DNA from: an uncultured Lachnospiraceae bacterium
GTDB lineage: Bacteria; Bacillota; Clostridia; Lachnospirales; Anaerotignaceae
Assembly (NCBI GenBank): GCA_944383855.1
Contig: CALWRB010000017.1
Coordinates: 1-64,000 of the forward strand
Direction of reading: 5' to 3'
Length of the DNA: 64,000 nucleotides
Shown here: positions 1-64,000 of the stretch, piece after piece
Layout of the letters: each line of letters begins with the position of its first letter
How positions within the stretch are numbered: the first letter of the stretch is position 1
Program-made: the position numbers and the translations under genes
The notes under the pieces: generated by a model
Told to the model about the DNA's origin: nothing
Seen by the model: only the letters and a program-made list of their open reading frames with translations
Database searches by the model: none

Positions 1-128
1 AGGGTAGCAGATAATCATACCACCAAGGCTTGAACGAAGTGAAAGCCAGCGTCATTTAGGCGCTGGCTCTTAATAAGCCCTTATAGGGCTAGTGCAAACC
101 ACGTCTTTTAGGCGTGGTTATGATTTCA
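1..128 (+). mobile_element. Right end of an IS200/IS605-type element with TnpB guide-RNA-like tail
   Basis: Three small hairpins follow one another: AGCCAGCG/CGCTGGCT (44-51 and 61-68), AGCCC/GGGCT (76-80 and 86-90) and AACCACG/CGTGGTT (97-103 and 113-119). The last is followed by ATGATTTCA. A subterminal hairpin a few bases before a TTCA-like end is the usual right end of IS200/IS605 elements, where the 3' part of tnpB also encodes the omega (reRNA) guide RNA. Any tnpA or tnpB would lie before base 1 and cannot be seen. If this is right, the guide segment starts at about base 129 and runs into the end of the editing gene at 133. The exact cleavage base is uncertain. Confidence 0.6.
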
Positions 129-132
129 CATA

Positions 133-1305
133 TCACAGCGTTTCTTCCATCGCAAACCCTTTTTCTGCAAAAAAGCGTACCAAGTCTTCTTTTTTTGCCG
201 TCACATTCCCCTGCACGGCATTCGGCTTGCCGCCGCCCTTGCAGCCAAAGCATGCCTGCATTTCTTTGAGCAGTGCGTTCACCTCTGCGCCGCGGTTAAA
301 CAGCAGGAAACGGTAACCGTTCGGCGTTTCGGTAAAAACAGCTGCCGTGCCGCTGATGCTTGCGGCAAACAGATCTCCCAGATGAATCAGGTCTTTGCCG
401 TCAATGCCGTCTGCAAAACACAGATAATTTGCGGTTTCTTTCGGCAAAGCGGCTGCCTGCCTGCGGAATGTTTCGTACTTGAGCTGGCTGAGCTGCTTTT
501 TCAGTAAATCCCGCTCTGCCTTCAGCGCTTCGGCGGCTGCGCCGATCTGCGCGGGCGGAACGGACAGCAGGTGCGAGATCTTGGCGGCAGTGTCGTTTTT
601 TTCGCGGTAGTCCCGCAGCGCACGGCTGCCGCATACCAGCTCGATGCGTGTGCCGCCTTTATAGTTCTGGGCGGAAAGTATTTTGATGATGCCGATCTGC
701 CCTGCGTGGCTGACATGCAGACCGCAGCAGGCGCAGCAGTCATAGCCTTCTGCCGTGACGATACGCACATCGCCTGTCAGTTCTTTTTTACTGCGGTAAG
801 GCAGTTCTTGCAATTCCTGCGGCGAAGGGTGAGAAACCGCAAGCAAAATGTTACGGTAGATCGCCTCATTTGCCCGCTGTTCCAAAAGCGGAAGATCTTC
901 CGTTGGGATCTTATGGTTAAAATCGATTGTGACATTATCTGCTCCCATATGAAAGCCGACATTATCACAATGGTACGTTTCACAGATGACACCGGAGATG
1001 ATATGTTCCCCCGAGTGGTTCTGCATCAGATCAAACCGTCTGCCCCAGTCGATGTTTCCTTGTACTTTGGTGCCGATGGCAAGCGCTTCTTCTGTTTGGT
1101 GCAAGATTTCGCCGTCCTTTTCCTGCACATCGGTAACGGCAATGCCGTTTAGCGTGCCGTGGTCCGCAGGCTGTCCGCCGCCTTCGGGGTAGAATAAAGT
1201 TTGGTCCAGTGTGACCCAAAAGCAGCCGTCTGCCTTTTGGCAGTCTGTCACAACGGCTTGAAATGCACTTGCGTAAGTATCTTCATAATACAGTTGTCTT
1301 GTCAT
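133..1305 (-). CDS. Alanyl-tRNA editing protein (AlaX long form)
   Basis: This 390-residue protein resembles free-standing alanyl-tRNA editing domains, which hydrolyse Ser-tRNA(Ala) or Gly-tRNA(Ala) in the cytoplasm. Visible motifs are the FYPEGGGQPAD segment near residue 38, the HSGEH zinc motif (H97, H101) and a second metal motif CCGLH (C193, H197). The C-terminal half, with a long charged helix and a glycine-rich GCKGGGKPN tail, fits a DHHA1 domain, so this is the long AlaX type. The ATG at 1305 follows an AGAGG site; an upstream in-frame ATG at 1389 lies inside the preceding gene. It is probably the last gene of a minus-strand run with the MATE pump, and an insertion-element end lies only a few bases past its stop. 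Confidence 0.9.
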   Translation of the reverse strand: MTRQLYYEDTYASAFQAVVTDCQKADGCFWVTLDQTLFYPEGGGQPADHGTLNGIAVTDVQEKDGEILHQTEEALAIGTKVQGNIDWGRRFDLMQNHSGEHIISGVICETYHCDNVGFHMGADNVTIDFNHKIPTEDLPLLEQRANEAIYRNILLAVSHPSPQELQELPYRSKKELTGDVRIVTAEGYDCCACCGLHVSHAGQIGIIKILSAQNYKGGTRIELVCGSRALRDYREKNDTAAKISHLLSVPPAQIGAAAEALKAERDLLKKQLSQLKYETFRRQAAALPKETANYLCFADGIDGKDLIHLGDLFAASISGTAAVFTETPNGYRFLLFNRGAEVNALLKEMQACFGCKGGGKPNAVQGNVTAKKEDLVRFFAEKGFAMEETL

Positions 1306-1358
1306 GGTCAAAAACCTCTTTTTTTTATGATTTTTATGCTCGCCCGAAGAAAAAAATC

Positions 1359-1907
1359 TTAGGCAAGCAGGGAGATGACTTTGATACAAAAGTCGATGCC
1401 CATGCAGCTTGCGAATAGCAAAAATAAGCCTGCCAGCTGCTTTTGCGACAATGGCAGCAATAGCTTTTCCCAGAGCTTTTGCACACCATAAAGCAGTATA
1501 GCGCCGCCGATGGCAAAACGTACACTCGGGTGCAGCGCGATGCGCCCCTCAAAATGCAGTGCATAGGGCGTATAATCCCACAGCCAGCCGCCTGTGGTAT
1601 ATTCCATCAAATAGCTGGTGATAAGCTCCACTACGGTGGCGATCAAACCGGCAAGTACCGCCACTAAAACCGGCATGACGTTGATTTTGCCGCAGGAAAT
1701 CTTTTTTTCTTTCAGCCTGCCGAGTGTTGCTAACAACAACAAGGCGCCGAAGCCGTAAACGGGGCAATAGGGTCCCCATAAAAATCCACGGTTGGAGAAA
1801 GGCCAGCCGTAGATCACCGTTTCCAGAAATACCTCATAACACCAGCCCAAAACAGAGTAGGCGAAGAAGTAGAGGAACGATAAGTAAAAAATCCGTCTTT
1901 TTTCCAT
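1359..1907 (-). CDS. Putative ABC transporter permease, CmpB family membrane protein
   Basis: This is a 182-residue integral membrane protein with about five hydrophobic segments and the conserved opening FAYSVLGWCYEVFLE, followed by RGFLWGPYCPVYGFGA. Those motifs are typical of the PF06541 family, annotated as putative ABC transporter permeases although no transport function has been shown that I know of. The C-terminal half carries the family's WDYT segment. The ATG at 1907 has an AAAGGAAA ribosome site. It lies 24 bp after the MATE gene and 53 bp before the editing gene on the same strand, which suggests co-transcription. No ATPase partner is encoded nearby, so an ABC role is doubtful. Confidence 0.8.
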   Translation of the reverse strand: MEKRRIFYLSFLYFFAYSVLGWCYEVFLETVIYGWPFSNRGFLWGPYCPVYGFGALLLLATLGRLKEKKISCGKINVMPVLVAVLAGLIATVVELITSYLMEYTTGGWLWDYTPYALHFEGRIALHPSVRFAIGGAILLYGVQKLWEKLLLPLSQKQLAGLFLLFASCMGIDFCIKVISLLA

Positions 1908-1931
1908 GGGATTTCCTTTCGTCTAAATCGT

Positions 1932-3275
1932 TTATTGCGAAAGAGTGATGCCGTATACCTTTCGGTATGCGTAAAAACAGAGTATACTCATCCCAAACCC
2001 TAACCCTTCGGCGGCGGGAATCGCCAGCCAGACACCGTTGAGCGCTAAAATCAGCGGCAGAACGGTCACAGCGATCACCACAAAGACGAGGGTACGCAAA
2101 AATGACAGCATCGCAGAAATGACGCCGTTGGAAAGTGCCGTAAAGAAGGCGGAGGCGTAAATATTGACGCCCATAAACAAAAAGCAGATCGCAAACAGAC
2201 GATAGCCGTGTACCGCCATGTTGTAGACGCTGCTGCCTGCGGGGGCGAATATCGCCACGAGAAACTCCGCGAAGCATAGGCTGCAAACAAAGGTAACGAC
2301 AGAGGAAATGCCGATCATTTGCAGACTGGAAAAATGAATGCCCCGCAGTCTTTGCGTATCACGCTTACCGTAATTATAACTGATGACGGGGGCAATGCCA
2401 ATAGCATAACCCAAATATGCGGAAGAAAGCAAAAACTGCGTATAGAGAATGATGGTGATGGAAGCGACACCGTCGGAGCCTGCCAAATCCATCAAAATCA
2501 GGTTCAACAGCAATGTGACCACGCCCATGGAAAGGTTTGTGACCATTTCCGAGGAGCCGTTTGTCGCACAGCGGAATAATACGGAAGCTGAAAAACGCGG
2601 ACGCGCGAAATAGACGGTGCCTTTGCGGTTAAGAAAAAGGAAGAATACAATACCCGTGAAGGCAGGGATACAGTATCCAAGCCCCGTCGCGATGGCGGCG
2701 CCTTTGATGCCCATATCCAGCGGACCGATGAAGACATAGTCCAGTACGATATTGGTAATACCGCCGCAGACCGAAAGGAACAGCCCCAAAGAGGCGCGCC
2801 CCGCCACGATAAAAAAGACCTGAAATGTGGTGGAAAGCGCAAGCATCGGGAAGAAATAGATGCTGTAAAGCGCGTAATCTTTGCAATAGGTAAATAACGT
2901 GTCATCTGCGCCTAAAAATACGATGATTTCCTGCAGATTTTGTATTGCGATAATAGAAAAAACGAGCGACAGGAGCAGGCAGGCGCTCACCAGCAGCGAA
3001 AAATTTTCCATCGCCTCTGTTTGTTTGCCTTCGCCCATTTTTTTTGCAACGATGGCGCTGCCACCCGTGCCGAACATTGTGCCGACGGCAAGCACGCAGT
3101 TGATGATCGGATAAACGATATTGACCGCAGAAAGCGCGTCTGTTTCAATCATGCGGGAAACAAACATACCGTCTACCGTGGTATAGATACTGGTAAAGAC
3201 CATAGAAATGACAGAAGGCAGCGAAAAGCGCAGCAGCCAACTCTTGGAGATCGTATGATCCAATGCTTGTGACAT
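1932..3275 (-). CDS. MATE family efflux transporter
   Basis: The 447-residue protein has about twelve hydrophobic segments in two similar halves, the organisation of MATE cation-coupled drug and toxin exporters. The opening (residues 12-60) contains LLRFSLPSVISMVFTSIYTTVDGMFVS, typical of the MepA/DinF-like branch in Clostridia. The ATG at 3275 follows GGAGG at 9 bp. It is divergent from a MerR-type regulator, and a palindrome overlaps its own translation start region, so that regulator probably controls it. The substrate is not predictable, though MerR pairing suggests a small organic compound. Confidence 0.9.
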   Translation of the reverse strand: MSQALDHTISKSWLLRFSLPSVISMVFTSIYTTVDGMFVSRMIETDALSAVNIVYPIINCVLAVGTMFGTGGSAIVAKKMGEGKQTEAMENFSLLVSACLLLSLVFSIIAIQNLQEIIVFLGADDTLFTYCKDYALYSIYFFPMLALSTTFQVFFIVAGRASLGLFLSVCGGITNIVLDYVFIGPLDMGIKGAAIATGLGYCIPAFTGIVFFLFLNRKGTVYFARPRFSASVLFRCATNGSSEMVTNLSMGVVTLLLNLILMDLAGSDGVASITIILYTQFLLSSAYLGYAIGIAPVISYNYGKRDTQRLRGIHFSSLQMIGISSVVTFVCSLCFAEFLVAIFAPAGSSVYNMAVHGYRLFAICFLFMGVNIYASAFFTALSNGVISAMLSFLRTLVFVVIAVTVLPLILALNGVWLAIPAAEGLGFGMSILCFYAYRKVYGITLSQ

Positions 3276-3285
3276 AATTTGATAC

Positions 3286-3378
3286 CTCCATTATGAGATA
3301 ACGGCGGTTTAATAAAAACAATGGATTGCCGCCGCAGTAAAAATCGTGTATCCTATAGTAAAGTATCCCATAATGGGA
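3286..3378. promoter_or_regulatory. Divergent MATE/MerR control region with two related palindromes
   Basis: The 119-bp intergenic region holds a perfect TCCCAT-A-ATGGGA palindrome (3366-3378), just before the merR ribosome site, and a related imperfect one, CTCCATTATGAG (3286-3297), next to the MATE start. Both share the CCATwATG core. Direct GTATCC repeats (3348 and 3363) precede the first. These are likely binding sites for the adjacent MerR protein; no clean -35 is visible, which is common at MerR-activated promoters. Confidence 0.45.
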
Positions 3379-3394
3379 GAGTCAAGGAGGCATT

Positions 3395-4264
3395 ATGAGT
3401 TTTCAGAAAAATTATCAGATGCTTTCCATCGGAGAGCTTTCTGCGCTGACGGGGGTACATATCAAATCGTTACGCTACTATGGCAGACTGGGTATTTTGC
3501 CGCCTGCCTATACCGATTCCGAAACGGGATACCGCTATTATTCGCCGGCGCAGGCGGATCTGGTGTTTGCGATACAGCTTTGTGTGGAAATGGGGATACC
3601 GCTTAAGCGTTTTTCCGACTTCTGGCTGGAGCAGACACAGCAAGTGGATTATAATAAGCTGTTGGCGGAAGGCACCAGATTGATGCAGGAAAAAATCGAT
3701 GCCATGCAGGAAAGGCTGCGCTTTGCGTACGAAACGGAAGCGGAGATTGCGCGCTGTGAGCTGTGCCGCAGCCAAAAAGAGGCGATTTCCTTTGCCCTGC
3801 CGTCAAAAAGCTGCCTTTTGGTGCCGTATGAAGGCAGGCAGACAGAGGCAGGGTATGTCGTCTTGCGAAATCGCCTGATGATGCAGTGCCGCAAAAAGCA
3901 AATTCCGGTCGGTTATGAAGCAGGGCTTTTGACGGTATTTCAAGCCGAAGGCAGCAGACAATTCCTGTTTTTAGATCTGGCTGTTGGGGCGGAAAAACAG
4001 GCGGAGCGGTTGGGAATCCCCTTACTTTGCCTGCCGCAGACGGAATATCTTTGTAAAATGACAAAACAGGAAGGCATCGGAGAGGCAAAAGACCACTTTG
4101 CCGCGTTTTTTGCGCAGCATAAGGACGCTTTGGTGCTGCAAACGGAACTGTTTACCAGTATTTACCCGCCGGCGGCACCACTGTATGAACTGCGCTGTGC
4201 TGTACTTCCGAAAAATCTAAAAAATACGAAATTTTATCTTGACAGAAAAGAAAATATATTTTAA
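3395..4264 (+). CDS. MerR family transcriptional regulator
   Basis: The 289-residue protein starts with a winged-helix MerR head: SIGELSALTGVHIKSLRYY (about residues 11-29) followed by GYRYYSPAQ, then a helical dimerisation segment around residues 85-120. The remaining 160 residues look like an effector-binding domain of the BmrR/GyrI type, sensing small molecules rather than metals, as no cysteine ligand cluster is seen. The ATG at 3395 is preceded by AAGGAGG. It is divergent from the MATE pump, so it likely activates the pump in response to a pump substrate. Confidence 0.85.
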   Translation: MSFQKNYQMLSIGELSALTGVHIKSLRYYGRLGILPPAYTDSETGYRYYSPAQADLVFAIQLCVEMGIPLKRFSDFWLEQTQQVDYNKLLAEGTRLMQEKIDAMQERLRFAYETEAEIARCELCRSQKEAISFALPSKSCLLVPYEGRQTEAGYVVLRNRLMMQCRKKQIPVGYEAGLLTVFQAEGSRQFLFLDLAVGAEKQAERLGIPLLCLPQTEYLCKMTKQEGIGEAKDHFAAFFAQHKDALVLQTELFTSIYPPAAPLYELRCAVLPKNLKNTKFYLDRKENIF

Positions 4265-4287
4265 TATATGAATAGATATTCATATAT
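4264..4287. promoter_or_regulatory. ArsR-type operator 1
   Basis: A perfect inverted repeat of ATATATGAAT and ATTCATATAT with a 4-bp centre lies 17 bp before the arsR-type start. It matches the ATATGAA...TTCATAT pattern bound by SmtB/CzrA-class repressors. It starts inside the stop codon of the preceding merR gene, so the regulator and ATPase are probably transcribed from here. Confidence 0.75.
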
Positions 4288-4304
4288 GGAAAGGCGGAAA
4301 CGGC

Positions 4305-4622
4305 ATGGAAGAAAAGCAAGCCGCCTTTTTACGGGATTTGGCAGAATTTTTCAAAGTATTCGGTGATGTGACACGCATTCGCATTTTAAGTTTGCTGCAG
4401 AAGGAGAGAAGCGTCGGTGAGCTTGCGGAGGCATTAGAGATGCAGCCTTCGGCGGTTTCTCACCAGCTGCGTGTGCTGCGCCAGAATGATTTGGTCAAAT
4501 ACCGCAAGGAGGGCAAAACCGTGTTCTACTCTTTGGACGATGAGCATGTGCGTACTGTATTGGAACAGGGAATGACGCATATTCGTCATAAAAAAGGATA
4601 CACGGAAAGTGCAGAGGCATAA
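4305..4622 (+). CDS. ArsR/SmtB family metal-sensing repressor
   Basis: This 105-residue winged-helix repressor has the recognition region PSAVSHQLRVLRQNDLVKYR (residues 48-67). Its C-terminal helix carries D79-x-H81, H92 and H95, with exactly the spacing of the alpha-5 zinc site of CzrA/SmtB (D-x-H, 10 residues, H-x-x-H). That argues for Zn(II) or Co(II) sensing rather than the cysteine-based Cd/Pb site. It lies directly upstream of a P1B-type ATPase, and palindromes before both genes fit autoregulation and repression of the pump in the absence of metal. Confidence 0.92.
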   Translation: MEEKQAAFLRDLAEFFKVFGDVTRIRILSLLQKERSVGELAEALEMQPSAVSHQLRVLRQNDLVKYRKEGKTVFYSLDDEHVRTVLEQGMTHIRHKKGYTESAEA

Positions 4623-4678
4623 AGACAGGAACCGCATACAGCTTCCGGAGGCAGTGTGCGGCGGTGTTTTTTGGCAAA

Positions 4679-4700
4679 TATATGAATATATAAACATATA
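4679..4700. promoter_or_regulatory. ArsR-type operator 2
   Basis: TATATGAATA and TAAACATATA form an imperfect inverted repeat around a 2-bp centre, 36 bp before the ATPase start. The TATATGAATA half is shared with operator 1 upstream of the repressor gene, so the same repressor probably binds both and the ATPase has its own control point. Confidence 0.6.
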
Positions 4701-4735
4701 ATCATTTATGAAAAGCTCAAAAAGGAGAGAAAGGT

Positions 4736-6907
4736 ATGGGAAAAATCAGTGTGATCTGTCAGGGGCTGACGTGTGCGGACTGTAGTGCAAAGATTGAGCG
4801 GGAAGTAGCAAAGCTACCGATGGTGGAAAGTGCGATTTGGCATATGATGCAATCCAGACTGGATATGGTAACGGATGCTTCGGAAGAAGAATTGCTGCCT
4901 GCTGTAAAAGAGGTCGTGGCAAAATACGAGCCGGATGTGACGGTGCTTTCCATGCAGGAAGCTGCAGCGCATTCACACCCGCATGTGGCGCATACGCATG
5001 GCGACGGCTGCGAAGGACACGGCTGCAGCTGCCATGCTGCGCATAACTCTGCCTTGCAGGCGCAGCAGCAGGAGGAAACGGAGGAAAAAGCGGCACAAAA
5101 GAAGCTATTTTTACGCTTTGTGGTGGGCATTGCCTTGTTTTTGCTTTCCTTGACACAAACGGATACTTTAAAAGCCGTTTTGCTTGTGGGGGCATACCTG
5201 ATTTTCGGGTATGATGTACTGTTGCGTGCGGTACGCAACTGTTTCAAAGGGCAGGTGTTTGATGAGAACTTTTTGATGTCTTTATCTACCATCGGTGCGT
5301 TTTTCATTGACCAGTGGACAGAGGCGGTATTCGTTATGCTGTTTTATCAGCTGGGCGAGGCGTTCCAAGATCACGCTGTGGCGCGTTCACGCAAATCCAT
5401 TCGTGCACTGATGGATATTCGCCCCGACACGGCGCATTTGGTCACAGAGGACGGTGTTCGCAGCGTTTCGCCGGAAGAAGTGGCGGTTGGCGATGTGATC
5501 ATGGTCAAAGCGGGCGAAAAGATCCCGTTAGACGGTACTGTTTTGGAAGGCAATGCGCTGTTGGATACGGCGGCGCTGACGGGAGAATCTTTACCAGTGG
5601 CGGTGCAGGAAGGCAGTGAGGTGCTCAGCGGCAGCCTGAATCAGGATGGTGTGCTGCGGATTCGCGTGGAGAAAACATTTGCGGCTTCTGCGGTGATGCA
5701 GATTTTAGAGATGGTGGAACACGCTGCCGAGAAAAAATCCGAGACAGAGCGTTTTATCACTCGTTTTGCCAGAGTATACACGCCTGCGGTAGTGGTAGCG
5801 GCGGTACTGCTTGCGTTTGTGCCGACTTTGCTGGGCATGGGTCCTTTCACACAGTGGCTGAACCGTGCGCTGATATTCTTAGTCGTTTCCTGCCCATGTG
5901 CGCTGGTTTTAAGCGTTCCGTTGAGTTATTTTGCGGGTATCGGAGCGGCATCTGCCAAGGGTATTTTGATCAAAGGCGGCAATGGCATCGACCGCTTGGC
6001 ACAGGTAGATACCGTTGTGCTGGATAAGACGGGAACACTGACGGAAGGTACATTTCGCGTGATAAAAGTAAGCGCTCAGGACCAAACAGAGATGCTGACC
6101 CTTGCGGCAGCGGGAGAAGCGGTATCCACACACCCCATTGCCAAGGCGATTGTCCGCTATTATCAGCAAAATATCGCGCAAACATTACCGAAAGCAGAGG
6201 ACGTGCATGAAATCGGCGGTTACGGTATCGTTTACGGCACGGGAGAAGATCGTGTGCTGTTGGGCAACGCAAGACTGATGGAAAAAGAGGGGATCGCTTA
6301 CGATATGGTGCAAGAAAACGGTACGGTGGTACATGTAGCAAAGGGAAGCCGATACTTGGGGTATCTTTTGGTGGCAGATCAAATCCGTGCAGAAAGCGCG
6401 CAGGCGCTGCAGGAGCTGAGAAAACGCGGTGTGAAACAAATCGTAATGTTGACGGGCGACCGGGAAGAAACCGCAGCCGAAGTGGCAAATACACTGGGGT
6501 TGGACGCTTACCACGCACAGCTGCTGCCGCAGGGAAAAGTGGCTGCCATGGAAAAGATACTGGAAAAAGGCGATCAAACCGTTGCGTTTGTGGGTGACGG
6601 TATCAATGATGCGCCGGTACTGGCAACGGCAGATGTCGGCGTTGCGATGGGTGCGATCGGTACCGATGCTGCGATCGAGGCGGCAGATGTGGTGCTGATG
6701 CAGGACGATTTGCGGAAGTTGGCGGAAGGCATTCGTATTTCGGTAAAAACAAAACGTATTGTGCATCAAAATATTGTGTTTGCATTGGGTGTGAAGGCGG
6801 CGGTGCTGCTTTTGGGTGCGGTCGGTCTGGCAAATCTTTGGCTGGCGGTATTTGCCGATGTGGGGGTTGCTGTGCTGGCGGTGTTAAACGCAATGCGGAA
6901 AAAATGA
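4736..6907 (+). CDS. cadA: Heavy-metal-translocating P-type ATPase (Zn/Cd/Pb type)
   Basis: This 723-residue P1B-ATPase exports soft divalent metals across the cytoplasmic membrane. It has one N-terminal HMA domain with GLTCADC (residues 10-16), then a histidine/cysteine-rich linker (about 79-103) that could buffer zinc. The core shows the CPC ion motif (386-388), DKTGTLT with the phosphorylated D430, an HP motif, and GDGINDAP (620-627). The CPC plus histidine-rich linker and the upstream zinc-type ArsR repressor point to zinc or cadmium rather than copper. AAAGGAGAG precedes the ATG. A strong terminator follows. Confidence 0.93.
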   Translation: MGKISVICQGLTCADCSAKIEREVAKLPMVESAIWHMMQSRLDMVTDASEEELLPAVKEVVAKYEPDVTVLSMQEAAAHSHPHVAHTHGDGCEGHGCSCHAAHNSALQAQQQEETEEKAAQKKLFLRFVVGIALFLLSLTQTDTLKAVLLVGAYLIFGYDVLLRAVRNCFKGQVFDENFLMSLSTIGAFFIDQWTEAVFVMLFYQLGEAFQDHAVARSRKSIRALMDIRPDTAHLVTEDGVRSVSPEEVAVGDVIMVKAGEKIPLDGTVLEGNALLDTAALTGESLPVAVQEGSEVLSGSLNQDGVLRIRVEKTFAASAVMQILEMVEHAAEKKSETERFITRFARVYTPAVVVAAVLLAFVPTLLGMGPFTQWLNRALIFLVVSCPCALVLSVPLSYFAGIGAASAKGILIKGGNGIDRLAQVDTVVLDKTGTLTEGTFRVIKVSAQDQTEMLTLAAAGEAVSTHPIAKAIVRYYQQNIAQTLPKAEDVHEIGGYGIVYGTGEDRVLLGNARLMEKEGIAYDMVQENGTVVHVAKGSRYLGYLLVADQIRAESAQALQELRKRGVKQIVMLTGDREETAAEVANTLGLDAYHAQLLPQGKVAAMEKILEKGDQTVAFVGDGINDAPVLATADVGVAMGAIGTDAAIEAADVVLMQDDLRKLAEGIRISVKTKRIVHQNIVFALGVKAAVLLLGAVGLANLWLAVFADVGVAVLAVLNAMRKK

Positions 6908-6927
6908 TCGGAAATCATGGAAAAACG

Positions 6928-6959
6928 GCGGCTTTGTCTGAAAAGCCGCTGTTTTTTTT
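6928..6959 (+). terminator. Intrinsic terminator after cadA
   Basis: GCGGCTTT (6928-6935) pairs with AAAGCCGC (6942-6949) over a 6-base loop and is followed by eight T residues. It ends the arsR-cadA transcript. Confidence 0.85.
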
Positions 6960-7032
6960 CGAGGCAAACTTTTTCTAAAAACAGCCGATAAGAGTATCCA
7001 AAGATAGTTTCACAAAAGAATAACGGCAGGCA

Positions 7033-7085
7033 AAAAAACAGAGCTTTCTTCACGTCAAAGAGAAGAAAAGCTCTACTGTTTTTTT
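7033..7085. terminator. Bidirectional terminator
   Basis: AGAGCTTTCTT (7040-7050) pairs with AAGAAAAGCTCT (7063-7074), with an A run on the left and a T run on the right. It probably ends the minus-strand DUF951/mscS/C26 run and backs up the cadA terminator. Confidence 0.75.
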
Positions 7086-7102
7086 GGGGAAAAAAGCAAT
7101 GC

Positions 7103-7327
7103 TCAAAGTGAGTCTGTTTCGGTAGATGTACTTTCTGCGCTTTGCTGCGCGTGAGAAAGCACTTTTTTTACACTTTTTTCGAATTTCACGCGCGGCAGCA
7201 TGACCATATGCCCGCATTTGGTGCATTTGATGCGAAAATCCATACCCGTACGCAGAATTTCCCATTGATTGCAGCCGCAGGGGTGTGCTTTTTTCATCTG
7301 TACGATATCTCCCACAAAAAACTGCAT
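7103..7327 (-). CDS. DUF951 family protein
   Basis: This 74-residue protein carries the full DUF951 signature: GDIVQMKKAHPCG at residues 6-18, WEILRTGMDFRIKC and CTKCGHMVMLPR. Two cysteine pairs could bind zinc. The family is widespread and short in Firmicutes; its function is unknown and it is often next to mscS, as here (3 bp gap). The last 20 residues are a Ser/Thr-rich tail beyond the domain. GGGAGG precedes the ATG. Confidence 0.9.
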   Translation of the reverse strand: MQFFVGDIVQMKKAHPCGCNQWEILRTGMDFRIKCTKCGHMVMLPRVKFEKSVKKVLSHAQQSAESTSTETDSL

Positions 7328-7330
7328 GGC

Positions 7331-8182
7331 TCAAACACCTCCCGAAGTATTGTTCTGCTGCGGTGCGGAAACGATGTGAACGGTCTGCTGCGGGAACGGG
7401 ATTTCGATATGCTCCGCGTCCAGACGCAGTTTGATACGGCGGCGCAGTTCCGCCTCCACGCCAAAAGATGTTTTGACACGGCACTTTGCCACGATACGGA
7501 TTGTTACGGCAGACTCGTCCAATCCCGTTACGCCGATAATGGAAGGGGTTTCCAGAATATCGGGCAGGTCTTTTGTCTTTTCCATTTCGTCTTTTAAAAC
7601 CGCGATCGTGTGGTCAAGACCTGCTTCATAGGCGACACCGACGTCTACGATGGCATTGATATAATCTTTAGACAGATTGGTCACGATACCCAAAGAACCG
7701 TTGGGGATATTGTGTACGGCGCCTTTGGCGTCCCGTATTTTGGTAGAGCGCAGGGAAAGCGCTTCCACCGTGCCGGTGATCCCCTGTATGGTAACCAGAT
7801 CGCCTACGGCAAACTGATCCTCAAACAGCGCGAAAAAGCCTTGCAGCATATCGGAAACGACATTTTGCGCACCTAAACCAATGGCAACGGAGCCTGCGGA
7901 AGCAACGACCACCAAAGAGCTGTCGCTGACGCCCAGCTGTTTGAGAATGGCAAAAATACCGATAAAATAAATCACATATTTTAAGAAACTGGCGGTAATG
8001 GAATTCAGGGTATCCGCCTTGCGCTGTGTCAGCGCCATACGGCTGCGTTCCGTTTGTTTATGAAAGAAATGTTTGAGCGCTCTGCGGGAAATGCGGATCA
8101 GGATAGCGCATAACAGCAGTATCCCGACAATACGCAGTGCCGTAAAGCCTGCCAAAGTCAAAAAAGCAATCAGTTTTTCCAT
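7331..8182 (-). CDS. Small-conductance mechanosensitive channel, MscS family
   Basis: This 283-residue protein has an N-terminal hydrophobic region of about three helices and the pore-lining third helix SAGSVAIGLGAQNVVSDMLQ. It continues with the beta domain (GFFALFEDQFAVGDLVTI and IPNG). It releases solutes on hypo-osmotic shock. I chose the ATG at 8182 because AAGGAGG sits 7 bp upstream; longer frames run back through the neighbouring amidase gene. The start overlaps the end of that gene by 13 bp, so the two are probably translationally coupled. The C-terminus ends in a short polar tail. Confidence 0.92.
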   Translation of the reverse strand: MEKLIAFLTLAGFTALRIVGILLLCAILIRISRRALKHFFHKQTERSRMALTQRKADTLNSITASFLKYVIYFIGIFAILKQLGVSDSSLVVVASAGSVAIGLGAQNVVSDMLQGFFALFEDQFAVGDLVTIQGITGTVEALSLRSTKIRDAKGAVHNIPNGSLGIVTNLSKDYINAIVDVGVAYEAGLDHTIAVLKDEMEKTKDLPDILETPSIIGVTGLDESAVTIRIVAKCRVKTSFGVEAELRRRIKLRLDAEHIEIPFPQQTVHIVSAPQQNNTSGGV

Positions 8183-8886
8183 GAAGTATCCTCCTTGTAA
8201 CGATGAAAACAGGCGGCTGCCTGTAGAAAAGCCAGAAAAATATTTTGTTGCAGATATTGCCGCATCGCTTCCGGGTGCCACTGCACACCGATGGCAAAAG
8301 GGTGTGTGCGGTGCTCGATGGCTTCGATTACACCGTCTGATGCGAAAGCCGAGGCGAAAAACGCGTCGCCGCAGTCTTTCACACTTTGGTGGTGGAACGA
8401 ATTGACCAGGGCTTCGCTGCCAAGCAGTCGGTAAAGACGGCTGTGCGGGCGCAAAAAAACGCGATGTGTGGCGCAGTGCCTGGGGGCGTTTTGCATATGC
8501 TGTAACGCGGCTGTGTTTTGTAAACGGATATCCTGATATAAACTGCCGCCGCAACAGACCGCCATCACCTGCATACCGCGGCAGATACCCAGCACAGGCA
8601 GCTTTTGGCGCAGCGCCATACGACAAAGCGCAAATTCTATGCTGTCACGTTTTGGGTCTGTGTATGCGCAAAGCGGGTGCGGTTCTTCGTGATAGTATTG
8701 TGGCAGGATATCACACCCGCCGCTGAGCAAAAGTCCGTCTAAAAAAGGCGGCAATACGGTTTCTCCTGCCAAAATGACAGGATAGCCGCCCGCAGCGGTA
8801 ATTTGTTTTGCATAAAGCGGATTCAGCTGAAAAACAGGATCGTTTTGCGGCATATGCGCAGTAATGCCGATGATAGGTTTTTTCAT
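8170..8886 (-). CDS. Class I glutamine-amidotransferase-like hydrolase, peptidase C26 family
   Basis: The 238-residue protein has the nucleophile elbow GICRGMQ with the catalytic Cys, and the GVQWHPE segment with the catalytic His and Glu, as in gamma-glutamyl-GABA hydrolase (PuuD) and related free-standing amidases. The LLLSGGCDILPQYY motif is also typical. It likely removes a gamma-glutamyl group from a small amine or peptide in the cytoplasm. No polyamine catabolism genes are nearby, so the substrate is open. It is the first gene of the minus-strand run with mscS and DUF951. Confidence 0.85.
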   Translation of the reverse strand: MKKPIIGITAHMPQNDPVFQLNPLYAKQITAAGGYPVILAGETVLPPFLDGLLLSGGCDILPQYYHEEPHPLCAYTDPKRDSIEFALCRMALRQKLPVLGICRGMQVMAVCCGGSLYQDIRLQNTAALQHMQNAPRHCATHRVFLRPHSRLYRLLGSEALVNSFHHQSVKDCGDAFFASAFASDGVIEAIEHRTHPFAIGVQWHPEAMRQYLQQNIFLAFLQAAACFHRYKEDTSWKN

Positions 8887-8956
8887 CGCAAAAAAGACCT
8901 CCTGTGTGTGGCTACAGATACTGCCGACACGAAACGTATTTACTTTTCAGCCTATT

Positions 8957-8968
8957 CTATGGTATCAT
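8957..8968 (+). promoter_or_regulatory. Extended -10 promoter for mtnN
   Basis: CTATGGTATCAT contains TG-G-TATCAT, an extended -10 element, about 100 bp before mtnN. No good -35 is present. The identical 12-mer occurs at 33587 and, on the minus strand, at 48794, each upstream of a gene. Confidence 0.5.
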
Positions 8969-9068
8969 ATTTATGCCGGAAAGAAAAGCCGTTTTGCTGA
9001 AAATACAGCGTATCGGCAGGTATCGTATCGGCTGAGATGACCCGAAAAACAGCAAGGAGATGAATACA

Positions 9069-9767
9069 ATGAAGACGATCGGCGTAATCGGGGCAATGGA
9101 AGAAGAAATTTCGTTTTTGAAGGAAGAAATGGCAATCGTTACCAATAAAACGGCAGTCGGACTGCAGTTTTACATCGGGCATTACGGGGATAAAAACGTG
9201 GTATTGGTCAGAAGCGGGATCGGTAAAGTCAATGCCGCTATTTGTGCACAGGTGCTGATCGACTTGTTTGGCGTGGACTATATCATCAATACGGGTGTAG
9301 CAGGCGGCATCGCAGCGGGACTTAAGATCGGGGATATGATTATTTCCAAAGATGCGATCTACCATGACATGGATACATCGGTATTCGGCGATCCCGTCGG
9401 CGTGATTCCACGTATGGCAGAGAGCATTTTTGCCGCGGACGAAGAGATGATACAGATTGCAAAACAGGCGGCGGAGGAAATGCAGTGGAACGAGCGGGTG
9501 ATGGTGGGCAGGATTGCCAGCGGAGATCAGTTTGTGGCGTCTGCAGAACTGAAAAAACAGATCCGACATAATGTGCAGGCGGATTGCGCAGAGATGGAAG
9601 GCGCCGCGATTGCGCATACATGCTACCTGAATCGGATCCCGTTTGTTATGATACGCAGCATTTCCGACCTGTCGGAAGAAGGCGGCGAAACGTCTTATGA
9701 AACATTTGCTGTGGAGCAGGCGCGCCGTTGCTGCTATTTGGTCAGCCGGATCATAGAAAGAATGTAA
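9069..9767 (+). CDS. mtnN: 5'-methylthioadenosine/S-adenosylhomocysteine nucleosidase
   Basis: The 232-residue protein starts TIGVIGAMEEEISFLKEEM and has the family's NTGVAGGI, the DQF segment in ASGDQFVAS, the substrate-binding EMEGAAIAH and the catalytic-Asp segment SISDLS. It splits adenine from methylthioadenosine and S-adenosylhomocysteine in methionine salvage. The ATG at 9069 is preferred over that at 9060 because the AAGGAG site at 9054-9059 is 9 bp from the former and touches the latter. It is a single-gene unit closed by a terminator. Confidence 0.95.
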   Translation: MKTIGVIGAMEEEISFLKEEMAIVTNKTAVGLQFYIGHYGDKNVVLVRSGIGKVNAAICAQVLIDLFGVDYIINTGVAGGIAAGLKIGDMIISKDAIYHDMDTSVFGDPVGVIPRMAESIFAADEEMIQIAKQAAEEMQWNERVMVGRIASGDQFVASAELKKQIRHNVQADCAEMEGAAIAHTCYLNRIPFVMIRSISDLSEEGGETSYETFAVEQARRCCYLVSRIIERM

Positions 9768-9797
9768 AATCAAAAACAGGAAAAATACGGCGAAAAT

Positions 9798-9837
9798 GCA
9801 TATTTTCTCGAATGATTTGGGGAAATATGCGTTTTTT
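9798..9837 (+). terminator. Terminator after mtnN
   Basis: GCATATTT (9798-9805) pairs with AAATATGC (9823-9830), followed by GTTTTTT. The remaining sequence up to about 10030 shows no gene or repeat that I can support. Confidence 0.7.
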
Positions 9838-10038
9838 ATGTGCGATATTGTTTATGGGGAAAAAAGAGGATGTTTTGTGCAAAACGAGCAGACTTTGGGG
9901 CAGAAAAACACAGTGTTTAGACAGTGTAAAAAGAGATTTGTTTTTCTATGGAAACAAAGGCGTTTTGTGGCAGGAAACGCTTAAAATAGTAACAAAAACC
10001 AATGGGTAAAATGAATGCTTTTTTTATGCTATTTCCTC

Positions 10039-10067
10039 TTGTTTTACAAAATTGTATACTGTATAAT
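10039..10067 (+). promoter_or_regulatory. SigA-type promoter
   Basis: TTGTTT (10039-10044), 17-bp spacer, TATAAT (10062-10067). It drives the unknown gene at 10136 and leaves a leader of about 60 nt. Confidence 0.8.
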
Positions 10068-10135
10068 GCAAGCATATAAAATGCGAAAATTGGGTTTCGT
10101 TGCGAGAAGGAACTAAAAAAGGAAGGATGATGACC

Positions 10136-10594
10136 ATGACAGCAAAAACCCATGGATATATTACAAAAGAAATCGAATTGGAACAGATCTATCAATTTAT
10201 TCTTCGTTATTTCGATCAAAATGCGAAGGTGAACCGATACGAAAACCGTTTTGGTGAGAGTAACGAGATGGCAGTGTATTTTACCTATAAAGGCGAGGAA
10301 AGACGTCTGTTTGCGATGGTTTACAAAAGCCGCAAGTTCTCCAAAACAGGGGAAAAGGCAAGATTGATCTTTTTGGATCTGGACTATTGGGGTCACAGTG
10401 TGGAGATCATGCGCTCTATCATTTCGTTCTTCAGCGGCTGGCTGGATGAAAACGATTGCGATAAGGAAGACGCTTATCACATCAAAGAGCAGCCGGACGG
10501 CGTGGTGCCGAATATCATTAAAATTACCAGAAGTGAGCTGAATAAAAAACTGGGCGGTATGGTCGTCATCATCGAAGATGAAGATGAGGATTGA
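10136..10594 (+). CDS. Uncharacterised 152-residue cytoplasmic protein
   Basis: I do not recognise this family. The protein is soluble, with mixed alpha/beta composition, a basic middle (KGEERRLFAMVYKSRKF) and a strongly acidic end (IEDEDED). Three in-frame ATGs cluster at 10127, 10130 and 10136; the last has the best spacing (9 bp) from AAAGGAAGG at 10118-10126. It has a consensus promoter and its own terminator, so it is a single-gene unit and probably expressed well. Confidence 0.8.
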   Translation: MTAKTHGYITKEIELEQIYQFILRYFDQNAKVNRYENRFGESNEMAVYFTYKGEERRLFAMVYKSRKFSKTGEKARLIFLDLDYWGHSVEIMRSIISFFSGWLDENDCDKEDAYHIKEQPDGVVPNIIKITRSELNKKLGGMVVIIEDEDED

Positions 10595-10648
10595 GAACGG
10601 TTTTGTGCAGGGAAAGATAAGCAAGAAAAAATAGGGTAAAGGGAAAAA

Positions 10649-10678
10649 AGCGGGATTCTTCAGAGTCCGGCTTTTTTT
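10649..10678 (+). terminator. Terminator
   Basis: AGCGGGATTC (10649-10658) and GAGTCCGGCT (10663-10672) form a stem with one mismatch around a TTCA loop, followed by seven T residues. Confidence 0.75.
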
Positions 10679-10782
10679 GTGCATATTTTGTATGTACTAC
10701 AAGGTAAAAAGGTGCGGAAATGAAATGCGGAAAGATGTAATTTTTTCCTGTTTTTAATGAAAACTTTGTGTGGCTATGGTAC

Positions 10783-10882
10783 AATGACAGCAACCAGTTT
10801 GTTTGCTGTCCGCATTCTGCCCTTTGGGCAGCCTGTACTGCTGTATCCCTTTGGTCACAGCAGGATCGTACACTTCGCATTG
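10783..10882. repeat. 100-bp structured direct repeat, copy A
   Basis: This copy matches copy B at 94 of 100 positions by direct comparison. It folds into three consecutive hairpins: GACAGCAA/TTGCTGTC (10786-10793, 10803-10810), CTGCCC-TTT-GGGCAG (10817-10831) and CTGCTGT/ACAGCAG (10838-10844, 10857-10863). An extended -10 element (CTATGGTACAAT, 10774-10785) overlaps its left edge. No protein-coding frame in it looks real. It may be a REP/MITE-like element or a structured RNA. Confidence 0.85.
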
Positions 10883-10963
10883 CCCTGCGAGCAATGCTCA
10901 TGCCGCGCCTTGGAAAAGAAAATATCGGCTTTGCCGCTGCTTTCTTTTCCGGCGGAAGCGGCA

Positions 10964-11063
10964 AATGACAGCAACCAGTTTGTTTGCTGTCCGCATTCTG
11001 CCCAAAGGGCAGCCTGCACTGCTGTATCCCTACGGTCACAGCAGGATCGTACACTTCGCATTG
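10964..11063. repeat. 100-bp structured direct repeat, copy B
   Basis: This is the second copy of the structured repeat, 81 bp downstream of copy A. The middle hairpin loop is AAA instead of TTT, and the third loop has ACG where copy A has TTG. The three stems are unchanged, so the six differences fall outside paired bases or in loops. A third partial match, GCAAATGACAGCAA, follows at about 11075. The surrounding stretch 10883-11180 contains nothing else I can identify. Confidence 0.85.
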
Positions 11064-11186
11064 TCCGAGGGGCGGCAAATGACAGCAAACGAATTTTGCG
11101 GAAACACTCTGCTTTCCGGCGGCAGAAGGCGTCTGCAAAAAATAACAAATGTCTGCGGCAAAAAAAGCTGCTGTACGGAAGGAAAA

Positions 11187-11223
11187 AAGGAGGTGTGCCT
11201 TTGTGCCCGAAAAAGGGGCATAG
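11187..11223 (+). other. Possible six-codon leader ORF
   Basis: A strong AAGGAGGTG (11187-11195) is followed 7 bp later by GTG CCC GAA AAA GGG GCA TAG (11203-11223). This short frame ends 9 bp before the small membrane protein start. It could be a leader peptide for translational coupling, or just an accidental ribosome site. Confidence 0.35.
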
Positions 11224-11232
11224 GCGGCGAAT

Positions 11233-11418
11233 ATGTTGAAAATGATACAGATTTTTGCGTTGACGATGCTTTTGGTCTTTTTTACATTATGGGATATTAC
11301 TGCATTTTTTCAAACAGCGGAAAAAGATGTGATTACATATCTTTTGCTGGTATTAAACGCGTTTGCGGTTTTTTTCTGGATCAAATATTGTGCAAAAATT
11401 TTGAAAAATACAAAATAA
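11233..11418 (+). CDS. Small membrane protein, two predicted helices
   Basis: The 61-residue product has two hydrophobic segments (about residues 5-25 and 35-53) separated by a short polar turn and ends in KYCAKILKNTK, a positive-inside tail. I do not recognise a family. AGGCGG lies 5 bp before the ATG. The frame fits snugly between a strong upstream ribosome site and a terminator, which favours a real gene, but length alone is weak evidence. Confidence 0.5.
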   Translation: MLKMIQIFALTMLLVFFTLWDITAFFQTAEKDVITYLLLVLNAFAVFFWIKYCAKILKNTK

Positions 11419-11442
11419 ATACCAATCATACGCAGAAAAAAG

Positions 11443-11470
11443 GGGTGTCGACAAGATCGACACCCTTTTT
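11443..11470. terminator. Bidirectional terminator
   Basis: GGGTGTCGA (11443-11451) pairs perfectly with TCGACACCC (11457-11465), with A-rich sequence on the left and T-rich sequence on the right. It separates the small membrane protein from the convergent D-aminoacylase gene. Confidence 0.9.
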
Positions 11471-11485
11471 CCGTCTTTTTTTATT

Positions 11486-13093
11486 TTATTTTTTGCCGTG
11501 ATGCAAAATCACTTTACCGGGAGTTGCGCCTGTCAGTTTCTTATCGTGGTAAACCACTTCACCGCCGACAATGACATATTCGATACCTTCCGATACTTTA
11601 TTGGATTCCATAAAGTCTGCGGTATCACGCAGGTTTTCATAGTCAAATACGACCAGATCGGCATCCATACCGTCTTTGATGATACCTTTGGATTCGATCA
11701 TCATTTTTTCTGCGGTCAGACCTGTCATTTTATGGATCATCTTTTCCAGAGGCATCAGATGGTTTTCTTTTACGAAATAACGGATCGCGCGAGGGAAGGA
11801 ACCGAAAGCACGCGGATGCGCACGAACAGTTTCATTCTTCGGCAGAATACCGTCGGTACCTGTCATAACGCTGTCGGAGCTGATGATGCGGAATACGTCC
11901 TCATCGCTCATGCAGAAGTACATAGCGGTAGCAACACCGTGGTTACGGATCAGCAGATCAAAGAACAGATCAAATTCATCCATATTGTATTTCTTTGCCG
12001 CATCTGCAATGGTCATACCTTCGTATTCCGGTGTTGCGTTACAGGAAGAAACGAATACGCCGCCAAAACCGCCGCAGTTGATGTACTGGTTTTCAAACGG
12101 TGTTGCGGGGTCCATGATCTCCGCTTTGATCTGTGCACGCATTGCGGGATCTTTGATGATCTCTACCATGCCGGAGATACCTTTTGTGAAGTATTTGGGC
12201 GGAATGCTTGCATTCAGATGCGTCATGGAAGCGGCATAAGGATACTGGTCTGCTGTCACGCGGATACCTTCTGCCTGTGCCTGTTCGATCATTTCCATGA
12301 TCTGTTTGGAAATGCCCCAGTTCGGTTTGCCGCAGACTTTCAGGTGAGAAATATGAACGCGGCAGCCGCTGCGACGACCTACTTCGATGGTTTCCGCAAC
12401 GGATTTGAGCACTTCGTTGGATTCGTTACGCATATGAGAGGTATAGATACCGTCGTATTCCGCAACGACTTTACAAAGCTCTACAAATTCATCGACATCG
12501 GCATAAACACTGGGAATATAGATCAGACCGCTGCAAAGACCCATTGCGCCGTGCTCCATTGCCTCACGCAGCATCTGTTTCATGTGCTCCAGTTCCTCTG
12601 CGGTAGGTTTGCGGTTATCGTACCCCATTGCCGCAATACGCAAAGAAACGTGACCTGCCAGGAATTTGACGTTTTCCGGCAGTTTCAGTGTGTCTACATA
12701 TTTCAGATAGTTTTCGAATGTAGTGAAGGTTTCCATTTCTGCGGGGAAGGAATCGGTAAAGATCGCCATACCTTCCTGCATCAGTTTTAATTTTGCGGGG
12801 TCAACGGGGAACATGGAGAATCCGCACTGACCTGCCACATGTGTGGTGATACCCTGTGAGATTTTGGACAGAGAGTTGAAGGGCTGTCCCAACGGTACAT
12901 CGCCGTGAGAGTGCGGGTCGATGAAACCGGGGCAGACGGTCAGACCTGTGCCGTCGATCACAGTTTTGGCTGCTTCCTCACATTGTGCGGGCAGCACTTT
13001 CAATTTTCCCCCTTCGCTGGCAACGCTGCCCATAAAGGCTGCGGCGCCTGTGCCGTCAATGACGGTAGCGTTTTTGATCAACAGATCGTACAT
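11486..13093 (-). CDS. N-acyl-D-amino-acid deacylase family amidohydrolase
   Basis: This 535-residue metal-dependent amidohydrolase has the HSH metal motif (H61, H63), AGQCG with the bridging-type C90, the SHMRNE segment, HISH and the TGTDG catalytic aspartate region. These match D-aminoacylases, which cleave N-acyl groups from D-amino acids or related N-acyl compounds. The start at 13093 has AAAGGAGG at 8 bp. It lies downstream of a DUF819 membrane transporter gene on the same strand, which suggests uptake and hydrolysis of one compound. The exact substrate is not predictable. Confidence 0.88.
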   Translation of the reverse strand: MYDLLIKNATVIDGTGAAAFMGSVASEGGKLKVLPAQCEEAAKTVIDGTGLTVCPGFIDPHSHGDVPLGQPFNSLSKISQGITTHVAGQCGFSMFPVDPAKLKLMQEGMAIFTDSFPAEMETFTTFENYLKYVDTLKLPENVKFLAGHVSLRIAAMGYDNRKPTAEELEHMKQMLREAMEHGAMGLCSGLIYIPSVYADVDEFVELCKVVAEYDGIYTSHMRNESNEVLKSVAETIEVGRRSGCRVHISHLKVCGKPNWGISKQIMEMIEQAQAEGIRVTADQYPYAASMTHLNASIPPKYFTKGISGMVEIIKDPAMRAQIKAEIMDPATPFENQYINCGGFGGVFVSSCNATPEYEGMTIADAAKKYNMDEFDLFFDLLIRNHGVATAMYFCMSDEDVFRIISSDSVMTGTDGILPKNETVRAHPRAFGSFPRAIRYFVKENHLMPLEKMIHKMTGLTAEKMMIESKGIIKDGMDADLVVFDYENLRDTADFMESNKVSEGIEYVIVGGEVVYHDKKLTGATPGKVILHHGKK

Positions 13094-13137
13094 TATGCAT
13101 GCCTCCTTTTTTTTGTATAGATTGCATATGTGAATAA

Positions 13138-13181
13138 ATGCCCTCGCTTTTTTGCGCGAGGCAGGAAAAAGCAGAGGGCAT
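13138..13181 (-). repeat. Long inverted repeat between DUF819 and D-aminoacylase genes
   Basis: Read on the minus strand, ATGCCCTC plus GCTTTTT pairs with AAAAAGC plus GAGGGCAT, about 15 bp with one bulged T and a 12-14 nt loop. No T run follows, so it is not a standard terminator. It may be an mRNA processing or stabilising stem that sets the ratio of the two products. Confidence 0.6.
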
Positions 13182-13205
13182 ATGCGTGACTGTTTCTAAA
13201 ACCGG

Positions 13206-14390
13206 TTATGAGAAGAAATTGCCGGCCATAATGCCTAAGTAGTTACCGATGGAGTAACCCCACAGACCTACCAGAATACCGGGAACGATCAGAGCGTTCC
13301 AACCTTTGTTGATAGAGAAGGCTGCAGCAGTGGTGGGACCACCGATGCTAGCGCAGGAAGCGTTACACAGTTCTTCCCAGTTCCATTTGAAGAGCTTGCC
13401 GAAACCAAACAGGAAGCCCAAGTTACCAATGGTAACAAATACGATGGAGCAAAGGATAATCACGCCGACAGAAAGCAGCTGACGCAGGTCAGCGGCACCG
13501 CCGATGGTAACGAAGTACATCATGATCATGAAAGTACCAACTTCTTCCGCGCCTTCCAGTTTCTTAAAGAAGTTCGGGAACAGTGTTACCAGAATGATGG
13601 TAATGGTACAGATGATCAGGTAGATGGAGCCAAACAGCTGACCGATAATCATAGGCGGATTCAAAGAGGTTATGAAACTTGCAATCATGTAACCGATACC
13701 GCAGATGACAAATGTGGTCGCGATGGCCAGAGCCAAACTCAGCAAAGAGATGTTCTTGGGTTTCCAGTACTGTTCGGAAACGGAGCCTGCACCTTCCACG
13801 ATGGATGCTTCAAACGCATCGATATGCGGATGTGTGAAGTTTCTGCGTGCCCATTTGGTATCACTCATTGCGCCAAGACCCAGCATCAGGAATGCTACCA
13901 GAAGGTTTGCCGCAACTGCAACTGCGCTGATGTAAGCCTGATCCAGACCGAAGGTATTACCGCAAGCGACCAGGTTAACGGTACCGCCGACATGCGCGCC
14001 GACTTCCATTGCTACGATACCGCCAATGTTAGGCTCGTTGCGGAAGATAAAGCCTGCTGCACAAGCGCCTACGATAGTACCTAAAGATGCCACATGGAAA
14101 ACGATAAACAGTCTTCCGGATTCTTTTATGATCCTACGCAGGTCACACTGGAACAGCAGCAACGGAATGGATAACGGTAAGATATAAGTGCTGACTGCTG
14201 AATAAGCAGGGGATGAGGAAGGCAGCAAACGGATATTTACCAAAATCATGGTACCGAAGATTGCAAGAATGGCGCTACCTAATTTTGCACCCCATTTTGT
14301 TTTTTGCTCTCCCCAAATGGAAAAAGCGGCCAGAAGGGCGATCATCATCCACATGAGCCATGTGTTGTCGCCGGAAATCAAACTTGTCAT
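13206..14390 (-). CDS. DUF819 family membrane protein
   Basis: The 394-residue protein has ten or more hydrophobic segments and the DUF819 hallmarks EVGAHVGGTVNLVA and CASIGGPTTAAAFS. Members such as B. subtilis YjcL are predicted transporters; sequence features resemble sodium-coupled carriers, but no substrate has been settled that I know of. GAGGAG precedes the ATG. It heads the transcript that continues into the D-aminoacylase gene, so an N-acyl amino acid or peptide-like substrate is a reasonable guess. Confidence 0.88.
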   Translation of the reverse strand: MTSLISGDNTWLMWMMIALLAAFSIWGEQKTKWGAKLGSAILAIFGTMILVNIRLLPSSSPAYSAVSTYILPLSIPLLLFQCDLRRIIKESGRLFIVFHVASLGTIVGACAAGFIFRNEPNIGGIVAMEVGAHVGGTVNLVACGNTFGLDQAYISAVAVAANLLVAFLMLGLGAMSDTKWARRNFTHPHIDAFEASIVEGAGSVSEQYWKPKNISLLSLALAIATTFVICGIGYMIASFITSLNPPMIIGQLFGSIYLIICTITIILVTLFPNFFKKLEGAEEVGTFMIMMYFVTIGGAADLRQLLSVGVIILCSIVFVTIGNLGFLFGFGKLFKWNWEELCNASCASIGGPTTAAAFSINKGWNALIVPGILVGLWGYSIGNYLGIMAGNFFS

Positions 14391-14422
14391 AAAACTCCTC
14401 CTTCTTTTTCAAAATGTACCAA

Positions 14423-14479
14423 TATCGCGCTAATGCGATAAAGTATGTTTATTATAACACCAACCTATGCAAAAATCAA
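14423..14479 (-). promoter_or_regulatory. SigA-type promoter and hairpin/operator for the DUF819 operon
   Basis: On the minus strand TTGATT (14474-14479) and TATAAT (14451-14456) are 17 bp apart. Downstream a TATCGC/GCGATA inverted repeat (14423-14428, 14435-14440) sits where a repressor could block transcription or where the RNA could fold. The rest of 14480-14690 is AT-rich with nothing I can identify. Confidence 0.8.
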
Positions 14480-14689
14480 TAGAATGTGTGGCTTTAAATA
14501 AGAAAAATTGTCTAACTTTAGAACATTTTAGTTTAATGCGTATAGATATGTGCATTTAATACAAATTGAGTAGTGAAAAAACCGTCTATAGATAAGAAAT
14601 ATGATTAAAATGCATAAAATAAAACTAAAAAATATTTCAGTAAAAATCACGAAAAATAAAAACGATCTTGAAGAAAAACCTCGAAAAAA

Positions 14690-14736
14690 AAGAAAAAACA
14701 GCGAATTTTCGGTTTAAAACGAGAAATTCGCTGTTT
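14690..14736 (-). terminator. Terminator after purA
   Basis: AAACAGCGAATTT (14696-14708) pairs with AAATTCGCTGTTT (14724-14736). On the minus strand a T run follows. Confidence 0.85.
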
Positions 14737-14744
14737 TCGGTTCT

Positions 14745-16019
14745 TTAATACATGACGATATATTCATCTCTTGCGGCGCCGACAGAAACATATTTGATGC
14801 GGCAGCCAACTGCTTTTTCAATGTAACGAATGTAATCCAGTGCTTCCTTGGGCAGATCCTCTACTTTGCGGCAGGCGGAAATGTCACACTGCCAGCCGGG
14901 CAGTGTTTCGATCACGGGAGTTGCACGGTTTAATTTCGCGGAATACGGGAACAGTTCTGTCTCTGCTCCGTCCAGGGCATAGCGCACGCAGACAGGGATC
15001 TCCTTCATATAAGAAAGTACGTCCAGCTTGGTCAGCGCGATCTCATCGCAGCCCTGCACCAGGATACCGTAACGGGAAGCGGGCACGTCAAAGGGACCGA
15101 CCCTTCTGGGGCGTCCGGTTGCGGCACCGTATTCTCCGCCGGCAGCACGCAGCTGTTCCGCTTCTTCGCCGAACCATTCCGCGGTGAAAGGACCTTCTCC
15201 CACACAGGTGGAGTAAGCCTTCATGATGCCGACGACGCGGTCCAGTTTCAAATTGGGTACGCCTGCGCCGATGGGGGCATAGGCAGCAATGGTGGAAGAA
15301 GAAGAAGTGAAGGGATAGATACCGAAGTCGATATCACGCAAAGCACCCAACTGTGCTTCAAACATCACGCGTTTGCCGTTTTTGACTGCTTCGTTCAGAT
15401 ACTGTGTGGTGTCGCAGATGTAATCCTTGAATTCTTCTGTGTATTTGTCTAGCCACTGCATCATGTCTTCTTCTTTGACGGGTTCTTTGCCGTAAACGCC
15501 GGAAATCGTCAGATTTTTATATTGCAGGATATGGGAGAACGTATGATGGCAGTATTCTTTTTCCAGCAGATCGCCCATACGAATGCATTTTTTCATATAT
15601 TTATCGCCGTAAACGGGGGAAATGCCTCTGCGGGTGGAACCGTAAGCTTCCCCTGCCAAACGCTCTTCTTCCAATACGTCTAACAGACGGTGATAAGGGA
15701 AGCAAACGATGGCTTTGTCACTGATTTTCAGGTTTTCGGGGGAGATTTTTACGCCGGCGGCACGCAGTCTGCCGATCTCTCCGCTTAAATGCTCCAGATC
15801 GATCACCATGCCGTTGCCCATGACATTGACCACATCTTCGCGCAAAATGCCGGAAGGCAGAAGGTTTAGGATAAATTTGCCCAGATCGTTGATCACGGTG
15901 TGTCCCGCGTTGTTGCCGCCCTGGTAACGGCAAACAATGTCATAGTCGGCGGAAAGCAGGTCTACCATTCTGCCCTTTCCTTCGTCGCCCCAGTTGATGC
16001 CTACGATAGATGTCAGCAT
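14745..16019 (-). CDS. purA: Adenylosuccinate synthetase
   Basis: This 424-residue enzyme joins IMP and aspartate, using GTP, to give adenylosuccinate in AMP synthesis. It has NWGDEGKGR with the catalytic Asp (D12) and GGNNAGHT with the catalytic His (H40). The IMP-binding stretch is divergent: FEAQLGALRDIDFGIYPF replaces the usual EGAQG...LDID-GTYPF, and SSSSTIAAYAP replaces TSSN-TAGG. ATGRPRRVG near residue 300 is intact. The presence of D12 argues against the phage PurZ relatives. It is a single gene with a perfect promoter and an attenuator-like leader. Confidence 0.93.
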   Translation of the reverse strand: MLTSIVGINWGDEGKGRMVDLLSADYDIVCRYQGGNNAGHTVINDLGKFILNLLPSGILREDVVNVMGNGMVIDLEHLSGEIGRLRAAGVKISPENLKISDKAIVCFPYHRLLDVLEEERLAGEAYGSTRRGISPVYGDKYMKKCIRMGDLLEKEYCHHTFSHILQYKNLTISGVYGKEPVKEEDMMQWLDKYTEEFKDYICDTTQYLNEAVKNGKRVMFEAQLGALRDIDFGIYPFTSSSSTIAAYAPIGAGVPNLKLDRVVGIMKAYSTCVGEGPFTAEWFGEEAEQLRAAGGEYGAATGRPRRVGPFDVPASRYGILVQGCDEIALTKLDVLSYMKEIPVCVRYALDGAETELFPYSAKLNRATPVIETLPGWQCDISACRKVEDLPKEALDYIRYIEKAVGCRIKYVSVGAARDEYIVMY

Positions 16020-16047
16020 AAAAATATCACTCCTTTATCAGATGCAT

Positions 16048-16085
16048 GAAAAATAAGAAAAGCCCCTTTGTAAAAACAAAGGAGC
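16048..16085 (-). promoter_or_regulatory. Terminator-like hairpin in the purA leader
   Basis: On the minus strand GCTCCTTTGT and ACAAAGGGGC (one mismatch) flank a TTTT loop, followed by TTTTCTTATTTTT. It lies between the purA promoter and its ribosome site. The first transcribed bases, GTAAAAACA (plus 16107-16115), are complementary to TGTTTTTAC inside this hairpin, so two alternative folds are possible. Confidence 0.5.
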
Positions 16086-16121
16086 GGGTACACTGCTTGA
16101 TGTTGGTGTTTTTACTTTGAA

Positions 16122-16150
16122 ATTATAGCCGAGAAGCGGCGTTCTGTCAA
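16122..16150 (-). promoter_or_regulatory. Consensus promoter for purA
   Basis: TTGACA (16145-16150) and TATAAT (16122-16127) with exactly 17 bp between, both perfect consensus. The leader to the purA start is about 95 nt. Confidence 0.92.
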
Positions 16151-16265
16151 ATGTTTGTGTATAGCCTGTATTTTTATGCAATGAAAATCGGTGCAAAAAA
16201 GAGTTCGTTTTTGATAAAAGCAGGGAGAATCCGCATAAAAATCAGGCTGCTGTGGCTGTGTCATA

Positions 16266-16294
16266 TTGAAACAAAGTTGAAAAAATGTTACAAT
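16266..16294 (+). promoter_or_regulatory. Promoter for the multidomain operon
   Basis: TTGAAA (16266-16271), 17-bp spacer ending in TGT, TACAAT (16289-16294), an extended -10. It leaves a leader of about 100 nt before the 1618-residue protein. Confidence 0.8.
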
Positions 16295-16399
16295 AACAAA
16301 AGTGTGATATGGCGCATTTAAAACAGAATAAACAAATTTTTTGAATAAGAACATCGAAAAAAACGACCGAACGGCAGAAAAAAAGAAGGGGTACTTCAT

Positions 16400-19300
16400 A
16401 TGCAGAAAAAAAAGGCGAATTTTATATATAAAGAGCTGCAGGAACGTCTGCTGCGAAAAGATTTCCTCAGAAAATCGGGGTTGAGCAAAAAACGTGCGGC
16501 GTCACTGCTGCAGCGTCAGGAGCATCTGAAAGGGATCGAGGAGATCTTACAGGCGCCGCAGGTCAGCTGTAAGCAGGTGGCGGCTTTGTTTGCGCCGGTG
16601 ATGGTGTCCTTGGCGGGGGAAACGCCGAAGGAAGGGTGGCTATTGTATATTTATGAAACTTTGCGTAAGCATATGTATCCGCAGAGTGTGGAAAGCATGC
16701 CGCAGCCGAAATTCCAGAGTGCGATGCTGTTTTATCTGGAAACGCTCAGGCTTTTTCTGGAGCAGGAAAAAGAAAGCGCGCCGTTTTGCCGTACGCGTGA
16801 TTTTTGTTTCGCCACGGCAGAGGAAGTGGCAGGCAGCCCCTATGAAGAAGACTACCGCCGGTTTATGGAGTGCGTCAAAGCAGAATATATTTACGAACTG
16901 ATGCGAATTGGCAGGGAGATCATGCCCTTTGATCTTTTGGCGCATGTGGCAGGGGTACATATGGTCGCGATGCATGCCGCAAGACAGATGGCGGCTGCAG
17001 GAGAGCCGGTCGATCTGGCGCTGATCAGTGCGGCGGCGGTGGGGCATGATTTCGGAAAGCTTGGCTGCAAGATCTATGAGATCAAGCGTATGCCATATCT
17101 GCATTATTACTATACCGATCACTGGTTTACGGCACACCGCCTGACCAATATCGGTATGATCGCGGCGAACCATTCGACTTGGGATCTGGAGCTGGAAAAC
17201 CTGCCGGTAGAGTCGCTGTTATTGATCTATGCGGATTTCCGCGTGAAAACGGCAGGGCATGAAAACGGCAAGGAAATCATGGGATTTTACAGCTTAGCGG
17301 ATTCCTTCCGTGTGATACTGGACAAGTTGGATAATGTGGATCAGGCGAAGGAAAACCGCTACCGCCATGTGTATTCCAGACTGGTGGATTTTGAAAACTA
17401 TATGATCTCTTTGGGTGTGAATGTGGATCTGACGGAAGAAACGCTGCGCCCCACAGAGAAAAAAGACGTGGCACTTTTGACCATGGCAGAAACGGTAGAA
17501 GCGATCAAAGAGATCTCCATCGGACACAATATCGAACTGATGTATCGTTTGAGCCGTGAAACTTCATTCGGTAATATCCTGGAAACGGCAAGAAGCTCCA
17601 AAAACTGGAAAAATTCCAGAGCGTATATCGATATTTTCGGAGAGTATTTTACTTATATGAACCAGAAACAAAAACAGATGACGCTGAATTTTCTGTATGA
17701 GCTGATGGTGCATCGGGAAGGCGATATCCGCAGGCAGGCAGCCGATCTGATGGGAAATATCATCGCGACGTACGATGTGGAATATACCAAGGAACTGCCC
17801 GACGGCGCCTCTTGGGGACCGACGGAAACGGACAGCGCCGCGCTTTGGAAGAAATATCTGGAAATGATCGTAAACCCCGGGCATAAGATCATGCCGCGCC
17901 ACCGCAGATGGCTGGGATACTCTTTGCGCAGGGTGATCCAGTCTTTATTGCGTTATGCCAAAGAGGCTTACCGCAGCCGTTATATCGAAGCGATCTTGGA
18001 CTACTACAGGCAGATGGATTATGACCAGGAAACGGCGTTTATCCTGATCGATGTAATGCCGACCCTGCCGATCGAAACACTGGAAGAAGCGCAGCAGATG
18101 ACGCTGATCGCTTTCATGCACCGCTATGCGGTACAGCTGGAAGGGTCTTTGGAAGTGCGGGCGGCGGTGTTGCTGAATCTGAAGGATTTTTCGGAGGAGA
18201 TCAGACGAAATTCCGTGCGTCAGGCGGTTTGCGCACTGGCGGAAGAAGTGCCGGTCAAGGGCGAAGTGAATTTGCAGTTTTTGCTGTATCATATCGGCAG
18301 GTTGTACGGCATTTCCGACCGTTTGCCTGCGCTGTCTTATGAGCGTATTTTCCGAGAGGAAAAAGTCATTTCCGATATTTTCTTGGAAAACTTGAAGGCG
18401 GCAACGCCGTGGAAGATCAAAATTGTGAATATCCAGCTCTTGTTTGACCGCATCGAGCGGGGGGAAGAAGTGCCGAAGCTGCATATCGCGACGCACTTTG
18501 CCAATCTCTTGAAAGTCAGCGAACAGGTCAGTGTGCGCCATTTTGCGGGAAAAACATTGGTGCGTATGGCGAAATATTTAAGTTGGGACCAAAGAAACGA
18601 AGTAGCGGTAGAGCTGTTTCGCGGTCTGGAGATCGGTGAGTTTGAGTTTTCGAAATATATTCCGCAGTATTTGGGCGAATTTATTTTGTACCTGCACCCG
18701 AAAGAGCTCAACGAGCTGTTACAGGATCTGGATAAGCTGATCGCCAGCACAAATGACCGTATCGCCAGTGTCGCGGTGGATACCTTTGGCGTCATCATGC
18801 GCCATTACAGCGGGTATTTGTCCAGATTCCCGGAAGCCATTGATTTTAACGAAGCAAGACGCAAGCTGATCTTGGGCGAAATTCTGCGGGGGCTTGCGAA
18901 TTATCAGCCGACGGTCAGACAGGAAGCGTTTTGGGTGATCGGGCATGAGCTCTTTGGCAATGCGGACTGGTCGATGGAAGAAAAAAGACGGCTGTTTGTG
19001 GCGGTCGGCAAGAAATTGATCGCGCTGGTCAGCAATAAAGAGGAAGATGAACTGGCGTTTTTACATAATACGGCGGCGCTGAATTATATTTACGGCTTTA
19101 TCGGGGATTATTTATTTCAGCATCAGCGTTTCGAGTTTGCGGAACCGCAAAAGATCGCGTTTTTCCCCGGTACCTTCGATCCGTTTTCTTTGGGGCATAA
19201 GGAGATCGCCAAGGAGATCCGCGATATGGGCTTTGCGGTATATCTGGCGTTAGATGAGTTTTCTTGGTCGAAAAAAACGCAGCCGCATATCATTCGCAGA

Positions 19301-21256
19301 CAGATTGTGAATATGAGTGTTGCCAATGAGGAAAATATCTTCCTGTTCCCGGAGGATATTCCGATCAATATCGCCAATTCCGATGATCTGGCAAAACTGC
19401 GCAAACTCTTTGACGGCAGGGAAGTCTATATGGTGGCAGGCAGTGATGTGGTCAAAAACGCATCGGCATACCGTACGGAAATGACGCCAAACTGTATCCG
19501 CACCTTTCCGCATGTACTGTTTCTGCGTGACAGCGCGCAGCAAAAACAAAACAGCCTGCCGGAAGCGGGCGGAATCGAGGCGGAAGTGATCGAGCTGAAG
19601 CTGCCAAGGCATCTGGAGGACATCAGCTCTACCCGAATCCGGGAAAATATCGACAATAACCGTGACATTTCCAGCCTGATCGACCCTGTGGCACAAAACT
19701 ATATCTATGAAAACAGCCTTTATCTGCGGGAGTCGCAGTATAAGAAGCTTCTGGAAGCGAAAGATTTCCATGTGATCTGTGATGCGCCTGTCAGCGAAGC
19801 TTTTCTTGCGCAGGTGCAAACGGCGTTTGATGCGGAAACGGCAGAGGCTTTTGTAAAGGCGGCGGCAGCGCAAGGCAGTCGGGTGACTGCGCTTTACAGC
19901 GATGCGAAAGCACAGCGACCGGAAGGCGCGATCCTGTACCGTTATTTGCCGACCGCACAGCTGTATCAGGAATTTCAGGGAATGCACGCGGCGGCGTATT
20001 TCAGGGAGAATGCTTCCGGCAAGATCATGCTGATCACTGCCTTTGGCGTGCGTGAAAAGACAGATCTGGAAGAAGTGGAGCAGATCGTTTTGGCGGAGGC
20101 TTTAGCAGCCTGCCTGGAGCAGGATTATACCTATTCCGTGTTAAGCCCCGGTATCAAGCGTTTGAGCGCGGCGCAGGAGAGTGTGCTGTATCGGCAGGGA
20201 TACCGCAAAATAGAAGGCTTGGATTGTGAAGGAACGGTATACGCGGTGGATATGAAAAATCCTGTGGTACTGTTTAAAAATATGCAGACGGTCATCAAAG
20301 AACCGCTGAACCAGAATGAAGCGGTGCTGGAAGTGTTGGAGCAAAATCACAGACGGCTGCAAAATGCCATGACAAAGCTCTATCCCGGGCAACTGGTAAT
20401 CTCCTTAGACTCCGGCATGATGTATGGCAAATTGATCGAGCGGATCACTGCGGCAAACGGCGTTCCGAAAGAGGAAGGTCCCGTCAGACAGTTGGGAAGT
20501 GCGATGTGCGTACCGTTTGGCAAGATCCTCAAAGGCATTGTGATACCCAATACAGTGACCAAAGTACTGCATACGGATAAATTATTCGAAACCGACGTGC
20601 GCAGCTTCAAGATCAAGGAATTTCCGAACTATCTGCCGTTGAAAAGTCAGGTGCGTATGATCAAATCTTTCCGCCGTCCCGTGATTTTGGTAGACGATCT
20701 GATGCATAAAGGATACCGCATCAAAGAACTGAACCCGATATTCCAAGAAGAAGGATTGCAGATCGATCGGATCATTGTGGGCGTGCTTTCGGGCAGAGGC
20801 AAAGATTTGATGGAGATCCAGGGCAGGAAGGTAGAAAGCGCGTATTTTATCCCTTCCGTGCAGGCGTGGTTTGTGGAGTCGTCCATTTACCCCTTCATCG
20901 GCGGGGACGGCATCGTGCAGCGTGTGAAAAGCAAGGATAATCTGTTCCATGCGGTCAACCTGATCTTGCCGTATGTGCTGCCGGCGTTTTTGGCACGCTG
21001 CGACACGAAGGCGGTGTACGATTTTTCCATGGTATGCCTGCAAAACGCCAAAGAACTTCTGGAAGTGCTGGAAAAGGAATATCAGCGTCTGTTCGAGCGG
21101 ACGCTGACGTTAAACCGACTCAGTGAAGTGATCATTTCGCCGACCTGCCCCGATAAAGGCAGCTGCATCAGCTATGATCACCACTTGCCGGCTTCTGTGT
21201 ATGTGGAAAACGATATGGAAAAACTGGTGCGCTTGCGGAATCTTGCGCAAAAATGA
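16400..21256 (+). CDS. 1618-residue HD / repeat / nucleotidyltransferase / PRTase-like protein
   Basis: An N-terminal HD phosphohydrolase-like domain has all expected ligands: H182, H216-D217, H258 and D279. Residues about 370-900 are helical, with HEAT-like character. Residues about 918-1110 form a NadD-like nucleotidyltransferase: GTFDPFSLGHKE at 924 is the (H/T)xGH box, and SSTRIRE near 1075 matches the ISSTxIR motif. About 1110-1300 is an unassigned alpha/beta region, possibly GNAT-like. About 1310-1530 looks like a phosphoribosyltransferase, with VILVDDLMHKGYR near 1427 as the PRPP loop. It likely acts on a nucleotide or nicotinamide-type cofactor. The ATG follows GAAGGGG. It heads a three-gene operon. 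No experimental function is known to me. Confidence 0.88.
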   Translation: MQKKKANFIYKELQERLLRKDFLRKSGLSKKRAASLLQRQEHLKGIEEILQAPQVSCKQVAALFAPVMVSLAGETPKEGWLLYIYETLRKHMYPQSVESMPQPKFQSAMLFYLETLRLFLEQEKESAPFCRTRDFCFATAEEVAGSPYEEDYRRFMECVKAEYIYELMRIGREIMPFDLLAHVAGVHMVAMHAARQMAAAGEPVDLALISAAAVGHDFGKLGCKIYEIKRMPYLHYYYTDHWFTAHRLTNIGMIAANHSTWDLELENLPVESLLLIYADFRVKTAGHENGKEIMGFYSLADSFRVILDKLDNVDQAKENRYRHVYSRLVDFENYMISLGVNVDLTEETLRPTEKKDVALLTMAETVEAIKEISIGHNIELMYRLSRETSFGNILETARSSKNWKNSRAYIDIFGEYFTYMNQKQKQMTLNFLYELMVHREGDIRRQAADLMGNIIATYDVEYTKELPDGASWGPTETDSAALWKKYLEMIVNPGHKIMPRHRRWLGYSLRRVIQSLLRYAKEAYRSRYIEAILDYYRQMDYDQETAFILIDVMPTLPIETLEEAQQMTLIAFMHRYAVQLEGSLEVRAAVLLNLKDFSEEIRRNSVRQAVCALAEEVPVKGEVNLQFLLYHIGRLYGISDRLPALSYERIFREEKVISDIFLENLKAATPWKIKIVNIQLLFDRIERGEEVPKLHIATHFANLLKVSEQVSVRHFAGKTLVRMAKYLSWDQRNEVAVELFRGLEIGEFEFSKYIPQYLGEFILYLHPKELNELLQDLDKLIASTNDRIASVAVDTFGVIMRHYSGYLSRFPEAIDFNEARRKLILGEILRGLANYQPTVRQEAFWVIGHELFGNADWSMEEKRRLFVAVGKKLIALVSNKEEDELAFLHNTAALNYIYGFIGDYLFQHQRFEFAEPQKIAFFPGTFDPFSLGHKEIAKEIRDMGFAVYLALDEFSWSKKTQPHIIRRQIVNMSVANEENIFLFPEDIPINIANSDDLAKLRKLFDGREVYMVAGSDVVKNASAYRTEMTPNCIRTFPHVLFLRDSAQQKQNSLPEAGGIEAEVIELKLPRHLEDISSTRIRENIDNNRDISSLIDPVAQNYIYENSLYLRESQYKKLLEAKDFHVICDAPVSEAFLAQVQTAFDAETAEAFVKAAAAQGSRVTALYSDAKAQRPEGAILYRYLPTAQLYQEFQGMHAAAYFRENASGKIMLITAFGVREKTDLEEVEQIVLAEALAACLEQDYTYSVLSPGIKRLSAAQESVLYRQGYRKIEGLDCEGTVYAVDMKNPVVLFKNMQTVIKEPLNQNEAVLEVLEQNHRRLQNAMTKLYPGQLVISLDSGMMYGKLIERITAANGVPKEEGPVRQLGSAMCVPFGKILKGIVIPNTVTKVLHTDKLFETDVRSFKIKEFPNYLPLKSQVRMIKSFRRPVILVDDLMHKGYRIKELNPIFQEEGLQIDRIIVGVLSGRGKDLMEIQGRKVESAYFIPSVQAWFVESSIYPFIGGDGIVQRVKSKDNLFHAVNLILPYVLPAFLARCDTKAVYDFSMVCLQNAKELLEVLEKEYQRLFERTLTLNRLSEVIISPTCPDKGSCISYDHHLPASVYVENDMEKLVRLRNLAQK

Positions 21257-21281
21257 TAGATACAGAGGGAAGGGAACAAAC

Positions 21282-22451
21282 GTGGATTGGTTGGAGTATA
21301 ACGGCGGCAAAGCTTTGATTCTGGAAAAAGACCCGCAGGCAAGCAAAGGCTTGTTTTACCTGACACACCGTGCGATGTGCGAAAAAGAAGGTCTGTGGTG
21401 GCTGGACGAGAATCGTCTGCTTTTGGCACAGGGCGAAGCGGAAGGTGATTTTTTCTCCTGCCCTGCCGTCAATCTTTCGTGGGGTACAAAACAGCAGTGG
21501 AAGCAGCGACTGGAGCGCTTGGCAGCAGCTGTGGGTGAGAAAAAGACGCTGCACTTGCTTGCGCTTGGCGATGTGGGCAGTACCGTACTGACGGCGCTGA
21601 AGCTGTTGGGAAGCGACTGCCTGCGGGAAATCGGGATCTACGATATGAACCCCGCTGTTTGCCAAAGATGGGAAAGCGAATTAAACCAGGCGGCTTATCC
21701 TTGGGACTATGACGCACTGCCCGAGGTGAAGATATTACAGGAGAAGGAGTTATTTGACTGTGATGTGTTCGTGTTTTGCGCTTCCAAAGGCATACCTCCT
21801 GTAGGAAGCGATGTGAAAGATGTGCGTATGGCGCAGTATGCAGCCAATCGCGGCATTGTTTCGCTGTATGCCAAAAAAGCCAGAGAAGTCGGCTTCCAGG
21901 GGCTGTTTGCCGTGGTGTCTGACCCTGTGGACCCGCTTTGTCGGGCGGCGTTTTTTGCGGCAAATACCGATGAAAACGGCTGTTTTGACGCAAAAGGACT
22001 GCGCCCCGAGCAGATACAGGGCTATGGACTTGGCGTGATGAATGCCAGAGGCGCGTATTATGCGAAAAAAGACAGCCGTTTTGCCTCTTTTTTGCAAGAA
22101 GGGCGTGCCTTTGGTCCGCATGGAGAGGATTTGGTGTTGGCAAACAGTATTGCGCACTATGACGACGCGCTTTCCAAAGAGCTGACCACACTTGCGGTGC
22201 AGGCGAATTTACGCACCAGAGAACTGGGATTTAAGCCGTATGTGGCGCCTGCGATTTCTTCCGCCGCCATTTCTTTGCTTTTGACGCTGCGCGGGCAGTG
22301 GCATTACAGCTCCAACGCGCTGGGCGGCGTTTGGATGGGCAGCAAAAACAGGACCACCGCGCAGGGTCTGCAAATCGAAAGCCTGCCGCTGCCGCAGGCA
22401 TTGTATGAAAGACTGCAACACGCTTACCAAGCTTTGGAGGCGATCGAATGA
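21282..22451 (+). CDS. Lactate/malate dehydrogenase-fold protein
   Basis: The 389-residue protein has a Rossmann motif LLALGDVGSTVLTALKLLG ending in the acidic IYDMN. It then has VVSDPVDPLC (compare SNPVD of lactate dehydrogenases), an arginine segment GVMNARGAYYAKK, and GPHGED in place of GEHGDS, keeping the catalytic His. The first 90 residues are a non-LDH extension. It is probably an NAD(P)-dependent 2-hydroxyacid oxidoreductase of unknown substrate. I chose the GTG at 21282 because AGAGGGAAGGG precedes it; an in-frame ATG at 21174 lies inside the upstream gene. It starts 25 bp after the multidomain gene and overlaps the next by 4 bp. Confidence 0.8.
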   Translation: MDWLEYNGGKALILEKDPQASKGLFYLTHRAMCEKEGLWWLDENRLLLAQGEAEGDFFSCPAVNLSWGTKQQWKQRLERLAAAVGEKKTLHLLALGDVGSTVLTALKLLGSDCLREIGIYDMNPAVCQRWESELNQAAYPWDYDALPEVKILQEKELFDCDVFVFCASKGIPPVGSDVKDVRMAQYAANRGIVSLYAKKAREVGFQGLFAVVSDPVDPLCRAAFFAANTDENGCFDAKGLRPEQIQGYGLGVMNARGAYYAKKDSRFASFLQEGRAFGPHGEDLVLANSIAHYDDALSKELTTLAVQANLRTRELGFKPYVAPAISSAAISLLLTLRGQWHYSSNALGGVWMGSKNRTTAQGLQIESLPLPQALYERLQHAYQALEAIE

Positions 22452-23512
22452 AACAAAACATCATCGTGATATGCCCATGCTGTGAGCAGGAATATAAAAC
22501 GGAACGCCTGCAAAAGGTTTTGCGGCATATGCTGGAAGGATTTTGCTGTGAATGGATCACGGAAGCGGCGGCTTTTCGTCCGCTGAGAGATCAAAAGGTA
22601 TTGTTTGCGATCTCTTTGGGCGAAAGCGGTGTGAATTTAGAGTATTATCGCCTGCTCAAACGTCTGCGGACAGAAACGGACTGTCTGGAGGGCTGTGTCG
22701 GCAGTGTGATCGTGGACGGAGAGAGCGAACTGTTTACCAAGGCTGTGGCAAGGGATATCGTATTTGCCGCAAACCGCTGCGGCTGTGCTTTTCCCGGGCG
22801 CGCGATGGTGGAAGGTACGGGTTCTTTACAGAATTTTCGGATTCAGGCGATGCGTACGCAGACGGATTACATGGGGGCTTATGTTGCGGCGGCGTGCGAT
22901 ATGATGCAGCGCCTGCGGGATTATGCGCCGATACGCAAAGAAGAACCTAAACTATTGGTGTTACACGCGGGAAGTCATCAGACAAGCAATACCCTTTCGC
23001 TGTGGGAGATGGTCAAAAGCCATCTGGACGGCTGCAAGATTCGGGAGATCTCTCTGCGAAACGGTGAGATTCAGGATTGCAGCGGCTGCCCGTACACCAT
23101 GTGTATGCACTACAGCAAAAAGGCAAGCTGTTATTACGGCGGTGTAATCGTGGAGCAGGTATATCCCGCGATTTTGGATTGTGACGCTCTGGTCATGCTC
23201 TGCCCGAACTATAATGACGCCATCAGCGCGAATTTATCGGCATTTGTCAATCGCTTGACTTCGCTGTTCCGTCAGACGGCGTTTTATGATAAAACACTGT
23301 TTGGTATCGTAGTTTCCGGCTACAGCGGCGGGGATCTGGTGGCAGGGCAGCTGATCAGCGGGCTGCATATGAATAAAACATTTCGCCTGCCGCCGCATTT
23401 TGCGATGCTGGAAACGGCAAATGACCCCGGCAGTATCTATCAGGTGGAAGGCATTGCACAAAGAGCTGCCGCTTTTGCGGAACAGATTCTGGTACAAATC
23501 CGAAAGGATTAA
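22448..23512 (+). CDS. NADPH-dependent FMN reductase-like flavoprotein
   Basis: In this 354-residue protein the second half (from about residue 158) is a flavodoxin-like NADPH:FMN reductase domain, with LLVLHAGSHQTSNT as the phosphate loop and VMLCPNYNDAISANL as the flavin loop. A cysteine cluster, CSGCPYTMC, follows the style of iron-sulfur flavoproteins. The first 150 residues form a separate alpha/beta domain with a CPCCEQEY start that I cannot assign. Its start overlaps the preceding stop in an ATGA, indicating translational coupling, so it very likely works with the two upstream products. Confidence 0.8.
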   Translation: MKQNIIVICPCCEQEYKTERLQKVLRHMLEGFCCEWITEAAAFRPLRDQKVLFAISLGESGVNLEYYRLLKRLRTETDCLEGCVGSVIVDGESELFTKAVARDIVFAANRCGCAFPGRAMVEGTGSLQNFRIQAMRTQTDYMGAYVAAACDMMQRLRDYAPIRKEEPKLLVLHAGSHQTSNTLSLWEMVKSHLDGCKIREISLRNGEIQDCSGCPYTMCMHYSKKASCYYGGVIVEQVYPAILDCDALVMLCPNYNDAISANLSAFVNRLTSLFRQTAFYDKTLFGIVVSGYSGGDLVAGQLISGLHMNKTFRLPPHFAMLETANDPGSIYQVEGIAQRAAAFAEQILVQIRKD

Positions 23513-23555
23513 AAATTTTTTAACCCCCACCATTCTCTTTTTTTCTTGCGGCGGG

Positions 23556-23566
23556 TATGGTACAAT
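23556..23566 (+). promoter_or_regulatory. Extended -10 promoter
   Basis: TATGGTACAAT contains TG-G-TACAAT about 100 bp before the lipoprotein gene. No clear -35 is visible. It is the same type of site as at 8957 and 33587. Confidence 0.45.
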
Positions 23567-23667
23567 GACAAAAAGATAACGATTGATCTCTCCGCCGCTT
23601 TTTTTGCGGAGAGGGGGTATATCATGTTTTCGGGAGGTCAGAAACGATAAAGGGGAAGGGAAATACG

Positions 23668-24693
23668 ATGAAGAAACGAAGGTTGACTGTTTTGGCGGTC
23701 TGTCTTGCGGTGCTGACGGCACTGAGCGCTTGCTCGAGCGAGCCGTCTGTTGGGACACAGCAGCCGCAGATGGAAACCAATCTTGCCGCAGACGGCAAAG
23801 AGGTCTATACATTCGCCAAAATACAGGAGGATATGTTTGTATATTACGGAGAGCAGTTTTCCGTATGGACACCGCAGCAGACGCTGTTGGAGCTGACGGG
23901 GTTGACGGAATGCTGCGGTATGGCATTTAATGTGGTGGAATACACGGCGCAGGAAGAAATGACGCATGTAGTGCTGCGCAGTTACCCCAAGACGCAGGAG
24001 CCGTTTGCGGAAACGAAGATCTATCTGGATATTCTGCCGGAAACAAGCTATGATGCACAGCAGTTGGATCAGCTTTTGACGGAGCGCTTTGACCGGCATA
24101 TGCTGACGGAAACAGAGGGTGTTTACACCTTCAGCGGTGAGGACTACTATATGCAGGGCACCGTGTTCTCGGAAGGTGTGGTTCGCTTCACACAGGAAGG
24201 CACGCTGCTGCTGTATGCCAAGCAGATCGAGCGCAGCGGCAGGGACTGGAAACCGTATGAAGCAGAGGAAGAAGTACGGTTGGAAATCCTTGAAACAGTG
24301 ATGGATTCTTGCCTGCGGCTGCGAAAAGATGTGCCTTTGCAGGAGCTGGAAGAAGTGCTGCCCGGCAGTTTTTCCATTACTTATCACGGCGAAAGCATTA
24401 CACTGCCCTGTGAGGATATACGAATCCAAAACGGGAATGTCTATTGGCAGATGGCGGACGGCAGCGATACTTGGTACCGCTTGGAGCCGTTGATCGGCAG
24501 TTGGCCGTATGAGCCGATCCCGGCATATTTGGAGATCTGGCAAAAAGGGCAGGAGCAAAATGAGATGGACGAGGCAATGAGTATGCTGCTCGGTATCCCC
24601 GCGGTGCCGGGAGAGGGGAAAAACGGTACTTTTTGGCTGTTTTGTATGGACGATATGCCGTTTCGCATCTATCGCAATATGACAGTGGAATAA
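23668..24693 (+). CDS. Uncharacterised lipoprotein
   Basis: The 341-residue protein begins with a lipoprotein signal peptide (MKKRR, hydrophobic core, LSAC lipobox with Cys22), so it should be anchored on the outer face of the membrane. The mature part is acidic and mixed alpha/beta, with repeated Tyr/Trp-rich strands; I see no enzyme motif. GGGGAAGGGAAA precedes the ATG. It lies 155 bp after the three-gene operon with its own likely promoter and a terminator after it, so it is probably independent. Confidence 0.85.
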   Translation: MKKRRLTVLAVCLAVLTALSACSSEPSVGTQQPQMETNLAADGKEVYTFAKIQEDMFVYYGEQFSVWTPQQTLLELTGLTECCGMAFNVVEYTAQEEMTHVVLRSYPKTQEPFAETKIYLDILPETSYDAQQLDQLLTERFDRHMLTETEGVYTFSGEDYYMQGTVFSEGVVRFTQEGTLLLYAKQIERSGRDWKPYEAEEEVRLEILETVMDSCLRLRKDVPLQELEEVLPGSFSITYHGESITLPCEDIRIQNGNVYWQMADGSDTWYRLEPLIGSWPYEPIPAYLEIWQKGQEQNEMDEAMSMLLGIPAVPGEGKNGTFWLFCMDDMPFRIYRNMTVE

Positions 24694-24706
24694 AGAAAAT
24701 CAAAAT

Positions 24707-24747
24707 AAAGGCGTTGACCGTAAAGAGATACGGAAAACGCCTTTTTT
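24707..24747 (+). terminator. Terminator
   Basis: AAAGGCGTT (24707-24715) pairs with AACGCCTTT (24736-24744), with an inner CCGTA/TACGG stem, followed by T residues. It separates the lipoprotein gene from the convergent glycosyltransferase gene. Confidence 0.85.
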
Positions 24748-24749
24748 AT

Positions 24750-26198
24750 TCAGGATTTTATTTTTTCTTCTCTTTTTTTGCGAAGTAATATCATCAACTG
24801 CTGCGCACCGTTAGCCGCTAACAGTGCAAAGAACGGGAACAGCACCATTTGATACCGTCCCTGCGCCTCACTGAATACCAGAAGAAGCGCATAGCCAAAC
24901 GGAATCAGCCGCAGAAGCATCATACCGATATTTTGCTTGGTGAAAGCAAACAGACTGCCGCAGAACAGCAGCAGCATAATCGCGATATAATATGCCGCAC
25001 TGCCTACATACAGGAGGGAAATATACGGCATCGGCGCAGTTCCCCCTTCATACAGCCAACTGATCCAGTCTACCACACCGCTGTCGGCTGCCCAGTCGAT
25101 CTTCATTTTATGCAGTATGGTGTTAGGCAGTGCCTCGGGGTTTTCTTTGAGATCCTGTATGACCAAAGTCCATAATTCTTCCTGCACTTTATCATAATCT
25201 CCGTCATATTCTTCCGTCAGTTCGTAGATCTTCATGCCGGTTTCTTCGCTCCAGACACCCTGTGCCTCGGCATTCAGCCCCACATAGAAAAAGTGTGCCA
25301 TCGTGTTGCGGCAGACAGGTTCACCCAGATACCGCTCCAATGCCTTGTGTGCCGCACCTGTCACCAAAGAGGAGGCAAAAAAGAGCAGTACCAGCGCAGC
25401 ACCTGCCTGTAAAAAAGCGGATTTCCCTTTTTCTCTCAGGCATAAAAACACAAATAGACAAAGAAAGACCGCAATCAAAAATACAGGCGAAAATTGCTTG
25501 AACAGATCCGCACTTCCTGCCGCAAACCCTGTCAGCACTACAAAAAACCAGCGTTTTTTTCCTTGACTGCGCAGCGCGGTCAGAAAAAGGAAAACCGTCA
25601 GCAGCATCGAAAATATCGCCAGATGCTCATTGCTTGTGACGCTGTGGTAATATCCGTAAGAAGGCCAGAGCGCCAAAAGCAGGGACGCCGCCAGAGCAGG
25701 GCGCAGCTGTTTAAATAACATGGCACCGATCAGATACGTCAGAAAAACAGAACCGGCCCCTACCACGATATGAAAGAGGACAGCGGAGGCATAGCTGTCG
25801 GAAAACACAGAAAACCAAAGGCTCAAAATACGCGGATAAAACGCCCAGTGCGTAAAAATCGCTTCTTTTGCGGCATAAACGCCTCTTGCGCTTTCCAATG
25901 CCGTTTGATAGTCATATAACATCTGCATATGATCCCCGATCTGCCAAAAACAGACCAATCGGAACAAAACGGAAAGCAAAACAGGTAAAATTGCCCAACG
26001 CAGGCGCGGCTTTTCCGCCTCACCTTGCCTGCGGAAAAATAAAATGCCGACTGCCAGTACAGCCGCTGCTCCCAATGCGCCCCAAACAAAAGCGCCCATG
26101 GAAAGCAGCTGATATAGGCTGCCGCACAATGCCAAGGCGGGCAGCGCAAGAAACATCACACAAAATGCCAGATAACAAAACCGACCGAAAGATCTCAT
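24750..26198 (-). CDS. Membrane glycosyltransferase, GT39/ArnT-like
   Basis: This 482-residue protein has around twelve hydrophobic segments. The first extracellular loop has an acidic motif (IGDHMQMLYDYQTALE), then HWAFYPRILSL; a later segment, ALWPSYGYYHSVTSNEH, resembles the GT-C fold of lipid-phosphate-sugar transferases (GT39/83). It likely transfers a sugar from a polyprenyl-phosphate donor to an envelope acceptor outside the membrane. It is the third gene after a GtrB-like and a GtrA-like gene, the expected position for the specificity transferase. A basic RKKREEK tail ends the protein. Confidence 0.75.
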   Translation of the reverse strand: MRSFGRFCYLAFCVMFLALPALALCGSLYQLLSMGAFVWGALGAAAVLAVGILFFRRQGEAEKPRLRWAILPVLLSVLFRLVCFWQIGDHMQMLYDYQTALESARGVYAAKEAIFTHWAFYPRILSLWFSVFSDSYASAVLFHIVVGAGSVFLTYLIGAMLFKQLRPALAASLLLALWPSYGYYHSVTSNEHLAIFSMLLTVFLFLTALRSQGKKRWFFVVLTGFAAGSADLFKQFSPVFLIAVFLCLFVFLCLREKGKSAFLQAGAALVLLFFASSLVTGAAHKALERYLGEPVCRNTMAHFFYVGLNAEAQGVWSEETGMKIYELTEEYDGDYDKVQEELWTLVIQDLKENPEALPNTILHKMKIDWAADSGVVDWISWLYEGGTAPMPYISLLYVGSAAYYIAIMLLLFCGSLFAFTKQNIGMMLLRLIPFGYALLLVFSEAQGRYQMVLFPFFALLAANGAQQLMILLRKKREEKIKS

Positions 26199-26213
26199 GG
26201 CAAACTCCTTTTT

Positions 26214-26612
26214 TTAATCGCGAAATACGAAATAGCGCTGTCCGAAATATCCCAACAGCGTATAAATACACATACCGACCAACATCGCAAGGTTTTCCAG
26301 AACAGAAAGGCTCCCAAAATCCGCAAAAACAGAAAGTACCATCGGCTTGGCGATGCCGTATGCCAACAGGTAGCAGATGACGGTATTGGCGATAAATTTG
26401 ACGATATAACGGATACTGCGCTTTTTTTGGGAAAAGGTGAAATATTTGTTTAGAAAATAGCTGACGGTGCCGCCCACCAGATAATTGCAGGCGGAGGAGA
26501 GCCAGTAGCCCGCGCCCGCGATGTTATAAAGCGCAAACATCACAGAGGTGCCCACCAGCGTATTGATGACACCCACCAATAAAAATCTGAAAAACTGCCG
26601 ATCCCATTTCAT
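26214..26612 (-). CDS. GtrA-like flippase
   Basis: The 132-residue protein with four hydrophobic helices has the family signatures FLLVGVINTLVGTSVMFALY, YLVGGTVSYFLNKYFTF and a closing YFGQRYFVFRD. GtrA proteins are thought to move polyprenyl-phosphate-linked sugars across the membrane. The start at 26612 is chosen because GGAG lies 7 bp upstream; an ATG at 26627 would overlap the upstream gene and lacks a good site. It sits 4 bp after the GT2 stop, so both are one transcript. Confidence 0.9.
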   Translation of the reverse strand: MKWDRQFFRFLLVGVINTLVGTSVMFALYNIAGAGYWLSSACNYLVGGTVSYFLNKYFTFSQKKRSIRYIVKFIANTVICYLLAYGIAKPMVLSVFADFGSLSVLENLAMLVGMCIYTLLGYFGQRYFVFRD

Positions 26613-26616
26613 TGAT

Positions 26617-27561
26617 TTACTCCACATTCTTGTCCTGCAGGATAAAAGCAGGACGTTTTTTTACTTCTAAATACGTTTTGGAAAGGTACTGCCCTAAAAT
26701 ACCGATACCCAACAGCTGGATACCGCCTAAAAACAGTATGATGCAGGCAAGGGACGGGTATCCTGCCACGGGATCGCCGAATAACAGCGCCTTGATAAAT
26801 ACGATCATCAGATAAAGGAAGCTGATGACACAGCAGAAAACACCCAGAAAAGACGCCAAAGCAAGTGGTGCCGTGGAAAAGGCGGTAATGCCGTCAATGG
26901 AGTACAAAAACAGCTTCCAAAACGACCATTTGGTTTCGCCCGCGGCACGTTCTCTGTTGACATAGGAAAGCCAGTGCGTACGGAATCCCACCCAGCTGAA
27001 AATACCTTTGGAAAAACGGTTATACTCGCCCATTTCTAAAATCGCATCTACCATACGGCGGCTCATCAGGCGAAAATCCCTCGCGCCGTCCACGATCTCC
27101 GTTTTGGAAATACGGTTGATCATGCGGTAAAACAGCCGTGCGAAGAAGGAACGAATCGGCGGTTCGCCTTTTCTGTCGGTACGTCTGGTCGCGACGCAGT
27201 CGTAGGAAGGATTTTCCAGCAGGAACGAAAGCATCTGCGGCACCATATCCGGCGGGTCCTGCAAGTCCGCGTCCATGATCGCGATATAATCCCCCTTCGC
27301 GTAAGTCAGTCCCGCAAGCATAGCCGCTTCCTTACCGAAATTACGGGAAAAGGACAGATACTGCACACGCGTATCCTGCTTTGCAAGGGCTTTCATGCAG
27401 GCAAGCGTTTCGTCCTTGGAACCGTCGTCTACCAACAGCAGGCGGCAGTCCGCTTCCAGCTTGTCCATGATTTGTTTCATTTGCGCATAATAAATGGGCA
27501 GCGCCTGTGCCTCGTTATAACAGGGCACAATGACGGTGACCAGGGGTTTTGGCGTATCCAT
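26617..27561 (-). CDS. Polyprenyl-phosphate glycosyltransferase, GT2 (GtrB-like)
   Basis: This 314-residue enzyme has an N-terminal GT-A domain: VTVIVPCYNEAQALP, the LLVDDGSKDET Asp motif, SRNFGKEAAMLAGL and the DADLQDPPD metal site. Two C-terminal membrane helices (about residues 228-252 and 268-290) follow. It would load a sugar from a nucleotide donor onto undecaprenyl phosphate on the inner face. With the GtrA-like and GT39-like genes downstream it completes a donor-flip-transfer trio. The GGGAGG site is 13 bp from the ATG, rather far. Confidence 0.9.
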   Translation of the reverse strand: MDTPKPLVTVIVPCYNEAQALPIYYAQMKQIMDKLEADCRLLLVDDGSKDETLACMKALAKQDTRVQYLSFSRNFGKEAAMLAGLTYAKGDYIAIMDADLQDPPDMVPQMLSFLLENPSYDCVATRRTDRKGEPPIRSFFARLFYRMINRISKTEIVDGARDFRLMSRRMVDAILEMGEYNRFSKGIFSWVGFRTHWLSYVNRERAAGETKWSFWKLFLYSIDGITAFSTAPLALASFLGVFCCVISFLYLMIVFIKALLFGDPVAGYPSLACIILFLGGIQLLGIGILGQYLSKTYLEVKKRPAFILQDKNVE

Positions 27562-27661
27562 ACTGTATTCATTGCCTCCCGAAAAAAACCGTTTGTTCTG
27601 GAAACTGCGTCCAATCTGTTTCCTATTATAATCGCGAGCGCGTAAAATAGCAACTCCCGCA

Positions 27662-27686
27662 AAAAATGAGCGCCAAAAAGGCGCTC
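27662..27686 (-). terminator. Terminator after ftsH
   Basis: GAGCGCC (27668-27674) and GGCGCTC (27680-27686) form a perfect stem; on the minus strand a T run follows. It isolates the MarR-FtsH operon from the Gtr genes. Confidence 0.9.
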
Positions 27687-27709
27687 AAAAAAAGTGAAAA
27701 ATATGTTTT

Positions 27710-29575
27710 TTACGGTTCAGGGGATACGGCTGTATCACGCTGTAAAATTTCCATAAATTCTTCCCCGGTGATGGTTTCTTTTTCCAACAGGAAAGCCGCG
27801 ATCTCGTCCAGTTTCTCTCTGTGAGAAGAAAGGATCTGATAAGCCTTGTCGTGCGCTTCTTTGACCAAAGCGATGACAGCGGCATCGATTTTTGCTGCCG
27901 TTTCGTTGGAGCAAGCTAAGGAAGTGTCGCCGCCGAGGTATTGATTCTGCACGGTTTCCAATGCGACCATACCGAACTGCTCGCTCATGCCGAAGCGGGT
28001 GATCATGGCACGGGCGATGCGGGTCGCCTGTTCAATATCGTTGGAGGCGCCTGTGGTGATGGACCGGAATACGATCTCCTCTGCCACACGTCCGCCGGTG
28101 AAGGTCGTGATTTTATTAAACGCCTGCTCTTTGCTCATCAAGAACTGCTCGTCTTCTTCTACCTGCATGGTATAACCCAATGCACCCGAGGTACGGGGAA
28201 TGATCGTGATTTTATGCACAGGTGCGGAATTTTTTTGCAGGGCAGCCACCAAAGCGTGTCCCACTTCGTGATAAGCGATGATGCTTTTTTCGTGCTTGCT
28301 GATGACAGCGCCTTTTCTCTGATAGCCTGCCAGAATGACTTCCACACTTTCTTCCAAATCTTCCTGACTGACTTTTGTGCGGCCCATACGGACAGCACGC
28401 AGTGCGCCTTCGTTGATGATATTGGCAAGCTCTGCGCCGCTTGCGCCGCTGGTGGCACGCGCGATGGCGCCAAAGTCGATATTTTCCTCGATTTTTACTT
28501 TTTTGGCATGTACACGCAAAATGGCTTCTCTGCCGCCAAGATCGGGCAGTTCTACCGGAATGCGGCGGTCAAAACGACCGGGGCGCAGCAGCGCTTTGTC
28601 CAGTGTTTCGGGGCGGTTGGTTGCCGCCAGAATGACAACGCCTTTTTTGCCGTCGAAACCGTCCATTTCCGTTAAAAGCTGATTGAGCGTCTGCTCTCGT
28701 TCATCATTACCGCCGATACCGCCGCCGTCACGTTTTTTGCCGATGGTGTCGATCTCGTCGATAAATACGATGCAGGGCGCTTTTTCATTTGCCTGCTTGA
28801 ACAGATCTCTTACCTTTGCGGCACCCATGCCGACAAACATCTCTACAAATTCCGAGCCGGAAATGGAGAAAAACGGAACTTCCGCTTCACCTGCGACTGC
28901 CTGTGCCAAAAGGGTCTTACCGGTGCCGGGAGGGCCTACCAAAAGTGCGCCCTTCGGCAGGGAAGCGCCGACATCGGCATATTTTTGCGGGTTATGCAGA
29001 AAATCCACGATCTCCCGCAGGGCTTCTTTTGCTTCGTCCTGTCCGGCTACATCGGCAAATGTCTTGCCGGTCTGCGCTTTGACATAGATCTTGGCATTGG
29101 ATTTGCCAAAGCTCATGGCATTGCCGATACCGCCGCTTTTTGCCATCATACGGCTCATGACAAACCGCCAGAAGAAAAAGAAAAGGGCAAATAAGAACAG
29201 ACTGCTCCAAATGGGCGAGATCTCTTTCGGTTTGACTTCGTTGAAGTTTGCGCCCGCTTCATACAGTCTGTTTACCAGCATACTGTCGTCCATACGCACG
29301 GTGGCATAGACATGGGAATTGCCGGAAGGATACAGCAGGGTGGTGGCGGTGGAAGCGGTGTCATCTTTCAGTGAAAAATAGATGACATCTTCCGTGACCT
29401 GCACATCGGCAATGTTTTTTTCTTCCAGATGGTCCAAAAATACATTATAGTTGACAGTTTCCACCGCGTTTTTGGAAAACAGCGGCAGGATAAAGGAATT
29501 GACCAACAGCATAATCAGCAATGCGATCAGCCAGTAGTAAATCAATGGTTTTTTCTGATTTTTGATTTCATTCAT
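27710..29575 (-). CDS. ftsH: ATP-dependent zinc metalloprotease FtsH
   Basis: This 621-residue membrane protease has two N-terminal helices (about residues 12-33 and 122-142) around an extracytoplasmic domain, then the AAA+ module with Walker A GPPGTGKT (214-221) and Walker B FIDEID (271-276). The zinc site HEVGH is at 436-440. It degrades unfolded membrane and regulatory proteins. The ATG overlaps the end of a MarR-type regulator gene by 8 bp, so it is co-translated with a repressor, unlike the usual tilS-hpt-ftsH setting. It may be an additional, stress-linked FtsH. Confidence 0.95.
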   Translation of the reverse strand: MNEIKNQKKPLIYYWLIALLIMLLVNSFILPLFSKNAVETVNYNVFLDHLEEKNIADVQVTEDVIYFSLKDDTASTATTLLYPSGNSHVYATVRMDDSMLVNRLYEAGANFNEVKPKEISPIWSSLFLFALFFFFWRFVMSRMMAKSGGIGNAMSFGKSNAKIYVKAQTGKTFADVAGQDEAKEALREIVDFLHNPQKYADVGASLPKGALLVGPPGTGKTLLAQAVAGEAEVPFFSISGSEFVEMFVGMGAAKVRDLFKQANEKAPCIVFIDEIDTIGKKRDGGGIGGNDEREQTLNQLLTEMDGFDGKKGVVILAATNRPETLDKALLRPGRFDRRIPVELPDLGGREAILRVHAKKVKIEENIDFGAIARATSGASGAELANIINEGALRAVRMGRTKVSQEDLEESVEVILAGYQRKGAVISKHEKSIIAYHEVGHALVAALQKNSAPVHKITIIPRTSGALGYTMQVEEDEQFLMSKEQAFNKITTFTGGRVAEEIVFRSITTGASNDIEQATRIARAMITRFGMSEQFGMVALETVQNQYLGGDTSLACSNETAAKIDAAVIALVKEAHDKAYQILSSHREKLDEIAAFLLEKETITGEEFMEILQRDTAVSPEP

Positions 29576-30053
29576 AGGCTTTTTCCTCCTGTGTTAAGGC
29601 TTCTTGTTTGGGGGCAAGGCAGTTCTGTTCCAGGTTTGCTTTCATCTTGGTCAAAACCTGACAGAAAATTTCAAGCTGTTCTTCGTTAATGCCTTCCACC
29701 ATTTTTTGCTCCAGCTGTGAAAAATGTGCCACGGTTTTTTGCTGCGCTTGCAACGCCGCTTCGGTTAAAATCAGTTTTTTCAGCCTTGCGTCCTGCTTAA
29801 CCGCAACACGGCGGATATAGCCGTTTTTTTCCAAAAGCTGCAATAACCCTGTAACAGTGGAGCGGCGAATTTGAAATTCGGCCTCAATGTCGCGCTGAAA
29901 AATCTCTTTTTCTCTGTTTTCATATAAAAATACAAGGATCCAACTTTGCATCATTGTCAAAGACGGTGCGTTGCAAAGCGAAATATGCTCTGCTTCCCGT
30001 TTGAGCAGATTGAAAAATGTTTTGATATCGGGTCCGATCAGCCTACAATCCAA
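29568..30053 (-). CDS. MarR family transcriptional regulator
   Basis: The 161-residue winged-helix protein has the recognition region FQIRRSTVTGLLQLLEKNGYIRR and the DARLKKLILTEA wing. There are two cysteines near the N-terminus (C3, C27) and one near the C-terminus, so redox or ligand sensing is possible. Its promoter carries three TGTTAG-type half-sites, which strongly suggests autorepression and control of the downstream ftsH. The start at 30053 is 10 bp after an AAGGAGG site. Confidence 0.88.
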   Translation of the reverse strand: MDCRLIGPDIKTFFNLLKREAEHISLCNAPSLTMMQSWILVFLYENREKEIFQRDIEAEFQIRRSTVTGLLQLLEKNGYIRRVAVKQDARLKKLILTEAALQAQQKTVAHFSQLEQKMVEGINEEQLEIFCQVLTKMKANLEQNCLAPKQEALTQEEKAYE

Positions 30054-30069
30054 AATGGCACCTCCTTTT

Positions 30070-30113
30070 TGTTAGGATACTAACAGTATATGAGCCTAAC
30101 AATATTATGTCAA
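30070..30113 (-). promoter_or_regulatory. MarR-ftsH promoter with palindromic operator
   Basis: On the minus strand TTGACA (30108-30113), 17 bp and TATACT (30085-30090). TGTTAG-GATA-CTAACA (30070-30085) abuts the -10, and another TGTTAGG half-site lies in the spacer (30095-30101), so a bound repressor would block polymerase. Confidence 0.85.
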
Positions 30114-30188
30114 TAGAAAACAAATTAAAATTTTATTAGTTTTTTGTCTGACTGTCCATTTTTCAAAAGCGCAACAGAAGTGCGAAGC

Positions 30189-30217
30189 TTGAGCCGATAT
30201 GCATTTTTTGCTATGAT
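30189..30217 (+). promoter_or_regulatory. Promoter for the Ggt-family gene
   Basis: TTGAGC (30189-30194), 17 bp, TATGAT (30212-30217). Confidence 0.75.
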
Positions 30218-30237
30218 GAGGGCAGGAGGTGGAAAAG

Positions 30238-31854
30238 ATGGAATTTACGTTTGATGCACTGCGTTACAGCTATCCTTCCCGCAGAAACTTGGTTTATGCC
30301 AAAAAAGGAATGGTTGCTACGTCAAATCCGCTTGCGGCGCAGGCGGGGCTTGCAATACTCAAACAGGGCGGTAATGCGATCGATGCCGCTGTGGCGACGG
30401 CTGCCGCTTTGACCGTGACAGAACCGACTTCCAACGGTCTTGGCAGCGATGCTTTTGCGCTGGTCTTTACGGAAGGGAAACTCTACGGACTCAATGCCAG
30501 CGGACCTGCGCCGATGGCGGCAAGCGTTGCGGCGCTGAAAGCGAAAGGGTATCCCACCATGCCGCAGGTGGGATTGCATACGGTCAATGTGCCGGGGGCG
30601 GTATCCGCATGGGTGACTTTGGCGGAGCGTTTCGGCAAAAAAAGCCTCTCGGCGCTTTTGCAGCCTGCCATCAGCTATGCCGAAGAAGGCTATGCCCTTC
30701 AGCCGACCGTCAGCAGGGAATGGCAGAGGGAATACGAGAAATTTTCGAAACTGCGCCAAACAGACGCGATCTATCAGCATTGGTTTGATGTATTTACCGA
30801 CGGCGGCAGGCTTTACCGCGCGGGCGATACGGTGCGGCTGCCTCTGCATGCCAAAACGCTGCGTGAAATCGGCGAAAGCCGTGGGGAGAGCTTTTACCGC
30901 GGAGAGATCGCGGAACGTATCGATGCATTTTTCCGTGAAAACGGCGGTTTTTTGCGCAAAGAGGACCTTGCTTGCTACCACCCCGAATGGGTCCAGCCTC
31001 TGACGGTATCCTACCATGGGTATGACGTGTGGGAACTGCCGCCCAACGGGCATGGTATTACGGTGTTAATGGCATTACAGATCTTAAAAGGCATGGAGCT
31101 TGGCGGCTGCGATACTTTTGAGAGCACTCACAGGCAGATCGAGGCACTGAAGCTTGCCTTCAGCGATGCGCAGACGTATGTGACCGACCCGAGATATATG
31201 CAGGTCAGTGTCCAGGAACTTCTTTCGGAAGCGTATGCCGAAGAAAGACGCAGTCTGATCACAGATCGGGCGATTTTGCCTGTTTGCGGCAAGCCAAAGG
31301 CAGGCGGCACGGTCTACCTTTGCACGGCGGACGCTTACGGCAATATGGTTTCCATGATACAGTCGAATTACATGGGGTTCGGCTCGGGTATGGTGATACC
31401 CGGTACGGGCATCGCGCTGCATAACCGCGGCAGTAATTTTACGATGGACGAGGGTCATGACAACTGCATCGCGCCGGGGAAAAAACCGTACCATACGATT
31501 ATTCCCGGTTTTTTGACCAAAGACGGCAAGGCGGCTGGGGCATTTGGCATCATGGGCGGCTTTATGCAGCCGCAGGCGCACTTGCAGGTATTGGTGGATT
31601 TATTGGAGTATGGTATGAATCCGCAGGAAGCACTGGACCGACCGCGCTGGATGTGGACGGGCGGCAGGAAAGTTTCTTTGGAACAGTCCTTCGACCAGCG
31701 CCTTGCCAACGAACTTTTGCGTGCGGGGCATGAGATCGAAGTGCAGGCGGAATCGATTGATTTTGGCAGGGGGGAAATTATTCTGCGGGATGACAATGGC
31801 ACGCTTTGCGGCGCCTGCGAACCCAGAACGGACAGTATGGTCGCTGTGTGGTAA
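30238..31854 (+). CDS. Gamma-glutamyltransferase family protein
   Basis: This 538-residue Ntn-hydrolase of the Ggt/YwrD type has no signal peptide and so should be cytoplasmic. The N-terminal ATSNPLAAQAGLAILKQGGNA and PTSNGLGSDAFALV are typical. The autoprocessing nucleophile is T358 in GGTVY, followed by YGNMVSMIQSNY and the oxyanion region. The family cleaves gamma-glutamyl bonds, for example in glutathione-like peptides. The ATG at 30238 follows AGGAGG at 8 bp; a GTG at 30229 overlaps the site itself. It is a single-gene unit. Confidence 0.88.
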   Translation: MEFTFDALRYSYPSRRNLVYAKKGMVATSNPLAAQAGLAILKQGGNAIDAAVATAAALTVTEPTSNGLGSDAFALVFTEGKLYGLNASGPAPMAASVAALKAKGYPTMPQVGLHTVNVPGAVSAWVTLAERFGKKSLSALLQPAISYAEEGYALQPTVSREWQREYEKFSKLRQTDAIYQHWFDVFTDGGRLYRAGDTVRLPLHAKTLREIGESRGESFYRGEIAERIDAFFRENGGFLRKEDLACYHPEWVQPLTVSYHGYDVWELPPNGHGITVLMALQILKGMELGGCDTFESTHRQIEALKLAFSDAQTYVTDPRYMQVSVQELLSEAYAEERRSLITDRAILPVCGKPKAGGTVYLCTADAYGNMVSMIQSNYMGFGSGMVIPGTGIALHNRGSNFTMDEGHDNCIAPGKKPYHTIIPGFLTKDGKAAGAFGIMGGFMQPQAHLQVLVDLLEYGMNPQEALDRPRWMWTGGRKVSLEQSFDQRLANELLRAGHEIEVQAESIDFGRGEIILRDDNGTLCGACEPRTDSMVAVW

Positions 31855-31867
31855 AGTTATTTTTGCA

Positions 31868-31914
31868 AAAAAAAGCGCTGTTTTCCCGAAAAAAAACGGG
31901 AACGGCGCCTTTTT
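31868..31914. terminator. Bidirectional terminator
   Basis: GCGCTGTTTTCCCG (31875-31888) pairs with CGGGAACGGCGC (31897-31908) with few mismatches around an A-rich loop, flanked by A and T runs. It ends both the Ggt-family gene and the convergent murA gene. Confidence 0.8.
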
Positions 31915-33180
31915 TCATTCATCGCTTTCTTCTTTTCGGATATCTGCCCCAAGCGCGCGCAGCTTATCCTCCAAATGACAGTAGCCTCTGGCAATATGCT
32001 CGATCTCGCCGATCTCTGTTTCCCCCTTTGCCGCAAGCGCGCTGAGTACCAGTGCCGCCCCTGCCCGCAGGTCTGTGGCGTGCACCTTGCTGCCTGTCAG
32101 CTCGTCTACACCTTCGATGACGGCGCAGTGGCTGTCGGTACGAATATCTGCGCCCATACGCCGAAGTTCGGCGGCATGCAGAAATCGGTTTTCAAAAATA
32201 GTTTCTGTGATGACACTGGTGCCTTTTGCCAGTGTAAGCAGACTCATAAACGGCGCCTGCAAATCTGTTGGAAAGCCCGGAAACGGCATGGTTTTGATGT
32301 CCAAAGGTTTCAGGCGCCCTTTGCGGTACACCCGCAGACCTTCCGCGGTTTTTTCTGTTTTGACATTGCATTCGCCAAGTTTCGCAATGACCGGCTTTAA
32401 ATGCTCCTCCTGCACATTTTCCAAAATAATATCGCCGCCTGTGATAGCTGCCGCGATCATAAATGTGCCCGCTTCCATGCGGTCGGGAATGATGCTGTGC
32501 GATGCGCCGTAGAGTGCGCTTACGCCTTGTACGGTGATGGTATCGGTGCCGTCGCCTGAAATATCCGCTCCCATTTTCCGCAGAAAATCCGCCAGATCGC
32601 ATATCTCAGGCTCCGCGGCAGCGTTTTCGATCACGGTACGCCCCTTTGCCAATACGGCGGCAAGCAAAATATTCTCCGTTGCGCCCACACTGGGAAAATC
32701 CAGATAAATGGAAGCGCCTTTGAGCTGTTTGGCATGCAGTTCCACAATACCGTGCTCTGTTTTATGCTTCGCGCCCAAAGCCTGTAATCCTTTCAAATGC
32801 AGATCGATCGGTCTGGTGCCGATGCGGCAGCCGCCCGGAAGCGGCACAAACGTATGCAGACAGCGCGCAAGCAGCGGTCCCGCCACTAAAAAAGAAGCAC
32901 GCATTTTCCCTGCCTGCTCACTTTCACTTAGATCGGAAGTGATCTCTTTGGCACAGACAGACAGCGTTTCCGTCTTTTCATCGTAAGAAGCAAAGCAGCC
33001 GGCTTCCTGCAGCAGTTCTGACATATGAAACACATCGGTCAGCGGCGGCACGTTTGTGATCTCACAAGGCTCCTCGGTCAAAAGACAGGCGGCAAGAATC
33101 GGCAGTGCCGCGTTTTTTGCACCGCTGATGCGTACATGCCCATGCAGCGCATCCGTGTGGTGAATGATATATTTTTCCAT
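31915..33180 (-). CDS. murA: UDP-N-acetylglucosamine 1-carboxyvinyltransferase
   Basis: This 421-residue enzyme adds enolpyruvate to UDP-GlcNAc, the first committed step of peptidoglycan synthesis. It has SGAKNAALP with the catalytic Lys (K22) and the loop LPGGCRIGTRPIDLH with Cys118, the residue attacked by fosfomycin, so it should be drug-sensitive at this position. The DRMEAGTF and FPTD motifs are present. The ATG at 33180 has GGAAGG 10 bp upstream; an ATG at 33207 lacks one. Firmicutes often carry two MurA paralogues, and this copy stands alone. Confidence 0.95.
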   Translation of the reverse strand: MEKYIIHHTDALHGHVRISGAKNAALPILAACLLTEEPCEITNVPPLTDVFHMSELLQEAGCFASYDEKTETLSVCAKEITSDLSESEQAGKMRASFLVAGPLLARCLHTFVPLPGGCRIGTRPIDLHLKGLQALGAKHKTEHGIVELHAKQLKGASIYLDFPSVGATENILLAAVLAKGRTVIENAAAEPEICDLADFLRKMGADISGDGTDTITVQGVSALYGASHSIIPDRMEAGTFMIAAAITGGDIILENVQEEHLKPVIAKLGECNVKTEKTAEGLRVYRKGRLKPLDIKTMPFPGFPTDLQAPFMSLLTLAKGTSVITETIFENRFLHAAELRRMGADIRTDSHCAVIEGVDELTGSKVHATDLRAGAALVLSALAAKGETEIGEIEHIARGYCHLEDKLRALGADIRKEESDE

Positions 33181-33366
33181 GATGCAATTTCCTTCCTGAA
33201 TAATCATTTTTTTTGGCTTTCATAGTATATCCCGAATGAAAAAAAGCAATCGGCTTTTTGCAGGCAGAAAAAGAAAGTTCTGCCGTCAAGACAAAAAAAC
33301 AGACAACCAAACATATGACTACGGCAATTTTTGGAAAACAAAGCGATTTTTTTCCGAAAAAAAGGC

Positions 33367-33396
33367 TTTACACCTACCCCTGTTCGGGTATATGAT
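33367..33396 (+). promoter_or_regulatory. tRNA-Gly promoter
   Basis: TTTACA (33367-33372), 18 bp, TATGAT (33391-33396), 13 bp before the tRNA. Confidence 0.65.
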
Positions 33397-33409
33397 AGGA
33401 AGGAGATAT

Positions 33410-33480
33410 GCGGATGTAGTTCATCGGTAGAATGAAAGCTTCCCAAGCTTTAGAGGCGGGTTCGACTCCCGTCATCCGCT
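33410..33480 (+). tRNA. tRNA-Gly (CCC)
   Basis: Acceptor arms GCGGATG and CATCCGC, anticodon stem AAAGC/GCTTT with loop TTCCCAA giving anticodon CCC, and T loop TTCGACT. The discriminator is T and CCA is not encoded. Length is 71 nt. Confidence 0.93.
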
Positions 33481-33489
33481 TTGTAAAGA

Positions 33490-33514
33490 AGCAGGCGCGC
33501 TGCCTGCTTTTTTT
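33490..33514 (+). terminator. Terminator after tRNA-Gly
   Basis: AGCAGGC (33490-33496) and GCCTGCT (33502-33508) form a perfect stem, followed by seven T residues. Confidence 0.9.
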
Positions 33515-33586
33515 ATGCAAAAAAATATGTTTTTGTCCGAAATACATCGTTTTTCGGCATAAAATGTCTTTCTTTGCCTCGGGCGG

Positions 33587-33598
33587 CTATGGTATCAT
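33587..33598 (+). promoter_or_regulatory. Extended -10 promoter
   Basis: CTATGGTATCAT, identical to the site before mtnN, lies 44 bp before the M20 gene. No good -35 is seen. Confidence 0.5.
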
Positions 33599-33641
33599 GG
33601 AAAGAAAAAAGCGAAACCATAAAATGAAGGAGGCAGGCGGC

Positions 33642-34901
33642 ATGGAGAAAAAGGAAAGGCTGTGGGAAATTTTACAGACGCATCGGGAGGAAATTTTTGC
33701 AAGAGGCGATGCGTTTTTTCAGTGCGCAGAACTGGGGTTTCGGGAAGTGAATACAGCTAACGCTATCTGCCGACTGTTGGAGGAGTGGGGCGTCCGGTAT
33801 GAAAGAGATATTGCAGTAACGGGAATCCATGCGGTTTTGGGCGAAGGCAGTTATCACATTGCTTTTGTCAGTGATATGGACGCATTGCCCGCGCAATCGG
33901 GCGGCACGATTCATTCCTGCGGTCACAGCATTCAGACAACGCTTGCCCTCAGTGTAATACAGGCGCTCAAAGAAAGCGGCATTTTGGACGGAAGCGATGT
34001 GAAAGTAAGCTTTTTCTTTACGCCTGCGGAGGAGTTTATTGATTTTTCGTATCGCGATGCTCTGATCGCGGAGGGGAAAATCTCTTTTCGTTCCGGCAAG
34101 CAGAATATGATCGTACAGGGCTGTTTTGATGATGTGGACTGCGTCATCAGCGCTCATGCCAACGGGGAGAAAGACGCGCGTTTTGACATCGGCTCCACGC
34201 TGGCGGGTTTTCTTGCGAAAAAAGCCGTTTTTCACGGTGCGGCAGCGCACTCCGGCGTTGCGGCACATCTGGGGAAAAACGCACTGCACGGCGCGGTATT
34301 ATGCCAAAACGCGATCGCGTTTTTAAAAGACCAGTTTCCCGCAGAAGCGGGGATCCGTCTGCATCCTGTGCTGACAGAATGCCAAGGCGGCGTTAATACG
34401 ATTCCCTATGAAGCGGTACTGGAGATGTATCTGCGCGCGAATACCGCACAGGCGCTGTTTGACTGCAATGCGCGCACAGACAGATGCATTCGTGCCTCGG
34501 CAGAGGCTTTGGGGCTGGAAGTTTTGATTGAGGATACCGTGGGCTACCTGCCGCTTGCGCAGTCTAAGGCACTCAATCGGGTGGTGTATGAGAATATGCT
34601 GCCGTTTGCACGTTCCAAAGATGATGTGATTCAGGCGCCGATCTCCGGTGCGTCGGGCGATGTGGGCGATCTGGGGTATCTGCTGCCGACGGTGCAGTTT
34701 GGTTTTTCCGGCATTACGGGGCGTTTTCACAGTGACGAGTTTGTCATTACCGATCGGGAAAACTGCTATCTGCGCAGTGCGCAGGTGGTCTGCGGCGTGA
34801 TCGCGGATTTGCTGGAACAACCCGCTTTGCGGGTGTATCCCGAAGGGTTTTGGGAGAAAAAGGCGGACTATTTGCAAAACTGGCTGAACGTGAAGGATTG
34901 A
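33642..34901 (+). CDS. M20 family amidohydrolase
   Basis: The 419-residue protein belongs to the M20 metallopeptidases/aminoacyl amidohydrolases. Metal-site segments are visible as SDMDALP, IHSCGHSIQTT and FTPAEE, and GAAAHSG lies in the lid domain, typical of N-acyl amino acid or p-aminobenzoyl-glutamate hydrolases. The start at 33642 follows AAGGAGG at 8 bp; the longer frame runs back through tRNA-Gly and cannot be coding there. The substrate is not predictable, and it appears to be a single-gene unit. Confidence 0.88.
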   Translation: MEKKERLWEILQTHREEIFARGDAFFQCAELGFREVNTANAICRLLEEWGVRYERDIAVTGIHAVLGEGSYHIAFVSDMDALPAQSGGTIHSCGHSIQTTLALSVIQALKESGILDGSDVKVSFFFTPAEEFIDFSYRDALIAEGKISFRSGKQNMIVQGCFDDVDCVISAHANGEKDARFDIGSTLAGFLAKKAVFHGAAAHSGVAAHLGKNALHGAVLCQNAIAFLKDQFPAEAGIRLHPVLTECQGGVNTIPYEAVLEMYLRANTAQALFDCNARTDRCIRASAEALGLEVLIEDTVGYLPLAQSKALNRVVYENMLPFARSKDDVIQAPISGASGDVGDLGYLLPTVQFGFSGITGRFHSDEFVITDRENCYLRSAQVVCGVIADLLEQPALRVYPEGFWEKKADYLQNWLNVKD

Positions 34902-34953
34902 CGGATTTTTTTGCCGTTTTTTTGCTGTTTTTGCGCTTTTAAGACAATTTTCA

Positions 34954-34982
34954 TTGTTTTTTGAAAAATTTATGAATATAAT
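34954..34982 (+). promoter_or_regulatory. Promoter for the LCP gene
   Basis: TTGTTT (34954-34959), 17 bp, TATAAT (34977-34982). Confidence 0.82.
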
Positions 34983-35036
34983 GTAGAATAAAACCGAAAA
35001 ATTTGAGAACAATGCAGAGATGTGGAGGCACTTACT

Positions 35037-36092
35037 GTGGAGAAAAACGAAACAAAACCGAATCCTTCGCCGAAGTCTGCGGACAGGAAAAAACGCCTGC
35101 GGCGGCTGTATTTGAAAACGCTTTCCATTACGTTATGCGTGTTTATCCTGCTTGGCGCAGCGGCATACGGCGGATTTTTATATTTGATCGGCGATATGAA
35201 GCGTACCGAGATCGACGAAAGCACGTTATCAGCCAATGAGGAGCTGAAAGAGGAATTTGAGGAGGAAAAAATCGTCAATCTTGCCTTCTTCGGTGTGGAC
35301 AGCCCGACCAATCAGGGGCGTTCCGACGCGATACTGGTGGTTTCCGCCGATATCCGTGAGGGTGAGGTGAAAATGGTTTCCATCGCCAGAGATACTTATG
35401 TGGCAGTCCCGGGATACGGCAATACCAAAATTACGCATGCCTATGCCTACGGCGGCGCGGAGCTTGCGATCCAGACGTTAAATGAAAATTTCGGTCTGGA
35501 TATTACAGACTATGTCACGGTCAACTTTGACCAGCTGGCAGATGTGATCGACGCCTTTGGCGGAATCGATCTGGAAGTGACAGAGGAGGAGCGCTATCAG
35601 ATCAATGCTTACCTAAGAGAGGGCGAACCGTTACGGGAAAGCGGCATGGTGCATTTAAACGGACCGCAGGCAGTCAGCTATTCCCGTATCCGTAAAATCG
35701 GCGGTGATGACGCCAGAACAGAGCGGCAAAGGAAGGTCCTGACCTGCCTGTTTGAAAAAGCGCAGGAGATCAGTCCCCTGCAATACCCTGTGATGGTGAA
35801 AAATTTTGCGCCGTTGGTGGAAACTTCTTTGACGAATCAGGAGATACTGGAAATCGGTGCGATCGGGCTGAAAAGTCCGCTTTCTTTGGAGCAGGATGCT
35901 TTCCCGAATGATTATATCGAGCATGGCGGACAGTATATCGGTGAGCTTTGGTATTATGTATACGATCTGGAGCAGGCTTCGGATATGCTGCGGGAATTTC
36001 TTTATAATGACGTGCCGTTTTCCGAGTACGGTGTGACGGAAGAAACACCCTCGGATACGCAACAGCAGACTGCGCCGGAAGGAACAGCGTGA
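35037..36092 (+). CDS. LytR-CpsA-Psr (LCP) family cell-wall ligase
   Basis: The 351-residue protein has a basic cytoplasmic start, one membrane helix (about residues 23-50) and an extracytoplasmic LCP domain with FFGVDS, GRSDAILVV, the Arg-rich SIARDTYV and SYSRIRKIGGDDARTERQRKVL. LCP enzymes transfer polyprenyl-linked glycopolymers such as teichoic acids or capsule to peptidoglycan. I chose the GTG at 35037 because TGGAGG lies 8 bp upstream; the GTG at 35022 overlaps that site. The last 20 residues are a Thr/Gln/Glu-rich tail. Confidence 0.92.
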   Translation: MEKNETKPNPSPKSADRKKRLRRLYLKTLSITLCVFILLGAAAYGGFLYLIGDMKRTEIDESTLSANEELKEEFEEEKIVNLAFFGVDSPTNQGRSDAILVVSADIREGEVKMVSIARDTYVAVPGYGNTKITHAYAYGGAELAIQTLNENFGLDITDYVTVNFDQLADVIDAFGGIDLEVTEEERYQINAYLREGEPLRESGMVHLNGPQAVSYSRIRKIGGDDARTERQRKVLTCLFEKAQEISPLQYPVMVKNFAPLVETSLTNQEILEIGAIGLKSPLSLEQDAFPNDYIEHGGQYIGELWYYVYDLEQASDMLREFLYNDVPFSEYGVTEETPSDTQQQTAPEGTA

Positions 36093-36126
36093 AAAAATAA
36101 ATTATTCTTTTTTTTGCAAATCCTTC

Positions 36127-36154
36127 TTGACAAACCGAAAGAATGCAGTATAAT
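36127..36154 (+). promoter_or_regulatory. Promoter for the metNIQ operon
   Basis: TTGACA (36127-36132), 16 bp, TATAAT (36149-36154), directly before the T-box leader. Confidence 0.88.
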
Positions 36155-36174
36155 GAGGTATAAATCTGATATGG

Positions 36175-36476
36175 AATAAAGGCAGTGAAAAGAAGAGTAC
36201 GTTTGGAACGTTTTTCCAGAGAGTCCCGTAAAGCTGTGAAGGGATAGAACAGAACAGACGGAAGATGGTCTTGGAGCCGCATACCGAGAGGAAATGTTTT
36301 CCTTTAGGCTATGACGGGAGCGCCCGTGACAGCGCCAGGGTATCGGCAATTTGTTTGCCCGTACTTGTAGAGGCTGTAGCTGTGAGGCTGCGGCGAAAAA
36401 GGGTGGTAACACGAAGTTTATAACGGCTCTCGTCCCTTGGCATGATAAATTTTATGCAGGGTAGAGAGCTTTTTTA
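36175..36476 (+). promoter_or_regulatory. T-box riboswitch, methionine specific
   Basis: The leader has an AGAGAGT bulge motif (36219), a GCTGTGAAGGGA distal element, and the T-box core AGGGTGGTAACACG (36400-36413) that reads the uncharged tRNA end. The likely specifier is ATG at 36265-36267 in GGAAGATGGTC. A terminator follows: GCTCTC (36426-36431) with GAGAGC (36464-36469) plus T residues. Uncharged tRNA-Met would favour the antiterminator and turn on methionine uptake. Confidence 0.88.
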
Positions 36477-36535
36477 TTGTCGAAAAAGACTCGAGAAAGA
36501 AAATGCCGAAAGAAAAGGAGAAAGGAACGGTTCGG

Positions 36536-37555
36536 ATGGAACAGAATCAGACGATTATTTCGTTAAAAGGGATTACCAAAACCTTTTCCACCAGGAATGG
36601 TACGGTGGAAGCGCTGAAGGGAATCGATCTGGATATCAAAAGAGGAGAGATTTTTGGAATCATTGGTTTAAGCGGTGCGGGAAAAAGCACACTGGTGCGC
36701 TGCATCAATCTCTTGGAACGCCCCGACGGCGGTTCAGTCGTGATCAATGACACGGATTTGATGTCATTATCCGCTTCCGGGCTTCGGGAAAAAAGACGGG
36801 AGATCGGTATGATCTTCCAGCAGTTTCATCTGCTGATGCAGAAAACGGCGTTGGAAAATGTATGCTTCCCGATGGAGATCGCAAAAGTGCCGAAGGCGGA
36901 CGCGAAAAAACGTGCCGAGGAGTTGTTGGAGATGGTAGGTCTTGCAGACAGAATGTATTCCTACCCCGCGCAGCTTTCCGGCGGACAGAAGCAGCGTGTG
37001 GCGATTGCCAGAGCGCTTGCGATGTCACCGCAGGTGCTGTTGTGCGACGAGGCGACCAGCGCTTTGGACCCGAATACCACAAAGGGTGTATTGGAACTGC
37101 TCAAAGAGATCAACCGTAAGATGGGCATTACCGTCATTATCATTACACATGAAATGAAGGTCATTCGTGAGATTTGCCACCGCGTTGCCATCATCAGTGA
37201 CGGCGCGATCGCGGAGCTTGGGAAGGTGGAAGAAGTATTCCGCGCGCCGAAAACAGATGCCGGCAGAGCTTTGGTCTTTCACGAAGGCGACAGCAGGGAA
37301 GGGTACGATGGTCCTATGGAGAGATGCTATCGTATTGTATTTGATGAAAGCAATTCCAATGAACCGCTGCTTGGCAGTATGATGATCGAATGCGGTGCGC
37401 CGGTCAATATCCTTGCCGCAAATACCAGAAGCATCGAAGGCAAGGTATATGGACAGATGTTGATACAGCTGCCGAAAGACGCGGCACTCAGGGAAAAAAT
37501 GATTGCCAATCTGCGGGCAAAAGATATTTTGGTAGAGGAGGTAGACCATGTTTGA
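36536..37555 (+). CDS. metN: Methionine ABC transporter ATP-binding protein
   Basis: The 339-residue ATPase has Walker A GLSGAGKST (44-52), the LSGGQKQRVAIARAL signature, LLCDEATSALDP and a C-terminal NIL domain (about residue 262 on), which binds methionine and shuts transport when methionine is abundant. The ATG at 36536 is preferred over 36503 because AAAGGAG and AAAGGAA lie upstream of it. It overlaps metI by 8 bp and follows a Met T-box. Confidence 0.96.
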   Translation: MEQNQTIISLKGITKTFSTRNGTVEALKGIDLDIKRGEIFGIIGLSGAGKSTLVRCINLLERPDGGSVVINDTDLMSLSASGLREKRREIGMIFQQFHLLMQKTALENVCFPMEIAKVPKADAKKRAEELLEMVGLADRMYSYPAQLSGGQKQRVAIARALAMSPQVLLCDEATSALDPNTTKGVLELLKEINRKMGITVIIITHEMKVIREICHRVAIISDGAIAELGKVEEVFRAPKTDAGRALVFHEGDSREGYDGPMERCYRIVFDESNSNEPLLGSMMIECGAPVNILAANTRSIEGKVYGQMLIQLPKDAALREKMIANLRAKDILVEEVDHV

Positions 37556-38207
37556 TTCAGAGATGATTGCTTTGGTGGCACAGGCATTCGGCGAAAGTAT
37601 TTTCATGACTGTGGCATCTTCCATAATGGCTTATGTGATCGGTCTGCCGATGGGATTTATATTGGTAGCTTCGGAAGAAGGCGGTATTGCGCCGATGCCG
37701 ATGGTCAATAAAATTTTGGGCGCGGTCGTAAACTTTTTCCGCTCGATCCCGTTTTTGATCCTTTTGGTAGCGATCATGCCGTTTACACAGGCGATAGTCG
37801 GTACGGTTATCGGTGCGAAAGCGGCGACTGTGGTATTGGTCGTTGCGGCGGCGCCGTTTGTTGCCAGAATGGTGGAAACCAGTTTAAAAGAAGTGGACAG
37901 AGGTGTGATCGAAGCGGCAGAGTCTATGGGCGCAACCCCGTTTGAGATCATGCGCAAGGTTCTTTTGCCCGAGGCAATGCCTTCTTTGTTGTTGGGAAGC
38001 TCTATCGTGACCACAACGATTTTGGCATATTCCGCAATGGCAGGCTTCTGCGGCGGCGGCGGTCTGGGTGCGATCGCGATCAATTACGGTTATTATCGCG
38101 GCGATCGTGTGATCATGTGGGTTATGGTTGTGCTGATCGTGCTGATTGTGGCAGTGCTGCAAAGTGCGGGCATTTATATTTCCAAGAAAAAAGACAAGAG
38201 ATTGTAA
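37548..38207 (+). CDS. metI: Methionine ABC transporter permease
   Basis: The 219-residue permease has five or so hydrophobic segments and the EAA loop EAAESMGATPFEIMRKVLLPEA that docks on MetN. FFRSIPFLILLVAIMPFTQ is typical of MetI. It overlaps metN by 8 bp, with an AGGAGG inside the metN end, so translation is coupled. Confidence 0.96.
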   Translation: MFDSEMIALVAQAFGESIFMTVASSIMAYVIGLPMGFILVASEEGGIAPMPMVNKILGAVVNFFRSIPFLILLVAIMPFTQAIVGTVIGAKAATVVLVVAAAPFVARMVETSLKEVDRGVIEAAESMGATPFEIMRKVLLPEAMPSLLLGSSIVTTTILAYSAMAGFCGGGGLGAIAINYGYYRGDRVIMWVMVVLIVLIVAVLQSAGIYISKKKDKRL

Positions 38208-38263
38208 ACCGCTGTTTTTGCGGTTTTACATAAAAAAAGAGAGTATCAAGGAGGAATGGAACT

Positions 38264-39115
38264 ATGAAGAAATTTTTAGGTGTTTTACTGGCAAGTACAT
38301 TGGTATTTGCTCTGGCAGGCTGCGGCAGCAGTTCTTCCGATCAGGCTGAGAGCAATGATACCCAGCAGCAGGAAACAAGCGACGAGAGCGTAACCATCAA
38401 AGTGGGTGCTTCTCCCTCTCCTCATGCGGAGATTCTGCGTGCAGCACAGCCGATTCTGGCAGAGCGGGGCATCAATCTGGAAGTCGTAGAGTTCACAGAC
38501 TATGTGCAGCCGAACCTGGCACTGGATTCCGGCGATCTGGACGCAAACTATTTCCAGCATCTGCCTTATCTGGAACAGTTCAATGCGGATAACGATTTGG
38601 ATCTGGTTTCTCTGTGTGCGGTACACTATGAGCCGATGGCAATTTTTGCAGGCAATACTGCTTCTTTGGAAGAATTGGCTGACGGCGCACAGGTTGGCGT
38701 GCCTAACGACCCCACGAATGAAGCAAGAGCATTGCTGCTGTTAGAAGCAAATGGTCTGATTAAGCTCAAAGAAGGCACAGGCATTGCGGCAACGAAGCTG
38801 GATATCGAGGAAAACCCCAAGAATCTGGAAATCGTAGAAATGGAAGCAGCTCAGCTGCCTCTGTCCATCGGTTCTTTGGATATCGCTGTCATCAACGGTA
38901 ACTATGCAATCGGCAACGGTTTGAGCCTGGACGATGCGCTGGCAAAAGAAGAAGCAGATTCCTTGGCTGCACAGACCTACAAAAACATCGTAGCCATCAG
39001 ACCCGGCGATGAAACAAGAGAAGAACTTGTTGCACTGCAGGAAGTAATGCAGAGCCAGGAGATCGCAGACTTTATCGCAGAAACAGTTGACGGTGCGGTT
39101 GGTGCGCGGAACTAA
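38264..39115 (+). CDS. metQ: Methionine-binding lipoprotein
   Basis: The 283-residue lipoprotein has an LAGC lipobox (Cys20), a Ser/Asp/Gln-rich linker, then an NLPA-family solute-binding domain with FTDYVQPNLAL, DLDANYFQHLPYLEQFN and VPNDPTNEARAL. It captures methionine for MetNI. AAGGAGG precedes the ATG. Codons are more uniform than in the neighbours, as expected for an abundant protein. Confidence 0.95.
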   Translation: MKKFLGVLLASTLVFALAGCGSSSSDQAESNDTQQQETSDESVTIKVGASPSPHAEILRAAQPILAERGINLEVVEFTDYVQPNLALDSGDLDANYFQHLPYLEQFNADNDLDLVSLCAVHYEPMAIFAGNTASLEELADGAQVGVPNDPTNEARALLLLEANGLIKLKEGTGIAATKLDIEENPKNLEIVEMEAAQLPLSIGSLDIAVINGNYAIGNGLSLDDALAKEEADSLAAQTYKNIVAIRPGDETREELVALQEVMQSQEIADFIAETVDGAVGARN

Positions 39116-39162
39116 AAAAATACAATCAGACGGCAGAACGAAAGGTTTTGCCGCACGAAAAG

Positions 39163-39194
39163 AAGGTGTCGACGAGAGTCGGCACCTTTTTTTG
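39163..39194 (+). terminator. Terminator after metQ
   Basis: AAGGTGTCGAC (39163-39173) pairs with GTCGGCACCTT (39178-39188), with one G-T pair, followed by T residues. Confidence 0.9.
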
Positions 39195-39307
39195 ATTCCC
39201 AAATAGGAATGCGCGGCAAACGTCGAGTGGGTTTTTGCTGACAGAATACCATATTTTTAAAAAGTGGTATCGGGTGGAAAGAAGAAAGAAAAAAAGTCGT
39301 CTATATC

Positions 39308-39346
39308 AAAAACACAGCCCGAAAACAAATTCGGACTGTGTTTTTT
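39308..39346. terminator. Bidirectional terminator
   Basis: AACACAGCCCGAA (39311-39323) pairs with TTCGGACTGTGTT (39330-39342) with one mismatch, A-rich upstream and T-rich downstream. It probably ends the minus-strand nrdD-nrdG-dut-cls run. Confidence 0.85.
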
Positions 39347-39363
39347 GATTCGGTTTTATTCTG

Positions 39364-40953
39364 TTACATCAGCGGTGCGATGACTTTCAGCATCGCGCCT
39401 GCCGCTCTGGTGAGGATACCTTGTGCTTTTACATCTTCCATAGTGATCTGCTGGCATTTTTCCAGTGTGCGGATAAAATCCTCATCGATATCCGCAATCG
39501 CAGGGACATCATGCAGATATGCCGCGCACTCAAAATGTAAGTATAAACTGCGGTAATCCAGATTGACAGTACCGACAACGGCTTTTTTATGGTCGCTGAC
39601 AAACATTTTGGCATGGACAAAACCCGGCGTGTATTCATAAATTTTAACACCTGCCGCAAGCAGTTCTTTGTAATGCGTTTTTGCCAGAACGAAGGTATAT
39701 TGCTTATCCGGGATATGCGGCAGAATCAGCCGTACGTCGATGCCGCGTTTTGCGGCAAATGTCAATGCGGTCAGCATTTCGTTGTCCAGTATCAGATAAG
39801 GCGTCATAATGTAAACATATTCCTTTGCCTGCTGTAAAAGGTTTAGATAAATCATCTCGCCGACTTTTTCGTCATCTAACGGGCTGTCGCCGAAGGGGAT
39901 CACATAGCCTTTGGCAGGCGGTGAGGAATTAGGTGCAAGCAGATACGGCTCGTAAATACGCTCTTTCTGTGTCGCGTTCCACATCTGTAAAAACATATAC
40001 GTTAAGCTGCGTACCGCATCTCCTTGCAGCATCACGGCAGTATCTTTCCAATGCCCGAAGCGTTTTTTCTTGTTGATGTACTCATCTGCCAGATTGATGC
40101 CGCCGGTAAAGCCGATTTCTCCGTCAATGACCAGTATCTTGCGGTGGTCACGGTTGTTATAATGCGTGGAAACCAAAGGGTGGATCGGCGCAAAGACTTT
40201 GCATTGAATACCCTGCTGACGCAGTTTTTTAGGGTACTGCATCGGCAAGGTGGAAAATGCGCAGGTACCGTCGTACATCACTCGCACATCAACGCCTTCT
40301 TTTGCCTTTTGGATCAGGATATGCAGCAGTTTGCCCCACATTTCGCCTTCTTCAATGATAAAGTATTCCAGAAATATAAATTTTTTTGCCTTTTGCAGCT
40401 GAATCAGCATTTCCTCTAACATCTGCTCGCCCAAAGCAAGATATTTGACGGTTGTGTTTTCATAAATCGGAAAACCGCCGAATCTTTCGGTATAGCAGGC
40501 GGTATGGTATAGGTCGGGGTCTGTTTTTTTCAGTTGCTGCAATAGCTCTGTCGGGTGCGTGACGTATGCCGCGCTTTCCTGCAGGACTTTTTGCATCAGG
40601 CGCTGTTCCGCGCGATGACCGAGGTCCAGCTGTATGAACCAATACATCGCCGCTCCGAAAATAGGTGCCACCGCGATCACAACACCCCAAGAGAGCTTGA
40701 CCGCTGGGTTATGCGAAGTATTCAGCAAATAAATCAGCATCAGAATGCGTAAGAGGACAGCACCGCCGAAAAACAGATAAACATACTGCTCCAATACCTG
40801 AAAAGCGGAAAAAAGCAATGCCACCTGCAGCAAAAGCAACAGTATAATGACAGTGGTACGTCCGCAAATGACTTGAATGATATTGCGTTTGCCGTTTTTG
40901 AGCAGTCTGGTCACTCCGCCAGAGTCCTGTGTGTATTTCAAAGAAGAAAACAT
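39364..40953 (-). CDS. cls: Cardiolipin synthase
   Basis: The 529-residue phospholipase D family protein has two or three N-terminal membrane helices. Its two HKD-type catalytic motifs are HYNNRDHRKILVIDG (first copy, with Arg at the middle position) and HAKMFVSDHKKAVVGTVNLD. It joins two phosphatidylglycerol molecules into cardiolipin at the membrane. The ATG at 40953 has GGGAGG at 8 bp. It is last in the nrdD-nrdG-dut-cls run. Confidence 0.93.
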   Translation of the reverse strand: MFSSLKYTQDSGGVTRLLKNGKRNIIQVICGRTTVIILLLLLQVALLFSAFQVLEQYVYLFFGGAVLLRILMLIYLLNTSHNPAVKLSWGVVIAVAPIFGAAMYWFIQLDLGHRAEQRLMQKVLQESAAYVTHPTELLQQLKKTDPDLYHTACYTERFGGFPIYENTTVKYLALGEQMLEEMLIQLQKAKKFIFLEYFIIEEGEMWGKLLHILIQKAKEGVDVRVMYDGTCAFSTLPMQYPKKLRQQGIQCKVFAPIHPLVSTHYNNRDHRKILVIDGEIGFTGGINLADEYINKKKRFGHWKDTAVMLQGDAVRSLTYMFLQMWNATQKERIYEPYLLAPNSSPPAKGYVIPFGDSPLDDEKVGEMIYLNLLQQAKEYVYIMTPYLILDNEMLTALTFAAKRGIDVRLILPHIPDKQYTFVLAKTHYKELLAAGVKIYEYTPGFVHAKMFVSDHKKAVVGTVNLDYRSLYLHFECAAYLHDVPAIADIDEDFIRTLEKCQQITMEDVKAQGILTRAAGAMLKVIAPLM

Positions 40954-40988
40954 ACCCAAAGCCTCCCTTTTTTATTTCATGGACGGCT

Positions 40989-41423
40989 TTATTGCTTGCC
41001 GGTAGAACCAATACCGCCGCGGTCCGTGTTGCCCAAGGATCCCGTTTCGGTGAAGGTAAGTGCCGGTTGATGGGCGAAAATACGGAACTGGCAGATGCGG
41101 TCGTTGCATTCGATTACGGTATCGCGCATCGCAAGGGCAGGGAAAAACCACTGGTCATGATCCCCGCAGTAGCTTTCGTCCACAATGCCGCAGTGATTGG
41201 TCTGCAAAATACCGAAATTCTTGAAAGTAGAGCTTCTGGGGACGATATGCGCCTCATACCCCTTGGGCAGCTGCATCGCAACACCCAAAGGGATCAGTCG
41301 GAATTCCCCTGCTTTTAATTCCACCCGCTCTGCCGCGCGCAAATCGATCCAATCGGACTTTCCGTCGATATAGCGCAGTTTCTCAATGCGGTCGCTGAGG
41401 TATTTGATCTTGATTTCTTCCAT
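40989..41423 (-). CDS. dut: dUTP diphosphatase
   Basis: The 144-residue trimeric-type dUTPase has motif 2 [11 protein letters not shown], motif 3 [10 protein letters not shown] with the catalytic Asp, motif 4 and the C-terminal P-loop-like motif 5 RGGIGSTG. It removes dUTP and supplies dUMP for dTTP. The ATG at 41423 follows AAAGGAA. Position behind nrdD and nrdG links it to deoxynucleotide supply. Confidence 0.93.
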
Positions 41424-41458
41424 AAAACACGATTCCTTTCTTGATTCGATAACGGGTA

Positions 41459-41953
41459 TCATTCCGCGGGATAAAGGTAAAGAATGCTTTGTGCCAGAGA
41501 TTTTTTCACATCGACGATCCGTTGGTTATAGCTGCCTCTCCAGTGCAGTTTCGGGTCTTTTAAGTCTTCTTCAAACTTGCCGTCAACCAGTACGTCCAGA
41601 TAGGGCATCACTTCCAGAGCGCTGACTTCTTCCCATAAATAGCCGGTATACAGCCAGATGTTTTTTTCGGGAAAGCGTTCCTTTACTTCTTTTGCCAATG
41701 CGGTCACGGCTTCACGGTTGGCGGGAAAAAGCGGGTCCCCGCCGCTGAAGGTCAGACCGCTGATATAATCATGATCCAGTGCCGCAAACAGTTCCTCTTT
41801 TGCCGCAGTGTCGAAAATGAGTCCGCCTTCCGGGTCCCAAGTGATGGGGTTTTGACAGTTTTTGCAGCAGTGATTACAGCCGCTGACCCATAAGACAACA
41901 CGCAGACCTTCCCCGTTTAGCATATCGTCTTTTGTAATATTATGGTAGCGCAT
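41459..41953 (-). CDS. nrdG: Anaerobic ribonucleotide reductase activating protein
   Basis: The 164-residue radical SAM enzyme has its [4Fe-4S] motif C26-x-H-x-C30-x-x-C33 followed by NP, as is usual in NrdG, and the TFSGGDP SAM-binding segment. It generates the glycyl radical on NrdD using SAM and an electron donor. It follows nrdD by 2 bp, so the pair is co-translated. Confidence 0.95.
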
Positions 41954-41955
41954 CG

Positions 41956-44073
41956 TTACATACTCTTCCTTTCTGCAATCTCTGCCATTTTCGCCTCGTT
42001 CAGTCTGGTGTCGCCTTTCACACGGGAGTAGGAAAGGTAGCCGTTCATGCGCTCAATCTTGGTCAGGTTTTTGCTGCCGCATTTCGGGCAGACGTCCATA
42101 TCCAATTCCTGATGTCCGCAGTCATCGCAGTAGGAAAGGGAGAGATTGACACCTTCGTAGAATCCCATTTTCATCGCGCGGCGCACCAGTGTGCGTACGG
42201 CGTCCAAATTATAATCGATCGGATATTTTACATACTGTATTTTCCCGCCGTTGGACAGATCCCAGAAGCGTTTTTCCAGATCCTGCTTTTCGATGGGAGA
42301 AATATCCTCTGTGACATGGCAGTGGAAGGAATTGCTGACGTAAGGACGGTCGGAAACGTGCTCCACCACACCGTATTTTTTGCGGAACTGTGTGACCTGC
42401 AGACCGCACAGGCTTTCCGCGGGGGTGCCGTAGATAGCATACAGATTGCCGTCTTCTTTTTTAAACTGCGCGATTTTTTCATTGATATATTTCAAAGTAT
42501 CGATCGCAAACTGTCCGTCTTCTACCAGAGATTTTCCGTTGTAAAGCTCCTGCAGCTCATTTAAAGCGGTGATGCCGAAAGAAGCGGTCGCGGTCTTTAA
42601 CAACGGTTTGATCTTATCATGAAAATGCAGGTGTCCGCCGTAGAAGCCGCCTTCGCAGTAAGCCAGCGGATTGGTGGAAGCACGCATTTCGCCTAAATAT
42701 GCGTAAGTGCGGATATGCAGCTGACGGATCAATTCCAGATAGTAGTCCAGTACTTCATAAAACGGACGGCTTTCTTGTTTTGCCTTTGCATAGATCATCG
42801 GCAGGTGCAGGCTGACAGCACCGATATTGAAACGACCGATAAAGATCGGCTTGTCCGCCTCATCGGCAGGCTCCATGCCGCCCCGCTCAAACCAAGGGGA
42901 GAGGAACGCACGACAGCCCATGGGGCTGATGATAGCGCCGTATTTTTTATAAATGTCAGAAACATAACCTTCGCCTGTCAAAGAAAGCCAGTCGGGGTAC
43001 ATGCTCTTTGCGGAGCAGAGGATACCGGCTTCAAACACATCTTCCAGTTCTTTTCCGGGGCCGTGCAGGTTTTCGTCGTATAAAAATACCAGTTTCGGGA
43101 ACAGAACGGGTTTTTTGCAGGTTTTCTTGCCCTGCCCTTTGCGGCGTACGTTCAACATCGTGATAGACGCCATTTTGGCGAACTTGCCTGTGCCTGTGCC
43201 GAATGTCATGGTGATGAAAGGATAATCCCCGCGGCTGGAGGCAACGGTGTTGAATTTATACTCCCAACCCTGGAAGCCCTGTTCAAAATCATTCAGGATA
43301 TCCGCCATTGCTTCTTTATCCGCTGCCTTGGGGGTCAGCCCCATATCGATATAGCGGCGGTAGAACTTCTCATAGCTTTTTTCCGCGAACGGCTCCAGCA
43401 AAATATCCACAGACGGCACGGTAAAGCCGCCGTACTGCTGGCTGGCTGCGGAAAGCACGATGTCGCCGATGACATCGAAGGCAACATTGAGTGTTTTCGG
43501 CTCGTTATACCAAAGATTGCCCATCTCAAAGCCGCCGGTCAGCACTTCTTTGACATCAAAGAGGCAGCAGTTCATGGTATCCCGTCTGGCGGACATATCG
43601 TGCACATAGATATAGCCGTCACGGCAAGCCTGCAGTTCTTCCGTGGTCATAAAAAATTTCTGATACAGCTCTTTGTTGAGCTGGTTGAAAATCAGGCTGC
43701 GTTTGGTGGAAACCAGCGCACTGTCGCTGTTGCTGTTTTCTTTATCACCGATATACATGATGGACTGGCTTTTTTTGTAGACCTCGTCCAGCATTTTCAC
43801 AAAGTCCTGTTTATAGTTGCGGTAATCACGATAGCTTTTTGCGACTTCCGGTTTTACCTTTTCCAGAGCGCCCTCTACGATATTGTGCATCTCCGAAATG
43901 GGAATGCCCTCTTTTCCTAAAGCCGCCGCTGTGTTTTCTACATAATTACAGATAAAGTCCAATTCCTCATCTGTGAATTTTACTAATGCACGGTAGGCGG
44001 ATTTATTGATCGCGGTGACGACCTTTTGTATATTCCACGCTTCGTGGGTGTTATCCTTTTTGATTACATACAT
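41956..44073 (-). CDS. nrdD: Anaerobic (class III) ribonucleoside-triphosphate reductase
   Basis: The 705-residue enzyme reduces NTPs to dNTPs without oxygen. Residues 1-95 form an ATP-cone for allosteric control. The C-terminus has a zinc site (C649, C652, C662, C665) and the glycyl radical loop RMNGYL (Gly678). The ATG at 44073 has GAGGAGG upstream; the longer frame reads back through the promoter and NrdR boxes. It heads nrdD-nrdG-dut-cls. Confidence 0.96.
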   Translation of the reverse strand: MYVIKKDNTHEAWNIQKVVTAINKSAYRALVKFTDEELDFICNYVENTAAALGKEGIPISEMHNIVEGALEKVKPEVAKSYRDYRNYKQDFVKMLDEVYKKSQSIMYIGDKENSNSDSALVSTKRSLIFNQLNKELYQKFFMTTEELQACRDGYIYVHDMSARRDTMNCCLFDVKEVLTGGFEMGNLWYNEPKTLNVAFDVIGDIVLSAASQQYGGFTVPSVDILLEPFAEKSYEKFYRRYIDMGLTPKAADKEAMADILNDFEQGFQGWEYKFNTVASSRGDYPFITMTFGTGTGKFAKMASITMLNVRRKGQGKKTCKKPVLFPKLVFLYDENLHGPGKELEDVFEAGILCSAKSMYPDWLSLTGEGYVSDIYKKYGAIISPMGCRAFLSPWFERGGMEPADEADKPIFIGRFNIGAVSLHLPMIYAKAKQESRPFYEVLDYYLELIRQLHIRTYAYLGEMRASTNPLAYCEGGFYGGHLHFHDKIKPLLKTATASFGITALNELQELYNGKSLVEDGQFAIDTLKYINEKIAQFKKEDGNLYAIYGTPAESLCGLQVTQFRKKYGVVEHVSDRPYVSNSFHCHVTEDISPIEKQDLEKRFWDLSNGGKIQYVKYPIDYNLDAVRTLVRRAMKMGFYEGVNLSLSYCDDCGHQELDMDVCPKCGSKNLTKIERMNGYLSYSRVKGDTRLNEAKMAEIAERKSM

Positions 44074-44149
44074 TGCTTGCTTCCTCCTCGTAAAATATTT
44101 TTCTGAAACTTTATGGCAGGGATTGGATACCCGTAATTTCCAAAATACA

Positions 44150-44206
44150 ACACAATATATTGTTTTATCGATTTCTAATTTTACCATATGTGGTAAGTCT
44201 TTGCAA
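44150..44206 (-). promoter_or_regulatory. nrdD promoter with two NrdR boxes
   Basis: A perfect ACAATATATTGT palindrome (44152-44163) and TTACCATATGTGGTAA (44181-44196) have centres 31 bp apart, the spacing usual for tandem NrdR boxes. On the minus strand a promoter TTGCAA (44201-44206), 17 bp, TAAAAT (44178-44183) overlaps the upstream box, so NrdR would repress when dATP is plentiful. No nrdR gene is in this window. Confidence 0.82.
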
Positions 44207-44300
44207 TCTTTCCCGAAAAAAACAGAGCGAAATATGTAACAAAATTTCGCTGCTTTTTTATTGGAGCATATAGAAATGCTGTCTGGAAAAAAGTTCCTAG

Positions 44301-44331
44301 AAAAAAATGCTTCTCCTAAAAAAGGAGAAGC
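44301..44331 (-). terminator. Terminator after the MBL hydrolase gene
   Basis: GCTTCTCC (44309-44316) and GGAGAAGC (44324-44331) form a perfect stem; on the minus strand ATTTTTTT follows. Confidence 0.85.
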
Positions 44332-44382
44332 GAAAAGGCGGCAGGCGGAAAGATTCTTTCCTTGCGAGCCCCTTCTGATCAA

Positions 44383-44991
44383 TTACATAAAGGGGTTATA
44401 ACGCCGTTCTGTGTTCAATGTGGTCGCGGGGCCGTGTCCGGGGAATACCAGATATTCGCCGTCCAGCTCTTTCAAACGCTTGAGTGACTGTAAGATCGTA
44501 TTCCAGTCGCCGGTCGGCAGATCGGTACGACCGCAGGAGCCTTGGAAAAGCGTATCACCTGAGATGATGTTGTTTTCAACGATATAGCAGATGCTGCCTT
44601 CCGTATGCCCCGGGGTAAACAGCACCTGAAAGCGCATGGTACCTACCTGCACGGTGTCCCCGTCTTCTAACAGTAAATCAGGCTGAATGGAGAGGGGAGT
44701 ACCGTAGTAAAGAGAGCTGTTGATGGCAGGGTCTGCCAGTACACGGCTTTCCTTTGCGCCTGCGCAGACGATGCAGCCGTATTTTTCCTTCACTTCGGGG
44801 ACAGCGCCGATATGGTCGAAGTGTCCATGTGTCAGCAGGATATGGGTGGGTTTTAAATGATTCGCCTCGATGAAACGAAACAGCGGACCGGGGCGTCCGT
44901 CGCAGTCCACAATGGCTGCGGTGCCGTTATCGTCATAGATTACATAGCAGTTGGTGCCGATGGTACCCATCGGAATGGTTTTAATAGTCAT
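44383..44991 (-). CDS. MBL-fold hydrolase, glyoxalase II-like
   Basis: The 202-residue metallo-beta-lactamase fold protein has the metal motif THGHFDHIG, FTPGHTEGS with a further ligand His, SGDTLF and FPGHGP. It resembles the short glyoxalase II-like hydrolases common in Clostridia, which act on thioesters or related compounds. The ATG at 44991 has AAGGAGG 11 bp upstream. It lies 65 bp after the asparaginase gene on the same strand, and they may be co-transcribed. Confidence 0.88.
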   Translation of the reverse strand: MTIKTIPMGTIGTNCYVIYDDNGTAAIVDCDGRPGPLFRFIEANHLKPTHILLTHGHFDHIGAVPEVKEKYGCIVCAGAKESRVLADPAINSSLYYGTPLSIQPDLLLEDGDTVQVGTMRFQVLFTPGHTEGSICYIVENNIISGDTLFQGSCGRTDLPTGDWNTILQSLKRLKELDGEYLVFPGHGPATTLNTERRYNPFM

Positions 44992-45056
44992 GGTGACGTT
45001 TGCCTCCTTTGCAAAAAAATGGTTGAACTGCCGAAAAAAAGACGGCAATGTATGGT

Positions 45057-46052
45057 TTAAAGCGGTGGTGCGTTCAGGAAAAGTTCGATCGCGACAGCGG
45101 CATCATCGGTTTGCCCCAGTGCCCACATCAGTTTGACGGCGGAAGCCTCTACCGTACGATCTTCCGTGGAAATGGCGCCTGCCGAACGCGGCAGGGAGCT
45201 GACGGTATAGATATCGGAGCGTGTGCCGTCATAAATGCACTGGGTGGCGCATAATACGACTACGCCGGCTTGGGTGGCTCTGGAGATGGAGGGAAGAAAA
45301 TCCCTGCGGTAATTAGGCACACCGCCTGCGCCGTAAGCCTCTAACAGAATACCGCGATACCCGAGTTTAACTGCCATATCCACGATGGAAGGGTCTGCGC
45401 CGGGGATCAGCTTATACACAAACACACGAGGATCTGCGTAAGGCATCAGTTTCGGTTCGGTTTCAGGAAACGGCTGCGGATGGGTAAATATCGCGCGACC
45501 TGCCTGAAAAATATCGCCTTCCTGAATGACGCCTGCCACAGGCGCATTGATGCTTTGGAAAGCGGCAAAATTTTCGGAATAGAGTTTAGAAGCTCTGGTG
45601 CCGGAAATGATGATACCGTCAAAGGCGATGTATACACCGGGGGCGCCGACCACAGCGGCACGAAAGGCATTTAAGAGGTTTGCTTTTCCGTCGCTGCCGG
45701 GGTAATGGATCGGCAGCTGTGCGCCGGTCAGGATAACAGGCTTGTGCAGCCCTTGCAGCATATAACTTAACGCTGCGGCAGTGTATGCCATGGTATCGGT
45801 GCCGTGGCTGACGACAAAGCCGTCATAGGCATTCAGATTATCAAAAATACGTTTTGCCAGTGTGATCCATTCTTCCGGCTGGATATTGGTGCTGTCCAGA
45901 CTTGCCACCTCTTCCGTGGAGATCTCGCACAGACCTTCCAAAGCCGGGATCAATCGGAGCATTTCCTGTGGGGAAAATGCGGGAGAAAGACCCGTTTCCG
46001 TGGGGACAGAAGCGATGGTACCGCCCATAGAGAGCAGTAAAATATGTTTCAT
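45057..46052 (-). CDS. L-asparaginase, type I-like
   Basis: The 331-residue protein has the first catalytic loop LLSMGGTIAS with the nucleophilic Thr and the second loop VVSHGTDTMAYTA. No signal peptide is seen, which points to the cytoplasmic type I (AnsA) group; it deamidates asparagine to aspartate. The ATG at 46052 is preferred over 46064 because AAAGGTG lies 10 bp before it and only one base from the other. Confidence 0.9.
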   Translation of the reverse strand: MKHILLLSMGGTIASVPTETGLSPAFSPQEMLRLIPALEGLCEISTEEVASLDSTNIQPEEWITLAKRIFDNLNAYDGFVVSHGTDTMAYTAAALSYMLQGLHKPVILTGAQLPIHYPGSDGKANLLNAFRAAVVGAPGVYIAFDGIIISGTRASKLYSENFAAFQSINAPVAGVIQEGDIFQAGRAIFTHPQPFPETEPKLMPYADPRVFVYKLIPGADPSIVDMAVKLGYRGILLEAYGAGGVPNYRRDFLPSISRATQAGVVVLCATQCIYDGTRSDIYTVSSLPRSAGAISTEDRTVEASAVKLMWALGQTDDAAVAIELFLNAPPL

Positions 46053-46101
46053 AAAGAACATCACCTTTCTTTTGTATCTTTCGACAAAATGATTCTATTG
46101 C

Positions 46102-46130
46102 ATTATAACAGATACAACGCCGTTCGCCAA
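46102..46130 (-). promoter_or_regulatory. Promoter for the asparaginase gene
   Basis: On the minus strand TTGGCG (46125-46130), 17 bp ending TGT, TATAAT (46102-46107). Confidence 0.8.
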
Positions 46131-46415
46131 TAAAATCTGCAAGAAGGGTGATGTATTTTTTAACACTGCAAAGCGGAAGAAAAAGCTCTTTTTTCCGCAT
46201 CGAAACGGTATCCGTCCAAGGTAGAAAAATGCCCGTTTTCCATGGACAAAAATCAAAAAGACGGAAGGGGCGCCACAAAAAAATACGGAAAGAAAAACGG
46301 AGCGTTTCGGACATTTCTGTCGTACAAACTCTCCGTTTAGATGACTTTTGCGTGTGCCGTTACCTGTGGTTTCGAACAAACGCTGCGGCGGGGTTACAGT
46401 TACCCTTGCCGTTTT
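46131..46415. other. Intergenic region with small inverted repeats
   Basis: This stretch before the Nfn-like gene end has a GCGGAA/TTCCGC inverted repeat (46173-46178, 46193-46198), an ACGGAG/CTCCGT repeat near 46298 and 46331, and a CGGC/GCCG-bounded structure near 46385-46412. None has the clear T run of a terminator. I see no convincing gene here. Confidence 0.4.
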
Positions 46416-47807
46416 TTATTTTGTTTTCAGGTATGCGTCGATGGAAGCGGCTGCTTTTTTGCCTGCGCCCATCGCCAAAATAACAGTTGCGGCACCGGTT
46501 ACGGCATCACCGCCGGCATATACGCCTTCTCTGGTGGTCTGGTTGGTTTCTTCATTGACGACCAGACAGCCTTTGCGGTTACTGTCCAGACCGTGTGTGG
46601 TGCTGCGGATCAGCGGGTTGGGGGAAGTGCCCAGTGCCATGACGACAGTATCCACGTCGATGACATAATTGGAGCCTTCCACAGGGATCGGGCTGCGTCT
46701 GTCGCTGGCGTCGGGCTCGCCCAACTCCATTTTCAGGCATTCGATACCGCACACCTGACCGTTGCCGTCGTCCAGTACTTTGACGGGGTTACGCAGCAGA
46801 TGGAACTCAATGCCTTCCTCTTTGGCGTGATGGATTTCTTCCAAACGGGCAGGCATTTCCTTCTCGGAACGGCGGTATACGATGTAAACTTTTTCCGCAC
46901 CCATTCTTTTTGCGCATCTTGCGGCGTCCATTGCCACATTGCCGCCGCCGACAACAGCGACTGCTTTGCTGTTGCGGATCGGTGTATCATATTCGGAAAG
47001 GTATGCTTTCATCAGATTGATACGGGTCAGGTATTCGTTGGCGGAATAAACACCGACCAGAGCCTCGCCGGGGATACCCATGAAAGAAGGCAGACCTGCG
47101 CCTGTGCCGATGAATACCGCATCAAAGTCCATATCGTCCATGATCTCGTCGATGGAAAGGACTTTGCCGATGACCATATCTGTCAAAATCTCTACGCCCA
47201 TAGCGGAAAGTTTATCGATTTCTTTTTGCACGATGGCTTTAGGCAGACGGAATTCGGGGATACCGTAAACCAAAACGCCGCCGGCGGTATGGAAGGCTTC
47301 AAATACGGTTACGGCATAGCCTGCCTTCGCCAGATCGCCTGCGCAGGCAAGAGAGGAAGGGCCGGAACCGATGACAGCGACTTTCTTGCCGTTGGGTTCG
47401 GGTTTTACAACCGTATCTTCGCAGTTTGCCATATGCCAGTCTGCCACAAAACGCTCCAGTCTGCCGATAGCGACGGGTTCGCCCTTGATGCCTCTGACAC
47501 ATTTTGCCTCGCACTGACTTTCCTGCGGACAAACACGACCGCAGACAGCAGGCAGCGCATTGGTGGAAGTGATGATGTCATAAGCTGCGGCAAAATCGCC
47601 TGCCGCTACCTTTTCGATAAATTCGGGGATACGCACATTAACGGGGCAGCCGCTGACACAGGGTTTGTGCTTGCAGTTGAGGCATCTGGTAGCTTCTTCT
47701 ACCGCCATTTCGGGGGTGTAGCCCAGTGCGACCTCCTCAAAATTTTTATTACGTTTGTCAGGTGCCTGTTCGGGCATTCTGATTTTTTCCGGACTCATAT
47801 TTGCCAT
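46416..47807 (-). CDS. NADPH-binding oxidoreductase, NfnB / GltD-like subunit
   Basis: The 463-residue flavoprotein starts with a cysteine-rich [4Fe-4S] domain (CLNCKHKPCVSGCPV near residues 43-57, CGRVCPQESQCEAKC near 90-104), then two Rossmann domains with VIGSGPSSLACAGDL and VVGGGNVAMDAAR. It belongs with the glutamate synthase small-chain family, but here the partner is a ferredoxin-NADP reductase-like subunit 16 bp upstream, not glutamate synthase. That pairing is typical of NfnAB, which couples NADH and ferredoxin to NADP in anaerobes. Confidence 0.9.
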   Translation of the reverse strand: MANMSPEKIRMPEQAPDKRNKNFEEVALGYTPEMAVEEATRCLNCKHKPCVSGCPVNVRIPEFIEKVAAGDFAAAYDIITSTNALPAVCGRVCPQESQCEAKCVRGIKGEPVAIGRLERFVADWHMANCEDTVVKPEPNGKKVAVIGSGPSSLACAGDLAKAGYAVTVFEAFHTAGGVLVYGIPEFRLPKAIVQKEIDKLSAMGVEILTDMVIGKVLSIDEIMDDMDFDAVFIGTGAGLPSFMGIPGEALVGVYSANEYLTRINLMKAYLSEYDTPIRNSKAVAVVGGGNVAMDAARCAKRMGAEKVYIVYRRSEKEMPARLEEIHHAKEEGIEFHLLRNPVKVLDDGNGQVCGIECLKMELGEPDASDRRSPIPVEGSNYVIDVDTVVMALGTSPNPLIRSTTHGLDSNRKGCLVVNEETNQTTREGVYAGGDAVTGAATVILAMGAGKKAAASIDAYLKTK

Positions 47808-47823
47808 GGTAAAAAAGCCTCCC

Positions 47824-48678
47824 TTACTGAATCAATTCTTTGCCCAACTGTTCCATTCTGCAAAGGTGTGTTTCGGCAATTTCGCTTTCTCTTGCTTTGT
47901 AAGTTGCGTTACGACGCATCAGCTCGTCGAAATCCACCTCATGCCCGTCAAAGTCGGGACCGTCTACGCAGGCGAATTTGATTTTTCCGCCAACGGTAAC
48001 ACGGCAGCCGCCGCACATGCCTGTGCCGTCGATCATGATGGGGTTCAGGCTGACGATGGTCTTGATGCCGTAAGGTTTGGTAGTCAGGCTGACGAATTTC
48101 ATCATCGGGATCGGACCGATCGCGATAACCGCGTCATACTGATTGCCTGCTTCGATCAAAGATTTCAGTTTATCGGTTACAAAGCCTTTTTCGCCTTTGG
48201 TACCGTCATCTGTCATCAGGTAGTAGTTGGTTGCGACTGCTTTCATTTCGTCTTCCAAGATCACGATGTCTTTGTTGCGGAAGCCTGCGATCACATCTAC
48301 CTCTACGCCCAAAGCGTGCAGCGCTTTTGCCTGCGGATACGCGATGGCACAGCCTACGCCGCCGCCCACAACAGCTACTTTTTTGAAACCGTCGTATTCT
48401 GTGGCAACGCCCAGAGGTCCTACAAAGTCACGGATACTCTCTCCGACTTCTTTTTTTGCCAGAAGATTGGTGGAAAGACCGACTTTCTGGAAAATAATCG
48501 TAACGGTGCCTTCTTCCCTGTCATAATCTGCAATGGTCAGAGGGACTCTTTCGCTGAATTCGTCTACACGGAAGATGATAAATTGTCCTGCTTTTGCTTT
48601 TTTGGCAACAAAAGGCGCTTTTATTTTCATCATGGTGACAGAGCTGTTCAGTTCTTTTTTCTCAACGATGGAAAACAT
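47824..48678 (-). CDS. Ferredoxin-NADP reductase-like subunit, NfnA / SudB-like
   Basis: The 284-residue protein has an FAD-binding domain (RVPLTIADYDREEGT), an NAD-binding core (VAVVGGGVGCAIAYPQA) and a C-terminal [2Fe-2S] cluster region (CGGC...CVDGP), as in the dihydroorotate dehydrogenase electron-transfer and NfnA subunits. With NfnB it would form an electron-bifurcating transhydrogenase, NADH plus reduced ferredoxin to NADPH. The ATG at 48678 has GGAGG at 7 bp; a longer frame extends over the promoter. Stop-to-start distance to the next gene is 16 bp. Confidence 0.9.
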   Translation of the reverse strand: MFSIVEKKELNSSVTMMKIKAPFVAKKAKAGQFIIFRVDEFSERVPLTIADYDREEGTVTIIFQKVGLSTNLLAKKEVGESIRDFVGPLGVATEYDGFKKVAVVGGGVGCAIAYPQAKALHALGVEVDVIAGFRNKDIVILEDEMKAVATNYYLMTDDGTKGEKGFVTDKLKSLIEAGNQYDAVIAIGPIPMMKFVSLTTKPYGIKTIVSLNPIMIDGTGMCGGCRVTVGGKIKFACVDGPDFDGHEVDFDELMRRNATYKARESEIAETHLCRMEQLGKELIQ

Positions 48679-48782
48679 GATTTTTCCTCCTTTTATGTAT
48701 GATGGTGCAACCGCCGTTTTTTGGAACAGGCGGCTCATGTTCGGACTGTCCGCAAAAAAAGCGGTACAGTCTGTTTTTTTCA

Positions 48783-48794
48783 ATGATACCATAG
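48783..48794 (-). promoter_or_regulatory. Extended -10 promoter for the Nfn-like pair
   Basis: On the minus strand CTATGGTATCAT, the same 12-mer as before mtnN and the M20 gene, about 105 bp before the NfnA-like start. No good -35 is seen. Confidence 0.45.
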
Positions 48795-48946
48795 TACCAT
48801 AAAAAAAACAGGTGTGAAATATCCATTTCGCCGTTTTTTTCCCGTTGCTTGGCGGAAAGTTTAGACTATATAGACAGCCGAAAAAAGCACCATGTGGGAC
48901 AAAATGTGTCCCTGAAAGAAACGCCCTTTGCTCCTTTGCCTGCCTC

Positions 48947-48975
48947 TTGCATTTCTTTTGCCGCGGGGGCATAAT
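48947..48975 (+). promoter_or_regulatory. Promoter for mazG
   Basis: TTGCAT (48947-48952), 17 bp, CATAAT (48970-48975). No gene lies between the NfnA-like start and mazG apart from the two promoters. Confidence 0.65.
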
Positions 48976-49016
48976 GAAAGGCAGGAAAAAAAGATTCGGA
49001 AAGGAGTATCCCACCT

Positions 49017-49811
49017 ATGGATATGGAAAAACGATATACTTTCGAAGACTTACAGCAGATCATTCGCAGACTCAGAGGAGAAAACGGCTGCCCTTGGGAT
49101 AAGGTACAGACACACGAAAGCCTGCGGGAGGCGATGTTAGAGGAAGCTTACGAGGCAGTGGATGCCATTGAAAAAAAAGATAATGCCAATTTGTGCGAGG
49201 AGCTTGGCGATGTGCTTTTGCAGGTGGTTTTTCACGCGGAGCTTGCCAAAGAGGAGGGTGCTTTTGATATGACGGACGTGACGGACGGGGTCTGCCGGAA
49301 GATGATCTACCGCCACCCGCATATTTTCGGCACGGCACAGGCGGATACGCCCGAGGCGGTTTTGGAAAACTGGGAGGCACTGAAGAAAAAAGAAAAGAAT
49401 ACCAAAACACAGACCGAGGCGATGCGCAAGGTGCCGGATGCCCTGCCGGCTTTGACGCGGGCGAAAAAAGTGCAGAAAAAAGCGGCGGAGGTCGGTTTTG
49501 ATTTTTACGAAGCCGGCGGCGCGATGGAAAAGGTGTTGGAAGAATGTGCGGAATTGACGGCGGAATTTACGGGGAATTTCGAGGCGCAGGAGGAAGAATT
49601 CGGCGATATTTTGTTTGCGTTGGTCAATGTGGCGAGATTTTTGAAAATAAATCCGGAGTTTGCCTTGACAAAAGCCACTAAAAAGTTTATAAATAGATTT
49701 GAGTATGTTGAAAATTCAGCACTTTCAGAGGGGAAACAGCTTTCTGAGATGACTCTGGAAGAGATGGACCTACTCTGGAAAAAGGCGAAGAAAAATGCCC
49801 GCCCAAAATGA
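49017..49811 (+). CDS. mazG: Nucleoside triphosphate pyrophosphohydrolase MazG
   Basis: The 264-residue house-cleaning enzyme has two MazG domains: GCPWDKVQTHESLREAMLEE with the EEAYE and EELGDVLLQV metal motifs, and a second, shorter one with EECAEL and EEFGDILFA. It hydrolyses non-canonical NTPs to NMP and pyrophosphate. It begins the conserved mazG-hup-rqcP-yabP-yabQ-divIC order, and hup follows after 33 bp. Confidence 0.94.
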   Translation: MDMEKRYTFEDLQQIIRRLRGENGCPWDKVQTHESLREAMLEEAYEAVDAIEKKDNANLCEELGDVLLQVVFHAELAKEEGAFDMTDVTDGVCRKMIYRHPHIFGTAQADTPEAVLENWEALKKKEKNTKTQTEAMRKVPDALPALTRAKKVQKKAAEVGFDFYEAGGAMEKVLEECAELTAEFTGNFEAQEEEFGDILFALVNVARFLKINPEFALTKATKKFINRFEYVENSALSEGKQLSEMTLEEMDLLWKKAKKNARPK

Positions 49812-49844
49812 ATTTGAACACACAATGAAGGAGGACATAACATT

Positions 49845-50120
49845 ATGAACAAATCTGATTTGGTAGCAGCAATCGCAGAAAAGGCAGAGATGAGCAAAAA
49901 AGACGCTGAAAAGGCTGTAAAAGCGTTTGAAGAAGTTGTTGCACAGGAATTGGCAAACAACGGCAAAGTTCAGCTGGTTGGTTTTGGTACATTCGATGTT
50001 GCAGAAAGAGCAGCTCGTGAAGGCAGAAACCCTCAGACAGGCGAAGTAATGCCGATCCCCGCTTCCAAAGCACCCAGATTCAAAGCTGGTAAAGCACTGA
50101 AAGACGCAATCAACAAATAA
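49845..50120 (+). CDS. hup: DNA-binding protein HU
   Basis: The 91-residue histone-like protein starts MNKSDLVAAIAEKAEMSKKDA and has the VGFGTF core and the arm GRNPQTGEVMPIPASKAPRF. It bends and compacts DNA. AAGGAGG precedes the ATG. Codons are highly optimised, as expected for an abundant protein. Confidence 0.96.
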   Translation: MNKSDLVAAIAEKAEMSKKDAEKAVKAFEEVVAQELANNGKVQLVGFGTFDVAERAAREGRNPQTGEVMPIPASKAPRFKAGKALKDAINK

Positions 50121-50239
50121 TGTTTCCGACACGGAAAAATCTGTGAAGATTCGGACATTGACAGCCGCAGCGATGAGCAGTTTGCGGCTGTTTTTTTCTG
50201 TTTTTGGAAAAAAAGAAAGAAAGGTCAGGACAAAGATAG

Positions 50240-50482
50240 ATGCGAGTGGATAAATTTTTGAAAGTTTCGCGTATCATCAAACGCCGCACCATTGCCAACG
50301 AGGCATGCGACGCCGGCAGAGTCACCATCAACGGCAAGGCGGCAAAGGCAGGTACGGAAGTAAAGGCGGGAGATATCATCGAGATCAAGTTTGGTGAAAA
50401 TCTTTCCAAATACGAAGTGTTGAGCGTGCAGGAGAGTGTGCGCAAAGAAGACGCGGCGCAGATGTACCGCAGCCTGTCATAA
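50240..50482 (+). CDS. rqcP: S4-domain RNA-binding protein RqcP
   Basis: The 80-residue S4 protein MRVDKFLKVSRIIKRRTIAN matches YabO/RqcP, which works in ribosome-associated quality control, helping to add C-terminal alanine tails to stalled peptides on the large subunit. VTINGKAAKAGTEVKAGD is the S4 loop. Position between hup and yabP is canonical. A strong terminator follows. Confidence 0.93.
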   Translation: MRVDKFLKVSRIIKRRTIANEACDAGRVTINGKAAKAGTEVKAGDIIEIKFGENLSKYEVLSVQESVRKEDAAQMYRSLS

Positions 50483-50493
50483 ATAAGGCAGAG

Positions 50494-50544
50494 CCCCCAT
50501 ATAATGCAAGTAAACAGAAGACTTGCGTGATATGGGGGTTTTTT
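50494..50544 (+). terminator. Terminator between rqcP and yabP
   Basis: CCCCCATAT (50494-50502) pairs with ATATGGGGG (50530-50538), plus inner GCAAGT/ACTTGC (50506-50511, 50521-50526), followed by TTTTTT. Its 3' arm contains the only ribosome-site-like stretch before the yabP start. Confidence 0.85.
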
Positions 50545-50546
50545 GA

Positions 50547-50825
50547 TTGGCAGAAAGTTTTGATCGCAAACGGCATGACCTGCGGCTGCTGCAAAGAGAG
50601 CGCGCAGAGATCAGCGGGGTAGAGGAAGTGCTTTCGTTTGATGAGGAAAGCGTTTGGATGGAAACGACGGAAGGCGCTTTAACGATCCATGGCAGCGGAC
50701 TGAAGGTAGAAAAGCTCAACATTGAGGAAGGCGAGGTCTGGATCGAAGGAAATGTGGACAGTGTGGAATACGGACAGGAAGGCGGAACGGAGAAGATGTC
50801 TATGCTCAAGAGGCTGTTTCGCTGA
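50547..50825 (+). CDS. yabP: Sporulation protein YabP
   Basis: The 92-residue protein aligns with YabP: HDLRLLQRERAEISGVEEV then the SFDEESVWMETTEGALTIHG region and a basic LKRLFR end. YabP is needed for spore coat and cortex formation in the mother cell. The TTG at 50547 is the only start giving the usual YabP length, but it begins just 2 bp after a strong terminator whose 3' arm holds the GGGGG site, so expression needs read-through or a separate promoter. It comes before yabQ. Confidence 0.85.
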   Translation: MAESFDRKRHDLRLLQRERAEISGVEEVLSFDEESVWMETTEGALTIHGSGLKVEKLNIEEGEVWIEGNVDSVEYGQEGGTEKMSMLKRLFR

Positions 50826-50946
50826 GAAGAAAACATCGCAAGAAAAAAGGAGAGTCTGTACGACCTGAGCCGTTGGGCAGATGATTTTTTGACTGCGGTG
50901 TTTTTTTCGCATAAAAAATACGACCGAAAAAAACGGGGGAGAAGAT

Positions 50947-51459
50947 ATGATACTTTCTTTAAGTGAACAAAGCCGGATATTTCTCTATACGGTTGCGATG
51001 GGTATGGCGATGGGATTTTTTTATGACGTGATACGCCTGCTTCGTACGGTGCTGCGCCATACGACGCTTTGGATACAGGCGGAGGATATGCTGTACTGGG
51101 CGATTTGCCTGTTTCTGGTCTTTAGCGGCACTTTGCGGACAGGGCAGGGGCAGATGCGGCTGTTTTTGCCGCTGGGGATCTTTTTGGGCGGGTGCTTGTA
51201 TTTTGCGCTATTAAGCCGTTTCACACTTTCTTTTGGAAGGTGTGTGCTGCGCTTTCTGGGGCGGCTTGTACGGCTGATTGGGCAGATCGTAGTGACACCG
51301 TTTCGTCTGCTTTGGCTTTTGGTGGGGGCGCCTGTCAAAAAAGTGTTGCTTTTGGTTCGGAAAAGTGTAAAAAAGGTATTGCATTTTCTGGGTGCCTATG
51401 GGAAAATAAAAATAATGCAGCACCTTCGCTGGAGCCTGCTGCGCAAAGGAAAAAAATAA
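50947..51459 (+). CDS. yabQ: Spore cortex biosynthesis protein YabQ
   Basis: The 170-residue protein has four hydrophobic helices and the YabQ hallmarks MGMAMGFFYDVIRLLR and AEDMLYWAICLFLVF, with a basic tail. YabQ sits in the forespore outer membrane and is required for cortex synthesis. GGGGGAG precedes the ATG. It lies 20 bp before divIC. Confidence 0.88.
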   Translation: MILSLSEQSRIFLYTVAMGMAMGFFYDVIRLLRTVLRHTTLWIQAEDMLYWAICLFLVFSGTLRTGQGQMRLFLPLGIFLGGCLYFALLSRFTLSFGRCVLRFLGRLVRLIGQIVVTPFRLLWLLVGAPVKKVLLLVRKSVKKVLHFLGAYGKIKIMQHLRWSLLRKGKK

Positions 51460-51478
51460 CCCGAAAGAAGCGGATGGC

Positions 51479-51772
51479 ATGGCAAAAACGAGCAGAAAAA
51501 AACAAAAGAGCAGTTGGTTTGTTCGTATTTTTATGATATGTTTTTTTTGTGCGGTCAGTTTTGGCATCTACCGTCAGGCAGGCACTTACCGTCAGCTGCA
51601 ATATGAGAAAAATCTGCTCTTGGAGCAGATTGCGGAAGAAGAACGCAAAGCTGTGGGGTATGAAAACAAAAAGGAATATTATAACAGTGACAGCTATATT
51701 GAGCAGGTCGCAAGAGAACAGCTTGGTTTGGTAAAACCCAATGAGATTTTATACATCAATCGGGATTCTTAA
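51479..51772 (+). CDS. divIC: Septum formation initiator DivIC/FtsB-like
   Basis: The 97-residue bitopic protein has a basic start, one membrane helix (about 13-28), a coiled coil (about 35-65) and the family tail YIEQVAREQLGLVKPNEILYI. It bridges early and late divisome parts. It ends the mazG cluster and is followed by a tRNA operon with its own promoter. Confidence 0.93.
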   Translation: MAKTSRKKQKSSWFVRIFMICFFCAVSFGIYRQAGTYRQLQYEKNLLLEQIAEEERKAVGYENKKEYYNSDSYIEQVAREQLGLVKPNEILYINRDS

Positions 51773-51790
51773 AAAAATTGAAAAAAACTG

Positions 51791-51819
51791 TTGACAAGCT
51801 ATTTGTTTGTCGATATAAT
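51791..51819 (+). promoter_or_regulatory. Consensus promoter of the tRNA cluster
   Basis: TTGACA (51791-51796), 17 bp, TATAAT (51814-51819), 20 bp before tRNA-Met. Confidence 0.93.
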
Positions 51820-51839
51820 ATACAAGCGACCGAAATTGA

Positions 51840-51913
51840 GGCGGAGTAGCTCAGTTGGCAAGAGCACGCGGTTCATACCCGCGGTGTCGGGGGTTCAAAT
51901 CCCTCCTCCGCTA
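51840..51913 (+). tRNA. tRNA-Met (CAT), elongator type
   Basis: Acceptor GGCGGAG/CTCCGCT (first pair G-T), anticodon stem CGCGG/CCGCG, loop TTCATAC. The first pair and the lack of a GGG/CCC anticodon stem argue for elongator Met. CCA is not encoded. Confidence 0.93.
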
Positions 51914-51925
51914 TTTTTTTCATTC

Positions 51926-51997
51926 GGCCCGTTGGTCAAGTGGTCAAGACGCGGCCCTCTCACGGCTGAAACAAGGGTTCGACTCCCTTACGGGTCA
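51926..51997 (+). tRNA. tRNA-Glu (CTC)
   Basis: Acceptor GGCCCGT/ACGGGTC (one G-T pair), anticodon stem CGGCC/GGCTG, loop CTCTCAC giving anticodon CTC. CCA is not encoded. Confidence 0.93.
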
Positions 51998-52041
51998 TTC
52001 GGTTGTTTCAACCGGGACAATTTTATAACGGATTAAAATTT

Positions 52042-52114
52042 GGGAGTTTAGCTCAGCTGGGAGAGCATCTGCCTTACAAGCAGAGGGTCACAGGTTCGAG
52101 CCCTGTAACTCCCA
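52042..52114 (+). tRNA. tRNA-Val (TAC)
   Basis: Acceptor GGGAGTT/AACTCCC, anticodon stem TCTGC/GCAGA, loop CTTACAA giving anticodon TAC. CCA is not encoded. Confidence 0.94.
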
Positions 52115-52147
52115 TTTTTTATGCCTAATTTATGTAAGACTTTCGTG

Positions 52148-52184
52148 TATCGTTTTGTTTTCAGAAGCAAAACGATATTTTTTT
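52148..52184 (+). terminator. Terminator of the tRNA cluster
   Basis: TATCGTTTTG (52148-52157) pairs perfectly with CAAAACGATA (52168-52177), followed by seven T residues. The stretch 52185-52340 shows nothing else I can identify. Confidence 0.92.
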
Positions 52185-52344
52185 CTGATAGTATAGTTTC
52201 ATATAAAAAGTGCCACCTGACGCTATATCGGATATAAAAATAAGGAAGCAAAAAGATGAAACCGTCCTATGCCTGTTATCATTTGTGCCACGTTTTCCTT
52301 ATCGGAGGCAAAACGGGTATTGCGGGAAGCTGCGGAAACGGAAT

Positions 52345-52385
52345 AATTGTATCGATACAATTATATAAATTGTACCGATACAATA
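52345..52385. promoter_or_regulatory. Two palindromic operators before an ECF transporter gene
   Basis: AATTGTATCGATACAATT (52345-52362) is a perfect 18-bp palindrome; AATTGTACCGATACAATA (52368-52385) is a near copy with its centre 23 bp away. Such paired sites typically bind a dimeric repressor of the GntR, MocR or similar classes. A CCTGC/GCAGG hairpin follows near 52398. No regulator gene is adjacent. Confidence 0.7.
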
Positions 52386-52469
52386 TTTTGTGACTTGCCT
52401 GCAACACTGGCAGGAAAAGGGAGCTGAGTGTTATACTGAATGCAATTCTAAAGGAAAAGAGGGATACGC

Positions 52470-52994
52470 ATGAAGATGACAACAAAAGAATTATGTTTGC
52501 AGGGGCTGCTGATTGCGCTGGTGACGGTCTTTACAATGGTGATACAAATACCGGTTTCCGCCACGAACGGATATATCCATCTGGGAGATAGCGTTATTTT
52601 GGTGACGGGTGTACTGTTCGGAAAACGTTATGGTGCGGCGGCAGGCGGTTTGGGCAGTGCTTTGGCGGATCTGTTAAGCGGATACGCGCACTGGGCACTG
52701 TTTAGTTTGGTGATCAAAGGCATCATGGGATATTTGGCGGGTGCCGTGGCAAGCGGCTGCACACAAAAGCATTTCTTTACGGTGCGCAATCTGTTTGGCG
52801 TTGTTTTGGCAGAGGTCTGGATGATTGTGGGGTATTTACTGGCGGGAACGCTGTTATACGGCAGTTTTGCTACGGCGCTGACTTCCGTGCCGGAAAACGC
52901 TGTGCAGGCAGTGGGCGGCATCATCGTTTTTCTGGTGCTGGGGTCGGCTTGCTACCGGGCAAAATTGAATCAGCTGGTATCTTCCCGCAGTTAA
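52470..52994 (+). CDS. ECF transporter substrate-binding (S) component
   Basis: The 174-residue membrane protein has about six hydrophobic helices, the S-component motif YIHLGDSVILVTGVLFGKRYGA, and ADLLSGYAHWALFSLVIKGIMGYLAG. S components capture vitamins and use shared EcfA/EcfT modules encoded elsewhere. The sequence resembles group members for pyridoxine, pantothenate or riboflavin, but I cannot pick one. The ATG follows AAAGGAAAAGAGG. A repressor site pair lies 85 bp upstream, fitting vitamin-controlled expression. Confidence 0.82.
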   Translation: MKMTTKELCLQGLLIALVTVFTMVIQIPVSATNGYIHLGDSVILVTGVLFGKRYGAAAGGLGSALADLLSGYAHWALFSLVIKGIMGYLAGAVASGCTQKHFFTVRNLFGVVLAEVWMIVGYLLAGTLLYGSFATALTSVPENAVQAVGGIIVFLVLGSACYRAKLNQLVSSRS

Positions 52995-53010
52995 TTGCAT
53001 AAAATGAACT

Positions 53011-53045
53011 AAAAAAAGGTCGTCTTTGCAAGATGCCCTTTTTTT
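53011..53045 (+). terminator. Terminator after the ECF gene
   Basis: The A-rich AAAAAAAGG...CC...TTTTTTT ends enclose a CGTCTT/AAGATG stem (53021-53026, 53030-53035), followed by T residues. Confidence 0.7.
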
Positions 53046-53080
53046 GCGCGTTTTTTCAGACGGATTTTCCGTTTGTGTCA

Positions 53081-53109
53081 TTGACCGTAAAAAAAATGCA
53101 TGATACAAT
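53081..53109 (+). promoter_or_regulatory. Promoter for mntP
   Basis: TTGACC (53081-53086), 17 bp, TACAAT (53104-53109). The 53-nt leader is too short for a yybP-ykoY manganese riboswitch. Confidence 0.85.
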
Positions 53110-53162
53110 GGCAGACAATGAGAAAATTTAGTTTAAGATGTAAAGAAGCGGAGGAATGAAAA

Positions 53163-53723
53163 ATGGGTTTGGCGACCATTTTTTTGATCGCGGTCAGTCT
53201 TGCGATGGATGCGTTTGCCGTATCCATTTCCAATGGGGTATCGGTGCCGGGCTTTCAACGGGGTACCGCTGTCAAGCAGGGGATCTATTTTGGCGCATTT
53301 CAGTTTTTGATGCCCGTGATCGGCTATATTCTGTGCAGCAATGTCAAGCAGTATATCGAGGCATTGGATCATTGGATAGCGTTTTTGCTGCTGTTGGGGA
53401 TCGGCGTGAGTATGATACGCGAGGCTTTATCCGAAAAAGAGGAAGAAAAAAAGACGGTGTTATCAACAAAGGTACTGCTGTTACAGGCGCTTGCTACCAG
53501 TATTGACGCGCTGGCGGTCGGTATCAGTTTTGCGCTGTTGGACGTCGATATCCTTCAGGCGGCGGCTGTGATCGGTCTGGTTTCATTTGTGATCTCATTT
53601 TGCGGCGGTGTATTGGGAAAACGTCTGGGCGGCTTTTTGCAGTCTAAGGCGGAGATCGCCGGCGGTATCATCTTAATTTTGATCGGTGCAAAAATTTGGG
53701 TAGAGCATATGTTTTTTGCCTGA
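53163..53723 (+). CDS. mntP: Manganese efflux pump MntP
   Basis: The 186-residue protein has six hydrophobic helices in two halves, each with the conserved Asp motif (SLAMDAFAVSIS and TSIDALAVGISF). It exports excess Mn(II). GGAGG precedes the ATG. It is followed 18 bp later by a PAP2 phosphatase gene, so the two are probably co-transcribed. Confidence 0.94.
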   Translation: MGLATIFLIAVSLAMDAFAVSISNGVSVPGFQRGTAVKQGIYFGAFQFLMPVIGYILCSNVKQYIEALDHWIAFLLLLGIGVSMIREALSEKEEEKKTVLSTKVLLLQALATSIDALAVGISFALLDVDILQAAAVIGLVSFVISFCGGVLGKRLGGFLQSKAEIAGGIILILIGAKIWVEHMFFA

Positions 53724-53741
53724 AAGAAAGAGGCGGATGCG

Positions 53742-54284
53742 ATGGAAGGAATACAGGCATTTGATATTGCGGTATTAAACGGTTTGAGGGAAGCGGTCTG
53801 TTCACCTTTTTTGGATGCGCCGATGCGGCTGCTCTCACTGCTTGGGGATAAGGGCTTTTTATGGATCGCTATTGGGATTATTTTGTTGTTAGTGCGAAGC
53901 AGAAGGCGCTGGGGTGTGCTGGTACTTGCCGCTTTGGCACTGAACGCAATTTGGTGTAATTTGCTGTTAAAACCGTTGCTTGACCGTGCCAGACCGTATG
54001 AAGTGCTGGGGTTTGATATTCTGGTCGCGCCGCTTGCGGACGGATCGTTTCCTTCGGGGCACACTTCGGCTTCTTTTGCGGCAGCGGCGGTGTTATATGC
54101 CATGGACCGGCGTTTGGGGATCGTTGCGTATATCGTCGCTGTGTGGATGGGTCTTTCCCGGCTGTATCTGGGGGTGCATTTTCCCACGGATGTGCTCTTT
54201 GGCGCGCTGCTTGGCTGGGTCGCCGCGCAGGTCGTGCTTTGGGCAGTGAAGAAAACAAACGCAGGGAAAAACAAAACAGTTTGA
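53742..54284 (+). CDS. PAP2-family membrane phosphatase
   Basis: The 180-residue protein has the three phosphatase motifs KPLLDRARP (first), PSGHTS (second) and SRLYLGVHFPTDV (third), in a membrane background of about five helices. Likely substrates are undecaprenyl pyrophosphate or phosphatidic acid, on the outer face. It lies directly after mntP. Confidence 0.92.
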   Translation: MEGIQAFDIAVLNGLREAVCSPFLDAPMRLLSLLGDKGFLWIAIGIILLLVRSRRRWGVLVLAALALNAIWCNLLLKPLLDRARPYEVLGFDILVAPLADGSFPSGHTSASFAAAAVLYAMDRRLGIVAYIVAVWMGLSRLYLGVHFPTDVLFGALLGWVAAQVVLWAVKKTNAGKNKTV

Positions 54285-54292
54285 AAAAAATG

Positions 54293-54320
54293 TTGCATTT
54301 TGCGCGTGAAGCGTTACAAT
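54293..54320 (+). promoter_or_regulatory. Promoter for the first AEC gene
   Basis: TTGCAT (54293-54298), 16 bp, TACAAT (54315-54320). Confidence 0.65.
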
Positions 54321-54413
54321 AGAAAAGAAAAAGAACAGAAACAGGACTGCATCTTGATACGCGGATTCTGTTTTTTTGTTGGGAATAGAAAAAAACAAAA
54401 GGGGTACACAATT

Positions 54414-55352
54414 ATGGCAAAGATCGTAGCGGGGCAGCTTGCGACAATGGTACTGATGATGATTGTCGGTGTCATTTTGAAAAAGAAAAATTACATGACA
54501 GAGGCAAATGCACATGGGCTTTCCGTGGTGCTGACCAAGGTGGGTGTGCCGTGCAATATGATCATTCTGCTGCAAAGAGAGTATTCCTATGAAGTGTTCC
54601 ATGGTTTTTTGCTGGCGGCGGCGGCGACGTTTTTGATGTGTTCTTTGGGCGCGCTGCTCTTTTTTGTGATCGGTAAGTTTATATTACATATGGATTTTCC
54701 GCAGTTGGGTCTGTTTTCCGGCGGCGGTGTATACAGTAACGTGATCTTTATGGGGCAGCCGCTGATCATGGCGATGTACGGCGCGGAAGGCTTGATCTAC
54801 TGCGTTTCGGTCATGTTTACAAGCAATATTTTCCTCTTTACGGTCTGCTCCGTACTGTTTTCCTATAAATGCGGCACGACAAAATCGCCCGCGCGTCTGC
54901 TGCGAGAGGCATTTTTGAACCTGATCTGCATCTGCGCGATCATCGGTATTTTTCTGTTTGTCAACTCGATTTCACTGCCGCAGCCTGTGGCGGATATGCT
55001 GCAGTACGCTTCCGATGCCAATATCTGCCTGTCGATGATCTATATCGGTTCCCTGCTTGCCAGTGCAGAGGTCAAGAAAGTGCTGCGGGACAAGACGGTA
55101 TATCTGTTCAGCTTCTTGACGCTGATTGTGATACCGGTGTTTACGAAACTGGTGGTCGGCAATTTTATGAGTGGTATGGCATTAAGCGTGGTCGTGGTGC
55201 TGATGGGCACCCCTGCGGCGGCAGCTTTGCCTTCCTTTGCCAATGCATACGGCAATGATAACCAGCGCGCTTCGGAGTATGTGTTTGTTTCAACGATACT
55301 TTCCGTGCTGACGCTGCCTTTGGTCGCACAGTTTTTGTGTGTGGCGGCATAA
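54414..55352 (+). CDS. AEC family transporter, copy 1
   Basis: The 312-residue carrier has ten hydrophobic helices and the sequence GQLATMVLMMIVGVILKKK, then KVGVPCNMIILLQREYS. AEC (auxin efflux carrier-like) proteins move organic anions such as malate or other carboxylates. The ATG at 54414 follows AAAAGGGG at 9 bp. It is highly similar to the next gene along its whole length. Confidence 0.9.
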   Translation: MAKIVAGQLATMVLMMIVGVILKKKNYMTEANAHGLSVVLTKVGVPCNMIILLQREYSYEVFHGFLLAAAATFLMCSLGALLFFVIGKFILHMDFPQLGLFSGGGVYSNVIFMGQPLIMAMYGAEGLIYCVSVMFTSNIFLFTVCSVLFSYKCGTTKSPARLLREAFLNLICICAIIGIFLFVNSISLPQPVADMLQYASDANICLSMIYIGSLLASAEVKKVLRDKTVYLFSFLTLIVIPVFTKLVVGNFMSGMALSVVVVLMGTPAAAALPSFANAYGNDNQRASEYVFVSTILSVLTLPLVAQFLCVAA

Positions 55353-55371
55353 ATACAACAAGAATAGGCGT

Positions 55372-55427
55372 TTTGTCGGCAAAGATTTTCAAAACGAACG
55401 GAAACTTTGCCGACAAACTTTTTATTT
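55372..55427 (+). terminator. Terminator between the two AEC genes
   Basis: TTTGTCGGCAAAG (55372-55384) pairs with CTTTGCCGACAAA (55405-55417), a perfect 13-bp stem, followed by CTTTTTATTT. Confidence 0.88.
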
Positions 55428-55454
55428 GCTGAAAATAAGGAGGAAACAGGAGAT

Positions 55455-56387
55455 ATGTCTACAATCGTAGCGGGAAAGCTCGTCACGATGCTGCTGCTGA
55501 TGTGCGTCGGTGTGGTTTTGAAGCAAAAAGGGTATTTGAGCGATGAGGGCACACAGGGCATTTCTGTGGTATTAAATAAAGTGGGTGTGCCTGCCAATAT
55601 GATCATTTTGCTCCAAAGAGAGTATTCGGCGGAGATCATGCGCGGATTTTGGCTGGCGGCGGGCGGTGCGCTTGCGATGTGCGTTGCGGCGACGGCTTTG
55701 TTTTATGTGCTGGGGCGCTTTGCGCGAATGCGTTTTCCGCAGATAGGGCTTTTTGTCGGCGGCGGGGTCTTCAGTAATATCCTCTTTATGGGATTGCCTT
55801 TGGTGCTGGCGGTGTACGGCACGGAAGGCGCGATCTACTGTATTTCCGTGACATTTGTATCGAATGTCTATTTTTATACCGTCTGCACATTCTTCCTTTC
55901 CAAAGGCTGCGGTGCGAAAAAAACACTGCGGCAGATGGGAAAGGATATCGTGACAAACTGGATCTGTATCAGTGCGGTACTGGGGCTGATCCTGTTTACA
56001 CACTCGATTTTGCTGCCGCAGCCGATCGCAGATGTATTGCAGTACGCAACGGACGCGAATATCTGCCTTTCCATGATATTTATCGGTGCTGTATTGGCAA
56101 ATGCCGGGCTTTCCAAGGCATTTTGCAACCGGCAGGTGCTGCTGTTTTGCCTCGCCTCATTGATTTTGATGCCGATTTTGACCAGAGTTGTGATGGCTCC
56201 TTTCTTAAGCGGCATGGAACTGGGGATCTTGGTGCTGCTGATGGGTACGCCGACGGCGGCGGTACTGCCTGCCTATGCCTCTGTCTGCGGCAATGACGCG
56301 GAACGCGCTTCGGCATATGTATTCGTATCCACGATACTTTCTGCCGTATCTTTGCCTTTGGTAGTGCATTTTCTCTGCCCGGTCTGA
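55455..56387 (+). CDS. AEC family transporter, copy 2
   Basis: The 310-residue carrier shares KVGVPxNMIILLQREYS, LLPQPIADVLQYATDANICLSMIFIG and the GTPTAAVLPAYA end with copy 1, so the pair arose by tandem duplication. A strong terminator separates them, so each may be expressed separately and may have a different substrate. The ATG at 55455 has AAGGAGG 10 bp upstream. Confidence 0.9.
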   Translation: MSTIVAGKLVTMLLLMCVGVVLKQKGYLSDEGTQGISVVLNKVGVPANMIILLQREYSAEIMRGFWLAAGGALAMCVAATALFYVLGRFARMRFPQIGLFVGGGVFSNILFMGLPLVLAVYGTEGAIYCISVTFVSNVYFYTVCTFFLSKGCGAKKTLRQMGKDIVTNWICISAVLGLILFTHSILLPQPIADVLQYATDANICLSMIFIGAVLANAGLSKAFCNRQVLLFCLASLILMPILTRVVMAPFLSGMELGILVLLMGTPTAAVLPAYASVCGNDAERASAYVFVSTILSAVSLPLVVHFLCPV

Positions 56388-56616
56388 TACCGCGCTGTCC
56401 ATCAAAAAAATACGACCCTTCGGGGGTGGGAAAAAAAGACGCTTTCTTTCGTTTGCCGAAACAGGCAACGGTACGGAAAGGGTCTTTTTCGATTTTTGCC
56501 AAAAAAAATTTTGCTTTTCTGCATTTCAAAGGAAAGTGGGGCAATTTTCGTCTATATTTAACAAAAATAAATGGATTTTTTTGTATCATTTTTTTGGGGA
56601 CAGAAAAGTATTTTGC

Positions 56617-56645
56617 TTGATTTTTGTCAAGTGTCCGTTTATACT
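56617..56645 (+). promoter_or_regulatory. Promoter for the pyrophosphatase leader
   Basis: TTGATT (56617-56622), 17 bp, TATACT (56640-56645). The stretch 56388-56616 before it has only a short frame that I do not believe is coding. Confidence 0.75.
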
Positions 56646-56680
56646 AAAAAAAACAAAAACTTTGTTTTTATAGGAAAAAC

Positions 56681-56770
56681 GCATAAGCAGGCACCGTGCC
56701 AATGGGAGCCTCTTTTTTTGTCGTGAGAGGCGACCAAGGAGAGTACCTGTCTGATTGTTATTTTTTTCGC
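56681..56770 (+). promoter_or_regulatory. Structured leader of the membrane pyrophosphatase
   Basis: The leader holds a GGCA-CCG-TGCC hairpin (56690-56700), a GCCTC/GAGGC stem (56708-56712, 56727-56731) and an enclosing CAGG/CCTG pair (56688-56691, 56746-56749), ending in a T-rich stretch (56758-56767). The conserved-looking GCGACCAAGGAGAG (56730-56743) lies in the enclosed part. I could not match it to a riboswitch class from memory; a sodium-sensing leader is one idea. Confidence 0.45.
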
Positions 56771-56853
56771 AGGCTCAGCGGAAAAACTTTTTTTTGTAAA
56801 AACAAAGAAAAAAAGTCACACATATTTTTAAATGAAACAGGGGGACTTCAAAA

Positions 56854-58833
56854 ATGGAAAATTTGATGTACTTGGCGCCGGTGTTAGGCATCGTTGCGCT
56901 GGTGTTCGCCTTTGGTCTGGCTTCCAAAGTTGCCAGAGCAGAAGAGGGCACAGAGAGAATGAGTGAGATCGCGCAGGCGATCCGTGAGGGTGCGAATGCA
57001 TTCCTGAAGGCAGAATACAAAATTCTGGTCATCTTTGCTATTGTACTGTTTGTACTGATCGCAATCGGCGTTGGTGTTTCCACTGCTGTTTGTTTTGTAA
57101 TCGGTGCGATCTTCTCTACACTGGCAGGCTACTTCGGTATGACAGTTGCAACAAAGGCAAATGTCAGAACCGCAAATGCCGCAAGAGTCAGCGGCATGAA
57201 CAAAGCGCTGTCCATCGCTTTCAGCGGCGGCGCAGTTATGGGTATGTCCGTAGTTGGTCTGGGTCTTTTGGGTGTTGGTCTGGTTTATGTTGTAACAAAA
57301 GACGCAAACATTCTGTTTGGTTTTGGTTTGGGTGCTTCCTCCATCGCGCTGTTTGGTCGTGTGGGCGGCGGTATCTATACAAAAGCTGCTGACGTAGGCG
57401 CTGACCTGGTTGGTAAAGTAGAAGCCGGTATCCCTGAGGACGACCCTCGTAACCCTGCCGTTATCGCAGATAACGTAGGTGACAACGTAGGTGACGTTGC
57501 AGGTATGGGTGCTGACTTGTTTGAGTCCTATGTCGGTTCCATCATCTCCGCGATCACTCTGGGTGTTGTTTATTTCTCCGTAGAGGGCGCTGTATTCCCT
57601 CTGGTCGTAGCAGCTGCCGGTATTCTGGCATCTATTTTCGGTACATTCTTCGTAAGAGGCGACGAGAACTCCAACCCGCATAAAGCGCTGAAGGCAGGTT
57701 CTTATTCCTCCGCGATTTTCGTTATCATCGTTTCTGTTATTCTGAGCAAAGTATTCTTTGGCGACTTCAAAGCAGCGATCGCGATCATCGCAGGTTTGAT
57801 CGTTGGTTTGATCATCGGTATCATCACAGAGGTTTATACATCCGGCGATTACAGATCCGTAAAGAAAATTGCAGACCAGTCTGAAACAGGTCCTGCAACC
57901 ACGATCATCAGCGGTCTGGCAGTTGGTATGGAATCCACAGCGATCCCGATCATTCTGATCAGTGTCGGTATCTTTGTTTCCTACATGGTTTCCGGTCTGT
58001 ACGGCATCGCTCTGGCAGCAGTCGGTATGCTGTCTACCACAGGTATTACAGTAGCCGTTGACGCATATGGCCCTATCGCGGACAATGCCGGCGGTATCGC
58101 TGAAATGAGTGGTCTGGATCACTCCGTCAGAAACATCACAGACAAACTGGACGCAGTGGGCAATACTACCGCTGCAATGGGTAAAGGTTTTGCGATCGGT
58201 TCCGCAGCTTTGACAGCTCTGGCTCTGTTCGTATCTTACGCAGAAGCAGTTCAGCTGACAGAGATCTCCATTCTGGAGCCTCGTGTTATCATTGGTATGT
58301 TCATCGGCGGTATGCTGCCCTTCCTGTTCTCCGCATTCACAATGCAGTCTGTAGGTAAAGCAGCGTTCCAGATGATCGAGGAAGTAAGACGTCAGTTCCG
58401 TACCATTCCCGGCGTTATGGAAGGTACTGCAAAACCTGACTACAAGAAATGCGTTGAGATCTCTACTACAGCAGCGCTGAAAGAAATGCTGGTTCCCGGT
58501 ATCATGGCAGTTGCAGCTCCTCTGGTAGTTGGTCTGCTGTTAGGTACTTCCGCACTGGGCGGTCTGCTGGCAGGCGCACTGGTAACCGGTGTACTGATGG
58601 CGATCTTCATGTCCAATGCCGGCGGTGCATGGGATAACGCGAAGAAATACATCGAAGAAGGCAACCACGGCGGCAAAGGCAGCGAAGCACATAAGGCAGC
58701 TGTTGTTGGTGACACCGTTGGTGACCCCTTCAAAGATACTTCCGGTCCTTCCATCAATATCCTGATCAAACTGATGACAGTCGTATCTCTGGTATTTGCT
58801 CCTTTGTTCATCAGTTTCGGCAGTGTACTGTAA
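56854..58833 (+). CDS. hppA: Membrane-bound pyrophosphatase, K+-dependent type
   Basis: The 659-residue ion pump uses pyrophosphate hydrolysis to move Na+ or H+ out of the cell. It has [20 protein letters not shown] and [19 protein letters not shown], the pyrophosphate-binding aspartates. The [10 protein letters not shown] site has Ala where K+-independent enzymes have Lys, so it is the K+-dependent type, which in Clostridia is often the Na+ pump. About 16 helices are expected. Codon use is highly optimised. Leader and promoter lie upstream, a strong terminator downstream. Confidence 0.95.
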
Positions 58834-58857
58834 TTACAGTCAAAATGTGAGATATTT

Positions 58858-58889
58858 ACCCCTGTTCCTTTGGGCAGGGGTATTTTTTT
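58858..58889 (+). terminator. Terminator after hppA
   Basis: ACCCCTG (58858-58864) and CAGGGGT (58875-58881) form a perfect stem, followed by seven T residues. Confidence 0.92.
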
Positions 58890-58996
58890 CATTCGGAAGG
58901 GAAATACCAAACCAAACAAAGGGACGCGAAAGAAAATGGAGCCCAAAGGGATTTTGAAAACGCAATGCAGTTTTAAAAGAACAGAGGTGAAGGGAA

Positions 58997-59683
58997 ATGA
59001 AACAGCAGGAGAATTTATTTCCGGGATTTGACCCGCAGATGATCGATTTTTTATGGGAACTGAAAATGAATAATCATAAGGAATGGATGGAGCAAAACAG
59101 GGAACGCTACCGTACGGTGCTGAAAGAGCCTTTTGACGCGCTGGCGCTGCGTTTGAGCCAAGGGGTGCGGCAATGGGGCGAGGATATGCCGACGGAATTT
59201 GGCATTTCCCGCATCAACCGCGATATTCGTTTTTCCAAAGATAAAAGCCCTTACCGCCCCAGAAGATGGGTCGTGCTGAAAGAAAGCACAGTCGAGGGGA
59301 CAGCTTGGAAAACAATGCCTGTTTTCTATTTTGAAATCACGTCCACGGAATATGATATTGGTATGGGGCTGTATGACGCAAGCCCTGCCTTTATGCGTGC
59401 GTTTCGTGCGAAAATAGACGCCAATGTGCAGGAATTTTTGCGGATCGCGGAGACTTTGGAAAAAGAGAAGAACATACGAGTCGACGGAGAGGACTATCGT
59501 CGCCCGTTTCCCGCAGACCACCCGCCTCTTGTGCAGCGTTGGTATCGGAAAAAAACAATGGGCATTACGGAAAGTCACCCGATCGATGCACTCCTGTTTG
59601 GCGATAAACTGGAAGGGTATATCCTCAAGCAGTGGAAAAAGATGCTGCCGTTATACCGTTTTTGCAGAAGCTGTGTGTATTAA
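58997..59683 (+). CDS. DUF2461 domain protein
   Basis: The 228-residue protein has the DUF2461 pattern: [21 protein letters not shown] at the start, [17 protein letters not shown] and YFEITS, with a long helical C-terminus. Function is unknown. AGGTGAAGGG precedes the ATG and a terminator follows, so it is a single-gene unit. Confidence 0.88.
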
Positions 59684-59745
59684 GACAGTCAGAAAACAGT
59701 CCGGCGGGAAAAAAAGAGGGCAGATATGAAAACGTGATTTTTTTC

Positions 59746-59777
59746 AGCGCAGTCGCAAAAAAACTGCGCTTTTTTTG
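59746..59777 (+). terminator. Terminator after the DUF2461 gene
   Basis: AGCGCAGT (59746-59753) pairs with ACTGCGCT (59763-59770), followed by seven T residues. Confidence 0.9.
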
Positions 59778-59860
59778 CATAACGCAACTTTTTTTACGAC
59801 CTAATCACCGTTTTTATGCCCCGAAGTCAGACTGTGTGATTTGACAGAGAAAGAATTTTT

Positions 59861-60127
59861 TTAGCGATGACGGACTTCCGTTAACAGTTGATATGCCAGC
59901 AGAAATCCTATGGAAAATGTTTCCTCCGCCTCCTCGCTGAGCAGTTTTTGCCGCAGCTGCGACAGTTGCTCGTACTCGGTGGATTGATGGGCGGAAAGAG
60001 AACGACAAAACTGCTGTTCCGCATCGGAAAGTGTATGTAACAGCTCACGATAAGATTCGCCGCGCGGAACGGCGACCTCAAAAGGACGGATTTGACCGTA
60101 ATACAGTTGCTTTAAGATAGAATCCAT
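59861..60127 (-). CDS. DUF6809-like small protein
   Basis: The 88-residue helical protein has LYYGQIRPFEVAVPRGESYR then a glutamate-rich helix and an FSIGFLLAYQLLTEV end. It resembles small DUF6809 proteins that turn up in Clostridia, often near mobile DNA, but I cannot prove this here. GGGAGG precedes the ATG. The divergent spacer 60128-60525 has a promoter for the next gene and nothing else I can identify. Confidence 0.6.
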   Translation of the reverse strand: MDSILKQLYYGQIRPFEVAVPRGESYRELLHTLSDAEQQFCRSLSAHQSTEYEQLSQLRQKLLSEEAEETFSIGFLLAYQLLTEVRHR

Positions 60128-60442
60128 TTAGTAAAACCTCCCTTTTTATTTCGAACAAAAAAGCCGTGCGGCAGGAAAGAAAGTCAAACGATTGAGTCTA
60201 TAGAGTAAAAAAACTGCTTTGCCGCAGGCGGGATCTTTTTTTGGGGTGCCGCAACAAAAAAGCGTTATGCATCAAAAAGCAGTGTGTTTTCTTGGTTTTA
60301 TCCCCAAAAACGGCGGTTCATAGATGCCCCCTTCTATGTTCAGTATACTGCCTTTTCGAAAAAAACAATACGGGGAAGAAATGTCGAGAAACACAGCTTT
60401 GTTTTGGAACAAAGAGAGCGCAGACTTTTTTTGTGCTTGTCT

Positions 60443-60470
60443 TTGTTTTCCCGTTCGGATATGCTATACT
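60443..60470 (+). promoter_or_regulatory. Promoter for the gene at 60526
   Basis: TTGTTT (60443-60448), 16 bp ending TGC, TATACT (60465-60470), an extended -10. Confidence 0.75.
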
Positions 60471-60525
60471 GAAACAAAAGGCGAAAAACGATGTTCGAAT
60501 ATCTTGGGGAAAGGAAGTGCGGCAT

Positions 60526-61092
60526 ATGGAAGAAAACAAAATGGAACAGATAGAAGATCTGCAACAGACAGTAGAGGAAGATCTTCAGCAGGGTGCCGCG
60601 CTTTTATGGGAATACGGACACGATGCCGAACAGATGGCTGCGCTGTTTGACAAGCTGATGCTTCGCTATCACGAGCGGATCGACGGCTTTTCCAAAGACC
60701 TGCGTGTGGTGCAGCCGTATGAAACGCTGCTGCAAAAAAGTGAGGACTATCGGGAAAATGTGCGTATGCTGTTGTTTCGGCTGCGGGCATTTGCGCAAAA
60801 CGGCTGTTCCAACGAAGGGCTCGTGGAGTACTATATGGCGTTGGAGCATATCGAGATCGACCCGTACGCGGATTTTTCCAAAGTGCGAATGACGATCGGC
60901 ATGATGGACTCCCTTTCCCGCAGAGAGCGGGAGGAGATCATGGAAAAGCTGAACGAGATGGAGGAGATCTGCGCGATGGTGATGCCGAAGCAGAAAAAAT
61001 GGGATCTGCTTCGTGGGTATCTTTTGTGGCTGTCGGGTAAGCCGGTGGACGCCGCGCTGACCGTTTTACCGTTGTTTTTGAGAATCAGTTAA
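60526..61092 (+). CDS. Uncharacterised helical protein
   Basis: The 188-residue protein is mainly helical and acidic, with a long, charged middle (MMDSLSRREREEIMEKLNEM) and a hydrophobic end. I do not recognise a family. The ATG at 60526 follows AAGGAAG at 8 bp; the longer upstream frame crosses the promoter. It is 18 bp before a Cof-type phosphatase gene, so it is probably co-transcribed with it. Confidence 0.75.
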   Translation: MEENKMEQIEDLQQTVEEDLQQGAALLWEYGHDAEQMAALFDKLMLRYHERIDGFSKDLRVVQPYETLLQKSEDYRENVRMLLFRLRAFAQNGCSNEGLVEYYMALEHIEIDPYADFSKVRMTIGMMDSLSRREREEIMEKLNEMEEICAMVMPKQKKWDLLRGYLLWLSGKPVDAALTVLPLFLRIS

Positions 61093-61110
61093 AAGCGAGG
61101 AACGAAAAGC

Positions 61111-61917
61111 ATGATAAAGTTGATCGTATCGGATATGGACGGAACCTTGTTAGACGATGAAAAGAAAATCGCACCGGGATTTTTTGAGCTGCTGCCGAAA
61201 CTGCACGAAAGAGGGATACGTTTTGTAGTGGCAAGCGGCAGGCAGTACCCCAGTCTGCGCAAGCAATTTGCGGCGCATTTAAAAGATGTGGCGATCATTG
61301 CGGAAAACGGCGCGTTTGTGGTATGGGACGAAAAAGAACTGTATGCCCGTCCGATGGGGCGGGAAAAAATGCAGCGCTGCCTAAAAGTGCTTTCTCGATT
61401 TCCGTCTGTGGAGCCGATGGTCTGCGCGAAGTATTACAGCTATACGGAACGCCCCGTGACGTATGAATACCTCAGAGGGGAGAAATTCCGCTATGAAATG
61501 CGGCTGACAGACAGCCTGTATGATTTGAACGATCAGGATATCCTGCGCGTTTCCGTGGTGGAGCACAAAGGCGGGCAGGAAAGTATGAATGCGTGTTATG
61601 AAACGCTTTATCCGCTCTTAAAAGAGGATTTTGCGCTTGCCGTTTCCGGCGCAAGCTGCATGGATATCGGACTGCACGGCGTGCATAAAGGCTCCGCGGT
61701 GGAGGCACTGCAAAAAATGTGGGGCATTTCGAAAGAGGAAACGATGGTCTTTGGCGACCAGTTTAATGATGTGGAGATGCTGCAGCGGGCAAAGTACAGC
61801 TTTGCCATGGAAGGCGCAGCCGAAGGCGTGAAGTGCTATGCCAATTTTACGGCGGGCAGTAATAACCGTGCGGGTGTGGTGCAGGCGATCCGGCAAGTGT
61901 TAAAGATGGACGAATAA
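61111..61917 (+). CDS. Cof-type HAD-IIB phosphatase
   Basis: The 268-residue protein has the HAD nucleophile DMDGTLLDD (residues 8-16), the GDQFNDVEM metal motif near residue 211 and a C2B cap in between. Such enzymes dephosphorylate sugar phosphates or flavin and pyridoxal phosphates. It lies between the helical unknown gene and mtaB. Confidence 0.92.
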   Translation: MIKLIVSDMDGTLLDDEKKIAPGFFELLPKLHERGIRFVVASGRQYPSLRKQFAAHLKDVAIIAENGAFVVWDEKELYARPMGREKMQRCLKVLSRFPSVEPMVCAKYYSYTERPVTYEYLRGEKFRYEMRLTDSLYDLNDQDILRVSVVEHKGGQESMNACYETLYPLLKEDFALAVSGASCMDIGLHGVHKGSAVEALQKMWGISKEETMVFGDQFNDVEMLQRAKYSFAMEGAAEGVKCYANFTAGSNNRAGVVQAIRQVLKMDE

Positions 61918-61941
61918 AAAAACTTAAAGTTGAGGATATTT

Positions 61942-63243
61942 ATGAAAAAAGTAGCAAGCTATGCCTTAGGGTGTAAAGTGAATCAATATGAAAGTGAAGC
62001 GATCGCGGAACTGTTTGCGGACAGAGGCTATGAGATCGTACCGATCGAGCAGTACGCGGATATTTATATCATCAATACCTGTACGGTGACGAATTTCGGG
62101 GATAAAAAATCCAGACAGCTGATCCGTAAAGTCAAACGGCAAAATCCAAATGCCGTGTTGGCGGTCGTCGGCTGCTATGCGCAGACAGCTCCGCAGGAAA
62201 TGACGGCAATGCCGGAAGTGGATCTGGTGATCGGGACAAAGGATAAGGCAAAAGTCGCGGATTTGGTGGAAAGCTACTGCAAAGAGGACGGTGTGCAAAA
62301 TTATGTCACGGAGATCAAGCTGGAGCGTACCTTTGAGCCGCTTTCGATCCGAAAACTTTCGGGGCGCACCAGAGCGTATCTGAAAATCCAAGACGGCTGC
62401 GACCGCTTCTGTTCCTACTGCATCATTCCTTACGCCAGAGGACCTGTGCGCAGCAGAGAGGCGCAGGATATTCTGGCGGAAGTGCGCCGACTGGCGGACA
62501 ACGGTTTTCGGGAAGTGGTGCTGACGGGGATCCATGTGGCAAGCTACGGCAGGGATCTGGGAAAGATTCGTTTGCAGGATATTATCAAACAGGTGCACGA
62601 AGTGGACGGGATCGAGCGGATCCGCTTAAGCTCTATTGAGCCCAATATCGTGACAGAGGGATTTTTGGAAGAAATCGCCGGACTGCCCAAGGTTTGCGAT
62701 CATTTCCATCTTTCGCTGCAAAGCGGCTGCGACCGTACGCTCAAAGAGATGCGCCGCAGATATACGGCAGAGCAGTACAGACAGGCGGCAGCGCTTTTGC
62801 GGCAGTATCTGCCTGATGTGGCACTGACAACGGATATTATCGTGGGATTTCCGGGAGAGAGGGAGGAGGATTTCTGTGAAAGCTATGCTTTTGCCAAGGA
62901 GATCGGCTTTGCCAAGATCCATGTTTTTCCCTATTCCCCGAAGCGCGGTACGCCTGCCGCGGCAAGAAAAGACCAGAACCGCAACGAAGTTAAGACCGAA
63001 CGCAGCCATCGTCTGCTTGCTTTAAGCGACTGCATGGCAGATGCATTTTTGCAAGAACGCATGGGGCGGGTCTATCCGGTTTTATTTGAGCGGGAAATCG
63101 CACCCGGAATCTATGAAGGGCATACCACAAATTATATCAAGGTGCATGCCGCAAGTACACGCGATCTTTCCAATCAGATCGTGCCCGTTTTGCTCACACA
63201 GGCGCAAAAGGAAACGGCAGAGGGTACGGTATGTGACGGCTGA
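61942..63243 (+). CDS. mtaB: tRNA threonylcarbamoyladenosine methylthiotransferase
   Basis: The 433-residue radical SAM methylthiotransferase has the N-terminal MTTase domain (YALGCKVNQYES, NTCTVT, GCYAQTAP), the radical SAM motif CDRFCSYCIIPYARG, and a C-terminal TRAM domain. The motif family matches MtaB, which adds a methylthio group to t6A37 in tRNAs reading ANN codons. The ATG at 61942 follows TTGAGGAT; a TTG at 61930 overlaps it. Confidence 0.93.
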   Translation: MKKVASYALGCKVNQYESEAIAELFADRGYEIVPIEQYADIYIINTCTVTNFGDKKSRQLIRKVKRQNPNAVLAVVGCYAQTAPQEMTAMPEVDLVIGTKDKAKVADLVESYCKEDGVQNYVTEIKLERTFEPLSIRKLSGRTRAYLKIQDGCDRFCSYCIIPYARGPVRSREAQDILAEVRRLADNGFREVVLTGIHVASYGRDLGKIRLQDIIKQVHEVDGIERIRLSSIEPNIVTEGFLEEIAGLPKVCDHFHLSLQSGCDRTLKEMRRRYTAEQYRQAAALLRQYLPDVALTTDIIVGFPGEREEDFCESYAFAKEIGFAKIHVFPYSPKRGTPAAARKDQNRNEVKTERSHRLLALSDCMADAFLQERMGRVYPVLFEREIAPGIYEGHTTNYIKVHAASTRDLSNQIVPVLLTQAQKETAEGTVCDG

Positions 63244-63291
63244 TGGGCGGACACCGTCGGATTTTGTAAGGAATCTGTAATGAAGAATTAG

Positions 63292-63320
63292 TTGCAATCT
63301 GTTTTTGTTTATATTATGAT
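63292..63320 (+). promoter_or_regulatory. Promoter for ireB
   Basis: TTGCAA (63292-63297), 17 bp, TATGAT (63315-63320). Confidence 0.82.
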
Positions 63321-63394
63321 GTATAGTAATTGATACCTTTTTTGGCGCGGACGAGGGTGCTTTTGGATCGCACCGCAGAACGGAGATGAGAACA

Positions 63395-63661
63395 ATGAAT
63401 CAAAGAATCAACGAAACACAATATTTCGGCAGAGTGGAGAAAGAGCCAGAAAACGAGGCAAGGCGCATTCTTCTTTCAGTCAGCGCCGCTTTGAAAGAAA
63501 AAGGATACCAGCCGGTCAATCAGATCGTGGGTTATATTCTTTCCGGAGATCCGACTTATATCACCAGTCATCAGAATGCCCGTGCGCTGATTCGCAAATT
63601 AGAGCGTGATGAGCTGTTGGAGGAACTGGTCAAGGACTATTTGGAGCGCAATGAGGAATAA
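63395..63661 (+). CDS. IreB family regulatory phosphoprotein
   Basis: The 88-residue protein [11 protein letters not shown]...[31 protein letters not shown] is a clear UPF0297/IreB member. In enterococci IreB is a substrate of the IreK kinase and tunes cephalosporin tolerance. The ATG at 63395 is chosen because GGAG lies 9 bp upstream; the ATG at 63386 touches the site. It is next to ruvX, the usual order in Firmicutes. Confidence 0.94.
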
Positions 63662-63685
63662 AAGAAAAAAGGACAGGTGCGTTTT

Positions 63686-64000
63686 TTGCGTATTTTAGGA
63701 CTGGATTTTGGAGATAAGACCATCGGCGTGGCACTGAGTGACCCGTTCGGTTGGACGGCGCAGGGGCTGGAAGTCATTCGCAGGGAAAATCCGCAGGCGA
63801 TCAAAAAAAGCTTGCAGCGGCTGGAACAGCTGGTGGTGGAATATCAGGTAGAGAAAATCGTTTTGGGGTACCCCAAAAATCTGGATAATTCCGAAGGGGA
63901 ACGCTGTCAGAAAACGACGGAGTTCGCCGAGCGGCTGAAAAAGCGCTTTCCCAAGGCGCAAGTGATATTATGGGACGAAAGAATGAGCACCATCGCGGCG
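63686..64000 (+). CDS. ruvX: Holliday junction resolvase RuvX (partial)
   Basis: The visible 105 residues begin MRILGLDFGDKTIGVALSD, the RNase H-like first strand of YqgF/RuvX nucleases, and include VLGYPKNLDNSEGERCQ and WDERMSTIAA. The enzyme acts in 16S rRNA maturation or recombination. The start is uncertain: TTG at 63686 gives the usual N-terminus with AGGTG upstream, while GTG at 63677 would add three residues. The gene runs off the window end. Confidence 0.88.
   Translation, partial: MRILGLDFGDKTIGVALSDPFGWTAQGLEVIRRENPQAIKKSLQRLEQLVVEYQVEKIVLGYPKNLDNSEGERCQKTTEFAERLKKRFPKAQVILWDERMSTIAA

Follow-up and report, generated by a model that had tools for sequence, protein, structure and literature searches.

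A putative miniature mobile element of some Clostridia at the -10 hexamer of sigma-A-type promoters

A pair of hairpin-rich repeats in the genome of an uncultured Lachnospiraceae bacterium appears to belong to a dispersed family that we read as a new promoter-seeking miniature mobile element, carried by a group of Clostridia. Taking its parts and the proposed steps jointly, we consider it probable that the element is a miniature, noncoding mobile element that inserts at the -10 of sigma-A-type promoters. Sequence comparison establishes its structure and dispersal, the position of its target, its fixed borders, the existence of filled and empty sites, and its growth in tandem. In the literature, as represented by titles and opening parts of abstracts, no description of the element was found. 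If the reading is true, an element targeting the -10 hexamer would amount to a natural, heritable promoter editor in a large group of Clostridia, and this would account for the ability of selfish DNA to take up residence before housekeeping genes (polA, addB, recD2, guaA, and murA) without killing the cell.

The repeat array in the window

The window, by which we mean the whole 64,000-nt stretch of DNA that was analyzed, carries a direct repeat of 103 nt at 10783-10885 and 10964-11066, 93% identical and with 181 nt between starts. A sequence-only reading had described a pair of 100-bp repeats with 6 differences that break no stem, a middle hairpin with loops of TTT and AAA in the two copies, a further, partial copy, and an extended -10 at the first copy. 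The differences are as described, 6 inside the noted 100 nt and 7 in the full 103 nt (10823-10825 TTT/AAA, 10836, 10851, 10852, and 10883); none disrupts a stem, and the T->C at 10836 replaces a wobble pair with a Watson-Crick one. The loop of the middle hairpin (B) is indeed TTT in unit 1 and AAA in unit 2, and a partial third start, GCGGCAAATGACAGCAA, lies at 11072-11088. The extended -10, TATGGTACAAT at 10775-10785, is the context of the first hexamer and turned out not to be incidental, since it is the insertion point. As for the pair itself, the repeat is real but the unit is longer: the 103-nt repeats are the left (A-B-C) part of a unit of about 180 nt, to which the further hairpins D and E (10877-10962) also belong. 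The order of the unit is a -10 hexamer, hairpins A, B, and C, a sequence complementary to the left border (the anti-(-10)), and then hairpins D (small) and E (long). Unit 1 begins with the hexamer TACAAT (10780) and extends over A, B, C, ATCGTAC, D, and E to 10962, and unit 2 has kept A, B, C, and the anti-(-10), lost most of D and E, and is followed by the third start. The hexamers at the inner border and at the right border are both degenerate (CAAAT). In short, the window copy is an array of some 1.6 units, old and with parts deleted. Both copies are more stable than shuffled sequences (z of -2.7 and -3.4), and the whole folded array is far more so (z of -8.25). Its assignment to the element is by homology with three other loci of the same genome and is to that extent putative. 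The features are as follows, all on the + strand.

10775-10785, +: left border, extended -10 TATGG and hexamer TACAAT; pairing partner of the anti-(-10) (5' strand, P1); from sequence, aligned with the left borders of other copies
10786-10810, +: hairpin A of unit 1; helix 2, with double-sided changes in 4 of 9 pairs in alignment A6
10811-10837, +: hairpin B of unit 1 (loop TTT); helix 3, with double-sided changes in 8 of 11 pairs
10838-10863, +: hairpin C of unit 1; helix 4
10865-10871, +: anti-(-10) ATCGTAC, complementary with one mismatch to GTACAAT of the left border; helix 1 and the left-versus-right test in other copies
10877-10897, +: hairpin D of unit 1; helix 5
10902-10962, +: hairpin E of unit 1, with a conserved AAAT/GCTT mismatch motif and an outer foot that pairs with the right end; helices 6-8, counts from model R3, and an R3 match at 10901-10967
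10962-10966, +: degenerate hexamer CAAAT at the border of units 1 and 2; from sequence
10967-11052, +: unit 2, hairpins A, B (loop AAA), and C and the anti-(-10); from repeat analysis, model R1, and sequence
11053-11075, +: D/E remnant of unit 2 (internal deletion); from sequence
11076-11090, +: third start CAAATGACAGCAAAC, the right border of the array; from repeat family D2 and sequence
11233-11418, +: 61-aa open reading frame downstream in the same orientation, a putative gene served by the promoter; from the list of open reading frames

Two other inverted repeats were seen in the window. One, at 14686-14746, has 30-nt arms, 77% complementary and 1 nt apart, and lies terminator-like directly after an adenylosuccinate synthetase-like gene; the other, AT-rich with 32-nt arms 390 nt apart (4256-4709), closely precedes a heavy-metal P-type ATPase-like gene (4736-6907).

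A family conserved in structure

The sequence-only reading had asked for a count of copies across the genome and a covariance search, and had named a lack of other copies as the finding that would count against it; that finding fails, because the same genome (G000) holds three further loci (C54:31099+, C4:24725-, and C12:22087-), with more in other genomes. Two of these loci were found by BLASTN and the third by a pattern search with the left end; BLASTN with the window repeat alone gave only 3 places in the genome and missed the kinship in relatives. All of the same-genome loci share the order hexamer-A-B-C-anti(-10)-D-E-hexamer-A'-(B'), the repeated part being near-identical within a locus and the stems differing, with compensation, between loci. 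The covariance model R1, built from four same-genome loci, recovered three full copies in G010, a genome of another genus, with E values of 2.8e-27 to 1.3e-16, and since these copies were outside the model, they constitute an independent test of kinship. In the resulting 7-locus alignment, which was fitted to the R1 structure and so leans the counts towards that structure, 88.5% of cells pair, double-sided changes occur in 28 of 64 pairs, and every helix has compensatory changes; the covariation of 0.327 compares with 0.132 for shuffled alignments (reached in 0 of 500) and at most 0.112 for slid structures. For hairpin E, 20 copies give 90.4% paired and a covariation of 0.362, against 0.152 when shuffled.

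The genomes compared are drafts. Searches with model R2 gave matches in 6 of 58 genomes of the family at E<=0.01 (three of the six partial or weak), in 29 of 392 sampled genomes of the order at E<=0.001 (some of the weaker ones sharing mainly hairpin E), and in 2 of 398 genomes of the phylum at E<=1e-6, both from the same order. The hairpin E model R3, whose training sequences included TATAAT at the right edge and which is therefore mildly biased towards such matches, counted 0-10 copies per genome in 12 genomes, and searches with R1, R2, and R3 found no copies in G001, a genome of the window's own genus. Our table of copies holds 42 of the 43 R3 hits, a partial hit in G010 (C28) being left out; loci L135-L141, which consist mainly of hairpin E in other arrangements, are excluded from the counts. 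Weak R1 or R2 matches in G050, G057, G022, and G065 and one in G010 (L029, L027, L030, L125, and L040) look like chance and were dropped, as was a BLASTN match in G007 that looks like coding sequence. In 20 loci, Rfam gave no match to the element at gathering score and only a flanking T-box; the SpF25, Atu_C9, MicX, and L20 matches in the window are weak, all below their gathering scores, and were set aside. Phage and plasmid records held no match to a G353 copy, and two patterns searched in viral contigs gave no matches.

The three copies in genome G353 are identical over their first 100 nt, while their flanks are only 29-36% alike. Identical 100-nt copies at unrelated sites point to recent mobility. 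The contrary notion is that promoters are duplicated locally and that template switching corrects the hairpins, no real mobility being involved. Tandem units, near-identical within a locus, would be expected from such a process, and the TTT/AAA loop flip of the window, a single case, fits template switching within a palindrome; however, near-identical copies at unrelated sites of one genome already contradict this account, as does the same architecture across families, and we regard it as very improbable.

Related arrangements were noted elsewhere in the order. In loci L136-L141 and L150 hairpin E (AAATGYC..GYCGCTT) is common and the neighboring hairpins differ, some of these repeats having TATAAT on the far side of E in reverse orientation; they are apparently sister families. 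Separately, copies in G393:C11, G354:C46, G370:C26, G326:C32, and G395:C44 seem to be one orthologous insertion in which stems A, B, and E have changed with compensation, which would be useful for separating selection from palindrome correction.

The promoter setting

From their sequence context, the copies appear to sit at sigma-A-type promoters. In 36 of 38 copies, the first left hexamer has a TG before it at the extended -10 position. The terminal units have a -10-like hexamer at their right border in 30 of 36 cases (99 of 4,200 random windows), preceded by TG in 19 of the 30; it is missing or degenerate in the other 6, the window among them. Upstream sequence resembling a -35 hexamer (4 or more of 6 positions) accompanies the left hexamer in 15 of 37 cases and the right hexamer in 0 of 35, the random frequency being 10.6%. 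Downstream, a gene start in the same orientation follows within 160 nt in 33 of 42 copies, the corresponding counts being 9 of 42 when the opposite direction is searched and 302 of 840 for random positions. The genes so placed, named by reading their sequences rather than from a database, include polA, addB, recD2, guaA, murA, and HIT genes and rlmI-like, zapA-like, S1-like, and fabG-like genes. One copy, in G066 (L123), is in reverse orientation relative to its neighbor gene. A search of the whole G000 genome with the pattern GGTAYAATGACMGCAAA gave 17 matches with up to 2 mismatches, against 2 for a reversed-pattern control; several are lone promoters devoid of the element, and they may be either a common promoter sequence or scars of lost elements.

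Filled and empty sites

Orthologous regions with and without the element locate the insertion, the empty ones having an intact -10 at the corresponding position. Upstream of rlmI, G382 is filled and the element is present in 0 of 30 orthologous loci of that genus; the empty site of G411 reads CTATGGTATAATCTGC and the filled site of G382 TATGGTATAAT-element-CACAGTATAATAATGCG. Among 20 addB regions, those of G354, G395, G413, and G326 (in tandem) are filled and G393 has a deleted copy; here the empty site of G416 is GGCGGTGTGATATAATCACTGG and the filled site of G354 is GGCGGTGTGATATAAT-element-CGCAGTATAATCACTGG. At fabG, G354 is filled and 5 of 6 genomes are empty, with the hexamer TATACT in four of the five and TATAAT in one. 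At recD2 and guaA, G010 is filled and G067 is empty (CTATGCTATACT and TATGGTAAAAT, respectively), the right border at guaA having lost native bases. At murA, G000 is filled, and G001, of the window's genus, has TCGTGATATAAT 205 nt upstream of the start codon. The S1-like site is less tidy: G354 and G416 out of 8 are filled, G395 retains a hairpin-A remnant, several of the "empty" genomes carry a possible scar sequence, and the G416 copy, whose left and right hexamers are TATACT and TATACC, respectively, fits neither hexamer rule. For the window itself there is no empty-site partner, because the named D-aminoacylase orthologs lack the window's synteny at the 17 loci checked (L043-L059) out of 80, and the nearest named relatives of that neighboring gene are metagenome-assembled genomes filed as Clostridium, Ventrousia (Clostridia), and Negativicutes. 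A different hairpin-rich insert, lacking hairpin E and with TGATATAAT on both sides, was seen in the addB upstream region of G402 (L244).

At rlmI, addB, fabG, and recD2, and less cleanly at the S1-like gene and guaA, the element interrupts the promoter immediately 5' of its native -10 hexamer. The left border retains the native -35 and TG and bears TATAAT, and the right border retains the native hexamer; fabG, the S1-like gene (G354), and recD2 combine TATAAT on the left with the native TATACT on the right. Most simply read, the element brings its own TATAAT and would insert directly 5' of the native hexamer. One might instead suppose that a small circle recombines site-specifically, in integron-cassette or Xer-like fashion, with TATAAT as a 6-bp core, and both the tandem arrays and the identical 8-mers at the two borders of 20 of 32 copies would follow from it. 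We think this improbable, since the left and right hexamers differ consistently at TATACT sites and no conserved arms lie outside the hexamer.

Complementarity to the left border: DNA or RNA?

In the 32 copies for which both borders were found, the eight bases of the anti-(-10) match the left border perfectly in 25 and the right border in 18. The borders differ in 12 copies, and in 11 of these the anti-(-10) fits the left one better; the exception, in G370, is due to a mis-picked upstream TTTATAAT, its true left and right borders being identical. The anti-(-10) therefore matches the left, not the right, border in all 11 informative copies. Moreover, where GA replaces GG before TATAAT, the anti sequence has TC for CC at addB, in G393:C11, and in G322:C4, though not at recD2; at addB the two bases preceding the left hexamer are host sequence.

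These results bear on the possibility that the repeats are a structured regulatory RNA leader (5' UTR), duplicated between promoters, such that B, C, D, and E form in transcripts from the left promoter and regulate the gene. Most copies are oriented as the downstream gene, the covariation is strong, the left hexamer has a native -35 upstream of it, and apparently orthologous copies change in sequence and retain structure, all of which would suit a leader. Yet the downstream genes (polA, addB, recD2, guaA, rlmI, murA, and HIT) are unrelated, most orthologs lack the element, the G066 copy is reversed, and the anti-(-10) tracks the left border rather than the transcribed right one. The P1 pairing also uses bases at and upstream of the -10, and since bases before the left hexamer are absent from a transcript that starts downstream of it, we infer that the pairing would act in DNA rather than in the transcript. 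Covariation fits RNA and single-stranded DNA equally. The diversity of genes, the presence of the element in some close relatives and not in others, and the pairing with the left border favor DNA over RNA, and a regulatory leader strikes us as distinctly unlikely. An effect of the element on the transcript is nonetheless predicted as a likely side effect.

A proposed mechanism and the search for an enzyme

According to the mobile-element reading, an element of about 120-180 bp would insert in fixed orientation directly 5' of the -10 hexamer, at promoters whose -10 is extended by a TG. Its left end is TATAAT (or TACAAT) and its right end ...CRTGG, with variants such as CGCAG and CACAG. After insertion, the native -35 and TG would face the -10 of the element, and in many copies the right end would supply a new TG to the displaced native -10, so that the gene may stay transcribed. 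Transposition may proceed via a folded single strand in which the internal anti-(-10), ATTATAYC, would serve as a guide pairing with the left border or target in the manner of IS200/IS605, and the 5' foot of hairpin E would pair with the right end, again as IS200/IS605 guides do. The target might be accessible since RNA polymerase melts the -10 box, and cutting would fall to an enzyme supplied in trans. The full version of this idea, that promoters are found by base pairing, with ATTATAYC reading the unwound -10 in the open complex, the ends rebuilding an extended -10, the host gene surviving, and a non-Y1 enzyme moving the element, is one that we put forward tentatively, with somewhat more doubt than belief. 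The filled/empty pairs and the guide-like sequence make it directly testable.

The search for an enzyme was confined to Y1_Tnp (PF01797, E<=0.001), and it found no autonomous partner. Of 12 genomes with R2 hits, 9 lack the domain: 5 of the 8 that carry full copies, including G353, and all 4 that have sister-type hits only. Y1 proteins are encoded in G000, G010, and G326, and no credible R2 match lies near their genes. A Y1 transposase gene in G000 (C36:14537-14889) is in two pieces, one of them with an internal stop codon. The RAYT/REP system as mover was accordingly rejected in most carriers, Y1 being absent and the surroundings of Y1 genes free of R2 matches. The REP-like dispersed element suggested by the sequence-only reading thus survives as to dispersal and conservation of structure; by the tests made, it is not a RAYT-type REP, and it matches no Rfam family at gathering score.

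Likeness to known systems

As in IS200/IS605 ends, PATE, and REP/REPIN sequences, the element has subterminal hairpins with conserved mismatches and internal sequences complementary to its borders. PATE is a non-autonomous IS200/IS605 derivative sharing such features. The filled and empty sites, in which the left TG(R) is native, add further likenesses to IS200/IS605: fixed orientation, insertion beside a short target, and no long terminal inverted repeats. The IS200/IS605 guide mechanism involves short internal sequences complementary to the border (PMC6006769), and possible counterparts are seen twice in the element, in the complementarity of the anti-(-10) to the left border and in the foot of hairpin E, which covaries with the right end. 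The element departs from IS200/IS605 in that its target is a promoter -10 hexamer, its ends are a cloverleaf and a long hairpin, and most carriers lack Y1; the resemblance of the guides would best be taken as likeness in working, not membership. It could still be argued that the element is a strict REP/REPIN-like or other IS200/IS605-derived element moved by a trans-encoded Y1 (HUH) transposase. The subterminal hairpins, fixed orientation, insertion adjoining a short fixed sequence, and complementary "guides" speak for such a descent, as do the Y1 proteins of the three genomes named above; but G353, with its near-identical and recent copies, is among the full-copy genomes devoid of Y1, and no Y1 gene has an R2 match beside it, which leaves this descent unlikely in our estimation. 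Compared with RAYT REPs, the feet of the element are CCACG/CGTGG-like with compensatory variants, there is no GTAG tag, and no Y1 gene is flanked by it. CGTC-tagged REPs are palindromic repeats apparently lacking a dedicated transposase (PMC3733652). They differ from the element in being palindromes of 20-40 bp. We know of no promoter target for them.

Unlike a classical MITE, which has terminal inverted repeats and the target-site duplication of a DDE transposase, the element has no end-to-end inverted repeats, and its flanking hexamers differ at TATACT sites. The Correia elements, MITEs of Neisseria, are described as short, noncoding, upstream of genes, and promoter-bearing (PMC10969869). 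By that description the element is like them in all four respects; it differs in structure, in that no terminal inverted repeats were seen, and in inserting at an existing -10. The target preference of Correia elements is a different one. Finally, compared by description, the pneumococcal BOX, RUP, and SPRITE repeats are likewise modular hairpin repeats, and BOX grows by repeated modules; the element is set apart from all three by its target, the -10 box.

Follow-up and report, generated by a model that had tools for sequence, protein, structure and literature searches.

A widespread clostridial operon encoding a 1618-residue HD/HEAT/NadD-like protein, an LDH-fold dehydrogenase and, frequently, a flavoprotein

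Which reaction might be performed by a single bacterial protein that unites hydrolase-like, nucleotidyltransferase-like and phosphoribosyltransferase-like segments and is encoded directly in front of two redox enzymes? This question is raised by three genes on the forward strand of a 64,000-nucleotide stretch of DNA (in the following, the window), originating from an uncultured bacterium that is represented by a 2.0-Mb draft genome of 59 contigs and has Anaerotignum as its closest named relatives. Gene 1 (positions 16,400 to 21,256) encodes a 1618-aa multidomain protein featuring HD, HEAT, nucleotidyltransferase (NTase), GNAT-like, and phosphoribosyltransferase (PRTase)-like domains, gene 2 (21,282 to 22,451) a 389-aa dehydrogenase of the LDH/MDH superfamily with an altered active site, and gene 3 (22,448 to 23,512) a 354-aa flavoprotein composed of an N-terminal domain of unknown fold and an FMN_red domain. 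An earlier note, prepared from the letters of the window, had described three tightly packed genes, and all three open reading frames, the gap of 25 bp, the ATGA overlap joining the stop of gene 2 to the start of gene 3, and the quoted motifs were recovered; the 25-bp gap between genes 1 and 2 results from the GTG at 21,282 as the start of gene 2. The three frames are real genes and not chance products, since 77, 76, and 64 distinct homologues with conserved motifs were found for genes 1, 2, and 3, respectively.

A sigma-A-like sequence (TTGAAA-17-TACAAT, 10 of 12 matches, TG before the -10 element) is located in front of gene 1 on the forward strand (16,266 to 16,294). The promoter element noted previously is thus present, but shuffled sequence yields at least as many such matches (6 found in the region compared to 7.1 expected), and it is regarded as a plausible operon promoter. 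Riboswitches that might hint at the substrate were sought in front of the operon and were found neither in the window nor at most loci. An FMN riboswitch followed by a RibU-like riboflavin transporter gene lies directly upstream of the operon, which includes the flavoprotein gene 3, at two loci only (L059:5073-5191 and L060:1867-1986). On the reverse strand of the window, purA (14,745 to 16,019) features a perfect TTGACA-17-TATAAT promoter (region 16,019 to 16,150) and, between promoter and start codon, a terminator-like hairpin (16,085 to 16,062), possibly representing an attenuator leader; this hairpin showed no Rfam match and its folding energy was not significant (z −1.1).

The predicted HD phosphohydrolase domain of gene 1 comprises approximately residues 150 to 345 (16,847 to 17,434, forward strand). 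Profile PF01966 matched 23 of 24 gene 1 homologues (best E 1e-7), the protein of the window itself reaching only E 0.15. The metal ligands H182, H216, D217, H235, H258, and D279 are identical in all 77 distinct homologues, and the same applies to K220. The ligand set had been proposed to be complete with H182, H216-D217, H258, and D279; these residues are present, but the invariant sixth ligand, H235, had been missed. Profile match and metal ligands together place the domain, at the level of sequence, in the HD phosphohydrolase superfamily. Its alignment with YqeK (COG1713) is weak and confined to the region of the HD motif (hhalign, 15 percent, E=0.0017). The long helical repeat region reported downstream of it could be specified as HEAT repeats (residues 421 to 905; 17,660 to 19,114, forward strand), PF02985 being detected in 17 of 20 homologues and exceeding its cut-off in the window when this segment was scanned separately (E=3.4e-6).

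The NTase domain of the NadD/NMNAT type follows at residues 915 to 1112 (19,142 to 19,735, forward strand) and contains FPGTFDPFSLGHKE and SSTRIRE. Its previous designation as a nucleotidyltransferase was confirmed: PF01467, representing the cytidylyltransferase-like NTase superfamily, scored above the Pfam gathering cut-off (29.3 bits compared to 21), SSTRIRE is present, and the catalytic residues are conserved. H933, D927-P928-F929, W956, and R966 were found in 77 of 77 homologues, and SSxxIR, equivalent to the SSTxIR motif of NadD, in 76 of 77. The homologues were also checked for a loss of catalytic residues, which the earlier note had named as a point against its proposal; the HD ligands (77/77) and NTase motifs (76/77) are not lost. 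NadD profiles matched the domain with E values down to 4e-11, yet far below every equivalog cut-off (42.7 bits compared to 150 for NF000840, and 41.2 compared to 112.45 for TIGR00482). The best PDB matches of the segment are NadD structures, and the alignment with the NadD of the host genome is near full-length (hhalign, E=1.7e-5). As deduced from these profile and motif comparisons, the domain is a true relative of NadD/NMNAT. Its nucleotide-binding motif is always (S/T)xxH and not HxGH, the first His being replaced by Ser (62) or Thr (15) and the last His being retained in all 77 homologues, and the position matching the NadD Trp is always Tyr. A change of the first His in HxGH also occurs in active eukaryotic NMNATs. 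The housekeeping NadD of the host is a 424-aa NadD-YqeK fusion encoded elsewhere in the genome (G000 C3:13818-14966; L100, L159). Gene 1 as the housekeeping NadD was therefore rejected, the operon does not serve housekeeping NAD synthesis, and its NTase probably uses an acceptor other than the NaMN of general NAD synthesis.

Flanked by the NTase and the PRTase-like segment, a GNAT-fold domain was recognized at approximately residues 1119 to 1284 (19,754 to 20,251, forward strand), which was overlooked in the previous domain list; the HD, NTase, LDH-fold, and flavodoxin-fold entries of that list were correct. The structure model, computed from alignments of seven close sequences, reached pLDDT values of mostly 63 to 89 here, falling briefly to 44, and all top Foldseek hits of the predicted structure are GNAT acetyltransferases (E 1e-4), so that the modeled segment is assigned the GNAT fold. 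The acetyl-CoA pyrophosphate motif Q/RxxGxG/A was not recognizable by eye in the consensus of the domain, which is the least conserved portion of gene 1. In the first structure model, confidence was low outside the GNAT part, and the NTase and PRTase parts were uninformative.

The PRTase-like domain (approximately residues 1296 to 1505; 20,285 to 20,914, forward strand) was delineated by PF00156 and hhalign. PF00156 was found in 15 of 24 homologues at E<=10 (best E 0.0012), the window protein giving no match. Hhalign placed the PRPP loops of Apt, PyrE, Xpt, Prs, Hpt, and PyrR at one and the same site of gene 1 (E 1e-4 to 2e-2), compared to values of 0.08 or worse for unrelated control profiles. 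This site is VILVDDLMHKGYR (20,681 to 20,719, forward strand), in which the first Asp is invariant (77/77), and the second position is occupied by Asp (53), Glu (2), Asn (17), or Thr (5). The two adjacent acids typical of the PRPP loop of type I PRTases are accordingly incomplete in 22 of 77 homologues, which casts doubt on catalysis in over a quarter of the family. The PRTase-like segment postulated by the earlier note is more weakly backed than the HD and NTase domains: it aligns around the loop with all PRTase families tested, but the second acid varies and structure modeling of the segment failed (pLDDT 35, uninformative); a PRTase fold of this C-terminal segment is moderately supported by the profiles. 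The segment resembles Xpt, Apt, and PyrE around the PRPP loop, and Xpt likewise lacks TGGT; in contrast to these enzymes, it has an unconserved second acid, extra C-terminal helices, and no assignable subfamily. An identification as Xpt was dropped, as Apt scored better and none of the profiles was decisive.

Gene 2 aligned with L-lactate dehydrogenase over 278 columns (hhalign, 98.5 percent, E=3.1e-15), and the motifs GDVGST, NAR, and GPHGED, on which the previous LDH-like designation was founded, are present. This alignment assigns the LDH fold to the predicted protein over its full length. L-lactate and malate dehydrogenases share with it the fold (approximately 278 columns), the NAD-binding GDVGST, and the equivalents of R109, R171, and H195, which correspond to R182, R256, and H280 and are retained in 76 of 76 homologues. 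The catalytic set D168-H195, R109, R171, and N140 of LDH is not complete, however: Asp (D214) takes the place of N140 and Met (M253) that of D168 in all 76, and most members carry approximately 80 to 110 additional N-terminal residues. Because the active site departs from LDH at two positions, the product of gene 2 may act differently from a normal 2-hydroxyacid dehydrogenase; D214 might take over the role of D168. The flavodoxin-like character of gene 3, including CSGCPYTMC, was corroborated by PF03358 (FMN_red; E=1e-17, residues 167 to 324, 64.6 bits compared to a gathering cut-off of 24). Four Cys (C211, C214, C219, and C228; 23,078 to 23,131, forward strand) are invariant in 64 of 64 homologues and represent a candidate Fe-S or redox site. 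Gene 3 resembles FMN_red/iron-sulphur flavoproteins in its flavodoxin-like domain and Cys cluster, and differs from them in the Cys spacing (CX2CX4CX8C) and in a roughly 165-residue N-terminal domain to which profile searches assigned no family.

Full-length homologues of gene 1 (32% to 61% identity) were detected across many families of Clostridia. In a class-wide draw, gene 1 was present in 25 of 291 genomes. Gene 2, searched in a draw of 391 genomes overlapping the former, was listed in 24 of these 25, the exception being G178, in which gene 1 runs off its contig. No genome with gene 2 only was seen among the genomes listed in the class-wide sample. Genes 1 and 2 thus have one common phylogenetic profile, and the co-occurrence in other genomes, suggested as a check beforehand, was found. 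In the order of G121, gene 2 was detected in 64 of 226 genomes, and gene 1 accompanied it at all 27 loci fetched there. Within the own family, the distribution is uneven, extending to 21 of 58 genomes and 5 of 17 genera. The three-gene operon proposed previously is conserved, but gene 3 is missing in ten genomes keeping genes 1 and 2, being absent from the locus and from the entire genome, so that the trio is better described as a core pair with a frequent third gene. In G304 and G662, gene 1 has neither partner beside it, genes 2 and 3 being adjacent to each other elsewhere. The gene 1 tree mostly tracks the families, with some exceptions, and the family is considered to be old and mostly vertically inherited, with losses. 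Carriers include the isolates Anaerotignum neopropionicum and Acetoanaerobium noterae; the 2.63-Mb record NZ_CP154629.1 (L093), listed as a plasmid of the latter, resembles a chromosome. Second copies of gene 1 occur at L075 and L070, with genes 2 and 3 absent at the site; the copy at L075 has an intact HD domain and degenerate NTase motifs (TDIFDPFTTVH, LSCETK). Gene 1 looks disrupted or divided among several frames or pieces in L080, L092, and L247, which may be due to assembly errors or decay. At Clostridiaceae-type loci, a PHP-domain phosphoesterase gene is located downstream on the same strand (L068, L247, L250, L253, L256, L258, L264, and others), and a DUF4883 lipoprotein gene is often found upstream of the operon.

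A tested precedent for an HD domain and NadD on a single chain is available, since the YqeK domain fused to NadD hydrolyzes NaAD and wrong-base analogues (PMC9426524). Nucleotidyl transfer and HD hydrolysis were placed at the core of the proposed mechanism because of this precedent and because the HD and NTase sites are the most strictly conserved. Gene 1 would accordingly encode a nucleotidyltransferase that carries its own HD phosphohydrolase, with the HEAT repeats as the scaffold. With ATP as the AMP donor, the NadD/NMNAT-type domain may adenylylate a mononucleotide-like acceptor, yielding a NAD-like dinucleotide, and the HD domain may cleave this product or faulty analogues, either as proofreading or as turnover, in a manner analogous to NadD-YqeK. 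Binding of small ligands (nucleotide, PRPP, acceptor) is a more probable role for the PRTase-like and GNAT-like domains than catalysis. The altered LDH-fold, NAD-dependent oxidoreductase encoded by gene 2, usually together with the flavoprotein encoded by gene 3, would perform a linked redox step. The domain folds (for the PRTase only moderately), the conserved HD and NTase residues, and the linkage and co-occurrence of the genes are established; which acceptor is used, what reaction takes place and in which direction, and how the redox partners take part are inferred, and we assign this reading as a whole a probability of approximately 40%. NadD-YqeK fusions, known from mycoplasmas and from the 424-aa protein of the host itself, likewise combine a NadD-type NTase and an HD domain on one chain. 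Compared to them, gene 1 has its HD domain at the N-terminus, is 1618 aa long, and contains HEAT, GNAT-like, and PRTase-like domains; its HxGH equivalent starts with Ser/Thr, its scores are far below the NadD cut-offs, and its partners are an LDH-like protein and a flavoprotein. It is conceivable, albeit doubtful, that the operon even represents a new pathway of strict anaerobes in which a non-canonical adenine dinucleotide or signal is made, proofread, and used with its own dehydrogenase and flavoprotein.

An unlikely alternative with some merit is that gene 1 encodes a regulator of metabolic status working like GlnD, the PII uridylyltransferase/uridylyl-removing enzyme, without being homologous to it. 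The NTase would add and the HD domain remove a nucleotidyl group, or both would make and break a small nucleotide signal, under the control of the GNAT-like and PRTase-like domains as sensors, thereby tuning ammonia, glutamate, and glutamine metabolism. GlnD has a comparable bifunctional layout of NTase, HD, and possible sensor domains. Its NTase is of the Pol beta type and is accompanied by ACT domains. Neither gave a Pfam match in gene 1, the NTase of which is of the PF01467 type. Genes for ammonia or glutamate/glutamine metabolism, recurrent among the first approximately 40 loci, adjoin the operon in about seven contexts: Amt and glutamate synthase (L059, L060), glutamate dehydrogenase (f24 loci, and L246 on a distant branch), AsnB and GlnN (Anaerotignum, L086), CarA/CarB/PyrG (L065, L083, L092), and Re-citrate synthase-aconitase-isocitrate dehydrogenase and GuaA (L084, L085). 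The same seeds matched 0 of 205 genes in 13 control regions of Clostridiaceae-type genomes, but these controls, like the held-out loci, belong to a clade other than that of most positive contexts, and the glutamate/ammonia category was picked after the data had been seen. Such a neighbor was present at only 2 of the 27 held-out loci from the order of G121 (L241, L246), approximately the expected background. As the held-out loci failed to confirm the pattern, striking as it was in the first set, the neighborhood was rejected as a main claim and kept as a rival only, and the link to glutamate/glutamine genes is suggestive only. Moreover, the known substrates of HIGH-fold NTases are small molecules rather than PII proteins, and the operon has no recognizable PII gene beside it.

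It is rather improbable that the operon is a sanitizing system, in which the HD domain would be the mainly active part and clear damaged dinucleotides or polyphosphates, while the products of genes 2 and 3 re-oxidize or repair damaged forms of NAD(P)H. The HD domain is the most strictly conserved part of the protein (77/77), the second copy at L075 retains it beside a degenerate NTase, a PHP-domain phosphoesterase gene often follows on the same strand at Clostridiaceae-type loci, and YqeK serves as a precedent here too (PMC9426524). However, conservation of the NTase in 76 of 77 homologues indicates that it is needed in nearly all of them.

Still less probable is a full pathway, in which the PRTase would convert a base and PRPP to a nucleotide, the NTase adenylylate it, the HD domain clear wrong products, and the redox enzymes use or finish a NAD-like cofactor. 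Three nucleotide domains on a single chain beside two redox enzymes fit this scheme, and xanthine PRTases, too, manage without TGGT in the PRPP loop (DDFLANG); against it stand the Asn or Thr in the loop of 22 homologues, the PRTase subfamily that could not be assigned by profile, and the poor model of this segment. The self-contained, perhaps NAD-related form of such a pathway, as put forward in the earlier note, appears doubtful in view of the canonical NadD-YqeK elsewhere in the genome and of an NTase below the NadD cut-offs with Ser/Thr for the first His of HxGH and Tyr for Trp. Anti-phage defense or a phage origin was dismissed, as no PADLOC model matched and the operon genes were found neither in phage records nor in viral contigs or genomes.

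The operon had been called undescribed, and indeed no publication on this gene combination was found in the open-licence literature searched; in the databases searched, the gene 1 family appears only as sub-threshold NadD. The superfamily of each domain and the pairing of HD with NadD are already known, and their combination here is apparently new. The gene 1 family is real and ancient, and apparently undescribed: it is spread over many Clostridia, its HD and NTase residues are almost always retained, and a single dehydrogenase gene is linked to it. If a new dinucleotide is made, it would represent a new cofactor or signal in anaerobes. Otherwise, the description still guards against the likely misannotation of gene 1 as 'NadD', and the family could readily serve to test how HD domains proofread nucleotidyltransferases.
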